A stretch of DNA of 64,000 bases, taken from positions 744,001-808,000 of the forward strand of contig NZ_JAFIDC010000001.1 in assembly GCF_017052655.1 (NCBI RefSeq), written 5' to 3'. This document shows positions 1 through 64,000 of this stretch, one piece after another. Numbering within the stretch: position 1 is the stretch's first letter; the number at the start of each line of letters is the position of its first letter. Source of the DNA: Acholeplasma equirhinis (lineage in GTDB: Bacteria; Bacillota_I; Bacilli_A; Acholeplasmatales; Acholeplasmataceae). The notes under the pieces were generated by a model. It was not told where the DNA came from and did not search any database. It worked only from the letters and a program-made list of their open reading frames with translations. The position numbers and the translations under genes are program-made.

Positions 1-95
1 TTAGGTTGGTATGTTTTTCTTAATTGAGGAAGCATCTCAATCAAGTAATTAATACCAGGGTCTCCGTAAATATCACCTATAAATAAAATTTTCAT
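1..95 (-). CDS. ymdB: YmdB-family metallophosphoesterase, 5' end only (cut by window edge)
   Basis: The first 31 codons of a minus-strand gene run off the left edge. The translation begins MKILFIGDIYGDPG, the conserved N-terminus of the YmdB/TIGR00282 phosphoesterases, in which the Asp of GDI-G is a metal ligand. YmdB of Bacillus is a 2',3'-cyclic nucleotide phosphodiesterase tied to biofilm decisions and lies directly downstream of rny (ymdA), as here. A TATAAT sequence lies only about 10 bases before the ATG, so a promoter at that place would leave almost no leader; reading from rny through its terminator is the alternative. The family call rests on a short stretch plus gene order. Confidence 0.75.
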   Translation of the reverse strand, partial: MKILFIGDIYGDPGINYLIEMLPQLRKTYQP

Positions 96-113
96 AGTTA
101 TATTATAAAACAA

Positions 114-133
114 AAGGGGAAAATTTTCCCCTT
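114..133 (-). terminator. Intrinsic terminator after rny
   Basis: This is a perfect 20-base palindrome (AAGGGG-AAAATTTT-CCCCTT) followed on the minus strand by a T-rich run. It lies between the rny stop codon and the ymdB start. Confidence 0.75.
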
Positions 134-136
134 CTT

Positions 137-1729
137 TTATTTAGCAGTATCAGTTGCACGTTTTTCTCTAATAACGGTAACTTTAATTGTCCCTGGATAA
201 GTCATTGTTTCTTCGATCTTATCTTTAATTTGTCTTGCGACTGTCACAATACCTAAATCATCAATCTTATCTGGTTGAACGATAACACGAACTTCACGTC
301 CAGCTTGAATAGCGTATGATTTATCAACGCCTTCAACACCGTTAGAAATTTCTTCTAATTGAGTTAGACGTTTAATGTATGTATCCATTGATTCACTTCT
401 TGCACCAGGTCTTGCTGCTGATAACGCATCAGCTGCAGCGACTAAAACTGCAATGATTGTTTCAGGTTCTTGATCACCATGGTGAGATGCAATTGCATCA
501 ATGACTTCTTTTGGTTCTTTGTATCTTGACATAATATCAACACCAATTGTTACGTGTGAACCTTCGATTTCATGGTCGACTGCTTTACCAATATCATGGA
601 ATAAACCAGCACGTCTTGCAAGAATTTCATTTTCACCGATTTCAGCTGCAAGTTTTCCAGCGAGGAATGCAACTTCAATTGAGTGTTTTAATACATTTTG
701 TCCATATGATGTTCTAAAACTCATACGACCTAATAATTTGATGATATCTGGATGTACTTTACCAACAGCTGTCTTAAAGACTGCTTCTTCACCAGCTTCT
801 CTGATGAACATATCAATTTCCATACGAGCACGTTCTACGACTTCTTCGATTCTACCTGGATGGATTCTACCATCTTGGACTAAAATTGATAAAGCACGTT
901 TTGCGATTTCTCTACGGACTGGATCAAATCCTGATAATACGACCGCTTCCGGTGTATCGTCAATAATTAAATCAACACCTGTGAGAGCTTCAAGTGTACG
1001 AATGTTTCTTCCCTCTTTACCAATGATACGACCTTTCATATCTTCGTTAGGGATTTCAACGACTGAAACAGTACGCTCTGATGTAGTTTCAGATGCATAT
1101 TTTTGCATTGCGAGTGCAAGTAATTCCTTACTCTTTTGTTGAACAGTATTCTTAGCTTTGTCTTCTTCTTCACGAATGTATGCAGCAAGTTCATTTGAGA
1201 TAGAATCTCTTACTTGAGCCATTATCAGCTCTTTTGCCTGTTCTTTCGTTAAATTAGAAACAAACACAAGCTTCGCTTCTTGTTCTTTTACTAATTCTTC
1301 CACTTTGCTATATTGAATATCAAGTTGTTCTTTACGTTCGTCTAGTCTTTGTTCTTTTAGATCCAAGCCTTCTTCACGTTTATCAAGATACTGTGAACGC
1401 TGATTTAGAGAAGTCTCTCTTTGAGAAACTTTTTCTTCAAGATTAATGACGACTTGGCGTCTTTCACGCATATCATTATCGAATTCTTTACGTAACGCTA
1501 AAATTTCTTGTTTAGCTTCAAAAACATGCTCTCTTTTAGTTTTTTCAGCTTCTTTCTTCGCGTCTTCAATAATACGACTAGCTTCTTCACGACTTAAGCG
1601 TAGACTTTTTTCGTGATGGGCAACTCTGATGAAATATCCAACGATTGCACCAATTGCTAGTCCAACGACGGTTAGCAAAATAGAGGTAATTAGCATAGTA
1701 CTCTCTTCTACGAGTAAAATGTTAAACAT
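137..1729 (-). CDS. rny: Ribonuclease Y (membrane-anchored endoribonuclease)
   Basis: RNase Y starts mRNA decay in Bacillota as the membrane-bound core of the degradosome-like network. The 530-residue protein has one N-terminal membrane helix (about residues 12-30) and a long charged coiled coil to about residue 175. A KH domain follows ([19 protein letters not shown]), then an HD domain with the metal-binding FHDIGK motif. Length matches the family (about 520). I chose the ATG at 1729 because GGAGGT sits at the right distance before it; the reading frame is open further upstream without a ribosome site. Downstream is ymdB, as in Bacillus. Confidence 0.95.
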
Positions 1730-1883
1730 AGTTTTTACCTCCATATTAAATTTTTGTTTCACAATTATGTTTAAATAGTCAAAAATTTTGTACTTTATGT
1801 ACATATTTCATTATAACTTTTTATGAGGTTTTAGTCAATTAAAAGTATGAATTTAAAGAGGTTAATTTTTTCAATTATTATAG

Positions 1884-1889
1884 TATAAT
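1884..1889 (+). promoter_or_regulatory. Probable -10 element for the membrane protein gene at 1918
   Basis: A consensus TATAAT lies 29 bases before the chosen ATG and just upstream of an AAAAGGAG ribosome site. No convincing -35 is visible, so this is a moderate call. Confidence 0.5.
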
Positions 1890-1917
1890 GATACTTGATG
1901 AAGAAAAGGAGATAAGC

Positions 1918-2556
1918 ATGTTACCGAAACACGAACCTACATCAAAATTTGGTAAATGGTTAAACAAATACCGATTATTAATTATTCTTATTTTATTTAT
2001 AGTTGTTGTTCCAGTTGCATTTGTCGTTTCACTCTATCTTGGGGATTATTTAAAATATAAAGCTGTGACTTTTGGAAATGAAAGTATCACAGAATTCCAA
2101 GGTTATGAACTATTAACTGAAGATGATACCAATCATCAAGTTATTACAATTAAAACTACTGATTTAACTTATTCTATTAAATGGATGAGTTATACAACAC
2201 CTTTATATGACGATGAAACAGGTACTTATGTATTTAGAGTCAAATATGAAGAACACTCAAATAAATTTGTAAGTAATGTTCAAGCAACTTTAATCCTTCA
2301 AACACAATGGATTAATGCCAAAAGCCAACCAAAACCAATTGTAACTCAAGAAACTTATTCAACAAATCAAAATATTAACTTCAATTACGTCTTACCTAAG
2401 TCACCACTTTGGTTTGTAACAGTTGAAATGCCTGATTTATATGTTAAACTTTCTTACGATATTCAATATGGTTTAGGAACAATTGAAACTAAAGTTTCAT
2501 ATCATAAGATTGATTTAATTAATTTAATACCTGCAAATCAAATCGGTACGAATTAA
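1918..2556 (+). CDS. Hypothetical single-pass membrane protein
   Basis: A 212-residue protein of no family I recognise. A charged N-terminus is followed by one strong membrane helix (about residues 20-44, LLIILILFIVVVPVAFVV). The rest, about 165 residues, is polar, rich in Thr, Tyr, Asn and alternating hydrophobic residues, suggesting an extracytoplasmic beta-rich domain. The helix is long and lacks a clear cleavage site, so it probably remains as an anchor. The start at 1918 is set by AAAAGGAG seven bases upstream. It is a lone plus-strand gene between minus-strand rny and the ABC exporter, sharing a terminator with the latter. Confidence 0.75.
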   Translation: MLPKHEPTSKFGKWLNKYRLLIILILFIVVVPVAFVVSLYLGDYLKYKAVTFGNESITEFQGYELLTEDDTNHQVITIKTTDLTYSIKWMSYTTPLYDDETGTYVFRVKYEEHSNKFVSNVQATLILQTQWINAKSQPKPIVTQETYSTNQNINFNYVLPKSPLWFVTVEMPDLYVKLSYDIQYGLGTIETKVSYHKIDLINLIPANQIGTN

Positions 2557-2561
2557 AAAAT

Positions 2562-2590
2562 AAGTGGATCAACTCAATGTTGAACCACTT
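2562..2590. terminator. Bidirectional intrinsic terminator
   Basis: The hairpin AAGTGGATCAAC...GTTGAACCACTT has T-runs on the plus strand and A-runs on the other side, so it can end both the plus-strand gene at 1918 and the minus-strand exporter operon. Confidence 0.8.
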
Positions 2591-2595
2591 TTTCT

Positions 2596-4587
2596 TTATA
2601 CATTTTTAGTTTGTGAACGATAGATACCAGCATATTGTTTGTCATTTGCTAGTAATTCATCGTGTGTACCTTCTTCCACTTTTAATCCATTTTCTAAAAC
2701 GATAATTTTGTTTGCATTTTTAATTGTTGAAAGTCTGTGGGCAATAACAATTGTTGTACGACCTTCTTTAACCTTATTCAATGCATTTTGAATTAAGTTT
2801 TCAGTTTCAGTATCAATGTTTGCAGTTGCTTCATCCATAACAAGAATTGATGGGTTATGAACAACAGCTCTTGCAAATGAAATCAATTGTTTTTCACCGA
2901 CAGATAAGTTACCACCACCGCGATAAACTTCATGATGAATTCCATTTTCAAGTTTATCAATCATGTAACCTCCACCAATTTCTCTTAAGACACGTTCTAC
3001 TTCTTCATCTGAAACATCTTTACCAAACTTAACATTTGATGCAATCGTTCCAGTGTAGATCATTGGGTCTTGAAGAATGATACCAATATGTTGTCGATAA
3101 GTACGTTTGCTTAACTCACGAATTTCTTTTCCATCAACATAAATATTTCCAAGGTCACATTCTTTTAAATCATAGAATCGTAAAAGTAAGTTCATTAATG
3201 TAGATTTTCCACTACCTGTATGTCCAACAATTCCAATCATTGAACCAGCAGGAATATCTAAATTCACACCAAGTAGTACAGGTTTTTCTTTAACATAAGA
3301 GAACCATAAGTTTTCAAACTTAATATCACCTTTATAACGAGGAATCACTTCAAAACTATCATCTTCTTGTTCTGCATCAATAATCGCAAATATACGATCT
3401 GTTCTAACAAGTGCCATTTGGAGATTACCAAATTCACGGAAAAGTGTTTGAACTGGTTCAATTAAACGAGATAGATAATCGTTGTAAGCATAGATTGTAC
3501 CAGCTGAAATGATGAATCCAGAAATGGTTAAACTTTGGAACCCAAAGTAACCAATGATTAATGCAGTAACCATTAACCCTAAGAGACGAATCATGTTCCA
3601 TCCAATTGTAAGATGGAGTTTTTGTTCTCTTAATTGTTCACGACGATATTCATTTGATACAACTTCAAATTCTTTTTCTGTTTCATTTTGATAGTTAAAG
3701 ATTTGTAAAATATTCACACCATTGATAATTTCATTTAGTTTAGCAGTAATCATAGATGCAGATTCTGATACACGTTGTGCAATTTGATTTAAGTGACTTA
3801 CAAAGAATCTTAACCATAGATAAATGAGTGGGAATGCAACAAATGTCATTAATGCTAAACTACTATCTAGATAGAACATACCAATATATGCAAATATCAC
3901 GGATAATGAAGCATTTAGTAGCAAGTTCATTAAGGTTGAGAAAAGGTTAATCATACCATTAACATCGGTAATGATACGATTTGCTACCTTACCTGCAGGT
4001 TCGTGCTCAAAATATGTCATTGGCATTCTTTGCAGTGCTTTAACTGCGTCTTTTCTTGCATCTCTAACAACATTGACTGTAATGTATGATGTTGTGATGC
4101 GTTGAAGGAATAAAAAGAGAATATGTAATACATATCTTCCAAAGAGTAAGATTAAAAGTATTGCAACCGGCTCAATAAATGGTGCATAGAAATTCATAAC
4201 TTCACCACCAGTGAGTTTAACTGCTGGATAAAATACTTCATTTCCCTCAAAGGTTACAACTTTAAGATTTGTACCATCAAAGAATTGTTGGCCCAGTTCA
4301 ATAGGTCCATCAATAGCTAAATATTGGCCATTTAAAATAACAATAGTTAATATATCACCTGTTTGATCATCTTGCGTATAGTATTTACCGTTATATGATA
4401 CACCAGATGTTTCTTGTGTTTCATACCATGGTCTTGTAATACCAACAAGTTGATCATCTAGAATTGATTTAACAATTAATGGTGCTAAGAGTCCAAGTGT
4501 TTGAACAATTAACATACATGTAATTGATACCATCAAGAGTTTCTTGTAGCGTCTGATATAACGCCAAACGAGTTTTATTTGTCTCAT
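2596..4587 (-). CDS. ABC exporter subunit, BmrD/YheH-like, with extracytoplasmic insertion
   Basis: This is an ABC half-transporter of 663 residues: a six-helix membrane domain, then an ATPase domain with GHTGSGKST (Walker A) and ILVMDEATANID (Walker B with catalytic Glu). The signature is non-canonical, LSVGE instead of LSGGQ. An insertion of about 80 polar residues (roughly 48-130) lies between helices 1 and 2. The same insertion and size mark BmrD of Bacillus, the large subunit of the BmrCD multidrug exporter. It follows its partner by 9 bases, so the two form one operon and almost certainly a heterodimer. Substrate is unknown: drug, lipid or peptide export are all possible. Confidence 0.88.
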   Translation of the reverse strand: MRQIKLVWRYIRRYKKLLMVSITCMLIVQTLGLLAPLIVKSILDDQLVGITRPWYETQETSGVSYNGKYYTQDDQTGDILTIVILNGQYLAIDGPIELGQQFFDGTNLKVVTFEGNEVFYPAVKLTGGEVMNFYAPFIEPVAILLILLFGRYVLHILFLFLQRITTSYITVNVVRDARKDAVKALQRMPMTYFEHEPAGKVANRIITDVNGMINLFSTLMNLLLNASLSVIFAYIGMFYLDSSLALMTFVAFPLIYLWLRFFVSHLNQIAQRVSESASMITAKLNEIINGVNILQIFNYQNETEKEFEVVSNEYRREQLREQKLHLTIGWNMIRLLGLMVTALIIGYFGFQSLTISGFIISAGTIYAYNDYLSRLIEPVQTLFREFGNLQMALVRTDRIFAIIDAEQEDDSFEVIPRYKGDIKFENLWFSYVKEKPVLLGVNLDIPAGSMIGIVGHTGSGKSTLMNLLLRFYDLKECDLGNIYVDGKEIRELSKRTYRQHIGIILQDPMIYTGTIASNVKFGKDVSDEEVERVLREIGGGYMIDKLENGIHHEVYRGGGNLSVGEKQLISFARAVVHNPSILVMDEATANIDTETENLIQNALNKVKEGRTTIVIAHRLSTIKNANKIIVLENGLKVEEGTHDELLANDKQYAGIYRSQTKNV

Positions 4588-4596
4588 ATCATCACC

Positions 4597-6330
4597 CTAC
4601 TTCATACTCATTTGTTTGATGTATTGGTCTTTATACCAACCATCTCGACTGACTAATTCTTCATGTGTGCCTTCATCAATGATACGACCTTTATTCATGA
4701 CAATAATATGGTCAGCATCTCGAACTGCTGAGAATCTGTGGGCAATAATAATATTCGTCTTATTTTTTCTAAATTGTTTTAATTGATCAATAATATTTTC
4801 TTCAGTTTTAGCATCAACTGCAGAAAGTGAGTCGTCAAGAATTAAAATTTCTGGTTCACGGACTAAAGCACGTGCAATTGAAAGACGTTGTTTTTGACCA
4901 CCGGAAAGAGTTGCACCACCTTCACCAACTTTAGTATGCACACCTTCTGATAAGTAATTTAAATCTTTTTCAAAGTCTGCGACTTTAATTGCGCGATTTA
5001 ATTGATCGATTGTTGCGGTTGGGTTACCAATCATAATATTATCATCAACACCACGTCGGAATAGCATATGTGACTGCGGAACATAACCCACCATATTTCT
5101 AAGATCTTTAATGTTATATTTTTTAATATCTTTTTGATCAATCAATATTCTTCCACTTGTTACATTAAATTCACGTAAGAGTTGTCGAATTAATGTAGAT
5201 TTTCCTGAACCTGTCGGTCCAACAACACCAAGTGTTTCACCATGATTAATCTTTAAATTAATATTTTGAATTGTATCACTATGATCAAATGGATATTTAA
5301 ATGTGACATCTTTGAATTCGATTGAATTAAATGACATGATGTGTTCATTATCTTTATCATCTGTAACTTTAGGTTCAATATCCATGATTTCATAGAATCT
5401 GTCAATCGCAACAGTTGCATTATTGATTTGTTGGAATACCCCTGAAATACCAATAATTGGACCATATAACATACCAATGTATGATACAAAAGTTACAAGT
5501 TGTCCGACAGTCATCATTTGGTTCATAATAAATACTGACCCAAAGACAAACGCTAAAATATAAGCAATACCGTAAACCATTTCAAATAATGGTGTTAATC
5601 TGTTTTCATAATTAATAATGTATCGCCAGGATTCAATATCCCCGTTGATTGCTTCATATTGTTTTTGAAGGTCTGTATCTTCTTGTACATATGCACGAAT
5701 AGTTTTTTGACCTTCAACAGATTCTAAAATCTTTTCAGTCATCTTCGCATAAATGATACGATGTTTTTTAACATATGCACGTTTCTTCATACGAATGAAG
5801 TTAAGTATCGTTAATCCAATCGGCATGATCGTGACTGAAATCACTGTCAATTGCCAAGAAATTGTCGATGCCATAATCGTAATTGCGACAAGAATCATCG
5901 CAACATTTAAGACAATACCTTCAATCATTGAAGTTGCTGCAATTGTGATTGAATCAAGGTCATTTGTTGCTCTTGAAATTAAATCACCTTTTTGGTATTT
6001 TTCATAAAATTCAGCATCCATTGAAAATAATTTTTTCAAATACTTTTGACGCATTTGAAATGCTAATTTTTGACTGGTTTTATTTAATGTGTAGTTATAA
6101 ATATAAGATGATGTATATCGTCCAAAAGGAACTAAAACTAGCCCTACCAAGAGAAATAACAGTGATTCAAATGTTAAACTCTTTGAAACAATCACATCAA
6201 TTGCCATACCCAAGATGTAGGCTGGAGTTAATGCCAATAGTGTAATGATAATCAGGAAAACGAACATAATTAAATATGCTCTCCATTCCTGTTTGATGTA
6301 CCAACTAACTTTCTTTATAATATTTATCAT
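4597..6330 (-). CDS. ABC exporter subunit, BmrC/YheI-like
   Basis: This ABC half-transporter of 577 residues has six membrane helices, Walker A GPTGSGKST and a canonical signature LSGGQKQ. Its Walker B ends in Asp (ILILDDSLSAVD) where a catalytic Glu is usual. Together with the partner at 2596-4587 this gives the standard asymmetric pair. One ATP site is degenerate (Walker B Asp here plus LSVGE of the partner) and one is competent. This arrangement is known from BmrCD, LmrCD and TM287/288. It is the first gene of the two-gene operon. Confidence 0.9.
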   Translation of the reverse strand: MINIIKKVSWYIKQEWRAYLIMFVFLIIITLLALTPAYILGMAIDVIVSKSLTFESLLFLLVGLVLVPFGRYTSSYIYNYTLNKTSQKLAFQMRQKYLKKLFSMDAEFYEKYQKGDLISRATNDLDSITIAATSMIEGIVLNVAMILVAITIMASTISWQLTVISVTIMPIGLTILNFIRMKKRAYVKKHRIIYAKMTEKILESVEGQKTIRAYVQEDTDLQKQYEAINGDIESWRYIINYENRLTPLFEMVYGIAYILAFVFGSVFIMNQMMTVGQLVTFVSYIGMLYGPIIGISGVFQQINNATVAIDRFYEIMDIEPKVTDDKDNEHIMSFNSIEFKDVTFKYPFDHSDTIQNINLKINHGETLGVVGPTGSGKSTLIRQLLREFNVTSGRILIDQKDIKKYNIKDLRNMVGYVPQSHMLFRRGVDDNIMIGNPTATIDQLNRAIKVADFEKDLNYLSEGVHTKVGEGGATLSGGQKQRLSIARALVREPEILILDDSLSAVDAKTEENIIDQLKQFRKNKTNIIIAHRFSAVRDADHIIVMNKGRIIDEGTHEELVSRDGWYKDQYIKQMSMK

Positions 6331-6375
6331 AAATCTCTCTCACTTTACTTAAAATATTATAAACCCAATGAATAA

Positions 6376-6424
6376 AAAAAGGGAGTACTTTTATCTAACA
6401 TAGATAAAAATCTCACCTTTTTAC
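6376..6424 (-). terminator. Intrinsic terminator after recA
   Basis: Read on the minus strand, a long imperfect hairpin (AAAAAGGTGAGATTTTTATC ... GATAAAAGTACTCCC) is followed by seven T residues. It sits directly after the recA stop. Confidence 0.8.
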
Positions 6425-6429
6425 ATAAA

Positions 6430-7425
6430 TTATTTTTTTATATTGTAATGAGCAAGTATTTTATTTTCTAACTCATCTAATAATTCTGGTTTTGACTCAA
6501 GATAAGCACGTGCATTTTCACGGCCTTGACCAAGTTTTTCATCACCAATATTGTACCAAGCACCGCTCTTATTAACAAATTCAAGATCAGTTGCTAAATC
6601 TAAGATTTCGCCACTTCTTGAAATACCTGTTCCATAAAGAATATCGATTGCTGCTACCTTTAATGGTGGTGCTACCTTTGACTTAACGACTTTAACGTTT
6701 GAACGAATCCCAACCATGTCATTTCCAGCTTTGAGTGCTTCTGCTCTTCTGATTTCTAAACGAACAGATGAGAAGAATTTAAGCGCACGACCACCAGGTG
6801 TTGTTTCTGGGTTACCAAACATAATGCCGACTTTTTCACGAATTTGGTTAATGAAAATAGCGACAACGTTTGTCTTTGAAATTACACCAGAGAGTTTTCT
6901 CATAGCTTGGCTCATCATTCTTGCTTGAAGACCAACGTGATTAGCTGACATATCACCTGCAATTTCTTGCTCAGGTACAAGAGCTGCAACTGAGTCAACA
7001 ACAATCATATCGATAGAACCACTCTTGATTAACGCTTCAGCAATATCAAGTGCTTGCTCACCAGTATCTGGTTGAGAAAGTACTAAATTATTTAAATCAA
7101 CACCTAAAGCTTTTGCATAGGTAGGATCTAATGCGTGTTCAGCATCAATAAAAGCAACTGTACCACCAGCTTTTTGAGCACTTGCCATTGCATGTAATGT
7201 TAAAGTTGTTTTACCACTTGATTCAGGACCATAAACTTCAATGATTCTGCCACGTGGATATCCACCAATACCTAACGCAATATCTAATGCTAATGAACCG
7301 GTTGGAATGACTTCAACTGAATGATCGCCTTCATCACCTAATTTCATGATAGAACCTTTACCAAATTGCTTTTCAATTTGTTTTAAGGCAAGTTCTAATG
7401 CCTGTTGTTTTTTGTTATCACTCAT
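6430..7425 (-). CDS. recA: Recombinase RecA
   Basis: RecA is the ATP-dependent strand-exchange protein of homologous recombination and SOS induction. The 331-residue sequence shows Walker [10 protein letters not shown] (about residues 65-73), Walker [11 protein letters not shown] and the L2-loop region [22 protein letters not shown]. The acidic C-terminal tail is short (ends LAHYNIKK), making the protein about 15-20 residues shorter than Bacillus RecA. AGGAGG lies 12 bases before the ATG. Order pgsA-recA matches Bacillota, but the cinA gene usually between them is absent. Confidence 0.97.
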
Positions 7426-7479
7426 GGATTAATCATTCCTCCTATACTATAATACTAGAAAAACGTTGTAAAAACTTTT

Positions 7480-8070
7480 TTAAATTGATTCTAATACAAC
7501 CTTTTTATTTTTCATAAAATAATCATAACCTGATAATGCTGTAAAGAATACTGCGAAGTAGTAAACAATATTACCAAACCATTCAAAATTAGGATCTAAC
7601 ATGGTTAATCCAAAATCATTAAATAATAAAATAATAATTGCTACCATTGTAGTTGCAGTTTTATATTTACCAAGTTTACTTGCTGCTATAACATTACCGC
7701 GTTCTACTGCGAGTAATCGAATACCAGTCACCATAAATTCTCTAATCATAATAAGAACTACAGTCCAAATAGGTACTCTGTCAGGCATAATAACCATTAA
7801 ATAATAAAGTGCTGCAAACACTAATACTTTATCCGCTATCGGATCTAAAAATTTACCAAATGTTGTAATTTGATTATATTTTCTTGCAATATAACCATCT
7901 AAAAAGTCAGTTAAGCTTGCTACCACAAAGATAACTGCAAAGATTATTTGACCAATGGTCATACTCAAGAATTGGGTTTGCGTAATAAACAGACTATCTA
8001 TATATAAAATACCTATCATAAAAGGTATTAGAATTACGCGAAATATGGTAAGTTTATTTGCTGTTGTCAT
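7480..8070 (-). CDS. pgsA: CDP-diacylglycerol-glycerol-3-phosphate phosphatidyltransferase
   Basis: PgsA makes phosphatidylglycerophosphate, the committed step to phosphatidylglycerol in the membrane. The 196-residue protein is an integral membrane enzyme with about six helices. It contains the full CDP-alcohol phosphotransferase signature D-G-x2-A-R-x8-G-x3-D-x3-D, seen as DGYIARKYNQITTFGKFLDP followed by IAD. It lies 54 bases upstream of recA in the same direction and may be cotranscribed. Confidence 0.93.
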   Translation of the reverse strand: MTTANKLTIFRVILIPFMIGILYIDSLFITQTQFLSMTIGQIIFAVIFVVASLTDFLDGYIARKYNQITTFGKFLDPIADKVLVFAALYYLMVIMPDRVPIWTVVLIMIREFMVTGIRLLAVERGNVIAASKLGKYKTATTMVAIIILLFNDFGLTMLDPNFEWFGNIVYYFAVFFTALSGYDYFMKNKKVVLESI

Positions 8071-8116
8071 GAAATCATCCTATCATAAATATTTTATCAT
8101 AAAGAGCCGTTTTTTA

Positions 8117-8145
8117 TTGCATTTTAATATGGTATTTGATAAAAT
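8117..8145 (+). promoter_or_regulatory. Housekeeping-type promoter for rpsT
   Basis: A -35 box TTGCAT (8117-8122) and a -10 box TAAAAT (8140-8145) are separated by exactly 17 bases. The ribosome site AGGAGGTGA of rpsT follows 15 bases later. Confidence 0.7.
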
Positions 8146-8174
8146 GAATTGTGCTGATTTAGGAGGTGAATTTG

Positions 8175-8438
8175 GTGGCTAATATCAAATCTCAAATTAA
8201 ACGTAATAAAACTAATGAAAAAGCTCGTCAAGCGAATGTTGCATTAAAGAGTTCTTACAAGACTTCTGCTAAAGCGATCGCAGCAGCTGTTGCAGCTGGT
8301 GACAAGGAAAAAGCATTATCTTTATTATCTTTAACATTTAAGAAGTTAGACAAAGGTCAAGCAAAAGGTGTATTCCACAAGAACTTCGTTGCTCGTCATA
8401 AGTCTGCTTTATCAAAACAAGTTAACGCATTAGCATAA
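8175..8438 (+). CDS. rpsT: 30S ribosomal protein S20
   Basis: S20 binds 16S rRNA in the body of the small subunit. The 87-residue, very basic, helical protein begins (M)[18 protein letters not shown], the family's standard start. The initiation codon is GTG at 8175, set by AGGAGGTGA at 8161-8169; another in-frame GTG at 8166 lies inside that ribosome site and cannot be the start. It is divergent from pgsA and convergent with the DnaQ-like exonuclease gene. Confidence 0.96.
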
Positions 8439-8439
8439 G

Positions 8440-8462
8440 ACACCTGAAAAGGTGTTTTTTTA
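8440..8462 (+). terminator. Intrinsic terminator of rpsT
   Basis: ACACC-TGAAAA-GGTGT is followed by a run of T. Its T-run overlaps the stop codon of the convergent exonuclease gene at 8460-8462. Confidence 0.85.
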
Positions 8463-9128
8463 TGCTGATTTTTCTATTTCACGTTGACCATTCATACCTT
8501 GGCCAACTCTTTTTATTGATTTCTTAGAAAAATAAATATCTGGTTTTGGATATTTTGGATTATATCCTAATACATTCACATAAACTTCTAAATTTGGTTG
8601 CTGTTGATCAAGTGCTTGTAGAACTTTGAATGTTGCTAAAGCATCATCACTAGCTCTATGGGCATTTTCATTTACAATACCAAAAGTTTCAACTGCATTC
8701 ATTAATTTATGTGGATATGGATATCTATCCTTATAAACTGCCATGCAGTCTAAAATATCATTTTTAATTGCGTAGTTCTTCTCAACATATTTTTGGAATA
8801 ATTTAAGCAAGAATCCAATATCAAATGCTAAGTTATACGCGACAAGTAGTGTATCTTCATCAATTAAATTATTTAACATTTGAAATGCGATTTCTTCATC
8901 GATACCATCTTTTTTCAACATTTCATTTGTGATACCTGTTAAATTTGTAATAAAAGCTGAAATCGGTTCAGGTTGTTTGATTAATTCATTCATTGATTCA
9001 ACAACCTCATAACGATCACCGGCTTTTTTTAATTTTACAGCACCAACTTCGATGATACGATCGTTTGCTGCTGATAGACCTGTTGTTTCAAAGTCAAAGA
9101 TTAAGATTGATTGATATTTTAAATTCAT
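8460..9128 (-). CDS. DnaQ-family 3'-5' exonuclease
   Basis: A DEDDh exonuclease related to the proofreading epsilon subunit. In 222 residues it shows the Exo I motif FDFETTGL (DxE), Exo II YNLAFDIGF and Exo III HRASDDALA, with the His and Asp in the right spacing. It starts in an ATGA overlap with the holA stop, so the two are translationally coupled. No PolC or polymerase part is attached. A role in proofreading or RNA/DNA trimming is possible; the sequence alone does not decide which. Confidence 0.87.
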   Translation of the reverse strand: MNLKYQSILIFDFETTGLSAANDRIIEVGAVKLKKAGDRYEVVESMNELIKQPEPISAFITNLTGITNEMLKKDGIDEEIAFQMLNNLIDEDTLLVAYNLAFDIGFLLKLFQKYVEKNYAIKNDILDCMAVYKDRYPYPHKLMNAVETFGIVNENAHRASDDALATFKVLQALDQQQPNLEVYVNVLGYNPKYPKPDIYFSKKSIKRVGQGMNGQREIEKSA

Positions 9129-10072
9129 TTCACTTTCCCCAATAATAGTAACTCAAAACCGAGTCTGTCGTCTTGGTTACCTGATTTTATATTTAAGTCT
9201 AATTCTTTTAAATCTTTAATGAGTTTTTCTAATGCTTTTGGATTTTGTACGCGTGCTTCTTTCACTACATGATATGCACGTCCTGATGAAATCCCTAAGT
9301 AATGTGCAATCGATTCTTGATCATATTTTGATTGTAGTAATTTTTGAGCTTGGAATATCAAGAAGATTGTTTGATATAAGTGGTTGATAATTGTTGAAGG
9401 TTGCATCTTACTTTCAAGTAAATCATCATAAATTTGCATATAAGTTTTGACATCACCTCTTAAATAAGCAGATGAGAAATTAAATATATTTTCTTCTAAA
9501 GTTCTAGGAACTAAATTATTAACCATATCAAAATTAATTTCTTTTAAATCATAAGCATATGCTTTAAGTTTTGAGATCTCTTGTTCAATTAAATATAGAT
9601 TATTCCCAGTTCGATCAATGATTGCTTGAATTGTTCTGCCATCAATCTTATAACCATCCTCATCAAATAGTTTCTTAATATGAATTGGTAGGAGTGAACC
9701 TTCAATTGGTTTAATTCGTTCGATGAATGTATATTTTTCTAATAGATCTGTAAAGCTGCTACGCTCAGGTAATGTTGTTACATACATGACAAGTAAGATT
9801 TCAGAACTTGGATTTTCTAAATAACTTCTAAATTGTTTAAGAGCTTTATCATCATAAGATGCAAGTGCATCTACATGCTCAATCACGACCATTTTCTTCT
9901 CATCAAAAAAAGAAACCGTATAAAGTTCCTGCAAGATATTTTCAAGCGGTGTATCAATTGCATCAAAGGTAATGGCATTCATAGGGTCAATCTTTGATAA
10001 GACTTGATATTTTTTTATTTGTTCTCTAATAAGGTATGTGGATTCACCAACAAGTAAATATATTTTTTCCAT
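9125..10072 (-). CDS. holA: DNA polymerase III delta subunit
   Basis: Delta opens the sliding clamp as part of the clamp loader. The 315-residue protein begins MEKIYLLVGESTYLIREQIK, matching the YqeN/HolA N-terminus, and is helical throughout. I start it at 10072. The Met three codons earlier (10081) directly abuts the AAGGA ribosome site, while AAGGA stands eight bases before 10072. Its place between comEC and the rpsT region is the standard yqeN position in Bacillota. Confidence 0.88.
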   Translation of the reverse strand: MEKIYLLVGESTYLIREQIKKYQVLSKIDPMNAITFDAIDTPLENILQELYTVSFFDEKKMVVIEHVDALASYDDKALKQFRSYLENPSSEILLVMYVTTLPERSSFTDLLEKYTFIERIKPIEGSLLPIHIKKLFDEDGYKIDGRTIQAIIDRTGNNLYLIEQEISKLKAYAYDLKEINFDMVNNLVPRTLEENIFNFSSAYLRGDVKTYMQIYDDLLESKMQPSTIINHLYQTIFLIFQAQKLLQSKYDQESIAHYLGISSGRAYHVVKEARVQNPKALEKLIKDLKELDLNIKSGNQDDRLGFELLLLGKVK

Positions 10073-10115
10073 AGTTTCCATCCTTACTTTTTATTATACA
10101 TGACTTAATCATGAT

Positions 10116-12101
10116 TTAAGGTTTAAAGTTAATTATTTCTTGTTTATAAAACAAGATACTCCCCAGATATCTTGTTTCAAATACTTTGATACTTAAGGTC
10201 TGATGTCGTTTGATAATTTCAGGTGTCGGTAAATTATAGATATTTTTATCTTTTACAGATACAACTGCAAATTTAGGATCAACTTCTGATAAAAACTCTA
10301 AACTACTGGATGTATCTGAACCGTGATGGGCAACTTTTATCACATCCGACTTCAACTTATCATGATACGTATTAACTAAATCACTTTCTGCTTTTACACC
10401 AATATCTCCGGTATATAAGAATGTTAATGCGTTTACTTTAATTTGAAAGACAAGTGAGTTCAGATTTGTATTTTGATAATCTCTGATTGGCCCTAAAAAC
10501 TTTAATTCAATTGAATCTATTTCAATTAAATTCCCCTCATCAATAAGAATGATATTTTGATGAGCAAGTCCATAATCAGTATAACCACTTAAAATTAATG
10601 TATCTACTTCAAAGTTTTTAATTAATTCAGATGCTTCTTGCATGTGATCTAAATCATTATGAGAAAGTATTAAATAATCAATTTGATAAATATAGTTTGA
10701 ACTTAAGTATTTTGAAACATATTGATAACTATCAATAACGATTGTTTTACCATTTTTAAAGATAACACTACTATCCCCTTGACCAACATCTAAAAAGATA
10801 ACTTGGTCAGCTTTTGGTATCCAAGTTATTGTTATGCTTAATGTAAGTATCCAAATAAAAATAGATAACCTTAAATTAAGTTTCATTTCCTTTTTTGCAC
10901 TGATTGTTAGAATGAGACCAACATAATATACAATAAGTAAGATACCTTCAAATCTAAAAAAATAAATTGCAAACTGATAAGGTTCTAAAAAGATAATGAT
11001 ACTTTGTATCAATTTTCCAATAAAAGGTATCACATTTAAAATTGGAAGGATTGTTACAAGTATGACACTTGGAATAAATATAGGTTTAATTAAACTGATT
11101 AAGAGTGGTGTAAAAATCAGAAGTGTTAAATTTACTTTACCTTGCCATAACGTTAAATAAGGTATTAGAATAAGCGGAGCGAGCATAACGTCTTGAAATC
11201 TACTTTTTAAAGGTTTTAACTTAAACATAACAATAAGTAAGTATAAGACTTGAAAACTTTTATTATAGATATATAATGGATGAATTATAAGGATTACAAT
11301 AAATCCAAATGACTCAATATCTAAATCTGTTAAGCTTAAATTGAATTGTTCATTTAACCAGGTAAGTACATATTTTAAAAACATGCGTAAGACTAAAATA
11401 CTAAATCCAATTAAATAAAAAATAAAAGAGAGTATTGAAATCAAAAGATCTTTCTCATGATCTTTAATATCTAAATAAAAAAATAGTCTTCGAATTAAAA
11501 ATATGAAAAAGGTAAGATGCACACTTGATAAAGACAACAGATAACTTAAACTATCCATTTCATAAAAGTTCTCATCTTTAAAAAGTTTGACTAAAGGTTT
11601 TGATGTATCTAAATTACTAAACACATTAAATTTAAAGACAGACTTAATTTTTATGACATCAATCTTGGCTGTTATGCCATTTGACATTTTATATTGATAT
11701 TCATCAAAACCATTTGGAATCGTTGAATTTTTAAAGTTTACTACAAGTCCTTCAATTTCAATAATTTCAAAAGGAGAAAATTCTTCTTTACTATTAAACT
11801 CATATTTTTTGAATTGAATAAGTACTTCATATTGATTTGAATAGTTTTTTACTTCTTTAGTTAAAATTATCCCCCTACCAAAGACTTCTTCGGGGATATA
11901 TCTTTGATATATAAAGTTTAGTAAAAATATACCAAGTATGCATATTATTAATATATAATTAATAAGTTTTCTAAATCGATACAATAGATAAATGAATACA
12001 AACCCAAAATACCAATAGTTTAAAGTTATAGAAAAACTAATCAGTAAAATAACATACAAATGTAAGAAATTAGAGATAGAAATATGACTTGATCTTTTCA
12101 A
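10116..12101 (-). CDS. comEC: ComEC/Rec2-like DNA uptake channel
   Basis: ComEC forms the membrane channel for single-stranded DNA in natural transformation. The 661-residue protein has a soluble N-terminal part after two helices, a competence domain with about 7-9 membrane helices, and a C-terminal metallo-beta-lactamase-like domain. That last domain contains FLDVGQGDS, SHNDLDHM and VAHHGS. It is shorter than Bacillus ComEC (about 776). The likely start is TTG at 12101, preceded by AGGAGAGG; it overlaps comEA by 32 bases. Every domain is intact, so it is not an obvious relic. Confidence 0.88.
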   Translation of the reverse strand: MKRSSHISISNFLHLYVILLISFSITLNYWYFGFVFIYLLYRFRKLINYILIICILGIFLLNFIYQRYIPEEVFGRGIILTKEVKNYSNQYEVLIQFKKYEFNSKEEFSPFEIIEIEGLVVNFKNSTIPNGFDEYQYKMSNGITAKIDVIKIKSVFKFNVFSNLDTSKPLVKLFKDENFYEMDSLSYLLSLSSVHLTFFIFLIRRLFFYLDIKDHEKDLLISILSFIFYLIGFSILVLRMFLKYVLTWLNEQFNLSLTDLDIESFGFIVILIIHPLYIYNKSFQVLYLLIVMFKLKPLKSRFQDVMLAPLILIPYLTLWQGKVNLTLLIFTPLLISLIKPIFIPSVILVTILPILNVIPFIGKLIQSIIIFLEPYQFAIYFFRFEGILLIVYYVGLILTISAKKEMKLNLRLSIFIWILTLSITITWIPKADQVIFLDVGQGDSSVIFKNGKTIVIDSYQYVSKYLSSNYIYQIDYLILSHNDLDHMQEASELIKNFEVDTLILSGYTDYGLAHQNIILIDEGNLIEIDSIELKFLGPIRDYQNTNLNSLVFQIKVNALTFLYTGDIGVKAESDLVNTYHDKLKSDVIKVAHHGSDTSSSLEFLSEVDPKFAVVSVKDKNIYNLPTPEIIKRHQTLSIKVFETRYLGSILFYKQEIINFKP

Positions 12102-12567
12102 AGGTTGCCTCTCCTATGCCTTTTACATTAAGGAGTTCTTCTACTTCTGTAAACTTTCCAATTGAAGTACGGTATAAAAGTATATTTAAAGCTTTTGTAT
12201 CCGAAATGTTTGGAATTGCTAATAACTCCAGATATGTGACTTCATTTAAATTTACCTTATAATTTGATTCAACATTCGCATAACTAACAGTTGGTATTTC
12301 ATATGTCGTTTCTTCAACTAAGTTATTTAAATTGAAACCATCTAAATTTGCACTTTCTGTTAGTCCACCTGCAAGATGAATTAAATATGCAAGGTTGTTA
12401 CCTCTTGATAGTTTATATTTACCAGGATTTATGACCGCACCTTTTATCTCAACAGTGATCATTTCATTTTGTCCTTCAAAATAGGGATATTCTTTTACTT
12501 TAGGAAAAAAGTAAATTGCTGCAACAACAAACAATACAATGACTACAAAAACGATATTTTTTCGCAT
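12070..12567 (-). CDS. comEA: ComEA-like DNA receptor
   Basis: ComEA binds incoming double-stranded DNA at the cell surface. The 165-residue protein has an N-terminal membrane anchor (residues 4-22). Next comes an SLBB-type domain (VEIKGAVINPGKYKLSRG...LAGGLTESANLDGFNLN), then a C-terminal helix-hairpin-helix pair ending in NVKGIGEATFEKIKSYF. This is the usual ComEA order. The ribosome site GAGAGG lies inside a terminator-like hairpin immediately upstream (see that entry). The stop overlaps the comEC start, suggesting coupling. Confidence 0.87.
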   Translation of the reverse strand: MRKNIVFVVIVLFVVAAIYFFPKVKEYPYFEGQNEMITVEIKGAVINPGKYKLSRGNNLAYLIHLAGGLTESANLDGFNLNNLVEETTYEIPTVSYANVESNYKVNLNEVTYLELLAIPNISDTKALNILLYRTSIGKFTEVEELLNVKGIGEATFEKIKSYFYL

Positions 12568-12604
12568 AAAAAAACCTCTCTATAACTATAGTTATATAAA
12601 GAGG
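12568..12604 (-). terminator. Terminator-like hairpin that also contains the comEA ribosome site
   Basis: On the minus strand CCTCTTTATA...TATAGAGAGG forms a ten-pair stem (12575-12604) followed by seven T residues and then directly by the comEA ATG. The 3' arm GAGAGG is the only visible ribosome site for comEA. The structure may end yqeM transcription, hide the comEA start, or both. Confidence 0.75.
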
Positions 12605-12610
12605 CTTATT

Positions 12611-13255
12611 TTACTTTTTACAAATTAAAAACACTTTACGATCATCAAAACTTTTAATGATTTTAACTTTAAATCCTAGACTTAATAAGATAGCTTCATA
12701 ATACTCAATTTCGTTATACCACTGCTTAACTTTGAATTTTTGAGTTAAACCGTCTTTTGATACTTCAAGTTCGTGAACAATCTGAGCTTTCGTCGTATAA
12801 ACTTCCCAATGATATGATAACCCTTGGTAGATTCCTTCCTCTTCTTCAAAAATTGGTAGACGATATAAATCTAAAATAAGTATACCGTTTGGATTAAGTG
12901 CTTGATAATAATTATGAAAAACTTTCTTAACACCCATGAAGTAATGAGAAACATCAAGTAGTGAAATGATCTGATCAAATTTTCTTGGTATTTTCTTTCT
13001 TATATCATGTTTGATGAGTTCACATGAAAGATTTTCTTTTTCTAATTTTTCTTGTGCAAGTTTTAACATATCCTTATTAATATCAAGACCAACCATTGGA
13101 TAGCCTTGGCTAACTAAGTACTTTAGGATATACCCAGATCCACAACCAGCATCTAAAGTTGTCTTAGATTTATCTAAATACTTTAGAATAGGCTTTAAAA
13201 GTTTTGGATAGTTTACATCTTGTTGTAAGATATCGTAAACTTGTTCAAAAGTCAT
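12611..13255 (-). CDS. yqeM: Class I SAM-dependent methyltransferase (YqeM-like)
   Basis: The 214-residue protein shows the SAM-binding motif LDAGCGSGYILKYL (about residues 34-47), acidic motif II GLDINKDML and the following Rossmann-type strands. The substrate is not evident. Its position between rsfS and comEA is that of yqeM in Bacillus, on which the name rests. The start overlaps the rsfS stop by four bases. Confidence 0.85.
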   Translation of the reverse strand: MTFEQVYDILQQDVNYPKLLKPILKYLDKSKTTLDAGCGSGYILKYLVSQGYPMVGLDINKDMLKLAQEKLEKENLSCELIKHDIRKKIPRKFDQIISLLDVSHYFMGVKKVFHNYYQALNPNGILILDLYRLPIFEEEEGIYQGLSYHWEVYTTKAQIVHELEVSKDGLTQKFKVKQWYNEIEYYEAILLSLGFKVKIIKSFDDRKVFLICKK

Positions 13256-13560
13256 TTTCTAAATTCCATGAAGCGTTGGTCAAAACCATAAAATCTACGG
13301 TCATCTTCTTTGAATAAGTGAACAACAATATCACCTAAATCAATTAAAACCCAACCTGCATTGCCTTTACCTTCAATGTGTTTGATTTCGTTTCTTAAAT
13401 CATCACCAAAATAACCAATTGCAGCTTGTCCTGCACGGTCATTTACAGTCCCTACAACAAAGTAATCATAATAAGGTGATGTTTCTTTAAAGTCAAATAC
13501 TGCAATATCTTTTGCATTAACTTTTTCTAAAATTTCTAAACTTTTCTTAAGTAAATCCAC
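13252..13560 (-). CDS. rsfS: Ribosomal silencing factor RsfS
   Basis: RsfS binds L14 on the large subunit and blocks subunit joining in starved cells. The 102-residue sequence has the family features ILEKVNAKDIAVFDFKETSPYYDYFVVGT and the C-terminal GWVLIDLGDIVVHLF. Length is typical. It sits between yqeK and yqeM as in Bacillus (yqeL). Confidence 0.95.
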   Translation of the reverse strand: MDLLKKSLEILEKVNAKDIAVFDFKETSPYYDYFVVGTVNDRAGQAAIGYFGDDLRNEIKHIEGKGNAGWVLIDLGDIVVHLFKEDDRRFYGFDQRFMEFRK

Positions 13561-13563
13561 TAA

Positions 13564-14115
13564 TTATTCTCCTAACATTTTGATCGTTTCATTCATCAAA
13601 GGATGAATTGGTAATTGTTTATCTAATAGTCTTTGTTTCGTTACTTCTAAATACGCTAGAATCGCTTTATCTATGGATATATCTGCTAATTCTCTTAAGT
13701 AATTAACCGTTGGATATGTTCTAGTTTCTTCAATCTTATCTGCAATTAAAACCACTTTAGCATATTGGTTCATTTTAGGACTTCCAAAGACATGAAATCT
13801 AATGGCATCTAGTATATCAGAGTCATTTATTTTGTATGTATTTTTTAAATAAGTTGCAGCACTCAGTGCATGATATACAACAACTTCATTTTTATAGAGT
13901 TCGATTTCTTCTGCATTTAAGTATGACTTTTGATCTTCAAGATCATCATATTTTGTAAAGTCATGCATTAGTGCAGCAATCTCTAACTTGTTTAGATCAA
14001 GATTTAATTTAGAACCCAATTCTTTTGCTTTTTTAACAACACCATAAATGTGTTTTAAGCGGTCTGGTCTATCTTTATATTTTTCTTCTAGATCTTTTTT
14101 TAAGACATCAATCAT
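13564..14115 (-). CDS. yqeK: YqeK-family HD-domain hydrolase
   Basis: The 183-residue HD protein has H-x-n metal ligands in DRLKHIYGVVKKAKELG, MHDFTKYD and YHALSA. YqeK proteins are reported to hydrolyse diadenosine tetraphosphate symmetrically. In Bacillus the gene follows nadD, which is missing here together with aroE and yqeI. It overlaps yqeH by four bases. Confidence 0.9.
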   Translation of the reverse strand: MIDVLKKDLEEKYKDRPDRLKHIYGVVKKAKELGSKLNLDLNKLEIAALMHDFTKYDDLEDQKSYLNAEEIELYKNEVVVYHALSAATYLKNTYKINDSDILDAIRFHVFGSPKMNQYAKVVLIADKIEETRTYPTVNYLRELADISIDKAILAYLEVTKQRLLDKQLPIHPLMNETIKMLGE

Positions 14116-15137
14116 TTAATAAATCCTTCTAAAACTGAAATATGAAGTTTTGGATGTGTAAATAATCTAATAGTAACTGGACCAGTTAAAATCATGAAAC
14201 CAAAATCTGCAAAAGTAATTTGATATTTTCTATCTTCTTTTAATGCATATTCTTTCATGACATATTGATCAAATCTAACATTTGTTACAAGTTCATTATT
14301 TAAAATAGATTCAACTTTATCCGCTTTTGTTGGATGCAGTTTAATCGCATCACTGCCATAGAATACAGATTTAGTTTCACCTTTTAAGATGGAAAGTCCA
14401 ACTAAACCATCAATTAATATTGCATCATTTTTTTCAAGCATACCATTTTTAGGTTTGAATTGTTTTGATGGTAGCAAATCTTTATAAGTTTCATATGGGA
14501 AAAATTCATGTAAATATCCGGATTGATAAAGACCTGGTGTATCATAAATCATCATGTCATCAAATTTACCTGAAAGAATTCTTTGAGTAAGTGCTGCTTT
14601 TTTAATCGCTAGTGCTTCTTTATTCCCAGTTAAAGCTTTAAAGATGGTTGTTTTACCACTATTTTGAAGACCTATGAAATAGACCTCTTTATAATTTGTT
14701 ACTCTTAAATAATTTTTTAGATTATTGATATCAAGTTTATTTAAAGCGCTCATTAAAATGATTTCATCATATGAAACTCTAAATTGATTGAATTGTTTTT
14801 GAATTTTACCAAGTAAGAAGTTTTTATCCGTTGATGCTGGTAGAAGATCGATTTGGTTGATTAAATGCACGACATGATATTCATCTGCAAGACGTTTTAC
14901 TTCAGAGGTTAAAAGTGTATCTAAATATAATACAGATGATACGATAACAATTAATGCATTCTTTTTAAACTCAGGTAATCTATCTGGATGGAAATGTGTA
15001 TCGCCTTTTCCATAGTGCATGAGTTTAAAACAATGTGAACAGAAAGGTTGTTCAAGTGTTTTTACATAACCTAATTCATTTGGGTTTTCGGTTTGGAGAC
15101 TTGCTCCACAGCCTAAACAAGTTCTATCGTTCTGCAT
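14112..15137 (-). CDS. yqeH: Ribosome-biogenesis GTPase YqeH
   Basis: This is a circularly permuted GTPase needed for 30S assembly. The 341-residue protein opens with a four-Cys zinc finger (CLGCGA...PFCSHC). The G motifs follow in permuted order: G4 NQIDLLP, then G1 GLQNSGKTT, then G3 DTPG. A C-terminal domain of about 130 residues follows. Length fits the family (about 366 in Bacillus). It overlaps yqeG by 14 bases. Confidence 0.94.
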   Translation of the reverse strand: MQNDRTCLGCGASLQTENPNELGYVKTLEQPFCSHCFKLMHYGKGDTHFHPDRLPEFKKNALIVIVSSVLYLDTLLTSEVKRLADEYHVVHLINQIDLLPASTDKNFLLGKIQKQFNQFRVSYDEIILMSALNKLDINNLKNYLRVTNYKEVYFIGLQNSGKTTIFKALTGNKEALAIKKAALTQRILSGKFDDMMIYDTPGLYQSGYLHEFFPYETYKDLLPSKQFKPKNGMLEKNDAILIDGLVGLSILKGETKSVFYGSDAIKLHPTKADKVESILNNELVTNVRFDQYVMKEYALKEDRKYQITFADFGFMILTGPVTIRLFTHPKLHISVLEGFIK

Positions 15138-15666
15138 AAGCTTTTAATACCTCTTCGTAACGCTTTGGATCTTTCTTTTTAATTTTATTCAAGAAGTAAC
15201 TTTCAATTTTTCTATTAATTCTTGTCCAGATTTTATCGGTATCTCGTTTCACTGCTTCAATTAAGATTGTCATAAATCCGAGGCGCTTCCCACCAAAACA
15301 ATCAGTCATGAGTTGATCTCCAATCATAACGACTTCTTCAGGTTTAACATCTAACATCTTAAGTGCTTTTTTAAATCCAAACTTTAATGGTTTTTTGGCA
15401 AATGAAACATATTTAAATTGATGTCCCACTGCATCTTTCACACGCTTTTCATGGGAATTTGAAATGACAAGGACTTTAAAGTCTTTTTCTATTTTTTGTA
15501 AGAATTCTGATGCTTCAACTGTTAATTTTGTTTGGTGATAGTCAATAATTGTATTATCTAAGTCAAAAAGCAGAGCCTTTTTCCCCTGCTTTAGTAAGTC
15601 ATCATAATTAATTTCATATATGGATTTAATATATAAATCCGGAATACATTTTTTATAGATAGCCAT
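15124..15666 (-). CDS. yqeG: YqeG-family HAD phosphatase
   Basis: This HAD-superfamily phosphatase (TIGR01668) has 180 residues. Motif I is FDLDNTIIDY, motif II is VISNS, a conserved Lys lies in FAKKPLKFGF, and motif III/IV is MIGDQLMTDCFGG. The physiological substrate is not known from the sequence. Its ATG shares one base with the greA stop (TAATG), so translation is probably coupled. Confidence 0.9.
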   Translation of the reverse strand: MAIYKKCIPDLYIKSIYEINYDDLLKQGKKALLFDLDNTIIDYHQTKLTVEASEFLQKIEKDFKVLVISNSHEKRVKDAVGHQFKYVSFAKKPLKFGFKKALKMLDVKPEEVVMIGDQLMTDCFGGKRLGFMTILIEAVKRDTDKIWTRINRKIESYFLNKIKKKDPKRYEEVLKAYAER

Positions 15667-16142
15667 TAATTTAATGAAACAATTTTAACGTTAAAACTCT
15701 TACCAGTTTCTGACTTAACAGTGACAACGTCACCAACTTCGCGACCTTTGATTGCTTTACCAATTGGTGAATCAACAGAGATTTTTCCTTTAATAGGATC
15801 TGCTTCAATTGTACCAACTAAATGGTATGTAACTTCTTTATCTTTATCGATAAAGTATAAGACAACTTCACGACCGATATTTACAGAAGATGAATCATCA
15901 TTTAATTTAATGATTTTAACATTTTTAATGATTTCTTCAATTTGAAGAATACGAGCTTCAATACGTGCTTGTTCATTTCTTGCTGCATCGTAGTCAGCAT
16001 TTTCTGATAAGTCACCTTGTTCTCTTGCTTCTTTTAAAGCTTCTAAGTTTTCTTTACGCTTTACTTCTTTAAGATCATTCAATTCTGCTTTGAGTTCTTC
16101 TAAACCAGCTTGAGTTAATTCATATTGTTTTTTAACTGCCAT
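15666..16142 (-). CDS. greA: Transcription elongation factor GreA
   Basis: GreA rescues backtracked RNA polymerase by inserting its coiled coil into the secondary channel. The 158-residue protein has the N-terminal coiled coil with the acidic tip (EQGDLSENADYDAARNEQ) and the C-terminal FKBP-like globular domain (SPIGKAIKGREVGDVV). AAGGAGT precedes the ATG. Confidence 0.97.
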   Translation of the reverse strand: MAVKKQYELTQAGLEELKAELNDLKEVKRKENLEALKEAREQGDLSENADYDAARNEQARIEARILQIEEIIKNVKIIKLNDDSSSVNIGREVVLYFIDKDKEVTYHLVGTIEADPIKGKISVDSPIGKAIKGREVGDVVTVKSETGKSFNVKIVSLN

Positions 16143-16195
16143 AATTTATGACTCCTTAAATTTTATTCAACTTATTATATCATTAAATGATATCT

Positions 16196-16813
16196 TTAAT
16201 AACTAATGATGTGTTTTCTTAACTGTTTTTGTACTAATTTATGATTAATCATAACTTTATCGAGTACATTATAAAACGATTTTGAGTGATTTGCCACAAT
16301 TAAGTGTGCATATTCATGCAATAATACATAATATAAATATTCAGGATGAATTCTTGCCAAGAAAGAGCTTAAAGTAATTTCTTTTTTCACTGTACGGCAA
16401 ACACCATATTTACCCTTTAACTTTTTAACTGTCATTTCTACAGGTTTTAAGTTAAGTTTTTCAAGATCTAGAATTAATCTTGGCATGAATGTTTCAATTT
16501 TATCTAAGACTTCTTTTTTTAAAATTAATTCGTAATTTTTATCTGTTTGTTTGTATGGACCAAAGAATTCATCGATTGTTAATTCATTGCCCCAAAGTTG
16601 ATATTTTGGAACCTCAAATTGACGTGGTTTTTGGACTTGATAGAACTTATCAAAGTGTTTATCTAAGAGATTCAATATATACGATTCAGTCGTTTTTTTA
16701 TTTGCAGTAACGATTACGACATCATCTCTTTTTCTTAAGTAGATATGTTTGATTGGTTTGTAGATGATTTCGTATTTTAAAGATTTATCATTCTTTTGAT
16801 AAACTTTCATCAT
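16196..16813 (-). CDS. YgjP-like M48-type metallopeptidase
   Basis: The 205-residue protein of the YgjP/DUF45 family carries HEYAHLIVANHSKSF, a zinc-binding HExxH with downstream H. The preceding WG-x motif region is MTVKKLKGKYGVCR. The protein has no signal peptide and is probably cytoplasmic. Its ATG overlaps the TGA of the O-methyltransferase gene. Cellular role is not established. Confidence 0.85.
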   Translation of the reverse strand: MMKVYQKNDKSLKYEIIYKPIKHIYLRKRDDVVIVTANKKTTESYILNLLDKHFDKFYQVQKPRQFEVPKYQLWGNELTIDEFFGPYKQTDKNYELILKKEVLDKIETFMPRLILDLEKLNLKPVEMTVKKLKGKYGVCRTVKKEITLSSFLARIHPEYLYYVLLHEYAHLIVANHSKSFYNVLDKVMINHKLVQKQLRKHIISY

Positions 16814-17373
16814 TTAACCCTCGTTGTGACAGTCACACCATCACCAATATCGTACCACTCTGTTAGAAAGTCTTCGGTGGTCTCTAAGAACGTTTTAAAT
16901 AAACCTAATTTCTTAATCATGTTTTTTGTACTGCGGCTTCTTGTTTTATCCATGGTTAAGTTATGGAAATTTATGTTATCACATACAATCATTCCACCAG
17001 GTTTTAAATATTTTTGATATTTATCAAAGAATACTTGGTAACTTGCTTTTGCACCATCGATGAAAATGAGGTCATATTGCTTATTTAAACCTTCATAGAT
17101 TTTCGCATCCGCTAGAATTAAATTGACATTAGCATTAAAGTGATTAACCCACTTTTTAGCTTCATTATAACGTACTTCATCATATTCAATAGTATCTACT
17201 TGCGTTCTTTCACTAGAAAAACATATGGCACTATAGCCATATGCAGTTCCAATTTCAAGCAAGTTTTTTACATCTTTTTCTTTAATCAATTCCTGGATGA
17301 AGTTTAATGCTTCATCTGTAATGATCGGAATTTTGTTTTCTAAGCAATATGCTTTAAATTCACTAAGCTTCAC
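16810..17373 (-). CDS. O-methyltransferase, YrrM-like
   Basis: A 187-residue SAM-dependent O-methyltransferase (family 3, catechol/caffeoyl-CoA type). It shows LLEIGTAYGYSAICF, the acidic DTIEYDEVR and the metal-binding IFIDGAKASY. In Bacillus the homologue yrrM lies in the same alaS-greA interval and modifies wobble uridine of tRNA (TrmR). That tRNA role is inferred here from position and family only. Confidence 0.85.
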   Translation of the reverse strand: MKLSEFKAYCLENKIPIITDEALNFIQELIKEKDVKNLLEIGTAYGYSAICFSSERTQVDTIEYDEVRYNEAKKWVNHFNANVNLILADAKIYEGLNKQYDLIFIDGAKASYQVFFDKYQKYLKPGGMIVCDNINFHNLTMDKTRSRSTKNMIKKLGLFKTFLETTEDFLTEWYDIGDGVTVTTRVK

Positions 17374-17641
17374 TATCTTCTTCGTCTTCTGCCGCTTCTA
17401 AGTCTTCTTCGTATTGATTGTATACTTTATCAACTAAATCCCATTCAGCATCTGTTTCAATGTCAAATAATTGACCTTCTGAATCAGTTTCACCTGGAAC
17501 ATAAACTGCTGCTGAAACTTCGTGTGTTTCATCAAATTCAAACACAACATACTTTTTACCGTTATCTTCGAAAGTAAAAAGAATTGTTGCCATTTCTTCT
17601 TTATCACCGTTAAAAATAGTTAATTTATCGAGTGCGTTCAT
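17363..17641 (-). CDS. DUF1292 family protein (YrzB-like)
   Basis: A small acidic protein of 92 residues with the DUF1292 pattern FTFEDNGKKYVVFEFDE and a C-terminal run of Asp/Glu. Function of the family is unknown. It is the usual neighbour of ruvX in Bacillota and overlaps the methyltransferase gene by 11 bases. Confidence 0.88.
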   Translation of the reverse strand: MNALDKLTIFNGDKEEMATILFTFEDNGKKYVVFEFDETHEVSAAVYVPGETDSEGQLFDIETDAEWDLVDKVYNQYEEDLEAAEDEEDSEA

Positions 17642-17653
17642 GATAATTCCTCC

Positions 17654-18064
17654 TTAAATGGAATCTAAATAATTTTGTAAGATGACTTGTGCTGCCACCT
17701 CATCGACTAATTGTCTTTGTTTATCATACTTCTTATTACTATCTGATAACATTCTTAATGCTGTCTTTGTTGATAAGCGTTCATCCCATGAGATAACTTT
17801 AACTGGACTGTTTTGTTCAATCATTGCTTTAAAACTTAGAGACATTTGTGCTTTCTCACCTAAATCATTGTTCATGTGTTTAGGTAGACCAATGACAACA
17901 ATATCAATCTTACGATCAAAGATAATTTTTAAGAGTTGTTGCAGTGCATCATTAAAGTCCATTGGACGAAAACGAATGGTTGTTAAGTTTTGTGCAATGA
18001 TTCCAGATTCTGAAATTGCAACCCCTAAGGTTTTTTCACCTAAATCTAGTCCTAGATATTTCAA
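17654..18064 (-). CDS. ruvX: Holliday-junction resolvase-like RuvX/YqgF
   Basis: The 136-residue RNase H-fold protein has the catalytic Asp in GLDLGEKTLGVA, the GLPKHMNN motif and the C-terminal DEVAAQVILQNYLD. YqgF/RuvX acts as a nuclease in pre-16S rRNA maturation or recombination. It follows alaS by one base, as in Bacillus where only ireB intervenes. Confidence 0.94.
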   Translation of the reverse strand: MKYLGLDLGEKTLGVAISESGIIAQNLTTIRFRPMDFNDALQQLLKIIFDRKIDIVVIGLPKHMNNDLGEKAQMSLSFKAMIEQNSPVKVISWDERLSTKTALRMLSDSNKKYDKQRQLVDEVAAQVILQNYLDSI

Positions 18065-18065
18065 A

Positions 18066-20627
18066 TTAAAGCTCCTTTAAGAATGTATCTAAAGCAGTTA
18101 AATCTTGTGTACCACCTTGTGCAAAATCATTTTTACCTCCACCATTACCGTTTGTCTTAGTAGTTAAGTCTTTTAATAAATCTCTTGCAACAAGTTTTGA
18201 TGTTTTAACAAGGAAAGATGCTTTTTGCTCACCTTTATTAATCAAGATTAATGCTTCTGTCTTAATTTTATCATAGAGCACATCAACTAATGGTTTAAGT
18301 GATGCTGCTGGAAGGTTGTCTACGATAACATATGTGATTTCTTCGATTTTTGATGGAATGAAACGATCTGCATCTTTTAAGATGGATGCAATTAAATCTG
18401 TTTCTGCTTTCTTTTCTAAATCTTTAACTTCGTTTTGCAATTTAACAATTGCTTCACGATAGTTTAAGATATCTTGATAACTGCCTAATACCGAAGGCAA
18501 TTGATCTTTTTCTGTTGACTTAGTTAATTCTTGCTTTTTAGAAAGTAATTGTTCTAAAGTACCAAGATAACTCGCTAGATAATCTTTACTTGATTCAATG
18601 ACATGATTTGTTGTACCTTCAAAACGGTAAATACCAGAACCAATTGATTCAACAGATGTAATCGCAAATTCTTCGATATCTTTAGTGTTTTTAACATGTG
18701 TACCACCACAGAACTCAATACTCCACTTGTTGATGTCAACAACACGAACAACGTCTCCGTATTTCTCACCGAATAACATCATTGCACCTAACTTCTTAGC
18801 TTCATCAATTGGAAGTACATGTGTAACAACATCTAATGATTCTTTAATTTTAGCTTTAACAACTGCTTCAATTTTTAGAATATCTTCATGTTTGATTGCT
18901 TCAAAATGGTTAATATCAAATGTTAATTTATCAGGTCCATTATAAGAACCTTGTTGATTCGCATGTTTACCAATCACATCTTTAATTGCTTGATGTAAAA
19001 GGTGAGTTGCTGTATGGTTCTTAGTTGTTTGTATGCGTCTTGTTTCATCAACAATAGCAAGCACTTCATCACCTTCTTCAAATGAATCTGTTTCAATAAT
19101 GTGTAAGAATTGACCATGTGGTAATTTTTGAACATCTTTAACAACTAAACCATTGATTGTGCCTGTATCTGCAACTTGACCACCCATCTTAGCATAGAAT
19201 GGTGTTTCATCAAGAACAATACCTTGATCAAAGATTTTAATTACTTTTGCTTCATGTTGTAGTGTTTCATATCCTACAAACTTAGAAGGTTCATTAAAGT
19301 TTAAAAATGCTTCATCTTGTGCTTTCATTGAAGCTTGAACATTTCTTGCTTCTCTTGATCTTGATTTTTGTTTATTTAATTCTTCTTTAAATGCATCTAA
19401 ATCAACTTCAACATGATTCTCTTCTGCATACTCCACAGTTAATTCAATAGGGAATCCATAAGTATCATAAAGTTTAAATGCATCTTGACCTGAAATCTTA
19501 TGATTTCTAATAGATGATATTAAGTGTTTTTCACCATCTGAGATAGTTGAATAGAATTTAGCTTCTTCTTTTTGAATAATCTTTTTAACAATATCTTTTG
19601 TAGGTGCTAGGTTTGTATAGAACTCACCCATCATTTCAACAACAGTATCAACTAAGTTAAATAAGAATGGTTCATGGAATCCTAATGTTCTACCGTACTT
19701 AACCGCACGACGAAGCAATCTTCGAAGTACATAACCACGACCTTCATTTGATAACATAGCACCATCAGAGATAGCAAACACTAAAGTCTTAATATGGTCT
19801 GAAATAACTTTGAAAGCCATTTGACCTTTATATTCGACTCCGCTTAATTCTGATGTTTTCTTAATAATTGGGAAGTGTAAATCTGTTTCAAAGTTTGTTT
19901 CAGTGTCTTGAAGCACACATGCAAATCTTTCTAAACCTGCACCAGTATCAATATTCTTACTTGGTAATTCTTTATATTGACTTCTTGGAATTGATGGATC
20001 TGCATTATATTGAGAGAATACGATGTTCCAAATTTCTAAATAACGATCATTATTAATATCGTTTTGTAGAAGTTCAACACCTCGTTTATCATATTTTTCA
20101 CCACGGTCAAAATATATTTCAGTATCTGGACCAGAAGGACCTTTACCAATTTCCCAGAAATTAGTTTCAAGTGGTATTAAATGATCTTCTTTAACACCTA
20201 ATCGCATCCAAGTCTTTTTTGCAACTAAATCATCTGGATAATATGTCATATATAACTTATCAAGTGGCATATTAAACCATTCTTTAGATGTTAATAATTC
20301 AAAACCAAATTCAATCGCTTCTTCTTTAAAATAATCACCAATACTAAAATTACCTAACATTTCAAAGAATGTATGGTGTCTAGCTGTTTTACCAACATTC
20401 TCGATATCGTTTGTACGAATACTCTTTTGAATGTTTGTAATTCTTCTTGATTTTGGTGTTTCTGAACCATCAAAGTATTTCTTTAATGGTGCAACCCCTG
20501 CATTAATCCATAATAATGTTGGATCATCAACTGGAATTAATGATGCAGATGGTTCAACTAAATGTCCTTTAGATTTAAAAAAATCTAACCACATTTTTCT
20601 GATTTCATTAGATGTCATGTATCTCAT
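18066..20627 (-). CDS. alaS: Alanyl-tRNA synthetase
   Basis: The 853-residue class II synthetase charges tRNA-Ala. The start MRYMTSNEIRKMWLDFFKSK matches AlaRS; motif 2 and 3 regions, the editing domain (HTATHLLHQA, FCGGTH zinc site) and the C-Ala domain with the GGGKNDFAQGG loop are all present. Length is normal (about 875). ATG at 20627 fits the family best; an in-frame GTG at 20633 is nearer AGGAG. Expression is controlled by the T-box leader upstream. Confidence 0.96.
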   Translation of the reverse strand: MRYMTSNEIRKMWLDFFKSKGHLVEPSASLIPVDDPTLLWINAGVAPLKKYFDGSETPKSRRITNIQKSIRTNDIENVGKTARHHTFFEMLGNFSIGDYFKEEAIEFGFELLTSKEWFNMPLDKLYMTYYPDDLVAKKTWMRLGVKEDHLIPLETNFWEIGKGPSGPDTEIYFDRGEKYDKRGVELLQNDINNDRYLEIWNIVFSQYNADPSIPRSQYKELPSKNIDTGAGLERFACVLQDTETNFETDLHFPIIKKTSELSGVEYKGQMAFKVISDHIKTLVFAISDGAMLSNEGRGYVLRRLLRRAVKYGRTLGFHEPFLFNLVDTVVEMMGEFYTNLAPTKDIVKKIIQKEEAKFYSTISDGEKHLISSIRNHKISGQDAFKLYDTYGFPIELTVEYAEENHVEVDLDAFKEELNKQKSRSREARNVQASMKAQDEAFLNFNEPSKFVGYETLQHEAKVIKIFDQGIVLDETPFYAKMGGQVADTGTINGLVVKDVQKLPHGQFLHIIETDSFEEGDEVLAIVDETRRIQTTKNHTATHLLHQAIKDVIGKHANQQGSYNGPDKLTFDINHFEAIKHEDILKIEAVVKAKIKESLDVVTHVLPIDEAKKLGAMMLFGEKYGDVVRVVDINKWSIEFCGGTHVKNTKDIEEFAITSVESIGSGIYRFEGTTNHVIESSKDYLASYLGTLEQLLSKKQELTKSTEKDQLPSVLGSYQDILNYREAIVKLQNEVKDLEKKAETDLIASILKDADRFIPSKIEEITYVIVDNLPAASLKPLVDVLYDKIKTEALILINKGEQKASFLVKTSKLVARDLLKDLTTKTNGNGGGKNDFAQGGTQDLTALDTFLKEL

Positions 20628-20648
20628 ATACACATATTCTCCTTTAAC

Positions 20649-20866
20649 AAAAATAAAAGTCCTTAAAAGTATTTAAACTTCTAAGGACGAAATAATTATT
20701 CCGCGGTACCACCTTAGTTCTAGATTTCTCTAGCCCTCGATTTATCGTTAAAGCCGATCTACTTTTGCTCCTAAGGTAGCCTTCATCTAATCGTTTACCA
20801 TTCTTTCACCAATTGAATAGTTCTCTTCTTAAAACAACTTCGATTACTCGCCTTAATCAACGCACA
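20649..20866 (-). promoter_or_regulatory. T-box riboswitch (tRNA-Ala responsive) of alaS
   Basis: The minus strand carries the T-box core AAGGTGGTACCGCGG (20701-20715), which binds the uncharged tRNA acceptor end. A terminator GTCCTTA...TAAGGAC follows (20659-20688) with a T-rich run. A GAAG-GCT-ACC segment places GCU, an Ala codon, at 20778-20780 as the likely specifier. The stem I apical segment TTGGTGAAAGAAT is also visible. Uncharged tRNA-Ala should favour the antiterminator and switch alaS on. Confidence 0.93.
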
Positions 20867-20870
20867 ATTC

Positions 20871-20899
20871 ATTTTATCATTTTAGTTAATACAATACAA
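20871..20899 (-). promoter_or_regulatory. Promoter of the alaS T-box transcript
   Basis: On the minus strand TTGTAT (20894-20899) and TAAAAT (20871-20876) are 17 bases apart, just upstream of the T-box leader. Confidence 0.7.
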
Positions 20900-20920
20900 C
20901 AATATAAAAAACTTTACATA

Positions 20921-21811
20921 CTAATCTAGAAGTTGATTTTCATTTGTACAATCTATTAAAATCACATCTGGCAAATTCATTTCAACTCCATTATCCATAT
21001 TTTTTTCCAATTCTAATTCTCTTATTGTATTTAAAAATTTCACTCGAGACGGTTTATCAGATTTAATACTTTCATTAATTAATTTATTTCTTATATTATT
21101 AATTAAATTAATGTGATTGATATTGCCTTTAGATATTGGTGTTCCAATCAACATATTCTTCAAAGCAACCTCAAAATCATCTAAATCTAAACATCCTTCA
21201 ACCTCTTTATACCCCGATTTTGAAACAATTTTATTTGGAATTCCTATAAATTTTGATTTTCGTTCACTTTTACTTTTAATTTGTGATGTTTTTATTGGTG
21301 AGTTTAATTTAAGTCTATTTGCTATCGAATAATTCATATTATAAGTGTAACCACCAGTTATCAGGTTTTTCACTTTATAAAATACTCCATATGAACTTAC
21401 TGAATCTAAAATACCAGATGATAAAATATCCGGAAAGAGATAATTGCTACTACCTCTAGGAGTAATCAATGGTTTTGTGGTTAACAAATAATGTTGCCTT
21501 ACATTAATTTTAAAATCTCCCAATCCATAATATCCACTCATATTGTGCATAGTTTTATTTTGTAGAAGTGTATATCTAATTTGGGATTTACTAAATGAGA
21601 CTATTAACAAATCTGCTACTTCACATTGTACAGTAATCATTGATGTTTTATCAGAAACTGCAAATTCTACCATACCCGAACTTCCATGTAAAATATCAGC
21701 GAATGCAAAAGTTTGAAATGTTTGTTTCAGGGTTGTAAACAGTATTACTTCATTAATCTTAACCCCACATGCAATTTTATTATCAATTAAATTATTAAAT
21801 GTTGCTTTCAT
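20921..21811 (-). CDS. Hypothetical protein, partner of the FRG/RNase III-like protein
   Basis: A 296-residue protein of no family I recognise. The first 130 residues alternate hydrophobic and polar residues as in a beta-rich fold. The middle is basic (SQIKSKSERKSKFIGIPNK) and the C-terminal third is helical and charged. No signal peptide or membrane helix is seen. Its ATG overlaps the stop of the preceding gene (ATGA), so the two are coupled and likely work together. The end lies only 22 bases from the alaS promoter region. Confidence 0.7.
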   Translation of the reverse strand: MKATFNNLIDNKIACGVKINEVILFTTLKQTFQTFAFADILHGSSGMVEFAVSDKTSMITVQCEVADLLIVSFSKSQIRYTLLQNKTMHNMSGYYGLGDFKINVRQHYLLTTKPLITPRGSSNYLFPDILSSGILDSVSSYGVFYKVKNLITGGYTYNMNYSIANRLKLNSPIKTSQIKSKSERKSKFIGIPNKIVSKSGYKEVEGCLDLDDFEVALKNMLIGTPISKGNINHINLINNIRNKLINESIKSDKPSRVKFLNTIRELELEKNMDNGVEMNLPDVILIDCTNENQLLD

Positions 21812-23241
21812 TTAGATTCTTCTTTCGGATTAATTGCAGAGTTCAACTTTTCAAACATTACTTCATATTTATTTGCCATTGAAAGACTTTTATTAATGAT
21901 ATTTTTTTGAATTTTTCTATCTTTTAAAAGAGGAATCAACTCACTCTTAAACATTTGTTTTGGACTATGAATTCCATTTTGGCAATATTTTACATATAAT
22001 AATGCCTCTACGATATCAGCATATTTCTTTTCATTATTAAAATCATTATTATCAAATAAACAGTTTTTTGTACTTATTATTTTTTCACCTAACATATTTA
22101 AAACTGAATTATCTTGAATCATGCTTTTCCAATCAGTTAATTCTTCTTTCGTTTTAGCAATTTCCATTTCAAAAAAATATTCCGTTATACATAACGATAA
22201 AATTGCGTCTCCCATAGTTGCTAATTCTTTGTTTGAATTTACTTTGTACTTATACGCATAATCTACTCCAGTAAAAGCTTGCTGTTCTAATTCGGATATC
22301 TCATTTTTATCTTCCTTTAAATCCTGAAATAGTCTGGTTTTATTTTCCTTGGCTAAAGATTCTAAGCCTTTAAAAATTTTGGAATTTGATACCCCAGTAA
22401 AAAACATTAGTTCAGCAAGTATTTTCTTCTTTGCTATAGCGTTAATTTTAATATATGCTATTTCTTCTTTTACAGAGTGTTGATTTAACCCAAATAAAAT
22501 AAATAATCCGTCTTGTGCTTGTAATCGTTCATTAGCAAATTGAGGTTTTACATAATAATATTTGGTTAAATCTGAGGGTAGTATACGATGATTTATGAAT
22601 GCAGATCTTTCTCTTTCACATTCATAAATAAATTTAGAGAGAGTTTTTCTAGTAATTGAATCAATATCTAATTCAGAATTTTTTCTATCTCCTATATGTT
22701 TAGATTTAATTTCAGTATCGGGATACTTATCACAAAGACTTGAAATTATACCTTGTTCTTCTTTAGTAAATTTAGGTAATGTAGATAACATCAATGCTCT
22801 ATCAGAATCATAAGATAAGATTTGATTACTTGAATCGGCTTTAAATATATAAACATATCCATCTTCGCTATTATCATCAAGTGCGAAAAATAACGCTATT
22901 AGTGGATTTGTAGTAATATCCAACATTCTAGTTCTTATACCATAGTGTTGCATTTTGGCTAGAATATCCAGGTTCGATAAATTATTAAATTCATTTGGCA
23001 TTCTTCTAAGTGTATGATAGTAAATATCTTTTTCATTTTTTTTATTTATATCGTTTTTGTCTAGTCTAAACAATGAAGGTGTGCATCTTTGTTCAAAGTA
23101 TTGCTTTTCACCTCGAAAATAAATTCGAAGTTTTTCATCCTTATACAATTCATTAAGTTCATTTTCAAAAGTGTAAATAAATTCAGATAAACTAGATACA
23201 GTACTTATTTCAGTAAATTGTTTGACAACTTCTTTATTCAT
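21808..23241 (-). CDS. FRG-domain protein with C-terminal RNase III-like domain
   Basis: A 477-residue two-domain protein. The N-terminal half is an FRG domain: YFRGE (about residue 41), SLFR, and MQHYGIRTRMLDITTNPLIALFFAL. The C-terminal part (about 335-460) resembles RNase III/Mini-III: NKELATMGDAILSLCITEYF matches the (E)L-x-x-x-GDA-x signature, and KYADIVEALLYVKY matches the second ADxxEALxG motif. The first Glu of the canonical signature is Ala here. FRG domains occur in some phage-defence proteins, and a role against foreign RNA is an inference. Start 23241 has AAGGGG eight bases upstream. Confidence 0.75.
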   Translation of the reverse strand: MNKEVVKQFTEISTVSSLSEFIYTFENELNELYKDEKLRIYFRGEKQYFEQRCTPSLFRLDKNDINKKNEKDIYYHTLRRMPNEFNNLSNLDILAKMQHYGIRTRMLDITTNPLIALFFALDDNSEDGYVYIFKADSSNQILSYDSDRALMLSTLPKFTKEEQGIISSLCDKYPDTEIKSKHIGDRKNSELDIDSITRKTLSKFIYECERERSAFINHRILPSDLTKYYYVKPQFANERLQAQDGLFILFGLNQHSVKEEIAYIKINAIAKKKILAELMFFTGVSNSKIFKGLESLAKENKTRLFQDLKEDKNEISELEQQAFTGVDYAYKYKVNSNKELATMGDAILSLCITEYFFEMEIAKTKEELTDWKSMIQDNSVLNMLGEKIISTKNCLFDNNDFNNEKKYADIVEALLYVKYCQNGIHSPKQMFKSELIPLLKDRKIQKNIINKSLSMANKYEVMFEKLNSAINPKEESK

Positions 23242-23470
23242 TCGTGACACCCCTTATAATAATTTTCACTTAATTAATATATTATCATGTTTTAGCAAAC
23301 ACACTAATGCTAGTAAATCTCTAAAAAAACTATCAAAAGAAATAAAAATTACTAAATTTCACTATTTTTCTTAATTTAGTGACTAATTTAATGTCTTTCT
23401 GAAGACTTGTACACAATCTTTAAAGGCTTAATCTAATTTACTTGTGATATGATTATCTCGGTGACATCAA

Positions 23471-24658
23471 ATGAACAAATCTAAAAAACAAACATTTTTA
23501 TCTATCTTATTACTTGCAGTAATTTATATTGCATTTATTGCACTGGGTTTACCTGATGCACTTTTAGGTTCTGCATGGAATTTAGTTAGGGTAGATTTAA
23601 ATGTTGGTTTAGGTAGTTTAGGTATTATGACGGTTGTGATCTACATTATGTCCATTATTTCAACTTACAATGCACCAAGATTACTAAAACTTTTCCAAAC
23701 AAAATGGATTACGTTTGTATCGATTGCATTTACGGGTCTTGCTTTAATTTTCTTAAGTATGATTAATGAATTCTGGCAAATGTTATTTTTTGCAATTCCA
23801 CTTGGTATTGGTGCTGGTGCAATTGATGTTTCATTAAATCACTATCTAACTAAAAACTATAAAGCTTCACATATGAGTTTTATGCACTCATTTTACGGTA
23901 TAGGTGTAACGGCAGGTCCTTCGATTATGGCATATACTTTGAGTATGAGCAATTGGAGAACAGGATATGTTATTGTTGGTTCAATCTTAATATTGATTGC
24001 TATGATTGTTCTACTTTCATTTAAACTATGGAAAAAAGAAACTGAGTTTGAGAAAGCTGAACATGATCGGATTCCATTAAAAACTGCACTTAAAATTAAA
24101 GGTGCAGTTAATTCGATGTTTATTTTCTTACTTTATGTGCACATCGAATCATTGCTTGGTGTTTGGATTTCATCTTATATGTATCAAGTAAAGGGTTCAA
24201 CTTTATCAACAGCTGCACTTGCTGCAACAACTTACTATTTAGGTTTAACCTTAGGTAGACTCTTATCTGGAATCTTTGCAAAATGGATTAAACCTAAAGC
24301 ACTGATTCAAATTGGTATTTTACTCATTGGTATCTCTGTTATTCTATTCATTTTAGATTTTGATTTTGAAATATATTACTTTGTTGTAATTGGTTTAATT
24401 GGTATTGGATGTGGTCCAATCTATCCAAATATGATGTTCATTAATAATGATTACTACAAACCAAATGAAATTTCTAAAGTCATGTCATTTCAAATGGTGA
24501 TTGGTTACATGGGATTTGGTATCTTAACACCACTTGCTGGCTTATTATTTGACCGACTATCAATTGAACTTTATCCTTTTGTATTATTATTCTCGACAAC
24601 TGTTTTAATTGTCTTACTTTCAAGATACATGAAACTAAAAACTCAACAATCCTTATAA
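23471..24658 (+). CDS. Major facilitator superfamily transporter
   Basis: A 395-residue secondary transporter with about twelve membrane helices in two halves joined by a charged loop (WKKETEFEKAEHDRIPLKTALK). It resembles the FucP/YbjJ-like branch (GLPDALLGSAWNLVR near the start, GRLLSGIFAKW in the second half). Substrate cannot be told. GGTGA lies before the ATG. It shares a terminator with the convergent M6 protease gene. Confidence 0.87.
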   Translation: MNKSKKQTFLSILLLAVIYIAFIALGLPDALLGSAWNLVRVDLNVGLGSLGIMTVVIYIMSIISTYNAPRLLKLFQTKWITFVSIAFTGLALIFLSMINEFWQMLFFAIPLGIGAGAIDVSLNHYLTKNYKASHMSFMHSFYGIGVTAGPSIMAYTLSMSNWRTGYVIVGSILILIAMIVLLSFKLWKKETEFEKAEHDRIPLKTALKIKGAVNSMFIFLLYVHIESLLGVWISSYMYQVKGSTLSTAALAATTYYLGLTLGRLLSGIFAKWIKPKALIQIGILLIGISVILFILDFDFEIYYFVVIGLIGIGCGPIYPNMMFINNDYYKPNEISKVMSFQMVIGYMGFGILTPLAGLLFDRLSIELYPFVLLFSTTVLIVLLSRYMKLKTQQSL

Positions 24659-24660
24659 AA

Positions 24661-24692
24661 AAGCAGCCTAACTTAAGTAGACTGCTTTTTTT
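24661..24692. terminator. Bidirectional intrinsic terminator
   Basis: AAAAGCAGcCTAaCTTAAGtAGaCTGCTTTTTTT forms a hairpin with A- and T-runs on both sides between the convergent MFS and M6 protease genes. Confidence 0.85.
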
Positions 24693-24699
24693 AATGTTT

Positions 24700-27600
24700 T
24701 TAGTTTACTGTAACGTTAATGATTGCTTGTGAACTACTATTTGTAAAAGCTTGTGCAATTTCAATTTGAACATTGATATTACCACCTTGATGCCAAGTGT
24801 AACTTGATAAATCAACTGAACCAGACGTTAAGACATCTGACATTTTAATGTATCCACTATTTGATGATGAAGGAATTGAATTATTCTTATCAACTTCTAA
24901 AATTTCAACAAAGAAGTTACTTGTACCATCATTATTTCTTACAAAATAGTCTCCCCAGAATGTCACGCTTGAGTTTAATCTTGCATCAATTCTATAAATG
25001 ACAATCGCAGCATTGCTCAAGACATAATTATAATTCATATGACCATTATATAAACCTTGTGGTGTATAGAACATAATGAGTAAGTATTCATCAAATGCAT
25101 TACCATCATTTAAATCATTCGAATTATAAGGAATAAGTAATGCATTACCAAATTGATCTGTGTCTGTTGAATATGAATCCAATGTTACTTGGTAGCTACC
25201 AGCACTTGAAATGAAGTATGGTTCTAACCAACCATATAAAAGCTTATTCGCAGGACCATGATCACCTGCATTGTAATCCATCATATCAAAGCCACCAATC
25301 GGACCGTATGATATGTCATTGTCGTACGAATATAAATCTGGGAAACCCATTAAATGGCCTAATTCATGAATATAAGTTTCAGCATTAACAGCTAAACCTG
25401 GTTTACCAGATAATGAATCTTCAATAAATGCATAACTTGCCCAGAAATAGTATTCAAACTTCTTACCATCTAATGTAGTGTTTTTAGCATAGCCATATTT
25501 AGCAGAGAAAACCCATGCCCACCATGGATCCGTATCATAATCATAATCCACAGAATAAATAAAGATAACTGAGTCAATTGTTCCATCATTGTTAGAATCA
25601 TAATCAGCAAAATTAATCGTTGAATTCAGTGCAGTTAACGCTTCTTTTATAACGTATTGGTCAGCTTCATCCTGATAGTTTTGATAATACAATTTATTTT
25701 GTTGTGTTACATATTTTGGTGCAATATTAAACGTTAAATCAAGTTGTCCCCAACTACTCTTATAGTAGAAACTTGAAACGGATTCCCAACCAGTTGATTG
25801 AGCAGTTCCGTTAAAGACTAAATTGAGATTTGTCGCATAATTCGCAGGGAATTGATAATCTTTAATTTCAACTGGAATAACAAGTACTTCATATGTACCT
25901 GTTGAAGGTAATCCAGATTGACCAAACTTCATGATTTCCCATTCATTAATTGACTGACGTGAAGATAACGTTTGAAGTTCACCAAGTTCAATGACTGGAT
26001 CATATTTCCAAATTCTAATTTCTAATGTTGTTCCATTTGATTCGATATATAAAGCATATGCAATATCATCTGATAACTTAATAGTATAGACTGTTTTACC
26101 TTTTAATAGAGATAATTCTTCGTCAAATTCATAATCTGCTGCAATTAAACTTTGAATATAATCAGAAACTCTTAACTGATGATCTAAATATTCAAATGCA
26201 CCAGTGATTTTATATTCAGTTAAATTAATTGTTGATAATACAATTGAAGATAAATCTTCAACTTGTGGTAATAATGAAGACAATGTAGGTTCTGAGAATT
26301 TATTCCCTAAATCGGAAACCATAGCTGACCAAGAAAGCTCAACTGGAGCAGTCATTTGGTAAAGTTTGACTGCAAAAATCATAAATTGTCCAGCATTACC
26401 ATTCGTATTTGAGCCAATAAAAAGCAATCTAAATTTTGAAGCATTTAAGTTATTGATTGTTATAGTTGTTTTGCTGGTTGAAATTTGAGCATAGAAATTA
26501 CCACCTGCAAGATCAACCCAAGCTGATCCATTCCATGTTTGAACTTTAGCGTTTGTAAGTCTTCCAGAAAAATCATTTCGTGCTTGAATTTCAAAAGTAA
26601 AATGTGAGATGATATTCCCTAATGTATCAATTTCAAGCATTGCTTCAGAACCGCTCACATTATTTACATCACCTGCAAAAACCATTCCTGTTGTGAGCCC
26701 ACTTGGTGCAGAAGTCACATTTGCCATATAACTCACTTTAACATTTACTTTACCTGCAGAACCAGGAAATACTAATGCAAGATTAGTAGTACTTGCATAA
26801 CTTCCAGGTACAGTTGTTGTCGTATTTTGAATATTGAATTCATAATACAATGCTTCAACTGAATTACCTGGTTCTTCTTCATCTTCTAAATACTTGTATA
26901 TAGCAATACCATAGACGATATCACCAGGATATGTTTCATCATCTGCATAAACATAGATAAAGAATTCTCCAACAATCCAAGCATCTTCAGAATCATCAAA
27001 AGAAAGCATTGAATCAATTGCATCGATGAAATCAAGTGCATCATCTTCACTCCAATTAAATACATCTAAATACACTAAGATTAAACCATCTTCTGATACA
27101 TCAAAGATTTCATAGTCATCAGTTGTAATATTTGGCAATAAACTTGCAATATCAAATCCAAAGATTGAATTAAGTTCTTCTTTATAAGTATCTACAATAG
27201 GTTTTAAGGTAGATGTGAATTGTGCGGTGTAAACTTGATTATTTGTTGCAGCAACAATTTCAGGAGACCAACCGGTAAATTGGAATGTGTGAGTAGCAGT
27301 TTCTTCTTTTGTGGGTGTTAACCCAGAATATACAGGTAATTCGCCAGCAATAACTTCATCAGTTCCTAAAATCGTTCCGTCTTCGTGCTTCCATGTTATT
27401 GTATAAAAAATCGGCTTTGGAATTTCATTAAATGTTGCTGTATAAATTTGATCTTTAATAACAGAAGAAATTGCAGGTGTCCAACCAGCAAATTCATATG
27501 TGTGAGTATCTGTTTCTACTTTTGTTGGTGTTAAACCAGTATAAACAGGCATCAGTCCTTCTTCAAATAGTTCAGATTTTAATATTGAACCATCTTCATT

Positions 27601-28755
27601 TTTCCAAGTAATTGTAAAAGTAACAATTTCTTCGTTTGCTATCCATTTTGCATATAGTGTTAAATCATTTAATACTGGAATAAAGTTTGTAAAATGCATA
27701 TCATTTGGACCAAAACCAGTATACCAACCAACGAATGTATAACCTTCTCTTGTTGGGATAGGTAGAATAACTGTTTTACCTGATTCAACCTCAATTGCAT
27801 TTATGGAATCACCACCAGCAGAATCAAATGAAATTGTAAATAATTCAACGTCTGTTAATCTGCCATTGACTAAATCTTCAATCCATTCAGCTTCTGTTTT
27901 TGTATATGTTGGATTGTACTCTAAATATAGTTGATAAGCAGATTTTCCGTTTTGACCAACTAAACTTGCAACTTCAATTAAACTTGTCCAAATGGTATCG
28001 CCAACATATTGCCACACAATAAAGCCATTTGAAACTCTAAATGTAACTTCTCGACCATCTGCTCCATTTTGACCAGTTAATGTTGATAATGAAACAAGAT
28101 TTGTCCAACTAGCATCACCAACGTATTGCCATTGAATAAATCCATTTGCTGCTTGGAAAACAACTTCTTTTCCGTTTTCACCATCATTACCATCTTTTCC
28201 AGCAAGTAATTCTAATGAGATCAGGTTAGACCAAGTAGCATCACCTTGATATTGCCATTGGATGAAACCTTCAGCAACTCTTAGTGTTACAGTTTTACCA
28301 TCAATTCCGTCATTACCTTCTGGACCACGAACAGACTCTAACCATTCTTCATATGTTCCACTAAAAGCATTCGCAGTAACAGCTAGTTCATAGATTGCCA
28401 TTAATTGTGTTTTCAATGTCCCATAACCTAAATTTAATGTGAATGTTGTTGTTTTACCTTCATAAGTTACTGTTATTTGATGCGTGCCAATTACAGCCAA
28501 TTTTGCAAGATTTTCTTGTGATAACATTCCTGTTGTCACTGGAATAATTTCAATTTTACCATCCGTATAAATAACTTTAATTTCAATCGATGAAAGATCA
28601 AAGTTTTCGATATCATAAATATCTTCTAAATTAGATGCTTCAACAGTTATTGATGCAACAGTGACTTCTGATGTCACAACGTTACATGCTACTAAAATAA
28701 AAAATGAAGCCAAAACCAAAAAGAGTGCTCCAATTTTTTTCAAACCAATGTTCAT
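24700..28755 (-). CDS. M6-family metalloprotease lipoprotein with repeat modules
   Basis: A 1351-residue surface lipoprotein. Signal peptide with lipobox LVAC (Cys24), then an Ig-like domain (about 35-105). Three collagen-like spacers (GPEGNDGIDGK, GKDGNDGENGK, GQNGADGR) alternate with three copies of a gfIxWQYvGDxxWtnLisL unit, to about residue 265. One InlB/Flg_new repeat ends in TFVGWYTG, and two related ITWKNEDGS...FAGWTP repeats follow. Near residue 1130 is HELGHLMGFPD, a HExxHxxGxxD zinc site of M6 (immune inhibitor A-like) proteases, with IGGFDMMDYNAGDHG downstream. It likely degrades host or environmental proteins while tethered to the membrane. No LPXTG is present, as expected without a wall. 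Confidence 0.88.
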   Translation of the reverse strand: MNIGLKKIGALFLVLASFFILVACNVVTSEVTVASITVEASNLEDIYDIENFDLSSIEIKVIYTDGKIEIIPVTTGMLSQENLAKLAVIGTHQITVTYEGKTTTFTLNLGYGTLKTQLMAIYELAVTANAFSGTYEEWLESVRGPEGNDGIDGKTVTLRVAEGFIQWQYQGDATWSNLISLELLAGKDGNDGENGKEVVFQAANGFIQWQYVGDASWTNLVSLSTLTGQNGADGREVTFRVSNGFIVWQYVGDTIWTSLIEVASLVGQNGKSAYQLYLEYNPTYTKTEAEWIEDLVNGRLTDVELFTISFDSAGGDSINAIEVESGKTVILPIPTREGYTFVGWYTGFGPNDMHFTNFIPVLNDLTLYAKWIANEEIVTFTITWKNEDGSILKSELFEEGLMPVYTGLTPTKVETDTHTYEFAGWTPAISSVIKDQIYTATFNEIPKPIFYTITWKHEDGTILGTDEVIAGELPVYSGLTPTKEETATHTFQFTGWSPEIVAATNNQVYTAQFTSTLKPIVDTYKEELNSIFGFDIASLLPNITTDDYEIFDVSEDGLILVYLDVFNWSEDDALDFIDAIDSMLSFDDSEDAWIVGEFFIYVYADDETYPGDIVYGIAIYKYLEDEEEPGNSVEALYYEFNIQNTTTTVPGSYASTTNLALVFPGSAGKVNVKVSYMANVTSAPSGLTTGMVFAGDVNNVSGSEAMLEIDTLGNIISHFTFEIQARNDFSGRLTNAKVQTWNGSAWVDLAGGNFYAQISTSKTTITINNLNASKFRLLFIGSNTNGNAGQFMIFAVKLYQMTAPVELSWSAMVSDLGNKFSEPTLSSLLPQVEDLSSIVLSTINLTEYKITGAFEYLDHQLRVSDYIQSLIAADYEFDEELSLLKGKTVYTIKLSDDIAYALYIESNGTTLEIRIWKYDPVIELGELQTLSSRQSINEWEIMKFGQSGLPSTGTYEVLVIPVEIKDYQFPANYATNLNLVFNGTAQSTGWESVSSFYYKSSWGQLDLTFNIAPKYVTQQNKLYYQNYQDEADQYVIKEALTALNSTINFADYDSNNDGTIDSVIFIYSVDYDYDTDPWWAWVFSAKYGYAKNTTLDGKKFEYYFWASYAFIEDSLSGKPGLAVNAETYIHELGHLMGFPDLYSYDNDISYGPIGGFDMMDYNAGDHGPANKLLYGWLEPYFISSAGSYQVTLDSYSTDTDQFGNALLIPYNSNDLNDGNAFDEYLLIMFYTPQGLYNGHMNYNYVLSNAAIVIYRIDARLNSSVTFWGDYFVRNNDGTSNFFVEILEVDKNNSIPSSSNSGYIKMSDVLTSGSVDLSSYTWHQGGNINVQIEIAQAFTNSSSQAIINVTVN

Positions 28756-28861
28756 AGGTACCCCCGAAACTTATTACAAGTTACTTAATTATCTTATCAT
28801 AATTTACAAAGTAAATCATTGGTATTTATATAAAAAATTAATCAATTAATTAATAAGAAAA

Positions 28862-28895
28862 GTGAGCACCAATTTTTATATATATTTGTACCCAC
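28862..28895 (-). terminator. Probable terminator of the histidine phosphatase gene
   Basis: On the minus strand GTGGGTAC pairs with GTGCTCAC (two G-U pairs) around an AT loop, followed by TTTTCTT. The T-run is short, hence moderate confidence. Confidence 0.5.
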
Positions 28896-28904
28896 TCGAG
28901 TTAA

Positions 28905-29423
28905 TTATAGTATTACTTCTCTAATGCCACAATGTTCAATCAAATCTTCAAAGTAAGTCAAACTACTCATCACGATACCATGACATACGACAATTATTTT
29001 TTCCAAATCTTTATGTTTTAAAATGGCTTTGGTAACACGTTCTTTCAAAGATTCATAAGTTTCCCAATGATATTTATGATTATTGGTTCTAATACCTTTG
29101 CTTGCGATATAATCTTCATATGCAAGTTGACCGTTATAAATAAACTTATGCGTGATATCAGGCATCCATTCATGTAAGTCATTTTCTACTTCAATTTTGA
29201 TTTCTGTATTTCTTGATATGATTGCAGCAGTTTCAAGAGCTCTTGTATAAGGAGAGGATAAGATGATTGATGCACCTTTTAATCTTGGATCATTACTAAC
29301 TTTTTCTGCTTGTTCTTTTCCACGTTCTGTGAGTTTACCTAACTCCCAACCCATACCAAAATATCCTCGAGCTTCTACCTCATCATATCTTGGTTCACCA
29401 TGTCTAATTAAAATTACTTCCAT
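28905..29423 (-). CDS. Histidine phosphatase (phosphoglycerate mutase-like) family protein
   Basis: The 172-residue protein has the phosphohistidine motif LIRHGEP at residues 5-11, the second-Arg region SSPYTRALETA and the C-terminal catalytic His in IVVCHGIVMSS. This is the broad cofactor-dependent mutase/phosphatase family. The true glycolytic mutase here is gpmI, so this is probably a phosphatase of unknown substrate. tRNA-Thr lies just upstream. Confidence 0.85.
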   Translation of the reverse strand: MEVILIRHGEPRYDEVEARGYFGMGWELGKLTERGKEQAEKVSNDPRLKGASIILSSPYTRALETAAIISRNTEIKIEVENDLHEWMPDITHKFIYNGQLAYEDYIASKGIRTNNHKYHWETYESLKERVTKAILKHKDLEKIIVVCHGIVMSSLTYFEDLIEHCGIREVIL

Positions 29424-29468
29424 AATTGATACCTCCCCATACTCATTATAACAATACCAATAAAAAAA

Positions 29469-29544
<76 letters not shown>

Positions 29545-29616
29545 AACCACTTGTTTTACTAATAATAGAATAGCACTTTTAAAATATTACTGTAATAATT
29601 TTGTGAATTTTTATAC

Positions 29617-30192
29617 TCAAACCACATTAGGAACAATGGTACTCATTGAGCATATCATGTGGCATACCATATCACTTATTGAATCATCATTTTTATACCC
29701 TAAAATAAATTCAATATCATGTTCAAATTTCTGTTTTAGATCATTCAACAATTCTTGAATTGTATGTACAGTACTTTTGGAATGATTTACTACTTTTATA
29801 ATAATACGTTTTGTATTATTTTTAACTTCACGAGAAAGTTCTAAATGATTTAAATTACCTTTATATATAAATGATTTTTTATAAATGATATCATCTAATG
29901 GTTCAAAATCTTGAAAATCCAAGGATAGAAAATCATTATTATCTATCATATTTTCAATATAATCTTCCAAGGAGTCTTTATATTCAATGAATTTACCTTG
30001 TTTAAAAGTGTACTGTTTGATTAGATTAAGAATTCTATCTGAATTACCTATAATCAATCCTGCACCTAAAAAAACTACTGCTGTTAAAAAATATCGACCT
30101 TTATAATGTGTCATTACATCTGTAACAACATCTGGTCCACCAAATTGTTTTATATATTTTGAATATCCTTGATATGCTTTTAAATTACTCAT
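29617..30192 (-). CDS. Hypothetical membrane-associated protein, partner of the MerR-like regulator
   Basis: A 191-residue protein I do not recognise. One hydrophobic segment (about residues 33-49, YFLTAVVFLGAGLIIGN) may span the membrane. The C-terminal 140 residues are charged, with alternating strands (TKRIIIKVVNHSKSTVHTIQELL) suggesting a small alpha/beta domain. The start at 30192 is set by GGAG nine bases upstream and overlaps the preceding gene by eight bases. It probably acts with the MerR-like protein, perhaps as a sensor; that is inference. Confidence 0.65.
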   Translation of the reverse strand: MSNLKAYQGYSKYIKQFGGPDVVTDVMTHYKGRYFLTAVVFLGAGLIIGNSDRILNLIKQYTFKQGKFIEYKDSLEDYIENMIDNNDFLSLDFQDFEPLDDIIYKKSFIYKGNLNHLELSREVKNNTKRIIIKVVNHSKSTVHTIQELLNDLKQKFEHDIEFILGYKNDDSISDMVCHMICSMSTIVPNVV

Positions 30193-31129
30193 CTTCAAAT
30201 TCTCCAATTTTAATTTTGTTTAGTATGTATGTTTCAAAAACTTTACTTAAATACCATTCAAGATTTTTAGACATTTCATCTGCTTCTTTTTTAAACTCAT
30301 CTCTATATAAACTAAATAATTCTTTAATATACTTTTGACTATATCCGATTTGATTTAATAATAAATAAATTTGATTGACTTCAGATTGAATTTCAGTAGA
30401 TATATAACTATAGTGAGTTGAAAACTCAATAATATGATTAAGATGGTTTTGTAGATCTTCCTCTGGATAATCCAAATTAACATAATAGTCATTTAATTTA
30501 TACATTAGATGCTTTTTATCATCATCTGTAATTTCATCGAAATTATAAATAATATTTTCTAAGAGTGATTTTCTAACTTTTGATGATTTAATCATTTTTG
30601 TTAATTTTTTATCAAAATAGCCAAAATCTAATGCATTACTAAAGTCTTTTATTAATTTGGGAAAATTGAATACGTCATTCAAATTTTTTTCATCAAGAGC
30701 ATTTGAAAAAATATCTTCAAAACTATCAAATTGATCAATTAATTTACTTGTAATTTCTGTATAAATTTTAGAAACATCCTCCAAAGAGGTTTCTTTTACG
30801 ATATTTTTCATAACGATAGGACGAGCTTCAACATAGAGTTTAACAACATTAATATTTTCTTGAAGCATATTAAGCATATTGTTAAGTTCTATCTTCTTTT
30901 CAACATCTGGTAGTTTTCTTAATTTCTCAATTTCATTTTTTGTTTTACCCACACTGATGCATATTTTTATAAACCATAATTCTTCTAACTCTTGATCATT
31001 AAATTTCCATTGTGGTCCACCACCACCTTTTTTAGTAATACTTCCATTGTTTTTTTCTGGAAAATACCCTTGAATTGTAGTTCTTGGTAACTTTGTGATT
31101 TTTACAACATCACTCATTTTATACTCCAT
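30185..31129 (-). CDS. MerR-like DNA-binding regulator
   Basis: A 314-residue protein. Residues 5-70 resemble a MerR-type winged helix: MSDVVKITKLPRTTIQGYFPEK, a Gly-rich wing (KKGGGGPQWKF), then FNDQELEELWFIKICISVGKTKNEI. The remaining 240 residues are helical and acidic with no known effector domain. A 16-base perfect inverted repeat sits in the promoter spacer upstream, the usual MerR operator position, so autoregulation is likely. The start at 31129 follows GAGGTGG by five bases. Confidence 0.65.
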   Translation of the reverse strand: MEYKMSDVVKITKLPRTTIQGYFPEKNNGSITKKGGGGPQWKFNDQELEELWFIKICISVGKTKNEIEKLRKLPDVEKKIELNNMLNMLQENINVVKLYVEARPIVMKNIVKETSLEDVSKIYTEITSKLIDQFDSFEDIFSNALDEKNLNDVFNFPKLIKDFSNALDFGYFDKKLTKMIKSSKVRKSLLENIIYNFDEITDDDKKHLMYKLNDYYVNLDYPEEDLQNHLNHIIEFSTHYSYISTEIQSEVNQIYLLLNQIGYSQKYIKELFSLYRDEFKKEADEMSKNLEWYLSKVFETYILNKIKIGEFEDE

Positions 31130-31149
31130 AATATCCACCTCACAATATC

Positions 31150-31178
31150 ATTTTATATTGCCGAGTTCGGCAAGTAAA
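31150..31178 (-). promoter_or_regulatory. Promoter with palindromic operator in front of the MerR-like gene
   Basis: On the minus strand TTTACT (31173-31178) and TAAAAT (31150-31155) are 17 bases apart. The spacer region holds the perfect inverted repeat TTGCCGA-AC-TCGGCAA (31158-31173), strikingly GC-rich for its surroundings. This is the expected binding site of the regulator encoded 29 bases downstream. Confidence 0.65.
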
Positions 31179-31239
31179 TAATAATTTTTATTTTTACCAT
31201 AAAAAAACTAACCCTTCAAAAAGTTACTTTTACATTATG

Positions 31240-32031
31240 CTACATATTTGAAATTAATAGGAGTAGTTGAGGTAAATATTCTTTTCTTGCTCTATGATAC
31301 TTTAATTCTTCAGCTACGCTTCTTCCTACTAAAGGAATACCACTTGCAGAATTATCTGATACAACGAGTAATGCAATACTATCAACTTCAATTAAGTCCG
31401 CCATAAGGTAAAAGACAGCTGTTTCCATTTCAATTAAATCCGTACCAAATGATTTAATTTCATCCAAATGAATATATTCTAAAGCAACTGAATCAGTCGA
31501 GAATACAGATTTTAAATTAATAGTAATATTTTGTTCATTAGCTTTTGCTATGACTTCATTAATAAAATCTTTCTTTGGTTCTACTTTTTCAAATGGTACA
31601 AAGTCTTTAATTGAATCCTTTAAATAGGTATGTGTATAGCCACCTGCAATTGAATAACTTGGTGTACAAATATCACCTAATTCTATTTCTGGTTTAAGTG
31701 CACCAACTGCACCTACAAAGACCATCTTTTTAAATTTAAGTTCCGCACATAGTGCTACGTGATCAATTAAGTTACTTGCTGATGATGAAACTTTAATCCA
31801 TGCAATTTTCTTTTCTTCACTCTCCAACAGATATCCTGTTAAATATGAAGATTCTTTAAGTGTTGTAACCTTAAATATTTTGTCAAATTCTAATCTAAGT
31901 GGTGAATATGTTGGTGCAACAACTAACACATCATATTCAACATTTGGATCGAGTCCAAATGCTAGTTGTGCCATATTTTGGCTATTATATTTATGAAATG
32001 CTTCAAGTATTTTATGCATTCTTTCTTTCAT
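31240..32031 (-). CDS. Nucleoside phosphorylase family protein
   Basis: A 263-residue PNP/UDP-phosphorylase-fold protein. It shows the phosphate-binding glycine segment VFVGAVGALKPEIELGDI, the family segment LIEMETAVFYLMAD with its nucleoside-binding Met-Glu, and the catalytic-region VVSDNSASG. It likely splits purine or pyrimidine nucleosides for salvage. Length and sequence do not decide between purine nucleoside phosphorylase and uridine phosphorylase. AGAGG precedes the ATG. Confidence 0.82.
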   Translation of the reverse strand: MKERMHKILEAFHKYNSQNMAQLAFGLDPNVEYDVLVVAPTYSPLRLEFDKIFKVTTLKESSYLTGYLLESEEKKIAWIKVSSSASNLIDHVALCAELKFKKMVFVGAVGALKPEIELGDICTPSYSIAGGYTHTYLKDSIKDFVPFEKVEPKKDFINEVIAKANEQNITINLKSVFSTDSVALEYIHLDEIKSFGTDLIEMETAVFYLMADLIEVDSIALLVVSDNSASGIPLVGRSVAEELKYHRARKEYLPQLLLLISNM

Positions 32032-32142
32032 GCTGTCTAACCTCTTTGAATTTTGCTAATCTCATTATACCACTCTAACTTTATCAAGTTTATTTAAAAA
32101 TAAGAGAACACCACCATTTTTTGACTGTGTTTTATTTAAAGT

Positions 32143-32523
32143 TTATTCTATAAAGAATACAACAACCATGGTTGTCCCATCATCGTCTTCTGTTTGGGCA
32201 TGCCAGGACATTCTATAGGGAATAGAATTCGTCATATAGGAAACGACATTTGCAATTCTTTCCATAAAATATTTTGATATATCTAGATATGACTCAACTG
32301 CAATTAATACTTTACTCGTATTATCAATTAATGATTGATCGATAATTTCTTTTTTAATTTCTTCTAACTCATCTAAATCTCTAAATACAAATACTGCAAC
32401 ACAATGAATCATATTCAGTGAACCAAAATCAGCTTCTGCTACCCCCATCATAGCAGGTTTACTTGCTATAGCAATTAATTGATATATTTGCTCTGCATCT
32501 GTAATGATATTTAATTTATTCAT
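32143..32523 (-). CDS. Small protein resembling a stand-alone FtsZ C-terminal domain
   Basis: A 126-residue protein. Its order of motifs looks like the FtsZ C-terminal (T7/activation) domain. KPAMMGVAEADFGS recalls AMMGTGEASG of FtsZ. KVLIAVESYLDISKYFMERIANVVSYM recalls the VLVNITGG...NEAASII segment, and the C-terminal TTMVVVFFIE recalls RVTVIATG. The GTP-binding domain is absent. I judge this by eye only. ATG at 32523 is preferred over an in-frame TTG at 32538; neither has a clear ribosome site. Confidence 0.5.
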   Translation of the reverse strand: MNKLNIITDAEQIYQLIAIASKPAMMGVAEADFGSLNMIHCVAVFVFRDLDELEEIKKEIIDQSLIDNTSKVLIAVESYLDISKYFMERIANVVSYMTNSIPYRMSWHAQTEDDDGTTMVVVFFIE

Positions 32524-32667
32524 ATGTTCATTATTCAACTATAGTTAATATCATTTTATTCTTTTAATTGAATGTCTCCTACTTCCTTTTATACTTACAA
32601 TTATTATATCAGTAAAAGAATTGTAAATTTGAAGTCAATAATTCTTGTTCCGCTGTTAAAGTAAAAA

Positions 32668-32689
32668 GAACCCATCGAAAGATGGGTTC
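32668..32689 (-). terminator. Intrinsic terminator of the giant LRR gene
   Basis: GAACCCATC-TTTC-GATGGGTTC followed by TTTTT on the minus strand, just after the stop codon. Confidence 0.9.
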
Positions 32690-32696
32690 AATTTGA

Positions 32697-35600
32697 TTAT
32701 TCAAGTGGTGATATAACGATGTTTGTTGATCCATCAAATACAGTTTCACCATATGTATTAGGTACTAATTGAAGTGAACCAGTTGTATTCGTCATATTTG
32801 CAAATGCAAATTCACCTAAAGTTAAAGTTGAATACATATCAACATCTGTTAAATCAATTGTGATTGATGCAACTTTATTTGAACCAAAGAATGCATATTC
32901 ACCTACAGATTGTAACTTGTTAAATACTAAAGTAGATGTTAATGCAGTCATGTTTCTAAATGCGGAATTACCAATAATTTCAACATTTTGTAAACCGGAA
33001 ACTGAAATAACTTGTGTATTTTCAAACGCACTATTACCAATTTCTTTAATGTTTGCACCAATAGTCACATATCTTAAAGCTGTTGCTGATTTAAATGCTG
33101 AGTTGTTAATGCGAATAACTGGCATATCATAAATTGTATCTAAGATTGTAATTGTAGTTGGAGAACCATCATAACCTGCTACAAACCAGTATGAATTATC
33201 TGCTGGAAGTTGATAAGCAACATTTCCAGTTAAATAATATCTAGGACTAAATACAAGTCCATTTGAATCACTCTTAGCAAATGTTGTATAGGTGTTATTT
33301 TTTAAGAACAATCTACTTCTAACAGCTGGCATATTACCAAACCCAACGTTTTCAATATAGAGTGTGTCGTACATTGCTGTTGTTTCTAAATTAATTGCAA
33401 TATTTGTAACTGATGTTGCATATTGGAATGCGTATTCTTTTACACGTTGAAGTTTGTTAAAAATTAGATCTGATGTTAATGCTGTTGCATTGTTAAATGC
33501 ATATTTACCAACAGTAACAACTTGTTCAAAACCATTAAATGTCACGATTGGTGAGAAATAGAATGCATAGTCACCAATTTCAGCTACATTTGCACCATTT
33601 GTTACTGTAACTAAAGTTGGATTTTTTCTAAATGCATATGCAGCAATTGATGTCACCTTTAATCCTTCAATTTCATCGAGGATTTCGATTTCTGTTAAAC
33701 CAGTATATGCACCAACAACGGTATATTCAGATCCATTTAATTGATAATATACACCATCAATTAATAAATCGTATACAAACCAGTTAAGGTTAGTACTTGT
33801 ATTATTGGTTCCTATTGTTGTTTGACGTGTGAAGTATAGAGAACCATAAGTGTTTGACATTAAAGCGAATGCATAATTTCCAATGACTAAATTATCTAGC
33901 ATTTCTTCTGTTTCTAAATTAATCACTAATGAAGTAATCGCATAAGAATTATAGAATGCATAGTTTCCAATAGTTTGTACTTTATTTAGGACAACAGGTG
34001 AAGTCAGTGTGGTAATATTACGTAATGCACCTTCTTCAAATGTAACGACATTTTCTAATCCTGTAAATGTAACGATTTTACTATCACGGAATGCTTCAAA
34101 ACCAATAGTCTTAATATTAGATCCTAAGTTTAATGTCTTAATTGTTGTATCACTCTTAAATACGTTTGCTGCAATTGTTGTTACAGGATAGTTATAAAGC
34201 GTTTCAGGTATTGTAACAGTAACTAGTCCACTTTGTTTAGCTGAAACAGTAAATTCTTCTGTCGAAGCATTAAATGTATAAGTTAACCCATCAATTAAAT
34301 ATCTATTTATGAGTTGAATATTTGGACTGCTATTAAATGATGTTGAAACATATGATGCAGTGACAAGTCTTAATGTACCTGTTGCAGTCATACCACTAAA
34401 TGCATATGTTGCAATAGAAAGGGTTTGATACATACTTTCATGTGTTAGTTCGAATGCGATTGATTGTACTTTATTTGCACCTTCAAAAGCTCTTGTTTCA
34501 ATAAGTTGTAGTTTGTTAAAGACAAGTGGTGTCTCTAAACTTGTTGCATTTAAAAATGCAGATGCTTTAATTGTTGACACATTTTCTAAACCGAATACAT
34601 TCTTAACACTACTTAATTCGAATGCATTAGCAGAAATTGTTTGCATATTTGAACCAAGTACAACAGTTTCAATTGTCTTGTTTAATCTAAATGCGTTGGT
34701 TGATACGCTTGTTACTGGTAAGTCATTAACTAAACTTTGGATTTCAACTGCAGTTGCAGCATGATGTGCACCTAAAACAATATATGCTGTTTCTTCTGCA
34801 TTTAATTGATAGTATACATTATCAATATGCTCATCAAAAACATAAATGTTAAAGTTGAGACCACCATTATTTAGTCCTAATTGAGTATTTCTATTTACAT
34901 AGAATTTACCATACATATTGCCAATATTTGCAAGTGCATTATCACCAATAGCTAAAGTATCTAAGTTTGAATCATCTCCAAGATTTAATACCATAGATAT
35001 TATTTGATTTGAACCATTAAATGCATTGTTCCCTAACATTTGGAGTTCGTTAAATACGATCTCTGATGTTAATGATGTAATATTTCGGAATGCATTTTCT
35101 TTAATTGTTACGACATTTTCTAGTCCAGTAATGGATACTAATTTACTACTTTCGAATGCTGATACACCGATTGTAGTGATATTTTCTCCAAGCGCTACAG
35201 CGGTAACGCTTGGATTTAGTTTGAATGCATAATCTTTAATTTCTGTAACCGTTAAACCATTGATTTCAGCAGGGATATTAACCGTTGTTGTACCTCTTAG
35301 TGCACCAGATACCAAGTATGTTGTTTCGTCCTCATTTAAAGTGTATACAACACCGTCAATGACTTCATCATATCTGAAGATATGTAAGTTTGGATTTTCA
35401 TTTCCTTCTCCAACAATGGTATCTCTAGTTACATAAATATCTCCGTATGTTGTTGGTAAATTACCAAATGAGTTTTCACCAATAATCAAAGTATCTAGCA
35501 TTTCTTCTGATTCAAGTTCTAATGTAATTGATGGAATTGCAGTTGAACCATAGAATGCATAATTTCCAATCATTTGAATCTTATTAAATGTAATTGATGA

Positions 35601-38600
35601 TGTAAGTGTTGTAATGTTTCTAAATGCATTTAAACCAATGACTTCAACATAATTTAAACCAACAAATGTTGTAATCTTAGTATTTTCAAATGCACCATCA
35701 CCAATTTTATTCATGTTATCTCCAACTGTAACTGTTCTTAGAACTGTATTATTACGTACAGCATTTGTTTGAATTGAGGTTACTGGTAATGAATAAACTG
35801 TATTTGATATAGTTATTGAACTTGAAGAACCTGAATAACTTGTAAAGATCCATTCAGTATTTGAAGGATTGATTGCATAATTCATACTGCCTGAACTGTA
35901 AGTTCTTCCTCTAACAGTGAAACCTGAGGAACTTGTAAATGAAGTAGATTGATAAGAACTACTATGTAGATATAAATTAGCTTTTGTAGTTGAAGGAATA
36001 TTAGCAAACGCGTATGCATAAATAGTAATCGCATTATAAGCTGCTTCAGTTTCTAAATTAATCTCAATTGACGGTATCTTTTCTGTATATTGGAAAGCTG
36101 CTTGGCCAACTGTGATTGCTTTTGTTAATACAACTGGACTTGATAATTGTTTTGCAGAATAGAACGCTTGTAACCCAAAGGATTGAATTTGTTCGAATCC
36201 ATTAAATGTTTCGATACTTGAGTTTTCGAAGGCACGTTCGTTAATAACTAAAATATTTGCACCAACTGTTACAGTTCTAATCATTTGATTGTATCTAAAT
36301 CCGTTTGGTCCAATTGCAGTGACTGGTATGCCATTGACCTCATCTTCAATAATTACTTCTGATGTTCCATATGTAGAACCAATTGCTCTGTATATTCCAT
36401 TAAATAATTCATAATATACATCATTAACAAGTTCATCATAATAGAACCAGTTTAAGTTAGTGCTTGTATTTGATGAACCAACTGTTGATCCTCTTAAGAC
36501 ATAATAATTACCTTTTGCATTACCCATATTTGAGAATGCATATTGTCCGATATTAACTAAATCTTCTGTTTCAATTGCAACCTTAGTTACTCTTGTTGCA
36601 TAACTAAACGCAGATTGTCCGATTGTCTTAACTTTTCTTAAAACAATATCAGATGTTAATGATCCAGTACCACTAAATGCTAGATTTCCAATTGTTTCAA
36701 CGTCTTCTAAACCTGTAATTGTAACAATCTTACTTGATTCGAATGCACTTGCACCGATTGTAACGATATTCGCACCTAAAGTTACATTTAAGACTGTTGC
36801 ATCTGATTTGAATGCATTTGCTCCAATTGTTGTAACTGGATGATCATAAAGTGTATCTGGAATGACTACATTCACTAATCCTGCTATTCTACTAGATACT
36901 GTAAATTCTTCTGTTAAGAAATTATATGTGTATGCTAAACCATCGACTAAGTATCTATTTGTTACTGTAATATTAGGACTATTTTCGAATGATGTTGCTT
37001 GATAAGAAGCCGGTAAGATGTTTAATGTAGCTACAGCATTCATCCCCTTAAATGCAGTTGCACCGATTCTTAAATCACTGTACATTCTTTCATTTTCTAA
37101 TTCGATTTCAATACTTGGTACTGAAGTTGCATTTTCAAATGCACTCACTCCAAGTGTTTGGATCTTATTAAAGACGAGTGGTGTTGTTAATTGATTTGCA
37201 TTTTTAAATGCATTTTGATTAATTGTGATAAGTTGTTCAAACCCATTAAATGATTCAATAGCTGATAATTCAAATGCAGAATCACCAATTAGAGTCACAT
37301 TTTGACCAAGCGTTAATGATTTAAGTGTTGGATTCATTCTAAATGCTTTAGCTGCAATTTGAGTTACAGGTAAATCATTAATTGTATCTACAATCGTTCC
37401 TTCGACTAAATCATATTTAGCACCAACAACATAATATTCTGAACCATTTAATTGATAGAAAACATCATCAACGATTTCATCAAAAATGAACCAGTTAATG
37501 TTTGTAGAAGTGTTATTTGCACCTAAAACAGTGCTTCTTGAAATATAGAATGCACCATAAGTATTCCCCATACTATTAAATGCATATTCACCAATTGTTA
37601 ATGTATCAAGCATTTCAGAGTTTTCTAAGTCAAAGGTGATCGATGGAATCTTATTAGATGAATTAAATGCATATCTACCAATAGACTGTACTTTTTTAAA
37701 GACAATTTCTTGTTGAAGATTTGTTAAACCTCTAAATGCATCATTACCAATTGTTACAAGATTTTCAAAAATATCTATAGAAGTTAAAGCTGTTAAGTTT
37801 TGGAATGCACCATTACCAACATTTTCAACATTTGTAAATCCTGATACTGTCTTTAATGCAGTTGCACCTTGGAATGCTAAATTGCCAACAGATAGGATGT
37901 TTTCAGTACCTATGACAGTTGTTAAAGCTGATGCACCTTGGAAACCATTGACCGGTACTGCAGTTATATTCGCACCAATTGTAACAGTCTGCATGAATTT
38001 ATGATTTTGGAATGCAGCATCTTCAATCTTAGTCACTAAAACGCCATCAATATTATCTTTAATAACGACATTTTGAATTCTATTTGCACCAAGTACTGTA
38101 TAAGTATCTGTTTCAGATTCATATTTATAAGCAACACCATCAATAATTAAATCTGCAACAATGAATTTTACCTTAGTTTCACTACCGTTATTTGCTTTAG
38201 CATGTACACTTGTGTTTTGTGTAACAAATATCTTAGAATTATTTGCACTAGATAAATTACCGAATGCATCACTATCAATAACTAAAGTATCATAAAGTTC
38301 TTGTGTTGGTAAGTTAATACCTACTTCAGGAATAGACGCAGCACGGTTAAATGCTTCAAAGCCTAAAAATTGAATATTATTCAACTGAATTGCATGATTA
38401 ATTTTTGATTCTTTAAATGCACCAGATTCGATAATTTCAACATTTTCAAGACCATTAATTCTTGTTGTATTTGTACCTAAGAAAGCTCCCCAACCAATTT
38501 CTCTCATGCTTTCATTAAGGTTAACTGTTGTTGAACTTGTAATTTTTCCTCTAAATACTTCAGAATCAATTTTAACGACTGGCATATCTAAAATGATTTC

Positions 38601-39923
38601 TGGGATGTTAATTATAGTACCAGCATTCCCATTATAATAAGTAACAACATAACCCGTGTTTGCTTCATTAATCTTGAAGTTAAAGTATGAAGATGAAACT
38701 GCACCTCTATCTCTTAAGATGATACCAGGGCTATTTGAAAATACACCAGAAACATAAGAAACAGAGTTTAGGAAAATTCTACCTTGTGTATTATTAAGAT
38801 CAGAAAACGCATTTGCTTGAATTCTAAGTGCGTTATAAAGTGCTAGCGTTTCTAAATCAATTCTTAATTCAGAAATGTTTCCACTATATCTAAATGCTTC
38901 TGTTCCAATTGATTGAACATTTTCTAAATGCACATCAGATGATAGATTTAACATTGAATAAAAAGCTTGTGACTCAATTGTCACTAAACTTTCAAAGCCA
39001 GCCATTGTTTGAATGCTTGAATTTTTAAATGCACCAGACTCAACATAAGTCACATTTGCACCAAATACAAAGTTTTCAATCACTTGGTTATTATTAAATG
39101 CATTTGCAGCAATTCTAGTTACTGGAAGCTCATTGATTTGATCAACAACAACTGCATCTTTTATTAAACCATTATGACCAACAACAGTGTATGTTATCCC
39201 TGTAGCATCTGTTTCATATGCTAGGTTACCTAAAATTTCATCTACAACTACAAATTTTAAATTTGGTGTTGCATCAGTTGCTGTTGGATCAACAATTGTA
39301 TTTGATTTTACATATACAGTATTATTGAGTGAATACCCCATACTTGAAAATGCATTATATCCAATACTTAAAGTGTCATACATACCATCTTCAAGTTCAA
39401 AATAAACGTTTGATACGTTATAAGCACCAGAAAAGGCATTATCACCAATATACTGAACATTTTTAAAGTATAACGGAGATGTTAATTTATCAGTCCCAAA
39501 AAAGGCTTGACCTCCAATATACTCAACATTTTCTAAACCTGTCAATGTCTCGATTTTTGATCCTTTGAAAGCACCAATTTCAATTCTTGTAACATTTTCT
39601 CCTAAAGAAAGAGATTTAATCGCTTTATTTTCAAAAGCTTTATAATCTATTTTTGTTACAGGAAAATCAAAATAAGTGTCGGGAATCTCGACAACTTCAT
39701 TTGTACCAATATAATCAATAACGAACAGCGAATCTGAATCGTTATCATATTTGTAAATGATACCTTCAGGTGATTGACCATTTGGAAGATCTCCAAATAC
39801 ACCATCAATACCTATCTTATATTTACTATCCGTCTTTCCGAAAGAAAATGTTGCGTAAACAGCACTTAATGCGAATAAAACAAATAGCATTGTAATATTT
39901 ATAATTCTTATACTTTTTTTCAT
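32697..39923 (-). CDS. Giant BspA-type leucine-rich-repeat surface protein
   Basis: An exported protein of about 2408 residues. The signal segment ends AVYA-TFSF, with Ala at residue 24 if the ATG at 39923 is used (GGTGA stands five bases upstream). The rest is 13 tandem units of about 165-190 residues. Each unit opens with a header like LPVTxIAxxAF and continues with LRR_5 (BspA/TpLRR) turns such as VTLGANVxxIGxxAFExSxI, GLENVxTIGxxAFxNxTxLTS, NKLQxIGxxAF and LxIGxxAFxxM. A short linker with Gly-Tyr/Asn-rich beta strands joins the units. BspA-type proteins mediate adhesion and aggregation. There is no C-terminal anchor. Its signal motif and promoter match those of the divergent SipW-like operon. 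Confidence 0.9.
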   Translation of the reverse strand: MKKSIRIINITMLFVLFALSAVYATFSFGKTDSKYKIGIDGVFGDLPNGQSPEGIIYKYDNDSDSLFVIDYIGTNEVVEIPDTYFDFPVTKIDYKAFENKAIKSLSLGENVTRIEIGAFKGSKIETLTGLENVEYIGGQAFFGTDKLTSPLYFKNVQYIGDNAFSGAYNVSNVYFELEDGMYDTLSIGYNAFSSMGYSLNNTVYVKSNTIVDPTATDATPNLKFVVVDEILGNLAYETDATGITYTVVGHNGLIKDAVVVDQINELPVTRIAANAFNNNQVIENFVFGANVTYVESGAFKNSSIQTMAGFESLVTIESQAFYSMLNLSSDVHLENVQSIGTEAFRYSGNISELRIDLETLALYNALRIQANAFSDLNNTQGRIFLNSVSYVSGVFSNSPGIILRDRGAVSSSYFNFKINEANTGYVVTYYNGNAGTIINIPEIILDMPVVKIDSEVFRGKITSSTTVNLNESMREIGWGAFLGTNTTRINGLENVEIIESGAFKESKINHAIQLNNIQFLGFEAFNRAASIPEVGINLPTQELYDTLVIDSDAFGNLSSANNSKIFVTQNTSVHAKANNGSETKVKFIVADLIIDGVAYKYESETDTYTVLGANRIQNVVIKDNIDGVLVTKIEDAAFQNHKFMQTVTIGANITAVPVNGFQGASALTTVIGTENILSVGNLAFQGATALKTVSGFTNVENVGNGAFQNLTALTSIDIFENLVTIGNDAFRGLTNLQQEIVFKKVQSIGRYAFNSSNKIPSITFDLENSEMLDTLTIGEYAFNSMGNTYGAFYISRSTVLGANNTSTNINWFIFDEIVDDVFYQLNGSEYYVVGAKYDLVEGTIVDTINDLPVTQIAAKAFRMNPTLKSLTLGQNVTLIGDSAFELSAIESFNGFEQLITINQNAFKNANQLTTPLVFNKIQTLGVSAFENATSVPSIEIELENERMYSDLRIGATAFKGMNAVATLNILPASYQATSFENSPNITVTNRYLVDGLAYTYNFLTEEFTVSSRIAGLVNVVIPDTLYDHPVTTIGANAFKSDATVLNVTLGANIVTIGASAFESSKIVTITGLEDVETIGNLAFSGTGSLTSDIVLRKVKTIGQSAFSYATRVTKVAIETEDLVNIGQYAFSNMGNAKGNYYVLRGSTVGSSNTSTNLNWFYYDELVNDVYYELFNGIYRAIGSTYGTSEVIIEDEVNGIPVTAIGPNGFRYNQMIRTVTVGANILVINERAFENSSIETFNGFEQIQSFGLQAFYSAKQLSSPVVLTKAITVGQAAFQYTEKIPSIEINLETEAAYNAITIYAYAFANIPSTTKANLYLHSSSYQSTSFTSSSGFTVRGRTYSSGSMNYAINPSNTEWIFTSYSGSSSSITISNTVYSLPVTSIQTNAVRNNTVLRTVTVGDNMNKIGDGAFENTKITTFVGLNYVEVIGLNAFRNITTLTSSITFNKIQMIGNYAFYGSTAIPSITLELESEEMLDTLIIGENSFGNLPTTYGDIYVTRDTIVGEGNENPNLHIFRYDEVIDGVVYTLNEDETTYLVSGALRGTTTVNIPAEINGLTVTEIKDYAFKLNPSVTAVALGENITTIGVSAFESSKLVSITGLENVVTIKENAFRNITSLTSEIVFNELQMLGNNAFNGSNQIISMVLNLGDDSNLDTLAIGDNALANIGNMYGKFYVNRNTQLGLNNGGLNFNIYVFDEHIDNVYYQLNAEETAYIVLGAHHAATAVEIQSLVNDLPVTSVSTNAFRLNKTIETVVLGSNMQTISANAFELSSVKNVFGLENVSTIKASAFLNATSLETPLVFNKLQLIETRAFEGANKVQSIAFELTHESMYQTLSIATYAFSGMTATGTLRLVTASYVSTSFNSSPNIQLINRYLIDGLTYTFNASTEEFTVSAKQSGLVTVTIPETLYNYPVTTIAANVFKSDTTIKTLNLGSNIKTIGFEAFRDSKIVTFTGLENVVTFEEGALRNITTLTSPVVLNKVQTIGNYAFYNSYAITSLVINLETEEMLDNLVIGNYAFALMSNTYGSLYFTRQTTIGTNNTSTNLNWFVYDLLIDGVYYQLNGSEYTVVGAYTGLTEIEILDEIEGLKVTSIAAYAFRKNPTLVTVTNGANVAEIGDYAFYFSPIVTFNGFEQVVTVGKYAFNNATALTSDLIFNKLQRVKEYAFQYATSVTNIAINLETTAMYDTLYIENVGFGNMPAVRSRLFLKNNTYTTFAKSDSNGLVFSPRYYLTGNVAYQLPADNSYWFVAGYDGSPTTITILDTIYDMPVIRINNSAFKSATALRYVTIGANIKEIGNSAFENTQVISVSGLQNVEIIGNSAFRNMTALTSTLVFNKLQSVGEYAFFGSNKVASITIDLTDVDMYSTLTLGEFAFANMTNTTGSLQLVPNTYGETVFDGSTNIVISPLE

Positions 39924-39950
39924 TTTCATCACCGAGTCAAGTTATATCAA

Positions 39951-39979
39951 TTTATATGTATAAAAAGATTTCAAAACCC
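39951..39979 (-). promoter_or_regulatory. Promoter-like motif of the LRR gene (GGGTTT-N17-TATAAA)
   Basis: On the minus strand AAGGGTTTTGA contains GGGTTT (39974-39979), followed after 17 bases by TATAAA (39951-39956), 28 bases from the start codon. A second TTCAAGGGTTTTAA box lies exactly 21 bases upstream, two helical turns. The same arrangement precedes the divergent operon. Confidence 0.6.
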
Positions 39980-40344
39980 TTGAATTAAAGTTTAAAACCC
40001 TTGAAAATCGAAAAACATCTCAATTGATAGGTTTAAAAAGTCCGGTGATCAAATCAAAATAGTGTTAAATAGTCCAATTTTTTTATTTAAATTCTTGTTT
40101 GTTTTTATTTTTCTAAATCATAGATTTTTCATTAATTTCTTAGATTTAAAATGCACATAATTTAAACTTACAATATACCTCATATGCATCAAATAAATAC
40201 TTAATTATATCTTCCGCGCGCACACGTATATTACATAATAAATACACGGTTCACAAATTAGTACGTTTTTGATGTCACTAAAATAGATCATTTAATGACC
40301 TTATATCAATTTTTATTAAATCAACCTTTATAAATATATTTATA

Positions 40345-40368
40345 ACACATGTCAAAATGTGTTTTTTT
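40345..40368 (+). terminator. Orphan terminator-like hairpin
   Basis: ACACAT-GTCAAA-ATGTGT followed by seven T on the plus strand. No plus-strand coding sequence lies upstream, so it may end a small RNA or insulate the operon. Confidence 0.55.
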
Positions 40369-40405
40369 CATTTAAAATATGCCCTATTTTGAATATTGTA
40401 AACTT

Positions 40406-40433
40406 TTGTCACATTGATTAAACATAATATAAA
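40406..40433 (+). promoter_or_regulatory. Possible housekeeping promoter upstream of a second orphan terminator
   Basis: TTGTCA (40406-40411) and TATAAA (40428-40433) with 16 bases between. Transcription from here would reach the hairpin at 40468 after about 30 bases. Confidence 0.4.
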
Positions 40434-40467
40434 GTCATCCTTCTATTTTTTTAGTTCACAAATTGAT

Positions 40468-40500
40468 ACCTTAATAAAGACCTCATTTTTAAGGTTTTTT
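40468..40500 (+). terminator. Second orphan terminator or attenuator
   Basis: ACCTTAA (40468-40474) and TTAAGGT (40489-40495) form a seven-pair stem followed by a T-run. It may attenuate transcription that starts at about 40440 before it reaches the operon. Confidence 0.5.
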
Positions 40501-40622
40501 ATTGATCTTAAAAAACACCATATTTTGAAAGCTTTTAAATTTATCCAGATGATCAATTTGTAAAAAATTATATTATTCAATACCCTTTTTTGAAAATTAA
40601 AGGTGTGAAACGATACGTTTAA

Positions 40623-40650
40623 GGGTTTTGATTAGTTTTCTAACTATAAA
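40623..40650 (+). promoter_or_regulatory. Promoter-like motif of the SipW-like operon (GGGTTT-N16-TATAAA)
   Basis: AAGGGTTTTGA contains GGGTTT (40623-40628), 16 bases before TATAAA (40645-40650), about 75 bases upstream of the first ATG. It matches the LRR-gene motif in the same orientation relative to its gene. Confidence 0.6.
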
Positions 40651-40724
40651 TAAGTTACAGTTTTCCTGCAAACGAAAAATATTGGTTGAAGAAATTTAAC
40701 TTTTTACTAACAAGGAGTTGCTCT

Positions 40725-41279
40725 ATGAGACATTTAAAATTTACTTTACTAGCAATCTTTATGGTGTTAGGTTCAATCGGAATCGTATTTGCAGCCTTTA
40801 ATTTTTCTGAAGGACTCGATAAGGAAGTTAGCGTACTATTTAGGTTAGCTCCTTATGAGGTGGAAGGTACAATCACTTACGAGTTTTTCAAGAATTCAAA
40901 TGAGCCTGTCGATGCACTCCAATTACCAAGCGATGAAGATTCAGCAGAAGGATACATCATCACGGTTAAGATTTATCACACTTTACCAGCTGATGTTGCC
41001 AAATCAGTTTTCAATTATATCGAAACAGTGATTAACTTCAATTTTGATAGTACTGTTATCAATGAAAAATATGACGTTTTAATTGAAGGTACACCAGAAT
41101 GGGTTGAATTTGATGATTATACCCAAGTTGGAACTTACAACATTAGATTTTCTCCAAAAATACCATTCACATTAGAAACATGGATGGCATTCAAGGCAGA
41201 TTTAAATGCTGCAATGGATAACGATACTGCAAATATTGTATTAACAGTTCAAATTCCATATAACGAGGAAGGTGTATAA
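40725..41279 (+). CDS. Exported TasA/camelysin-like protein, paralog 1
   Basis: The 184-residue first gene of the operon. The signal segment ends IVFA-AFNF, with Ala at residue 23. The AAFN junction also occurs at the cleavage site of Bacillus TasA. The mature part is acidic and beta-rich, without Cys. It shares the overall plan of the four later paralogs (an EGTITYEFFKN segment, a central FNFDSTVINEKYDVLIE strand pair, a C-terminal helix TWMAFKADLNAAM) but is the most divergent. AAGGAG lies eight bases before the ATG. Probably processed by the SipW-like peptidase downstream; function as a fibre or surface subunit is inference. Confidence 0.75.
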   Translation: MRHLKFTLLAIFMVLGSIGIVFAAFNFSEGLDKEVSVLFRLAPYEVEGTITYEFFKNSNEPVDALQLPSDEDSAEGYIITVKIYHTLPADVAKSVFNYIETVINFNFDSTVINEKYDVLIEGTPEWVEFDDYTQVGTYNIRFSPKIPFTLETWMAFKADLNAAMDNDTANIVLTVQIPYNEEGV

Positions 41280-41280
41280 C

Positions 41281-41844
41281 ATGAAAAAATTACTAATTCC
41301 TGTAATTGTCGTTGTTGCGATATTCTTAACAATTGTTGGATCATACGCAATCTTCACTTTCTATGAAACGCAAACTAAAGAAATCTCACTTGAGATTGAT
41401 ATTAAAGATGCTGTTCTAGACGGTGAACTTGAAGTAAATGTTCAATATTTCGAAAATGAGGCATTAACAGAACTTGGTTTATTAGTTGATGCACCAAGTC
41501 TTCAAGAAAAACATTATGTCATTCTTGAAATCAAGCATCTTCTAGCAGATGCACAATATAGAGATCCAAATGGTTATGATTATGAAAATATACAATTAGA
41601 TGCAAGTTTCAAAAACGAAACATTCGATGCATATTTTACAATCCAAATCACAACATTAGATCCATTTACTGCACTCGATTCAGATACAATGGTTGGTACT
41701 TTCAAACTAGAACTTGTTTGGAATGATCCAACAATGATTGATACTGAAAACGAATATTTAGCACTTGAACAATTATTCGCAGATTCAATATTAGATGAAA
41801 CTTTAGGCATTGATTTAACAGTTACAATCAATGCGTTAAGTTAA
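41281..41844 (+). CDS. Exported TasA/camelysin-like protein, paralog 2
   Basis: The 187-residue protein has the signal segment ending GSYA-IFTF (Ala23). Shared blocks: DGELEVNVQYF near residue 50, YDYENIQLDASF then FDAYFTIQIT in the middle, and EYLALEQLFADSIL near the end. The mature part is acidic, Cys-free and predicted beta-rich. ATG at 41281 lies one base after the stop of paralog 1, with GAGGAAGG upstream, so the two are coupled. The peptidase gene follows 20 bases downstream. Confidence 0.77.
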   Translation: MKKLLIPVIVVVAIFLTIVGSYAIFTFYETQTKEISLEIDIKDAVLDGELEVNVQYFENEALTELGLLVDAPSLQEKHYVILEIKHLLADAQYRDPNGYDYENIQLDASFKNETFDAYFTIQITTLDPFTALDSDTMVGTFKLELVWNDPTMIDTENEYLALEQLFADSILDETLGIDLTVTINALS

Positions 41845-41864
41845 TCCATAAAGGAGAAATAACT

Positions 41865-43157
41865 ATGGACACAAATTTAATGATTATATTTATCATTGCA
41901 TCCATCACAATAATTACTTTCCTTCTTACTTTTACACTACTTATGAGTGGATTAAATAGAAAAGAAAGAGAACTTGTTAGATCTGGAGCACGTGATGAAG
42001 CAATTAAAAAAACTGTACAAAATCAAAAAAAATTCAGTTACAAGTTTTTAAAAACGATCAGTACAATAATTGAATCTCTGTTCTCACTTGTATTAGTTGC
42101 CTTAATTGCAGCTAGTTTATATACAACTTATTTAAACAATGATATTCAACTATTTGATTTTGATATTAAAGTCGTTGCAACAGATTCAATGGCTGAAGCT
42201 AATCCTAGAAATGAATATCTGGCTGAAAACAATTTAACTAATCAATTTTCAGCAAACGATATTATCTTCTTCTCTAAATTACCAGCTGAATCAGATTTAA
42301 AACTATATGACATCGTTTCTTACTATGACGAAACAAATGATCGATTAATCGTACACAGAATTATCGATATCATCGAAACTTCTGAAGGTAAACAATTCGT
42401 TTTAAGAGGTGATGCAAATCGTACTTCTGATAGTAAAACTATTCTCTATTCAGATTTAAGAGCTATCTACAATGGTCAAAAGATTGAAGGTTTTGGTTTA
42501 GTGGTTAAGTTTATTCAATCACCATTTGCTTTAATTGCTATGGCTGTTATGGTTTACGTCTTAATTATTGATAGTATTTTCCAAAAGAATTTAAAACAAT
42601 TAGATAAATCTAGATATCAAGAAATTAAACAACGTGATGCTTTACTTGAAGAACGTGCTCAAGAAAGAAATGAAAAGAAATTAGAAGAACAAACTGTTAA
42701 ACATGTTAGATCAAACAGTTATGAATTAGTTGAGAAAGACAAGAAATTCGGTTTCCGTTTATATGATTCTAACGGTGACTTATTAGTAACATCGGCATTT
42801 TATCAAACTGAAGAAATTGCAGAACAAAGAAGACATCAAATCGCTGATATGGTTGAAAAGAAACATTATGAAATTTATAAAGATTCAAAAGGTTTCCACC
42901 AAATCAAATTGTATACAGGTAACAAACGTTTAATGTTTGTATGTGAACCTCAAAATTCACTAAGAAAAGCAAAACTTGCATTAAAAGAATTAAAAATGCT
43001 TGCATTAGGTGCTAAAAAATTAATCCCAGAAGAAGTGATGGAACAGCAATTAGCAACCGTGGGAGATAATGCAACAAATGAAACTCAAGTGATTCTTGAA
43101 AAACCTGAAAACATCATTGAAGATACTAAATCTGAAGCAGCTAATGCAACGATTTAA
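41865..43157 (+). CDS. SipW-like (ER-type) signal peptidase with C-terminal YegP-like repeats
   Basis: A 430-residue membrane peptidase. Helices at about 7-28, 68-90 and 213-236. The catalytic domain has Ser108 in VVATDSMA, His164 in RLIVHRI and Asp183 in LRGDANRTSD. His in place of Lys marks the archaeal/ER-type family that includes SipW of Bacillus. After a basic linker (240-285) come two DUF1508/YegP-like repeats: FGFRLYDSNGDLLVTSAFYQ and FHQIKLYTGNKRLMFVCEPQ. Typical SipW is about 190 residues, so the tail is unusual. It should cut the A-x-F-x-F signal segments of its neighbours. Confidence 0.85.
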   Translation: MDTNLMIIFIIASITIITFLLTFTLLMSGLNRKERELVRSGARDEAIKKTVQNQKKFSYKFLKTISTIIESLFSLVLVALIAASLYTTYLNNDIQLFDFDIKVVATDSMAEANPRNEYLAENNLTNQFSANDIIFFSKLPAESDLKLYDIVSYYDETNDRLIVHRIIDIIETSEGKQFVLRGDANRTSDSKTILYSDLRAIYNGQKIEGFGLVVKFIQSPFALIAMAVMVYVLIIDSIFQKNLKQLDKSRYQEIKQRDALLEERAQERNEKKLEEQTVKHVRSNSYELVEKDKKFGFRLYDSNGDLLVTSAFYQTEEIAEQRRHQIADMVEKKHYEIYKDSKGFHQIKLYTGNKRLMFVCEPQNSLRKAKLALKELKMLALGAKKLIPEEVMEQQLATVGDNATNETQVILEKPENIIEDTKSEAANATI

Positions 43158-43178
43158 AAAAAGAAAGGAGTAAAGCGT

Positions 43179-43751
43179 ATGAAACATTTAAAGATTGCAC
43201 TTGTTGGACTATTTCTTATAATTGCAACAATGAGTACAGTTTATGCAATATTCACCTTTGCAACTTCTAAAAGTTCTACTTCTGCTTTGAACTTAAAGGT
43301 AAGTGGTTATAGTGATATTGGAGAATTAACATCCGAAGTTAATGTTTATCAAGATGATGTTGAAGTACCAAGTTTCATTGTTGATAATTCAACAGAACTA
43401 GATAAAAATTATGCAACTGTAAAGTTTATGCATCGTTTACCAATTAACTCCTTATATACACATGATGACGTTGATTATCAAAATGCACTTTATGAGTTTA
43501 GTATCCATAATGACTTAGTTGAATACTTTGACCTTGTTGTAACAACCGTTAATCCCTGGGAAATGATTAATGATGAAAATCTATATGGTGCAACAATTTC
43601 ATTCAAAGTTCAATTAATGTTCAAAGATTCAAAAGAACCTTCCAATTTAAGTGAATATGAAGCATTATCAAATATCCTGGAAGAATTAACCCTAAATAAT
43701 GAAAACTTAATTCATGTAACAATGACTTTACAAGTTATTCAAAATGATTAA
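43179..43751 (+). CDS. Exported TasA/camelysin-like protein, paralog 3
   Basis: 190 residues. The signal segment ends TVYA-IFTF (Ala23). Shared blocks: IGELTSEVNVYQDDVEV, DVDYQNALYEFS, VEYFDLVVTTVNPW and EYEALSNILEELTL. Closest in layout to paralog 2. GAAAGGAG precedes the ATG and the gene follows the peptidase by 21 bases. A long hairpin separates it from paralog 4. Confidence 0.77.
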   Translation: MKHLKIALVGLFLIIATMSTVYAIFTFATSKSSTSALNLKVSGYSDIGELTSEVNVYQDDVEVPSFIVDNSTELDKNYATVKFMHRLPINSLYTHDDVDYQNALYEFSIHNDLVEYFDLVVTTVNPWEMINDENLYGATISFKVQLMFKDSKEPSNLSEYEALSNILEELTLNNENLIHVTMTLQVIQND

Positions 43752-43778
43752 AGTTTAGACTCTTACATTAGTTTTAAT

Positions 43779-43835
43779 ATTCATGATTCTAACTACGGTA
43801 TCTAGTCTTTAGGTACACTAGTTAGAGTCATGAAT
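43779..43835 (+). repeat. Long intercistronic hairpin between paralogs 3 and 4
   Basis: A 17-base inverted repeat with one mismatch (ATTCATGATTCTAACTA at 43779-43795 and its complement at 43819-43835) encloses a second seven-pair stem GTATCTA/TAGGTAC. There is no T-run, so it is not an ordinary terminator. It could be a processing or stabilising structure at the 5' end of the paralog 4 mRNA. Confidence 0.8.
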
Positions 43836-43890
43836 AAAGACTTCATTAAATTAATAAAAAATATAAATAAAAGAAAAGGAAGAAACAAAA

Positions 43891-44451
43891 ATGAAAAATT
43901 TTAGATTTAGTTTAATTGCCCTATTATTCTTAGTAGGTACATTAGGAATGGCGTTCGCGTTATTCACATTTGTTGAAGATGGTGCTATCGACCAAAACTT
44001 AGGTTTAAAGGTTGAAGACTATGTTGAATTTGGTGAATTAGAATCATCAGTTAAATATTTAGTTGAAGGTGTTGAAGACCTTACATTATCAGGTATCGTT
44101 ATTGACAATGAAATAGATCAAGCTAAATATGCTGCTGAAGTTACTTTAACTCATATTTATGATGAAGATTCAGTTATTTCATTTGAAGATGTTGATTATG
44201 AAAATGCAATTATCAAAGCTGTATTTAACGAAGCATTCTTAGATGAATACTTCACAATTGAATTAACTTATGCTGATTGGGAAGATCAAGACACTCAAGC
44301 ACAATTAGTTGTTACAGTTACATTAGTATGGTTAGAAGACGCAATATTAACTTCACCTGAAGATTATGCAGACTTTGTTGCAAACTTCGATGCAAACAAA
44401 GCATTAGCAGACATCATTACATTATCAGTTACTTTAGAATTAGCTGACTAA
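43891..44451 (+). CDS. Exported TasA/camelysin-like protein, paralog 4 (candidate major subunit)
   Basis: The 186-residue protein has the signal segment ending MAFA-LFTF (Ala23). Shared blocks: FGELESSVKYLVEG, DVDYENAIIKAVF, LDEYFTIELTYADW and DYADFVANFD. Very acidic and Cys-free. A strong AAAAGGAAG site precedes it. It is framed by the long hairpin upstream and a terminator downstream, which would let its mRNA accumulate separately. Calling it the major subunit is inference from this layout. Confidence 0.77.
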   Translation: MKNFRFSLIALLFLVGTLGMAFALFTFVEDGAIDQNLGLKVEDYVEFGELESSVKYLVEGVEDLTLSGIVIDNEIDQAKYAAEVTLTHIYDEDSVISFEDVDYENAIIKAVFNEAFLDEYFTIELTYADWEDQDTQAQLVVTVTLVWLEDAILTSPEDYADFVANFDANKALADIITLSVTLELAD

Positions 44452-44534
44452 TTCATTTAAAAGTTAAATTAACTTGGAAAGAAAATTTGGAGTTTAATTT
44501 AACGCAAACAGTAACATTTTGCTTCCCAAAGGAA

Positions 44535-44570
44535 GGAAGGGGCCTCCCTCTCCTACAGCCCCTTTCTTTA
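44535..44570 (+). terminator. Terminator-like hairpin after paralog 4
   Basis: GGAAGGGGC (44535-44543) pairs with GCCCCTTTC (44558-44566), one G-U pair, followed by TTTATATCTTTT. It is GC-rich with a poor T-run, so partial read-through into paralog 5 is likely. Confidence 0.6.
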
Positions 44571-44598
44571 TATCTTTTCAAGAAAGGATCAAAAATTC

Positions 44599-45168
44599 AT
44601 GAAAAATAAAGCTCTTTTCATATTAGCAATTGCTGCTATTCTACTTACAATAGCAACCGCTTATGCAATCTTTATGTTTAATACACAAAAAACTTCCAAT
44701 ACAGATATTGATATTATCATTGAAGACCCAAACACACTTGGTGAAATCACAGCTGAGTTAGTTTTAACATTTGATGGTGAAGTTCAAGATCAACCTGGAT
44801 TTAGTTTTGATGCTGAAGATGAAATGAGTAAATATGTTTATACACTCTATCTAAGTCATTTACCTAGTGTGGATATTAATCATCCTGATGCAGACTATTC
44901 TAAAGTACAAATCTCTATTCAAATTGAAGATGAAACATTAGCTGAATATCTTCTATTTGATGTTCAATATGTTGAAACAAAACAAGTAGAATCACAATTT
45001 GTGTCTGAATATACAATAACTTATGCTTACCAAGATGATATGGCTCCAAAAGATATTGAAACATATGAAACATTAAAGTCTATAATTGGATCTTTAAAAT
45101 TATTCGAAGAAAATATCTTAACTATCACAATTACTTTTGACGAATCAATATACGGTCTAGAAGATTAA
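44599..45168 (+). CDS. Exported TasA/camelysin-like protein, paralog 5
   Basis: The 189-residue protein has the signal segment ending TAYA-IFMF (Ala23). Shared blocks: LGEITAELVLTFDGEV, DADYSKVQISIQIEDETLAEYLLF and TYETLKSIIGSLKL. Acidic, no Cys. AGAAAGGATC precedes the ATG. It lies beyond the weak terminator, so it may be made in smaller amounts. A good terminator follows and closes the operon. Confidence 0.77.
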   Translation: MKNKALFILAIAAILLTIATAYAIFMFNTQKTSNTDIDIIIEDPNTLGEITAELVLTFDGEVQDQPGFSFDAEDEMSKYVYTLYLSHLPSVDINHPDADYSKVQISIQIEDETLAEYLLFDVQYVETKQVESQFVSEYTITYAYQDDMAPKDIETYETLKSIIGSLKLFEENILTITITFDESIYGLED

Positions 45169-45210
45169 ATCAATATATAAATATAAAGTATTTAACAACC
45201 CATTGTAATG

Positions 45211-45244
45211 TGAGTAGTTTTAATCAAACTGCTCATATTTTTTT
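45211..45244 (+). terminator. Intrinsic terminator closing the SipW-like operon
   Basis: TGAGTAGTTT-TAATC-AAACTGCTCA (one G-U pair) followed by a run of T on the plus strand. Confidence 0.85.
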
Positions 45245-45351
45245 ATTCTTAAAGTATTAAATCTTCCTTAAAAACCTTCCTTGCAAATACATATTACCAT
45301 CAATTAAATGGTTATTGCGTTAAAATTAAATTATAAAAGGAGGATTAATTA

Positions 45352-45600
45352 GTGTTAAATTTAATTTTATGGTTAATCTTTGGTGCAGCAGCTGGTGCGA
45401 TCGCAGGATGGATTTTAAAGGATAAAAGAGGATTATTAGGAGATATCATCGTTGGTATCCTTGGTTCATTCTTAGCTGGATGGGCTGGTAGTGGTTTTTC
45501 AGATTTTACAACAACTGATTTAAGTTGGACTGGGTTCTTCACATCTATATTAGGTGCTGTAGTACTTATTGTCTTACTAAATTTCATTAGAAAAAGATAG
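45352..45600 (+). CDS. GlsB/YeaQ/YmgE-family small membrane protein
   Basis: An 82-residue protein with three membrane helices and the family pattern LIFGAAAGAIAGWILKDKRGLLGDIIVGILGSF (Gly-rich, GDI-x-GI-x-G). The family is described as stress-related and transglycosylase-associated, but with no cell wall here its role is open. The GTG start is fixed by AAAGGAGG nine bases upstream. Confidence 0.88.
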   Translation: MLNLILWLIFGAAAGAIAGWILKDKRGLLGDIIVGILGSFLAGWAGSGFSDFTTTDLSWTGFFTSILGAVVLIVLLNFIRKR

Positions 45601-45606
45601 ATACAC

Positions 45607-45638
45607 AAAAACGCTAGAGTAAATTCTAGCGTTTTTTT
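45607..45638 (+). terminator. Intrinsic terminator of the GlsB-like gene
   Basis: AAAACGCTAGA-GTAAAT-TCTAGCGTTTTTTTT, a strong hairpin with a T-run. Confidence 0.9.
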
Positions 45639-45690
45639 TATTCTGAGTTATTTATGTTGCAACCTATTTATTACCCTCATATTTAGGGTT

Positions 45691-46107
45691 CTATTTATAA
45701 TGTAATAATCCTTCTATAAAATTTAAAACCTCTTTTTTATGTTTAGCATCTATGATAACATCAAATCTTTCACAATTATCTTTTATCCATTGATTAACGT
45801 TGTTTTTGTTTACTAAACCATTCATTGTCGTATCGTTTAATAAACTTTGGGCAAGTGTACTTCTTGCACTTCCAATATTATATGGATGACTTTGATACCT
45901 AGCTTTACTTTTAACATTTGCTTGACCAATTTTCAAAAAGATACCTTTGTATACAAATGTATAGACAGCCATTTTATCATTTGGTAGTGATAATGGTTTA
46001 TGCTTTACTGGTTGATGAATAATATAAAAATCTTGTTCTATTAATGGTTTATTAGTGCACGCAGATGCATCAATGATTAGTTTTTTAATTTCCTGACTAT
46101 AATCCAT
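45691..46107 (-). CDS. GIY-YIG-like nuclease-fold protein
   Basis: A 138-residue protein. MAVYTFVYKGIFLKIGQANV followed by KSKARYQSHP matches the GIY...YIG, Arg and His motifs of GIY-YIG domains, with a late Glu in VLNFIEGLLHYK. The canonical Tyr in the first motif is retained (VYTF). No extra domain is present. GAGGAG precedes the ATG. It could be a stand-alone endonuclease of defence or repair; its neighbourhood with MazG and the nuclease-helicase hints at the former. Confidence 0.65.
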   Translation of the reverse strand: MDYSQEIKKLIIDASACTNKPLIEQDFYIIHQPVKHKPLSLPNDKMAVYTFVYKGIFLKIGQANVKSKARYQSHPYNIGSARSTLAQSLLNDTTMNGLVNKNNVNQWIKDNCERFDVIIDAKHKKEVLNFIEGLLHYK

Positions 46108-46223
46108 TAGATTTCTCCTCTAATTTCACTATCATTATTAATGACCTTAACCGAACATTTCAATTTATAGAAAATTGAATCGGATATTATTACTCTCTTC
46201 TTTTCATCAAAAACAAAATCAAC

Positions 46224-46541
46224 TTATAATTTTGTATATTTATCTGATTTACCAAATGATTTATCAATTGGATATTTTTCTTTATTTTTAATTATCTTCT
46301 TTTGTAGTATCTCATTAATATTAAAATCATACTCATGACATAGATAAATACAGTATGCTATGATGTCAGCCAACTCATCTTTCACATTTTCAACATCTAC
46401 TTTTTCACTACCCCATTGAAAATTTTCTAGTAATTCAGAAGCCTCAATAATAATTGATTTTGCTAAATTCTCAGGAGTATGAAATTGCTTCCAATTTCTT
46501 TCATCTCGAAATTTTAATAACTCTGCAATTATTTCTTTCAT
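46224..46541 (-). CDS. MazG-like nucleotide pyrophosphohydrolase
   Basis: A 105-residue all-helical protein with the MazG-type metal site EASELLENFQW followed by VKDELADIIAYCIYL (ExxE...ExxD). Such enzymes hydrolyse (d)NTPs to monophosphates. The ATG at 46541 follows GAGG and overlaps the end of the nuclease-helicase gene, so the two are coupled. Confidence 0.85.
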   Translation of the reverse strand: MKEIIAELLKFRDERNWKQFHTPENLAKSIIIEASELLENFQWGSEKVDVENVKDELADIIAYCIYLCHEYDFNINEILQKKIIKNKEKYPIDKSFGKSDKYTKL

Positions 46542-46543
46542 AA

Positions 46544-48421
46544 TCAAACCTCTTGTGCTTGTTTAATTATATTTTTAAAATGTTCTCTAAGATTTTCATC
46601 TTCACAATAAATATAGCAACCTTTTTGACCTCTTGTAAGTAAAGTTTTATATGTATTGAGGATTAGTTTTCTTGCTGTATTTTCATCTGTAGATTTTATA
46701 CCTGAAGATTTGTCATCATTAGATATTTTTGTTCTATCAGTTAATACTATACCATCTCTGAAAACTAAATCTTTACCTATAATTACACCCACATAATCAA
46801 ATTCTAACCCTTGAGCTGTGTGAATACATCCAACTTGATCAAATGAATTTTGACTTATAGCCCAAGTTTTATCATTATCAAGATTCCATTGAGCCTTAAA
46901 GTCCCCAATAATAATATCCCACATTCCACGATTAAACTTAACATTCCAATCATAGCAATATCCAGCAACCATTCGAACTTTGTTAAAATGTTTAGGTGTT
47001 TCGTTTATCAATTTAAGGGCATTTTTCATTTCTGATGGATCATCGAAGACTTTTACTTCATAATCCAAATCTTTAATGTCTATATCAATATATTCTTCTG
47101 CTTGTAATAAATTATTAACTAATTGAATATAGGCATCACTTCCATTACATCGAAATTGAGATTTTAATATTAAATTTTCGCTCATTATAACTTGACTATT
47201 TAATTCGTGAGCATGTTTTTTAATTTCATCAACTGAACCGATGTCTTTCGTTGTTATTCTTTGATCTTCATCAATTAAAAACACTGTTAATAAACTTGCA
47301 TTTATGCATTCTCTAACTTGATTTTGACCAGTAAAATCACCATACATTTTTTTTACTAATCGATGAGCCTCATCAACAATTAAACATTTATAAGCATTTT
47401 CTGGTGCTTTACTTAAATTGAATGGTGATCTAAAAATAGACTTGATACTTACTCCTAATTTTAAATCATCTTTACCTAACAACTTTAAAAACGCTTCTCT
47501 TGGTGCACTGTTTTTAGTCACATAACTCGCAAATAATCCTCTATCAATTAATTCTTTTAAAAGATTTATTGCTAATACTGATTTCCCAGTACCAGGTCCA
47601 CCTTGAATTATAACTGTTCTTTTTTTACCATCTTGTAGACATTTTGCCATGTTAGACAACACTGAGTCAAACGCCACAACTTGATCATCCAACAATAAAA
47701 ATTCTTTTTTACCTTGTAGTACGGATTTTATAGCATCTTGTAGCGCTTTTGATGGTCGGATAGCACCACTTTCAATTTTGTATAATAGTTTTTGATCACT
47801 TGGTTTATTACATACAAATTTTGATAGAAACTCACGCAATTTTAGCATTTCATCTTTTATAAAAACTGGAGCTTCTTTAATCCAAGTTTGATATATATCA
47901 TCGGTCAGATCTTCATAATATGTTCTTTCATAATTATGTAGATAAGCAGTTGGAATAATAGTTATATCTTCTTCTTGAATTACCATTGATGCGTTTTTGA
48001 TGCTAGTTGAATAGGAATAGGCTTGATAGGATGGATGGGAGACATATCGATTTGCATTTCCTGTATATGTTTTAACAGTATGTTTACTTTCATCATCAAC
48101 TTTTTCAAGTTTAGTCCACTGTTTTAATTCAATAACTACTATATTATCTTTCTTTGAATTATTAGATCCACAAATAATAAAATCTACTCTTTTTGATGTT
48201 CTAGGAATTTGATATTCTATCGCAACCAATGCATCATCTGAAAAACTGTCATGATCTAGTAAATTTCTCATAAACTGCATCGAATTTGTCCATGCAGAAA
48301 ATTCATTATTGAAATTAACATAGGTGCTGTTTTCTAAAAATTTATGTTGAATTTTGTCAGCTATCTGGTTATTAATTACATCTTTAATAAATTCTCTTTT
48401 GGTATTAGAATATACAATCAT
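46544..48421 (-). CDS. Nuclease-helicase fusion with DUF2075 domain
   Basis: A 625-residue protein. The N-terminal 150 residues resemble a PD-(D/E)xK nuclease: RVDFIICG, then IVVIELKQW (D...ExK). The C-terminal part is a DUF2075-type P-loop helicase with GGPGTGKSVLA (Walker A), CLIVDEAHRL (Walker B), LIDEDQRI, and CIHTAQGLEFDYVGVIIG (motif V/VI region). Similar proteins are found near restriction-modification and other defence genes. Coupled MazG downstream supports a defence role, which remains inference. Confidence 0.8.
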   Translation of the reverse strand: MIVYSNTKREFIKDVINNQIADKIQHKFLENSTYVNFNNEFSAWTNSMQFMRNLLDHDSFSDDALVAIEYQIPRTSKRVDFIICGSNNSKKDNIVVIELKQWTKLEKVDDESKHTVKTYTGNANRYVSHPSYQAYSYSTSIKNASMVIQEEDITIIPTAYLHNYERTYYEDLTDDIYQTWIKEAPVFIKDEMLKLREFLSKFVCNKPSDQKLLYKIESGAIRPSKALQDAIKSVLQGKKEFLLLDDQVVAFDSVLSNMAKCLQDGKKRTVIIQGGPGTGKSVLAINLLKELIDRGLFASYVTKNSAPREAFLKLLGKDDLKLGVSIKSIFRSPFNLSKAPENAYKCLIVDEAHRLVKKMYGDFTGQNQVRECINASLLTVFLIDEDQRITTKDIGSVDEIKKHAHELNSQVIMSENLILKSQFRCNGSDAYIQLVNNLLQAEEYIDIDIKDLDYEVKVFDDPSEMKNALKLINETPKHFNKVRMVAGYCYDWNVKFNRGMWDIIIGDFKAQWNLDNDKTWAISQNSFDQVGCIHTAQGLEFDYVGVIIGKDLVFRDGIVLTDRTKISNDDKSSGIKSTDENTARKLILNTYKTLLTRGQKGCYIYCEDENLREHFKNIIKQAQEV

Positions 48422-48572
48422 ATTTTATCCTCACTATTATTGTATTCATTATAACATGATATATTTTGAATTTTAAACTTTCATTACCCACCAAATAGGT
48501 TCAATTAAAAAAATACCAATTAAGAAGTTCTTTCCATAATTGATATTGTTATCTTTTTTTATTTTAATAATG

Positions 48573-48646
48573 TGTATCCGACCGGACTTGAACCGGCAAT
48601 CTTTCCCTTCGGAGGGGAATGCTTTATCCAGTTAAGCTACGGATAC
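48573..48646 (-). tRNA. tRNA-Arg (anticodon CCG), CCA not encoded
   Basis: A 74-base cloverleaf with acceptor GTATCCG/CGGATAC, anticodon stem TTCCC/GGGAA around CTCCGAA, T-loop TTCAAGT and discriminator A. The genome continues CA-TT, not CCA. Its first base is also the last base of the TAG stop of the gene upstream. Anticodon CCG reads CGG. Confidence 0.94.
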
Positions 48647-49059
48647 TATTTAATAAAGACCATTTTTTGATGTGGTATGCCTGCTTCTTTATATTTCTTT
48701 CCAACTTCTTTAAAACCTAGTTTTTTATAAAAAGGTATGACTTGAACTTGTGCACTGACTGCTAGTACGTCATTTCTTTCAATAAAATACTTCATGATTT
48801 CAGTTGAAAAGCCTTGATTTCTATAGGCTTTTTTTGTTACTACTCGACCAATATAAAGTTGATCATGTTTATCCACTAGTCTTGCGTATGAAACAATATG
48901 TCCATCTTTTTTAATAAATGCATGTAAACATACCTGATCATATACATCAATATCTGTTTCAATGATTGCTTGTTCAACCATAAAGACTTCTTGTCTTAAT
49001 TGCATAATTTCAAGAAGTTCTATATTTGTTAAATCATCAAACTTTTTTAAAAAAACCAT
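48646..49059 (-). CDS. GNAT acetyltransferase, ElaA-like
   Basis: A 137-residue N-acetyltransferase. LRQEVFMVEQ near the start and the acetyl-CoA-binding segment GRVVTKKAYRNQGFSTEIMK are diagnostic, followed by AQVQVIPFYKKLGFKEVG. Substrate unknown. Start taken at ATG 49059, just after the PAP2 gene stop. Its stop codon overlaps the tRNA-Arg by one base. Confidence 0.85.
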   Translation of the reverse strand: MVFLKKFDDLTNIELLEIMQLRQEVFMVEQAIIETDIDVYDQVCLHAFIKKDGHIVSYARLVDKHDQLYIGRVVTKKAYRNQGFSTEIMKYFIERNDVLAVSAQVQVIPFYKKLGFKEVGKKYKEAGIPHQKMVFIK

Positions 49060-49065
49060 CAAACT

Positions 49066-49947
49066 TTACACTTTCAATTTTTTAAAGATAAACATTGAAC
49101 CAGCTGAACCAAAGAATCCAATTGCTGCATAACGAATAAAATCAAGATATACATTATCTTCAGCAATTAAATCAAAGATTGCAGATAAACCAACATAAAG
49201 GATTAAAACTCCAGCTAAACCAACAAGTGCTCTCCAAAGGATTTTAATACCTTGTGGTTTTTCATCATACATAATCTTAAATTTATCTAATACATAACCT
49301 AACATGAAACCAGTTAATCCACCAGCTGCAACAAACATAGTTTTTACATCATCATAATGTGGTGCTGTAAAGATTTGAATAGCAAGTACACCTAGTACAA
49401 GTGGAATTAAGACAAGTAAACCGTAGATATGTTCTCTGTCTTTCATCAGTTCAACAACTCGTCCAATTAAGAATGCTACAGAAATACCTAAGACTAAACC
49501 AATAATGACATCACTTGGATAGTGTTGACCTAAATAAACTCTTGTAAAAGGTACTAAAATCATTGCTGCAAGTAATACCCATTTCAACCATTTGTTTGCT
49601 TTACCGTATTCTTGATAAAGCACAGTTGAAATCACTGCAGTATTTTGTGCATGTCCAGATGGGAATGAATACCCGTGTGTTTCTTCACCTACACCAAGTG
49701 CCGGATCTTCTTTAAATGGTCTTGGTCTTTGAATCAAAGCTTTTAAGCCTTCATTAACAATACTTGAGAAAATAAATACAAATACAAGTTTAAAAGCACT
49801 CTTTTTATTAACAAACCAGTAAATAACAAGTGCAACTGCAATAAATGCGAACTGATCACCAAGTTGAGTGATTGCTTGCATAACTGCATCTACAAAGCCT
49901 GAACGCATGCCTTGTATAAAACGAATAATATCTAATTCAATTGTCAT
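49066..49947 (-). CDS. PAP2-family membrane phosphatase
   Basis: A 293-residue membrane protein with about eight helices and the three acid-phosphatase motifs: KALIQRPRPF, YSFPSGHAQN and TRVYLGQHYPSDV. It probably dephosphorylates a lipid phosphate. The last 110 residues form extra helices beyond the catalytic core. Its start overlaps the patatin gene by four bases, suggesting a shared lipid role. Confidence 0.9.
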   Translation of the reverse strand: MTIELDIIRFIQGMRSGFVDAVMQAITQLGDQFAFIAVALVIYWFVNKKSAFKLVFVFIFSSIVNEGLKALIQRPRPFKEDPALGVGEETHGYSFPSGHAQNTAVISTVLYQEYGKANKWLKWVLLAAMILVPFTRVYLGQHYPSDVIIGLVLGISVAFLIGRVVELMKDREHIYGLLVLIPLVLGVLAIQIFTAPHYDDVKTMFVAAGGLTGFMLGYVLDKFKIMYDEKPQGIKILWRALVGLAGVLILYVGLSAIFDLIAEDNVYLDFIRYAAIGFFGSAGSMFIFKKLKV

Positions 49948-50924
49948 TCTTCATTTCCTCTCTTCTGCTTTTTAGCTTTTTTCTTCATCTCTTTTTGTAA
50001 TTTTTTTAATTCTTTTTTAGTTTGTAACTTTAAATCTTTTAATTTAAGTTCATCTTCTGGTGTTAATTTAATGACTTTAAATTCATTTGATTTTTTAAAG
50101 AAATTAAATTTCCAAAATGATTTAATGATACCCTCTTCATACATTTTATTGATAACCATTTTACCTGCAGTATAGCCTAGTAAAGCTTTTTCATCTTTAT
50201 ATGTTTTATTGAAATTTAACATTTCAAGGTTATCTGTAATAAAACTTTTCTCAAAGACTTCACCTGGTGTGAAATCAATGATATTAATATCTGTATGATC
50301 ATAAAGATATGGATTAAACTTATAATCCAGTGGAATCGATAAAATTAAATTACAACCATCATTAATTAAAGGTTCAACAGGGTAATTGTCTAAAATCCCA
50401 CCATCAACATAAAAGAAATCATCGATTTTAGTCGGACCAAAAATCACTGGTATGGATGCAGATGCTAAAACTGCTTTATATGGATCCATCATTTTATTTA
50501 AATGGAAAACTTTCTTTTCCATGGTATCAGTATTGATTTGATGTGTCATTGATGTTTTAGAATACATCAGTGCTGCAGTTGCATAGCCTTGATATTTAGA
50601 CTTTCTAACTTGCTTCATATTTATCTTTTCTAATAACTTATTAGTTAAAGGTTCTACCGAATACATTCTAGAATCTTTAGAAAAGACATTCATTTTAACG
50701 CCAAAGACATTATCAGCATCTAGGTCATCCCAAATGGTTTCCATATGCTTATGGTTCTTTTTTGACATTAATAACATCGTATTAATGGCACCAATCGAAG
50801 TTCCTGAGATTGATTTAATCTGTTTTAAAAGATTAGCTTCTTCTAATGCTTTAATGACACCAAGTTGGTATGCACCTTTAGCACCACCACCACCAAGCAT
50901 TAAACCAATTTTAAGTTTACCCAT
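49944..50924 (-). CDS. Patatin-like phospholipase
   Basis: A 326-residue acyl hydrolase. It shows the oxyanion hole GGGGAKGAYQLGV, the nucleophile GTSIG (about residue 43) and the catalytic Asp in VDGGILDNYP. The C-terminal 50 residues are very rich in Lys (KKELKKLQKEMKKKAKK), which may bind acidic membranes. Coupled to PAP2, it may serve phospholipid turnover. Confidence 0.92.
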   Translation of the reverse strand: MGKLKIGLMLGGGGAKGAYQLGVIKALEEANLLKQIKSISGTSIGAINTMLLMSKKNHKHMETIWDDLDADNVFGVKMNVFSKDSRMYSVEPLTNKLLEKINMKQVRKSKYQGYATAALMYSKTSMTHQINTDTMEKKVFHLNKMMDPYKAVLASASIPVIFGPTKIDDFFYVDGGILDNYPVEPLINDGCNLILSIPLDYKFNPYLYDHTDINIIDFTPGEVFEKSFITDNLEMLNFNKTYKDEKALLGYTAGKMVINKMYEEGIIKSFWKFNFFKKSNEFKVIKLTPEDELKLKDLKLQTKKELKKLQKEMKKKAKKQKRGNEE

Positions 50925-50974
50925 TGAATCTTCTACCCCTTTATTGTCGTTTTAAGTTTTAAATTTTTTATTAA

Positions 50975-51427
50975 TTAATAACGATTTTTACTTTTGAGTT
51001 CTTGTCGCTTTTCACGTTCCAAATCACGTTCTTTAATCGAATCTCGCTTGTCAAAGAGTTTCTTACCCTTAGCAACTGCAATTTCTAACTTAATTAAACC
51101 TTGATGTAACTGAACTTGAAGTGGAATAATTGTATAACCTCCACGATCTTTAAGACCGATCAGTTTATTAATTTCACTGCGGTTTAAAAGTAGTTTTCTC
51201 GTTCTCGTTTCTTCATGGTTAAAAATTGAAGATGCTTCAAATTTAGCAATATGCATATTTAAAACAAAAGCTTCACTATTTCTAATCATCACATAGGCTT
51301 CATTAATTGAAACTTTACCTGCGCGAATACTTTTAACTTCACTACCTTGAAGTTGGATACCGGCTGTAAATTTTTGTTCAATGTGATATTCAAATGTTGC
51401 ACGTTTATTTGTTGAGATGACTTTCAA
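50975..51427 (-). CDS. smpB: tmRNA-binding protein SmpB
   Basis: A 150-residue RNA-binding protein needed for trans-translation. It has the family's IEQKFTAGIQLQGSEVKSIR and the basic C-terminal tail KKLFDKRDSIKERDLEREKR. It follows rnr, the standard order in Bacillota. The tmRNA gene itself is not in the window. Confidence 0.97.
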   Translation of the reverse strand: MKVISTNKRATFEYHIEQKFTAGIQLQGSEVKSIRAGKVSINEAYVMIRNSEAFVLNMHIAKFEASSIFNHEETRTRKLLLNRSEINKLIGLKDRGGYTIIPLQVQLHQGLIKLEIAVAKGKKLFDKRDSIKERDLEREKRQELKSKNRY

Positions 51428-51493
51428 GATAATACTTCCTTTTATAGATTACTTAATCTATTGTAACATGAAATAAGTATCAAATTATCCTTG

Positions 51494-53650
51494 TTACTTA
51501 TTTCTTTTTTTAGTTTTTGATTTGTTTTTTTGTTTCTTTTTAGTTGTTGTAAAAACTTGTTTTAAATCTTTTTTCTTACTTGATTTAAAATTTATTTTTT
51601 GACCCTGATTTTTTTGAATGCGTTTCTCATTCAATGTAAAGTCAATTTTGTGTTCAACCATATCAACAGCTAAGAGTTTAACCTTTAATTGATCACCTAA
51701 ACGATACTTCTTACCTGATTCACTATAGAAGAGTAATTTCTCTTCATCAAACATTAAATACTCATTCACGTTCTTAATATGAACAAAGCCTTCAATGCCG
51801 TTTGTAAGTTTTACATAAAAACCAGCTGGTGAGAACTGTGTGATGACACAATCAAATACGTCACCAACAAATTGACTCATATACTCACATGACTTAAGTT
51901 TAGTAACATCACGCTCCATATCGATTGCGATACGTTCTTGAATAGATGTATGTTCACTATATTCTGGAAGTAAATCTTCAAAATGTTTAATTTCTTTTAC
52001 TAACTTTTTATCAGATAAACCATTAAACATCAGATTTCTTATCATACGGTGAAATAATAAATCTGGATATCGTCTAATTGGTGATGTAAAGTGTGAATAG
52101 AATTCACTACCCAGTCCAAAGTGTCCGATTGGATTTGGATCATACTTAGCTTTTTGCATACTACGTAGAAGAATCATATGCACAATATATTGATACTTTG
52201 TTTCAAGTGCACCTTTGGTTAATCTTTGTAGCATGGTTGCAGTTGATTTTTCTTTTTTATCTGCAGGAAACCCGATCTTACGAAGGCTTTCTAAAGCCAT
52301 TTCAAGTTTAACAGTATCTGGTTTTTCATGAACTCTATAAATACCTGGTAAGTCATTCTTATGGAAGTGAGTTGCAACAACTTCGTTGGCTAGAATCATA
52401 AAAGATTCAATTAATCCTTCTGCTTCTTCAGTCTTTCTTTCTTTAACAGATAAGACTCTGCCTTCAATGTCAACTTCAAATTTTAATTCGCTTGATTCAA
52501 AATCAATTGCACCACGTTTTGAACGAACCATTTTTAGTTTTTGTGCAACTTCATTAAGTCTTACAATCATAGTGTCTAGTGCTTCATCACCAAGTGAAAT
52601 GTTTTCTTTGATTAAAGCATTCACCTTGGTATAAGTTAATCTAAATTTAGATTCAATGATTGATGGAAATATCTCATATGAAACAACTTCCATTGCATCA
52701 TTTAAAACCATTTCACATGAAATTGTATATTTAGCTTCATGTGGGTTTAAACTACATAAGTCATTAGATAAACTATGTGGTAACATCGGTATCACTCTAT
52801 CTGCTAAATAAACAGATGTTGCACGACGATATGCTTCTTGATCAAGTGCACTGCCTTCTTTTACAAAATAAGATACATCTGCAATATGAACACCAATTTT
52901 AATGTTCCCGTTATCTAACTTTTGATAACTTACCGCATCATCTAAGTCTTTCGCATCTTCACCGTCAATGGTTACAATCAGTTCTTCTCTTAAATCACGA
53001 CGTGTCTTGGTCTCATACGTTTCATCGACTTTGATTGATGCAATCTCATTTAAGATTTCTTTACTGAATGTATGTGGCCAACCATATTCATTGATAATTT
53101 TAACAATTTCAATATCAGGGTCGTTTTGATGACCAATCACTTCAACAAATGTTGTAAAGATTTTAGTTTGAGAAATTTCATCTACTTTAAGCATGATAAC
53201 ATGACCATCGACTAAATAGTCTGGATATTCTTTAACCATGATCAGTTTATCTTTTATATTGGTTGCATCAAAACGGATAAACTTTGTTGATTTACGAACG
53301 ATTGCGATAACCTGTGTTAAACTCGATTGAATGATGTCAACAACATATGGATCATATGCAAAGTGATTCACTAAAACCAGGTCATTGTCCATAGCTCCAT
53401 TTAAATCATATAAATCAATGCGCATATCACCATCTTTTTGTAAAAGAAATGCAGCATGTTTTTTAACTTGTACAATACCTAATTTATATTTGTGTTTTAA
53501 AGTAACACCTTTTTGATTAACGTCAAAATACTGAGTTAAAGTGGGAACTAACTTTTCCAACTCGTCACCAAAACTATCCTTCATTTCATCAATTGTAATA
53601 GTTTGTTTATTCTGTTTAAAATACCATGCTATAAATTGTTTAAGTTCCAT
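51494..53650 (-). CDS. rnr: Ribonuclease R
   Basis: A 718-residue 3'-5' exoribonuclease with cold-shock domains, an RNB catalytic domain (ITIDGEDAKDLDDAVSYQK with catalytic Asp residues), an S1 domain (about 620-690) and a Lys-rich tail. RNase R degrades structured RNA and works with SmpB/tmRNA, encoded next. Confidence 0.95.
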   Translation of the reverse strand: MELKQFIAWYFKQNKQTITIDEMKDSFGDELEKLVPTLTQYFDVNQKGVTLKHKYKLGIVQVKKHAAFLLQKDGDMRIDLYDLNGAMDNDLVLVNHFAYDPYVVDIIQSSLTQVIAIVRKSTKFIRFDATNIKDKLIMVKEYPDYLVDGHVIMLKVDEISQTKIFTTFVEVIGHQNDPDIEIVKIINEYGWPHTFSKEILNEIASIKVDETYETKTRRDLREELIVTIDGEDAKDLDDAVSYQKLDNGNIKIGVHIADVSYFVKEGSALDQEAYRRATSVYLADRVIPMLPHSLSNDLCSLNPHEAKYTISCEMVLNDAMEVVSYEIFPSIIESKFRLTYTKVNALIKENISLGDEALDTMIVRLNEVAQKLKMVRSKRGAIDFESSELKFEVDIEGRVLSVKERKTEEAEGLIESFMILANEVVATHFHKNDLPGIYRVHEKPDTVKLEMALESLRKIGFPADKKEKSTATMLQRLTKGALETKYQYIVHMILLRSMQKAKYDPNPIGHFGLGSEFYSHFTSPIRRYPDLLFHRMIRNLMFNGLSDKKLVKEIKHFEDLLPEYSEHTSIQERIAIDMERDVTKLKSCEYMSQFVGDVFDCVITQFSPAGFYVKLTNGIEGFVHIKNVNEYLMFDEEKLLFYSESGKKYRLGDQLKVKLLAVDMVEHKIDFTLNEKRIQKNQGQKINFKSSKKKDLKQVFTTTKKKQKNKSKTKKRNK

Positions 53651-53715
53651 TATCTTTATTCCTCGTTTCTTTCATTTTATCATAGATAAAGATGTTACCA
53701 ATCAAACCTTAAAAA

Positions 53716-53743
53716 AAGCCTTTCAGTTTGAAATGAAAGGCTT
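53716..53743 (-). terminator. Intrinsic terminator of eno
   Basis: AAGCCTTTCA-TTTCAAAC-TGAAAGGCTT followed by T-run on the minus strand. Confidence 0.9.
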
Positions 53744-53758
53744 AGTTTTTACTTCAAT

Positions 53759-55087
<1,329 letters not shown>

Positions 55088-55187
55088 TTAAATAGACCGT
55101 ATATATTATACAGCATATTCACTTTATTTCAAATGAAAACTAATACAATCACACTATGTTTCATAGTTGAAACGTTTTCAATTGGTA

Positions 55188-55922
55188 TTATAACTTTTCG
55201 TAAATGATCATTAAACGTTTGTTTAATAAGAAAGTAATGATACTTACCATGATGGACAGTATCAAATTAAACGGTAAGATTGCATAAAGTAAATACATGA
55301 CCATATAATTTGATTCATTAATTCCAGGTATGACTATTAACATCGCAAGAATTGTCTCAAAGTCATATAAACCAATATAAAATGGTAGAATGACCAACCA
55401 ATTTGATACAACACCAATGATTGTCCAAATAACTGGAATTGATACAGCTGACCAAATTTTATTGGATAGACTATTCTTTTTATGATAAATCATAGATGAA
55501 ATAATAACAGTTACAACACCAATGATTAGATCAGCAAGTTCACCTACACCTAATGTAGATGAACCAGGAAGTTTAACAATAAAACGAATAATCGCAATAA
55601 TTGTTCCACTAAATGGTCCAAATAAATATCCACCAATATAAATAGGTACATTACTAAAATGGATATCTAAAAAACTAGGAATGGTTTGAATCAGTCCTGC
55701 TAATGGAAACTTCACATAATAGTAAAGTACAACTGATAAAGCAGCAAGCATTGAGAGTGCCACCATTTTTTTAATTGGTTTCGTCTCTTTACCATTCTTA
55801 CCTTCAAATCTAATTGCAGCAACGACTAAGAAACCAATTAAAATGATCAATAAGATAATTGATACAACTTCAACAACTCTTATGTTTTGCTTTAAAAACT
55901 CAATAACACTTTCAAAACTCAT
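55188..55922 (-). CDS. ribU: Riboflavin ECF transporter S component
   Basis: A 244-residue membrane protein with about six helices in the ECF S-component pattern (SMLAALSVVLYYYVKF, VPIYIGGYLFGPFSGTIIAIIRFIVKL). The specific call to riboflavin comes from the FMN riboswitch directly upstream. The frame is open further upstream, but the start at 55922 is correct because GGAGTG precedes it and the upstream part is riboswitch. The shared ECF ATPase and T subunits are not in this window. Confidence 0.9.
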   Translation of the reverse strand: MSFESVIEFLKQNIRVVEVVSIILLIILIGFLVVAAIRFEGKNGKETKPIKKMVALSMLAALSVVLYYYVKFPLAGLIQTIPSFLDIHFSNVPIYIGGYLFGPFSGTIIAIIRFIVKLPGSSTLGVGELADLIIGVVTVIISSMIYHKKNSLSNKIWSAVSIPVIWTIIGVVSNWLVILPFYIGLYDFETILAMLIVIPGINESNYMVMYLLYAILPFNLILSIMVSIITFLLNKRLMIIYEKL

Positions 55923-55941
55923 CACACTCACTCCTTTCAAT

Positions 55942-55968
55942 AAAAAATCGCCTACATATGTGGGCGAT
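55942..55968 (-). terminator. Terminator of the FMN riboswitch expression platform
   Basis: ATCGCC-CACATATGT-AGGCGAT followed by a T-run on the minus strand, between the aptamer and ribU. FMN binding should favour this hairpin and stop transcription. Confidence 0.85.
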
Positions 55969-56010
55969 GAAAAAAGATCTAAAATGACACTTAAAAATAA
56001 AGTGACCACT

Positions 56011-56123
56011 TTCTTCTCCCATCCAGACTATACTGTCGGTTCCTGAATTTCACAGGATCCTGCAAATAACTTTGCTCGCAGACTTTAACTGCCGGTGAGG
56101 AATTACGCCTCGCCCCGAAGATG
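56011..56123 (-). promoter_or_regulatory. FMN riboswitch (RFN element) of ribU
   Basis: The minus strand shows the conserved RFN blocks: CTTCGGGGCGAGGCGTAATT at the start, CTCACCGGC, the GATCCTG segment, GAACCGACAG and the closing TAGTCTGGATGGGAGAA. All arms of the known aptamer are present. Confidence 0.97.
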
Positions 56124-56233
56124 ATTAAGTTTTGTAATGATATTTTAACATGAAGACTATGTGATATCAAACAATATTATAATGAATACATTTTCAATGA
56201 TAGAATTCTATGATTTTATCACATGATTTGATG

Positions 56234-56239
56234 TATAAT
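56234..56239 (+). promoter_or_regulatory. -10 element for gpmI
   Basis: TATAAT, 33 bases before the gpmI ATG. The -35 (TGATTT at about 56211) is poor. Confidence 0.5.
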
Positions 56240-56271
56240 AACTACGGAATAAGAAAAGAGGTATTTATTTT

Positions 56272-57807
56272 ATGGCAGAAAAATTTGCAGCTTTAATTAT
56301 TATGGATGGACTAGGACTTGCTCCAGCATCTAAAGGTAATTCAGTTGAATTAGCTGATAAAGCATATTTAGACAATTTATTAAAAGAATATCCAAACAAC
56401 ACACTTGTTGCATCTGGTGAAGCAGTTGGCTTACCAGAAGGTCAAATGGGTAATAGTGAAGTTGGCCACTTAAATTTAGGTGCAGGTCGCATTGTTTGGC
56501 AATCATTATCAAGAATTAATGTTGCGATTAAAGATGGTTCATTCTTTACAAATGAAGCATTTTTACAAGCAGTTGCTTATGCAAAGAAAAATAATTCAAA
56601 ATTACACATCATGGGATTAGTATCAGATGGTGGTGTACACTCACACTTAGAACATTTTAAAGCAATGTATGAATTTGCTAAACAACAAGGTGTTTTAGAC
56701 AGAACTTACTTACATGCATTTATGGATGGTCGTGACACACCTCAAGAAGGTGGTTACGAATACTTAAAATCATTAGTTGATTATGGTTATAATGTAGCAA
56801 CAGTTTCTGGTCGTTTCTATGCAATGGATAGAGATAATAACTGGGATCGTATTCAACTTGCATTTGATGCAATGACATTAGGAAATGCTCCAGTGATTGA
56901 TGATGCATTAGAAGGTATTAAAATGTCTTATGCAGCTGGTGTTCAAGATGAATTCATCAAACCATTTGTTGTAAACAAAGCTGGTTTAATTGAAGATAAT
57001 GATGCAGTGATCTTCATGAACTTCCGTCCTGACCGTGCAATCCGTATGGCAACAGCATTATCAAATCCTGCTGCAACTAAAGAATTATATACAGAAGGTA
57101 AACCATTACTTGATGTATCAAAAGCTCCAAAAAATATTTTCTTAGTTTCAATGATGCATTATAAAGAAACTGTTAAAGGTCCTTTAGCATATGAACTTCA
57201 AACATTTGAAAATCTTTATGGTGAAGTGATTGAAAAAGCTGGTTTAAATCAAATTAGAGCAGCTGAAACTGAAAAATATGCACACGTTACATTCTTCTTT
57301 GATGGTGGTAAAGAAGTTCCACTTGCACATTCAACAAGAATTCTAGTTGAATCTCCAAAAGTTGCAACTTATGACTTAAAACCTGAAATGTCAGCTTATG
57401 AATTAACAGAAAAAGTTATTGCAGAACTTAGAACTGGTAAATATCAAACTATGATTCTAAACTTTGCAAACCCTGACATGGTAGGTCACACAGGTTCAAT
57501 TGAAGCAACTAAAAAAGCTGTTGAAGTTACTGTTGAATGCATGGGTAAAGTAGTTGATGTTATTACTAAAGAATTAAATGGTGTTACAATTGTTCTTGCA
57601 GACCATGGTAATGCTGAACAAATGTTAGATGCAGAAGGTAAACCACATACTGCACATACAACAAACTTAGTTCCAGTTGTCGTTACTAAGAAAGGTATTA
57701 ATGTAAATCACGGTGCTCTATGCGATGTTGCACCAACATTACTTGATTTACTTGGTATCCCACAACCTGCAGCAATGACTGGTAAATCATTAATTTCAAA
57801 AGAATAA
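56272..57807 (+). CDS. gpmI: 2,3-bisphosphoglycerate-independent phosphoglycerate mutase
   Basis: The 511-residue glycolytic enzyme interconverts 3- and 2-phosphoglycerate. It has the metal site LIIMDGLGL, the phosphoserine motif GNSEVGHLNLGAGR, DGRDTPQ, NFRPDRAIR and the C-terminal ADHGNAEQM. Length is typical. AAAAGAGG precedes the ATG. Confidence 0.97.
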   Translation: MAEKFAALIIMDGLGLAPASKGNSVELADKAYLDNLLKEYPNNTLVASGEAVGLPEGQMGNSEVGHLNLGAGRIVWQSLSRINVAIKDGSFFTNEAFLQAVAYAKKNNSKLHIMGLVSDGGVHSHLEHFKAMYEFAKQQGVLDRTYLHAFMDGRDTPQEGGYEYLKSLVDYGYNVATVSGRFYAMDRDNNWDRIQLAFDAMTLGNAPVIDDALEGIKMSYAAGVQDEFIKPFVVNKAGLIEDNDAVIFMNFRPDRAIRMATALSNPAATKELYTEGKPLLDVSKAPKNIFLVSMMHYKETVKGPLAYELQTFENLYGEVIEKAGLNQIRAAETEKYAHVTFFFDGGKEVPLAHSTRILVESPKVATYDLKPEMSAYELTEKVIAELRTGKYQTMILNFANPDMVGHTGSIEATKKAVEVTVECMGKVVDVITKELNGVTIVLADHGNAEQMLDAEGKPHTAHTTNLVPVVVTKKGINVNHGALCDVAPTLLDLLGIPQPAAMTGKSLISKE

Positions 57808-57821
57808 TTTATGTATTAAAT

Positions 57822-57857
57822 AAAAAGAGGAAATCTAAATTGAATTCCTCTTTTTTA
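57822..57857. terminator. Bidirectional intrinsic terminator
   Basis: AAAAAGAGGAA...TTCCTCTTTTTT between the convergent gpmI and GyrI-like genes. Confidence 0.85.
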
Positions 57858-57860
57858 TAC

Positions 57861-58490
57861 TCAATTTTTCTTAATTGGATGTCTTAAGACAGTTTTTAAA
57901 CTTACACTGTCAGTTTTTCTTGGGTCTGATATGTAAATCTCATGGTGATATCTTTCATCACTGATGTCTACTTGATATCCTTTATCTTTCAGATAAACAT
58001 GCATGATTTCAACAGTTTTTGGTTCATCTTGATATGGACCAACATGCAACATTTGTACACAAAGTCTTTCATCATATGTGAAAAACTGTACTTTTTCATA
58101 ATCCTTAGTTTTTTTCTTTTTATTAATCGTTTCAATAGCCCAACTGACATCTTCTTTTCTAATAAAGTCTGGCAGTCTTAAAAGTGATATGAATTGAAAC
58201 TCATCATAGCGATCATAATCAACACCTTTTAAGCCTTCAATCCACCAAAAACCTTCTAATGGTGGTACGACATAGGTTTCAAAGTTTGGAATTTTGTACT
58301 CACCTTTTTCACTCATCTTTAAAGTATAGGCAACACCATAGAGTAATTCGACTGCCTTAGCATAGTCTCCTTGTTCACTATTAGGGTTCCCCTTACCTTT
58401 AACAGTTAAGTAATTTATTTTAGGAATTTCTATGATCATTGGTTCTTGTTTAGGTTGATATTGATCTTTATAAACTTTTTTTAAAATCAA
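57861..58490 (-). CDS. GyrI-like small-molecule-binding protein
   Basis: A 209-residue protein of the GyrI-like/SOUL-related fold. It shows IPKINYLTVKGKGNPNSEQG near the start, PPLEGFWWIEG, and the second-half VQMLHVGPYQDEPKT. Members bind small hydrophobic compounds and may act as cyclopropanoid hydrolases. The ligand here is not evident. Its start overlaps the phosphoesterase gene by four bases. Confidence 0.82.
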   Translation of the reverse strand: MILKKVYKDQYQPKQEPMIIEIPKINYLTVKGKGNPNSEQGDYAKAVELLYGVAYTLKMSEKGEYKIPNFETYVVPPLEGFWWIEGLKGVDYDRYDEFQFISLLRLPDFIRKEDVSWAIETINKKKKTKDYEKVQFFTYDERLCVQMLHVGPYQDEPKTVEIMHVYLKDKGYQVDISDERYHHEIYISDPRKTDSVSLKTVLRHPIKKN

Positions 58491-59209
58491 TTGCCATTTT
58501 TAAGTCCTCCTTCAATTTCATTTCCATTTTCATCAAAGACTAAGACATTTACTTTTTTAGTGATGATAGTTTTTGCATCTACTCCGATGAACCCTTTTTT
58601 TCTAAATGGTTCATCTGATTCTTTACCGAGTTCATAATAGTTTAAAGCTTGTACATGAAAGTGCCCAAAAACATATGTTTTGTCATAAGGTTTAAAGTAT
58701 TTAATAAAGTATGGTGTATTTGCGAAGTTATAAATATACCAATCTTTTTCATTTGAATATTCATATCCAGCATGAATGAATTCATATTTACCTAGTTCGA
58801 ATTTTGGTACCATACTTTCAAGTAATTCAATTAAAAATGGATATCTTCTATTTATAGAATCTCTAATTTCTTCGATTGTTTTCGCATTCGGATCACTAAA
58901 TTCTCTTAATGTATTACCTAATCCATTGTGCTTAATATTAAATAAACCGTCACTTTTACCTGTTAGGAAATCAAGTAAAAAATCATCATGATTCCCTCTA
59001 ATCATGATTAATCTATTTAAACGATTAAAATATTTTAAAAATCCAAGGACATCTATATTTTCAATTCCTCTATCAAAGTTATCACCTAAGGATATAAGAA
59101 TATGATTTTCATTCTCTAAGTCAAACCCTTTTTGATCAAGTGCATCAACAAGTGGTTTAAGATTGCCATGGATGTCAGAAAAGACGAAATAATGTTTCAA
59201 AGTCTGCAC
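58487..59209 (-). CDS. Calcineurin-like metallophosphoesterase
   Basis: A 240-residue phosphoesterase of the PPP-like group with all metal motifs: FSDIHGN, SLGDNFDRG, IRGNHDD, FIHAGYE and VFGHFH. It may act as a protein phosphatase or on a dinucleotide. It is coupled to the GyrI-like gene and divergent from gcvT. Confidence 0.88.
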   Translation of the reverse strand: MQTLKHYFVFSDIHGNLKPLVDALDQKGFDLENENHILISLGDNFDRGIENIDVLGFLKYFNRLNRLIMIRGNHDDFLLDFLTGKSDGLFNIKHNGLGNTLREFSDPNAKTIEEIRDSINRRYPFLIELLESMVPKFELGKYEFIHAGYEYSNEKDWYIYNFANTPYFIKYFKPYDKTYVFGHFHVQALNYYELGKESDEPFRKKGFIGVDAKTIITKKVNVLVFDENGNEIEGGLKNGN

Positions 59210-59268
59210 CTCTTAACTTATTTTATCATGATATAAACATTAGAATGGTTAAAACATATACTATCGTA

Positions 59269-59274
59269 TATAAT
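59269..59274 (+). promoter_or_regulatory. -10 element of the gcv operon
   Basis: TATAAT, 22 bases before the gcvT ATG. It overlaps an in-frame upstream ATG (59273), which therefore cannot be in the mRNA. I saw no glycine riboswitch. Confidence 0.6.
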
Positions 59275-59296
59275 GGAAAGAAAGAGGGAATATACT

Positions 59297-60373
59297 ATGA
59301 GCGAACTTAAAAAAACAATCCTATATGAAAAACACCAATCTGTTGGTGCAACCATTGTTGAATTCGGTGGTTTTTTAATGCCACTTTATTACACAACAAT
59401 TCCTATTGAACATCACACTATCAGAAATGAAGTTGGTATGTTTGATGTCTCTCACATGGGTGAAATACTCATTAAAGGTAAAGATGCACTTAAATTTGCA
59501 AATTATATATTATCTAGCAACATTGTTGTTTCAAATAAAATGCAGTACGGCTTTTTACTTTATGAAAACGGAACAATTGTTGATGATTTAATGGTTTATC
59601 CATTTAGTGAAGATAAAATCTTACTTGTCGTAAATGCTTCTAATACAGATAAAGATTTTGAACACATTTTAAAATATACAAATGGTTTCGATATTACTGT
59701 AGAAAATAGATCAAATGACTTTGGCGAAATTGCAGTTCAAGGTCCTAAGAGTTTCGACACACTTTCAAAACTCTTTAAATCTTTACCTGAACATTCTGGT
59801 GACTTTGGCTCATTCCCTTATGAAGATGGTTATCTCTTAATTTCACGCAGTGGTTATACTGGTGAAGATGGATTTGAAATCTATGGTTCTAATGAAGAAA
59901 TATTAAATCTTTGGGACAAGTTCTATAACCTAGGTATTACACCATGTGGACTTGGATGTCGAGATACCCTTCGCTTTGAAGCCGCCATGCCACTTTATGG
60001 ACATGAAATCGATAATACAATCAATCCATTCGAAGCAGGTTTAACCTTTGCAGTTGATTTAACAAAAGAAGATTTTGTTGGAAAAGCTGCACTTACAGTT
60101 TTAAAAGACAACATCAAACGTAAAGTTGTTGGGTTAGAACTTTTAGAAAGAAATGTACCACGTCAAGGCTACCCTGTGTTTGCAGGTGAAACTGAAATTG
60201 GAAGAATTACAACCGGTTATTTATCTCCAAGTACAAATCTTCCAATAGCAATGGCGTTAATTGACAGTAACTATGCTAAAATTGGAACGAACATCTATGT
60301 TTCAATAAGAAACAAGATGATTCCTGCAGTTGTTAGAAATAAAAAATTTATTGAAAAGAAAAATAAGGTTTAA
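59297..60373 (+). CDS. gcvT: Glycine cleavage system T protein (aminomethyltransferase)
   Basis: The 358-residue T protein transfers the methylene group from the lipoyl arm of H protein to tetrahydrofolate. It shows EVGMFDVSHMGEI, the catalytic Asp region YTGEDGFEIYG and CRDTLRFEAAMPLYGHE. The ATG at 59297 is chosen because AAAGAGGG lies before it and the earlier ATG falls inside the -10 box. Confidence 0.96.
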   Translation: MSELKKTILYEKHQSVGATIVEFGGFLMPLYYTTIPIEHHTIRNEVGMFDVSHMGEILIKGKDALKFANYILSSNIVVSNKMQYGFLLYENGTIVDDLMVYPFSEDKILLVVNASNTDKDFEHILKYTNGFDITVENRSNDFGEIAVQGPKSFDTLSKLFKSLPEHSGDFGSFPYEDGYLLISRSGYTGEDGFEIYGSNEEILNLWDKFYNLGITPCGLGCRDTLRFEAAMPLYGHEIDNTINPFEAGLTFAVDLTKEDFVGKAALTVLKDNIKRKVVGLELLERNVPRQGYPVFAGETEIGRITTGYLSPSTNLPIAMALIDSNYAKIGTNIYVSIRNKMIPAVVRNKKFIEKKNKV

Positions 60374-60387
60374 GGAGAATTAAAACT

Positions 60388-60756
60388 ATGAACAAACACG
60401 ATGTTAAATATTTATCAAGCCATGAATGGTTATATGTAGAAGGTAACAAAGCTAAAGTTGGTATTTCATCTTATGCTGCAATGCACTTAGGTGATATTGT
60501 CTTCTTTGATTTACCAAAGGTAGGTCAAACATTTAAAAAGGAAGCTGTCTTTGGTGCAGTTGAATCAGTCAAATCAGCGTCCGACCTTTATTTACCAGCA
60601 TCTGGTACAGTTGTTGCAGTAAATGAAGCATTAGTAACTAAACCAGAGCTTGTTAATGAAGATCCATTTAATAACTGGATCGTAGAAATTGAATTATCAG
60701 ACTTATCAGAACTTAATTCATTACTTGATGTTACACAATACGAAGCAACACTCTAA
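60388..60756 (+). CDS. gcvH: Glycine cleavage system H protein
   Basis: A 122-residue lipoyl carrier. The lipoylated Lys is in GAVESVKSASDLYLP (about residue 61), with HEWLYVEG near the start. AAGGAG precedes the ATG. In operon with gcvT (14-base gap). Confidence 0.97.
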   Translation: MNKHDVKYLSSHEWLYVEGNKAKVGISSYAAMHLGDIVFFDLPKVGQTFKKEAVFGAVESVKSASDLYLPASGTVVAVNEALVTKPELVNEDPFNNWIVEIELSDLSELNSLLDVTQYEATL

Positions 60757-60775
60757 TATTTAAAGGGGATAAACT

Positions 60776-62089
60776 ATGCATAAATATCTGCCACACACTG
60801 AAGGTGATATCAAGCAAATGCTTGATGCCATCGGTGTCGGTTCGCTTGATGAATTATTTGAAAAAATACCAAAAAAACTTCAATATCAAGGTAAATATGA
60901 TGTTCCAAATCAATTATCTGATTTAGAAGTTACAAAACTCTTAAATGAAATTGCTGCTAATAATAAAACATTAACTATTTTTAGAGGTTATGGTGCATAT
61001 GATGTTTATACACCTTCAATCATTAAAGCATTAACTTCTCGTCAAGAGTTTATTACATCATATACACCATATCAACCTGAGGTTTCTCAAGGTACACTTC
61101 AATATATCTTTGAATATCAATCCATGATTTGTGAGATTACAGGTATGGATGTAACAAATGCTTCAATGTATGATGGTCCTACCGCAACAGCTGAAGCAAT
61201 TCTGATGGCGATTTCACATACCGGTAAAAAGAAGATTGTTTATTCATCTTTAATACATCCAAGAACAATTGAAGTTGTAAAAACTTATGGACATTACCGT
61301 GATTTAGATTTTGTTCCACTACCTGAAAAAGATGGTTTAACAGATTTCTCTAAATTAGCTGAACTATCTAAAGACTCAGCTGCAGTTTTAGTTCAATCAC
61401 CAAATGTATATGGGAATATTGAACATTTAAATGGTATTTCAGATACGATCCATGCTGAAGGATCACTTTTCATTATGAATACTGAAATTACATCACTTGC
61501 ACTATTTAATACACCAGGTAACCTTGGTGCGGATATTGCATGTGGTGATTTACAATCACTTGGTGTACCATTATCATTTGGTGGTGCTTATATTGGTTTC
61601 TTAGCAGCTAAAACACCACTACTTAGAAAAATGCCAGGACGTATTTGTGGTATTACAACAGACCAAGACGGTAAACGTGCATTTGTGTTAACTCTACAAG
61701 CTCGTGAACAACATATTAGACGTGCAAAAGCTAACTCAAATATTTGTTCAAATCAATCTTTAATGGCTCTATCTGTAGCAATTTATCTATCTTCTATGGG
61801 CAAAGAAGGCTTTATTGATTTAGCAAGATTATCTTTAGATGGCGCATACTATTTAGAAGCTGAACTTGTAAAAACTGGTTTATTTACAAAATCGAATAAT
61901 CAAACACACTATAAAGAATTCGTACTTGAATCTAAAATTGATCCAAAAGACTTTGACACGTATTTAATTGAAAAAGGTTATCTTGGTCCACAATATTTAG
62001 GTGATGGTAAATATTTATTTGCAGTTACAGAAAAAAGAACTAAAGATGAGATTGATCAATTTGTGAAAGTTGTAGGTGAATTCAAATGA
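60776..62089 (+). CDS. gcvPA: Glycine dehydrogenase (decarboxylating) subunit 1
   Basis: The 437-residue N-terminal half of the split P protein, as in Bacillota. It has FRGYGAYDVYTPSIIKAL, TPYQPEVSQGTLQYIFEYQS and NASMYDGPTA. The stop TGA overlaps the gcvPB start in ATGA, which also shows that TGA is a stop in this organism. Confidence 0.96.
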   Translation: MHKYLPHTEGDIKQMLDAIGVGSLDELFEKIPKKLQYQGKYDVPNQLSDLEVTKLLNEIAANNKTLTIFRGYGAYDVYTPSIIKALTSRQEFITSYTPYQPEVSQGTLQYIFEYQSMICEITGMDVTNASMYDGPTATAEAILMAISHTGKKKIVYSSLIHPRTIEVVKTYGHYRDLDFVPLPEKDGLTDFSKLAELSKDSAAVLVQSPNVYGNIEHLNGISDTIHAEGSLFIMNTEITSLALFNTPGNLGADIACGDLQSLGVPLSFGGAYIGFLAAKTPLLRKMPGRICGITTDQDGKRAFVLTLQAREQHIRRAKANSNICSNQSLMALSVAIYLSSMGKEGFIDLARLSLDGAYYLEAELVKTGLFTKSNNQTHYKEFVLESKIDPKDFDTYLIEKGYLGPQYLGDGKYLFAVTEKRTKDEIDQFVKVVGEFK

Positions 62090-63540
62090 GATACTATGAT
62101 ACTTTAATTTTTGAAATCACTAAACAAGGTCGTGTTGGTCACAACCTTCCAAAAAATCAATTCCCTTCTGTTAAACTCGATGCATCACTCTTAAGAGAAC
62201 AAAAAGCGGAACTCCCTGAAGTTTCAGAATTAGAAGTTGTTAGACACTATACCAATGTTTCATTAAAGAACTTTGGGATTGAATCAGGATTTTATCCACT
62301 TGGCTCATGTACAATGAAGTACAATCCTAAATTAAACGATGAACTTGCTGGCCTTCCTGGTTTTGCAAATGTCCATCCACTTCAACCAAATGAGGTTTCT
62401 CAAGGTTTCTTAGAAATATACTTTGACCTTGCAAGATACTTATCTGAGTTAACTGGGATGGATGCATATTCATTAAACACCTATGCTGGTGCACATGGTG
62501 AACTTGCAGGTTTAATGATTATTAAAAAATATCATGAACTTAGAAATGATTCTAAACGTAAATTAATTATCGTCCCTGATAGTGCACATGGTACTAACCC
62601 AGCCTCTGCAACTGTGTGTGGATTTGATGTGATTGAAATCAAATCACATCCAGATGGTACAGTAAATATTGATGCATTAAAAGAAGTTTTAAATGCAAAT
62701 GTTGCTGGTCTCATGCTAACAAATCCTAATACAGCCGGTGTATTTGAAAAAGACATCGTTGAAATTTCAAAACTTGTACACGAAGCTGGTGGTTTAGTTT
62801 ATTATGATGGTGCTAACCTTAATGCACTCCTTGGTGTATCTCGTCCAGGAGACATGGGCTTTGACATTACACACTTAAACTTACATAAAACATTTTCAAC
62901 ACCTCATGGTGGTGGTGGACCAGGTTCCGGTCCAGTTGGTGTTAAGGCCTTCTTAAAAGAATTCTTACCAGGACCAGTCGTTGAAAAAACAACTTCTGGT
63001 TTCAAATTCCATCAACCAGAAACTTCAATCGGTGCACTTTCTGCATTCTATGGAAATGCATCCGTATATTTAAGAGCTTATGTTTATATTAGAACATTAG
63101 GTATTGAAAATCTTAAAATGATTGGTAAACTTGCAACACTAAATGCCAATTATATTAAGGAAAGTTTAAAAGATTATTATAAACTTCCAATCGAAGGACA
63201 TGCAATGCATGAATTCGTCTTTGATGGCTTAATTGACCAATCAACAGGTGTTAAAACACTTGATATTGCGAAACGTCTTCTAGACTACGGTATGCATGCA
63301 CCAACAATTTATTTCCCACTCATCTTCTCTCAATCCATGATGATTGAACCAACAGAAGCTGAAAGTAAAGAAACACTGGATAAATTTATTGATGCTTTAA
63401 AATCTATTGCTAAAGAAGCAATTGATGATCCTGAAAATCTAAAATCTGCACCTCACAATACAGTGGTTCGTCGTTTAGATGAAGCCAAAGCTGCAAGAAA
63501 TCCAATCGTTGCATATAAAGATATTCATAAGTTTATTTAA
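62086..63540 (+). CDS. gcvPB: Glycine dehydrogenase (decarboxylating) subunit 2
   Basis: The 484-residue C-terminal half of P protein, carrying the PLP lysine in LNLHKTFSTPHGGGGPGSGP. Also GSCTMKYNPK and PDSAHGTNPASA. With gcvPA it decarboxylates glycine. The L protein (lpd) is not in the window. A good terminator follows. Confidence 0.97.
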   Translation: MRYYDTLIFEITKQGRVGHNLPKNQFPSVKLDASLLREQKAELPEVSELEVVRHYTNVSLKNFGIESGFYPLGSCTMKYNPKLNDELAGLPGFANVHPLQPNEVSQGFLEIYFDLARYLSELTGMDAYSLNTYAGAHGELAGLMIIKKYHELRNDSKRKLIIVPDSAHGTNPASATVCGFDVIEIKSHPDGTVNIDALKEVLNANVAGLMLTNPNTAGVFEKDIVEISKLVHEAGGLVYYDGANLNALLGVSRPGDMGFDITHLNLHKTFSTPHGGGGPGSGPVGVKAFLKEFLPGPVVEKTTSGFKFHQPETSIGALSAFYGNASVYLRAYVYIRTLGIENLKMIGKLATLNANYIKESLKDYYKLPIEGHAMHEFVFDGLIDQSTGVKTLDIAKRLLDYGMHAPTIYFPLIFSQSMMIEPTEAESKETLDKFIDALKSIAKEAIDDPENLKSAPHNTVVRRLDEAKAARNPIVAYKDIHKFI

Positions 63541-63547
63541 CAAATAA

Positions 63548-63575
63548 CCCCATCCAAATCAGGATGGGGTTTTTC
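63548..63575 (+). terminator. Intrinsic terminator of the gcv operon
   Basis: CCCCATCC-AAATCA-GGATGGGG followed by TTTTT. Confidence 0.92.
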
Positions 63576-63588
63576 ATTTACTTGATTT

Positions 63589-63903
63589 TTATTTAAATAC
63601 TGCTTGAAATACTTTAGTCGCTTCTGTAACTGATAGTGTTAGAAAATCTGATGTGTCACAAAGATCAACATTGTTTCCTAAAATACTATCAAAGAAATCT
63701 CTAAAGTCATCAATCTTTCCAACATAATCCGTAAAAATAAATCTAAATCTTGTTTCAGTTACATTATCACACAAAATAAAATCATAATCTTCAAATGTCA
63801 CTTTAATGACACGTTCTTCAATTTGTTCAAAACTGATTGGGAATACTTCATATAGGTTTGAGTTGATTTTACCTATCATTTCTGCAATTTGTTGTAAGTT
63901 CAT
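63589..63903 (-). CDS. Hypothetical protein
   Basis: A 104-residue protein I do not recognise. It is soluble, with alternating beta-like segments (VIKVTFEDYDFILCD, TRFRFIFTDYVG) and a C-terminal helix. ATG 63903 follows GAGGTGA; the frame is open upstream without a ribosome site. It stands alone between the gcv operon and a terminator of the next gene beyond the edge. Confidence 0.65.
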   Translation of the reverse strand: MNLQQIAEMIGKINSNLYEVFPISFEQIEERVIKVTFEDYDFILCDNVTETRFRFIFTDYVGKIDDFRDFFDSILGNNVDLCDTSDFLTLSVTEATKVFQAVFK

Positions 63904-63946
63904 AAGAATCACCTCATCCTTATTATATATCAGTATCATGTAATAA

Positions 63947-63977
63947 AGAAAAACAGGCACTTAAAATAAGTACCTGT
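63947..63977 (-). terminator. Probable terminator of a gene beyond the right edge
   Basis: AACAGGTACTTATTTTAAGTGCCTGTT (one G-U pair) followed by TTTCTTT on the minus strand. Confidence 0.7.
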
Positions 63978-64000
63978 TTTGAATGAAATGATCAATCAAA

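What the first reader, a model, noticed from the sequence alone, without database searches (positions are those of the whole stretch)
40725..45168. SipW-like peptidase operon with five paralogous exported proteins: a TasA/camelysin-like surface system in a wall-less bacterium
Five genes of 184-190 residues share one plan: a signal segment, a GE[LI] strand, a central D[YV]-x-N block followed by EYF, and a C-terminal helix. They surround an ER-type signal peptidase with Ser108-His164-Asp183. In Bacillus, SipW processes TasA, TapA and camelysin, which form the biofilm matrix. Here the set is larger (five) and occurs in a likely Mollicute, where I know of no described equivalent. The products may polymerise into surface fibres.
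Basis: partly seen in the sequence, partly recalled or inferred. Interest (0 to 1): 0.9.

Follow-up and report, generated by a model that had tools for sequence, protein, structure and literature searches.

The report
Dedicated export kit for bacterial surface
A wall-less bacterium related to Acholeplasma carries a private signal peptidase packed with five sister exported proteins and a giant repeat protein, all apparently switched on by one regulator; this looks like a new variant of the machinery Bacillus uses to build its biofilm fibres, though fibre formation itself is not shown.

Summary
Window 40725-45168 encodes five exported proteins (184-190 aa) and an ER-type (SipW-like) signal peptidase. 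The five are true paralogues (leave-one-out profile on mature parts, E 1e-6 to 1e-20). All five have Phe at the second residue after the expected cleavage site, the SipW-substrate mark known from TasA. The genome lacks penicillin-binding transpeptidase and belongs to Acholeplasmatales, so wall-less is fair.

A divergent 2411-aa BspA-type leucine-rich-repeat protein carries the same signal. Both promoters, and those of homologous units in this genome and one congener, share tandem repeats spaced 21 bp, the layout of LytTR-regulator boxes; an orthologous LytTR two-component system sits beside such a unit in both genomes.

TasA/camelysin kinship is not shown: no profile, family-model or fold match. 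The five define a new family found only in two of 160 genomes of the order. Nor is SipW itself rare here: the same genome has another SipW cluster of the published CoCoPALM (McrBC-linked) type.

Best reading: a LytTR-controlled, dedicated-peptidase export system that coats the cell with beta-sandwich subunits and a giant adhesin-like protein. Cleavage, assembly and adhesion are inferred.

The parts
40725..41279 (+). E1, exported E-family protein, 184 aa, expected cleavage FA|AFNF; most divergent of the five
41281..41844 (+). E2, exported E-family protein, 187 aa, YA|IFTF
41865..43157 (+). SipW-like ER-type signal peptidase, 430 aa: three TM segments (5-23, 65-83, 221-239), Ser108/His164/Asp183+Asp189, C-terminal tail with DUF1508 (YegP-like) repeat
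   Evidence: (SigPepSipWBacil 1.1e-15)
43179..43751 (+). E3, exported E-family protein, 190 aa, YA|IFTF; AlphaFold2 model pLDDT 75
43770..43842 (+). long intergenic RNA hairpin between E3 and E4 (no T run), z -5.65; possible mRNA processing or stabilising element
43891..44451 (+). E4, exported E-family protein, 186 aa, FA|LFTF; mature-part model pLDDT 71
44599..45168 (+). E5, exported E-family protein, 189 aa, YA|IFMF; preceded by a G+C-rich hairpin in 44452-44598
45207..45239 (+). intrinsic-terminator-like hairpin with T tract closing the operon
32697..39932 (-). giant BspA-type LRR_5 protein, 2411 aa, about 13 modules of ~178 residues, signal YA|TFSF, no C-terminal membrane segment; divergent from the operon
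   Evidence: (LRR_5 6.4e-179)
39968..40005 (-). tandem direct repeat TTCAAGG...TTCAAGG, 21 bp start to start, upstream of the LRR gene; LytTR-box-like
40597..40634 (+). tandem direct repeat TTAAAGG...TTTAAGG, 21 bp start to start, upstream of E1; LytTR-box-like

Best explanation
This is a dedicated surface-export system. A LytTR two-component system (in this genome encoded elsewhere, at G000:C1:26221 on) binds 21-bp-spaced tandem boxes and turns on two divergent units: the E1-E2-peptidase-E3-E4-E5 operon and the giant LRR gene. The products go out by Sec with signals that end A|x-F-x-F; the aromatic residue at P2' makes them poor substrates of ordinary signal peptidase, and the SipW-like enzyme next door removes the signal. 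The acidic, cysteine-free E proteins, Ig-like beta-sandwiches with a disordered N-terminal arm, most likely assemble with each other on the wall-less cell surface and hold or present the LRR protein, which acts as an adhesin. Shown by sequence: genes, paralogy, signals, active-site residues, shared promoter motif, regulator next to a motif-bearing unit. Inferred: cleavage by this enzyme, regulator binding, assembly, adhesion.
For: Five true paralogues around the peptidase; peptidase matches SipW models and keeps Ser/His/Asp. In the window only the five and the giant LRR protein, six of 57 ORFs, have a hydrophobic N-terminus followed by A-x-F-x-F; Phe at P2' is reported for TasA, which SipW cleaves and E. 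coli LepB handles poorly (PMC10269814). In the one congener with this peptidase (38% identity, sister in tree, 100/99), its only two LRR_5 proteins both flank the peptidase along with three E-family genes, and both have the window giant as best match outside themselves. Unbiased search over 4096 hexamers in seven upstream regions: TTTAGG repeated at 21 bp is best, z 7.8; none of 2000 random sets reaches it (max 5.4); 21 is the best of 16 spacings. Genome-wide the extended motif occurs 3 times here and 4 times in the congener, always at these units, reversed control zero. LytTR regulators next to such units are orthologous, 47-50% identity, against at most 35% for others; LytTR boxes are 9-12-9 bp (PMC6193735).
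Against: No fold match ties E proteins to a known fibre subunit; models rest on five sequences and pLDDT 71-75. No experiment shows expression, cleavage or assembly. The wide motif pattern was drawn from the sites it then found, so one search is partly circular (one search is the fairer test). LRR proteins of the congener have weaker signals (YAVLGG, YSVILL). The genome holds two other SipW-type peptidases that could process these substrates.
Confidence: 0.55

Rival explanations
1. The five are strongly diverged true members of the TasA/camelysin superfamily and build TasA-type donor-strand fibres.
For: SipW next door; P2' Phe like TasA; predicted beta-sandwich with a free N-terminal arm, as in the TasA donor strand (PMC9674648). 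Recognisable PF12389 proteins do occur in the genus (G001, G002).
Against: No PF12389/TIGR04088 match; no profile-profile signal; VPGD...N-G pattern of those proteins absent by eye; TasA not in fold lists.
Confidence: 0.2
2. The E proteins are monomeric secreted or surface-bound lineage-specific proteins (host interaction or antigenic diversity), not fibre subunits; SipW merely matures them.
For: Strong divergence between paralogues (~20-26% identity), restriction to two species of the order, accompanying LRR protein of a type often found in host-associated bacteria (own knowledge).
Against: No sign of phase variation was noticed (not tested systematically); several subunits in one operon with their own peptidase fit assembly better.
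Confidence: 0.25
3. The locus is a detached module of a CoCoPALM (McrBC-linked, signal-peptidase-associated) system and serves the same unknown, possibly defensive, role.
For: The peptidase's clade (8 rows, 100/99) includes enzymes sitting directly beside McrB-like AAA+ and McrC-like genes; in G001 such a pair lies a few kb upstream.
Against: No McrB/McrC gene in the window; this genome's only strong copy is 0.63 Mb away with its own two SipWs.
Confidence: 0.12
4. The signals are not cleaved and act as membrane anchors; the peptidase serves another role.
For: A wall-less cell has no wall to hold secreted proteins and no other anchor is present.
Against: A|x-F-x-F is kept in all six substrates and the catalytic residues are conserved.
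Confidence: 0.08

Closest known systems
tapA-sipW-tasA operon of Bacillus subtilis
   Same: Dedicated ER-type signal peptidase encoded between its substrates; substrates with Phe at P2'; beta-sandwich products with a free N-terminal arm (predicted here)
   Different: Five mutually homologous substrates not detectably related to TasA; peptidase has an extra N-terminal TM segment and a DUF1508 tail; giant LRR partner; LytTR-type control instead of SinR; no cell wall
CapP-TasA-CalY (camelysin) system of Bacillus cereus (PMC13082335)
   Same: Several co-acting SipW-type matrix proteins, sortase-independent
   Different: No PF12389 match; no CapP homologue identified (not searched specifically)
CoCoPALM systems (PMC11090510) as found elsewhere in this genome and order
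   Same: SipW-type peptidases with several exported proteins; the window peptidase's nearest clade lies in such loci
   Different: No McrB-like or McrC-like gene at the window locus
BspA-type LRR_5 surface proteins
   Same: LRR_5 modules over the whole mature part
   Different: SipW-type signal, divergent from and apparently co-regulated with a SipW operon

Membership tests
SipW / ER-type signal peptidase I | Ser-His active site with conserved Asp, in place of Ser-Lys | tested here: met
   Ser108, His164, Asp183, Asp189 invariant in four relatives; aligns to SEC11 around His/Asp
SipW / ER-type signal peptidase I | Reaches curated cut-off of NCBIfam SipW equivalog (190 bits) or TIGR02228 (51.85) | tested here: not met
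   57.7 and 46.7 bits: homologous, but not a member of the Bacillus equivalog
SipW / ER-type signal peptidase I | Encoded with substrates bearing aromatic P2' | tested here: met
   PMC10269814
SipW / ER-type signal peptidase I | Cleaves the neighbouring precursors | not testable with these tools
   needs processing assay
TasA/camelysin (PF12389) | Match to Peptidase_M73 model | tested here: not met
   the model does hit other proteins in the genus
TasA/camelysin (PF12389) | SipW-cognate signal model TIGR04088 | tested here: not met
   only hit in the genome is elsewhere, 13 bits, below cut-off
TasA/camelysin (PF12389) | TasA jelly-roll fold | tested here: inconclusive
   beta-sandwich models without significant match; TasA not listed
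TasA/camelysin (PF12389) | Donor-strand polymerisation | not testable with these tools
   only a low-confidence N-terminal arm seen
BspA-type LRR | LRR_5 modules above cut-off | tested here: met
   585.7 bits against 27.7, 15 stretches
LytTR regulon | Tandem direct repeats, 21 bp start to start, upstream of target genes | tested here: met
   spacing rule from PMC6193735
LytTR regulon | Regulator binds these repeats | not testable with these tools
   needs gel shift or footprint
CoCoPALM | McrB-like GTPase and McrC-like partner in the locus | tested here: not met
   absent from window; single strong AAA+ copy at G000:C1:150729

The most novel reading that the evidence does not exclude
A new, TasA-independent family of donor-strand-type fibre subunits, matured by its own SipW in a wall-less bacterium, presenting a giant LRR adhesin and switched on by a LytTR/GHKL (quorum-sensing-type) two-component system.
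Probability: 0.25. Interest if true: 0.8.

Novelty: new variant of a known kind. Interest (0 to 1): 0.58.

Why it matters
Protein surface fibres and coats of wall-less bacteria are poorly known, and searches with TasA models would miss this family. The shared LytTR-like boxes define a small regulon that can be tested directly, and a second SipW of another type in the same cell allows a test of substrate choice between parallel signal peptidases.

Tried and rejected
TasA/camelysin by Pfam, NCBIfam, genome-wide models and profile-profile comparison: negative; the last test could not even join two PF12389 subgroups, so it is weak. Fold searches: best hits with Z 5-6 are Listeria antigen B, gamma-adaptin ears and Ig domains, at noise level; FimA, CfaB and Caf1 pilins appear among ties and were not used as evidence. 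PDB sequence searches: nothing. A first, unweighted motif test was swamped by A+T-rich hexamers and was replaced by a background-weighted one. Half-site scan at 12 of 14 matches shows no excess at 21 bp. The repeated GTTCACAAATTRRTAC in the divergent promoter region is not clearly above chance. One genome-contig scan named only six loci, the own genome being withheld.

Full report
What is there. Six + strand genes lie head to tail at 40725-45168: E1, E2, a 430-aa peptidase, E3, E4, E5, closed by a terminator-like hairpin at 45207-45239. E1, E2, peptidase and E3 are 1-21 nt apart; E3-E4 and E4-E5 are separated by ~140 nt, each with an RNA hairpin (z -5.65 and -2.35). The mature E proteins are acidic (pI 4.05-4.2), free of cysteine and have no membrane segment except the signal.

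Are the five related? Yes. With the signals cut off, each is recovered by a profile of the other four at E 7e-7 to 2e-20 against about 400 other ORFs. It is a beta-sandwich; nothing in the PDB matches significantly.

The peptidase. It matches the Bacillus SipW model (1.1e-15) and the archaeal/ER-type model (2.9e-12), below both curated cut-offs. Ser108, His164, Asp183 and Asp189 are invariant among four relatives. It has three membrane segments and a tail with DUF1508, above Pfam's cut-off when the tail is scanned alone. In a tree of 60 SipW-like enzymes it is sister to that of congener G001 (100/99), inside a clade of rumen-type Acholeplasmatales and Erysipelotrichaceae enzymes, apart from the two SipW types of the genus's conserved cluster.

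Signals. All five and the divergent 2411-aa LRR_5 protein (32697-39932, about 13 modules of ~178 residues) end the signal with A|x-F-x-F; no other of 57 ORFs in the window does. Phe at P2' is a property for which TasA is handled by SipW and fails with the ordinary E. coli enzyme (PMC10269814). So the LRR protein is most likely a sixth substrate.

Distribution. E-family genes occur only in this genome (5) and congener G001 (6) among 160 genomes of the order at convincing scores (the weaker hits cover mostly the signal). G001 alone of seven congeners has the same peptidase type. Its only two LRR_5 proteins flank that peptidase, and their best match is the window giant. The set peptidase + E family + LRR therefore travels together.

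Control. The E1 and LRR promoters both carry tandem repeats TTHAAGG spaced 21 bp, in the same sense relative to their gene. The same layout stands upstream of the G001 LRR and E units and of an LRR paralogue of this genome at G000:C1:~25370. An unbiased test over all hexamers picks TTTAGG at 21 bp, z 7.8; 0 of 2000 random sets of upstream regions reach it. A wider pattern hits 3 places here and 4 in G001, all at these units; two hits in other congeners appear to lie inside coding sequence; this pattern was drawn from the sites, so it is descriptive. In G001 a LytTR response regulator and GHKL kinase sit directly upstream of the operon; in this genome the orthologous pair (regulator ~50%, kinase 38% identity) sits beside the LRR paralogue, and it is the genome's only such regulator at E <= 1e-10. 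LytTR boxes are typically 9-bp repeats with a 12-bp gap, i.e. 21 bp (PMC6193735). The repeat sequence itself does not obviously match the published LytTR consensus, so assignment to this regulator rests on spacing and neighbourhood.

Known or new. SipW clusters are common in this order. This genome has another, at G000:C1:147164-157625, with two SipW enzymes, five exported proteins, a membrane McrB-like AAA+ protein and a DUF2357 (McrC-like) protein. That matches the published CoCoPALM association of McrBC-like systems with signal peptidases (PMC11090510). The window locus lacks the McrB/McrC pair. The E family itself has no family model. No paper held links SipW with Acholeplasma.

Verdict. 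Observation confirmed; interpretation partly supported. It works like the TasA-SipW system in its dedicated peptidase and P2' Phe substrates; membership of the TasA/camelysin family was tested and not met. Assembly into fibres remains a reasonable but untested inference.

Noticed in passing
L086:5164-15625 (G000:C1:147164-157625): Second SipW cluster of the same genome, CoCoPALM-like: two SipW enzymes, membrane McrB-like AAA+, DUF2357/McrC-like protein and five exported proteins (mostly YAWF-type signals); the AAA+ is conserved in 7 of 8 genomes of the genus.
   Followed up: partly
L157:7871-10381 (G000:C1:633871-636381): Two more exported proteins with FAFW/FAYW signals, the larger with CBM5/12 modules; possible further SipW substrates.
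   Followed up: partly
L036:481-14731 and similar loci L035, L037-L041, L044: CoCoPALM-like clusters with SipW enzymes, several YAWF proteins and a ~2300-aa exported protein, sometimes duplicated in tandem.
   Followed up: no
L156:3261-8042 (G001:C1:481261-486042): True PF12389/TIGR04088 camelysin-like operon with its own SipW in the congener; absent from the window's genome.
   Followed up: partly
window 43770-43842: Very stable intergenic hairpin between E3 and E4 without a T run, z -5.65.
   Followed up: partly
window 20921-23250: Two-gene unit; by eye the first (21808-23250) looks like an FRG domain followed by an RNase III-like domain; possible defence pair.
   Followed up: no
window 46544-48421: 625-aa DUF2075-like ATPase with hits to defence-associated models (PDC-S41 5e-17, AbiO 2e-13), with a MazG-like protein and a GIY-YIG-like ORF beside it (last two by eye).
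   Followed up: partly
L046:9317-10876: 519-aa membrane protein with four DUF1508 repeats like the peptidase tail, in another family of the order.
   Followed up: no
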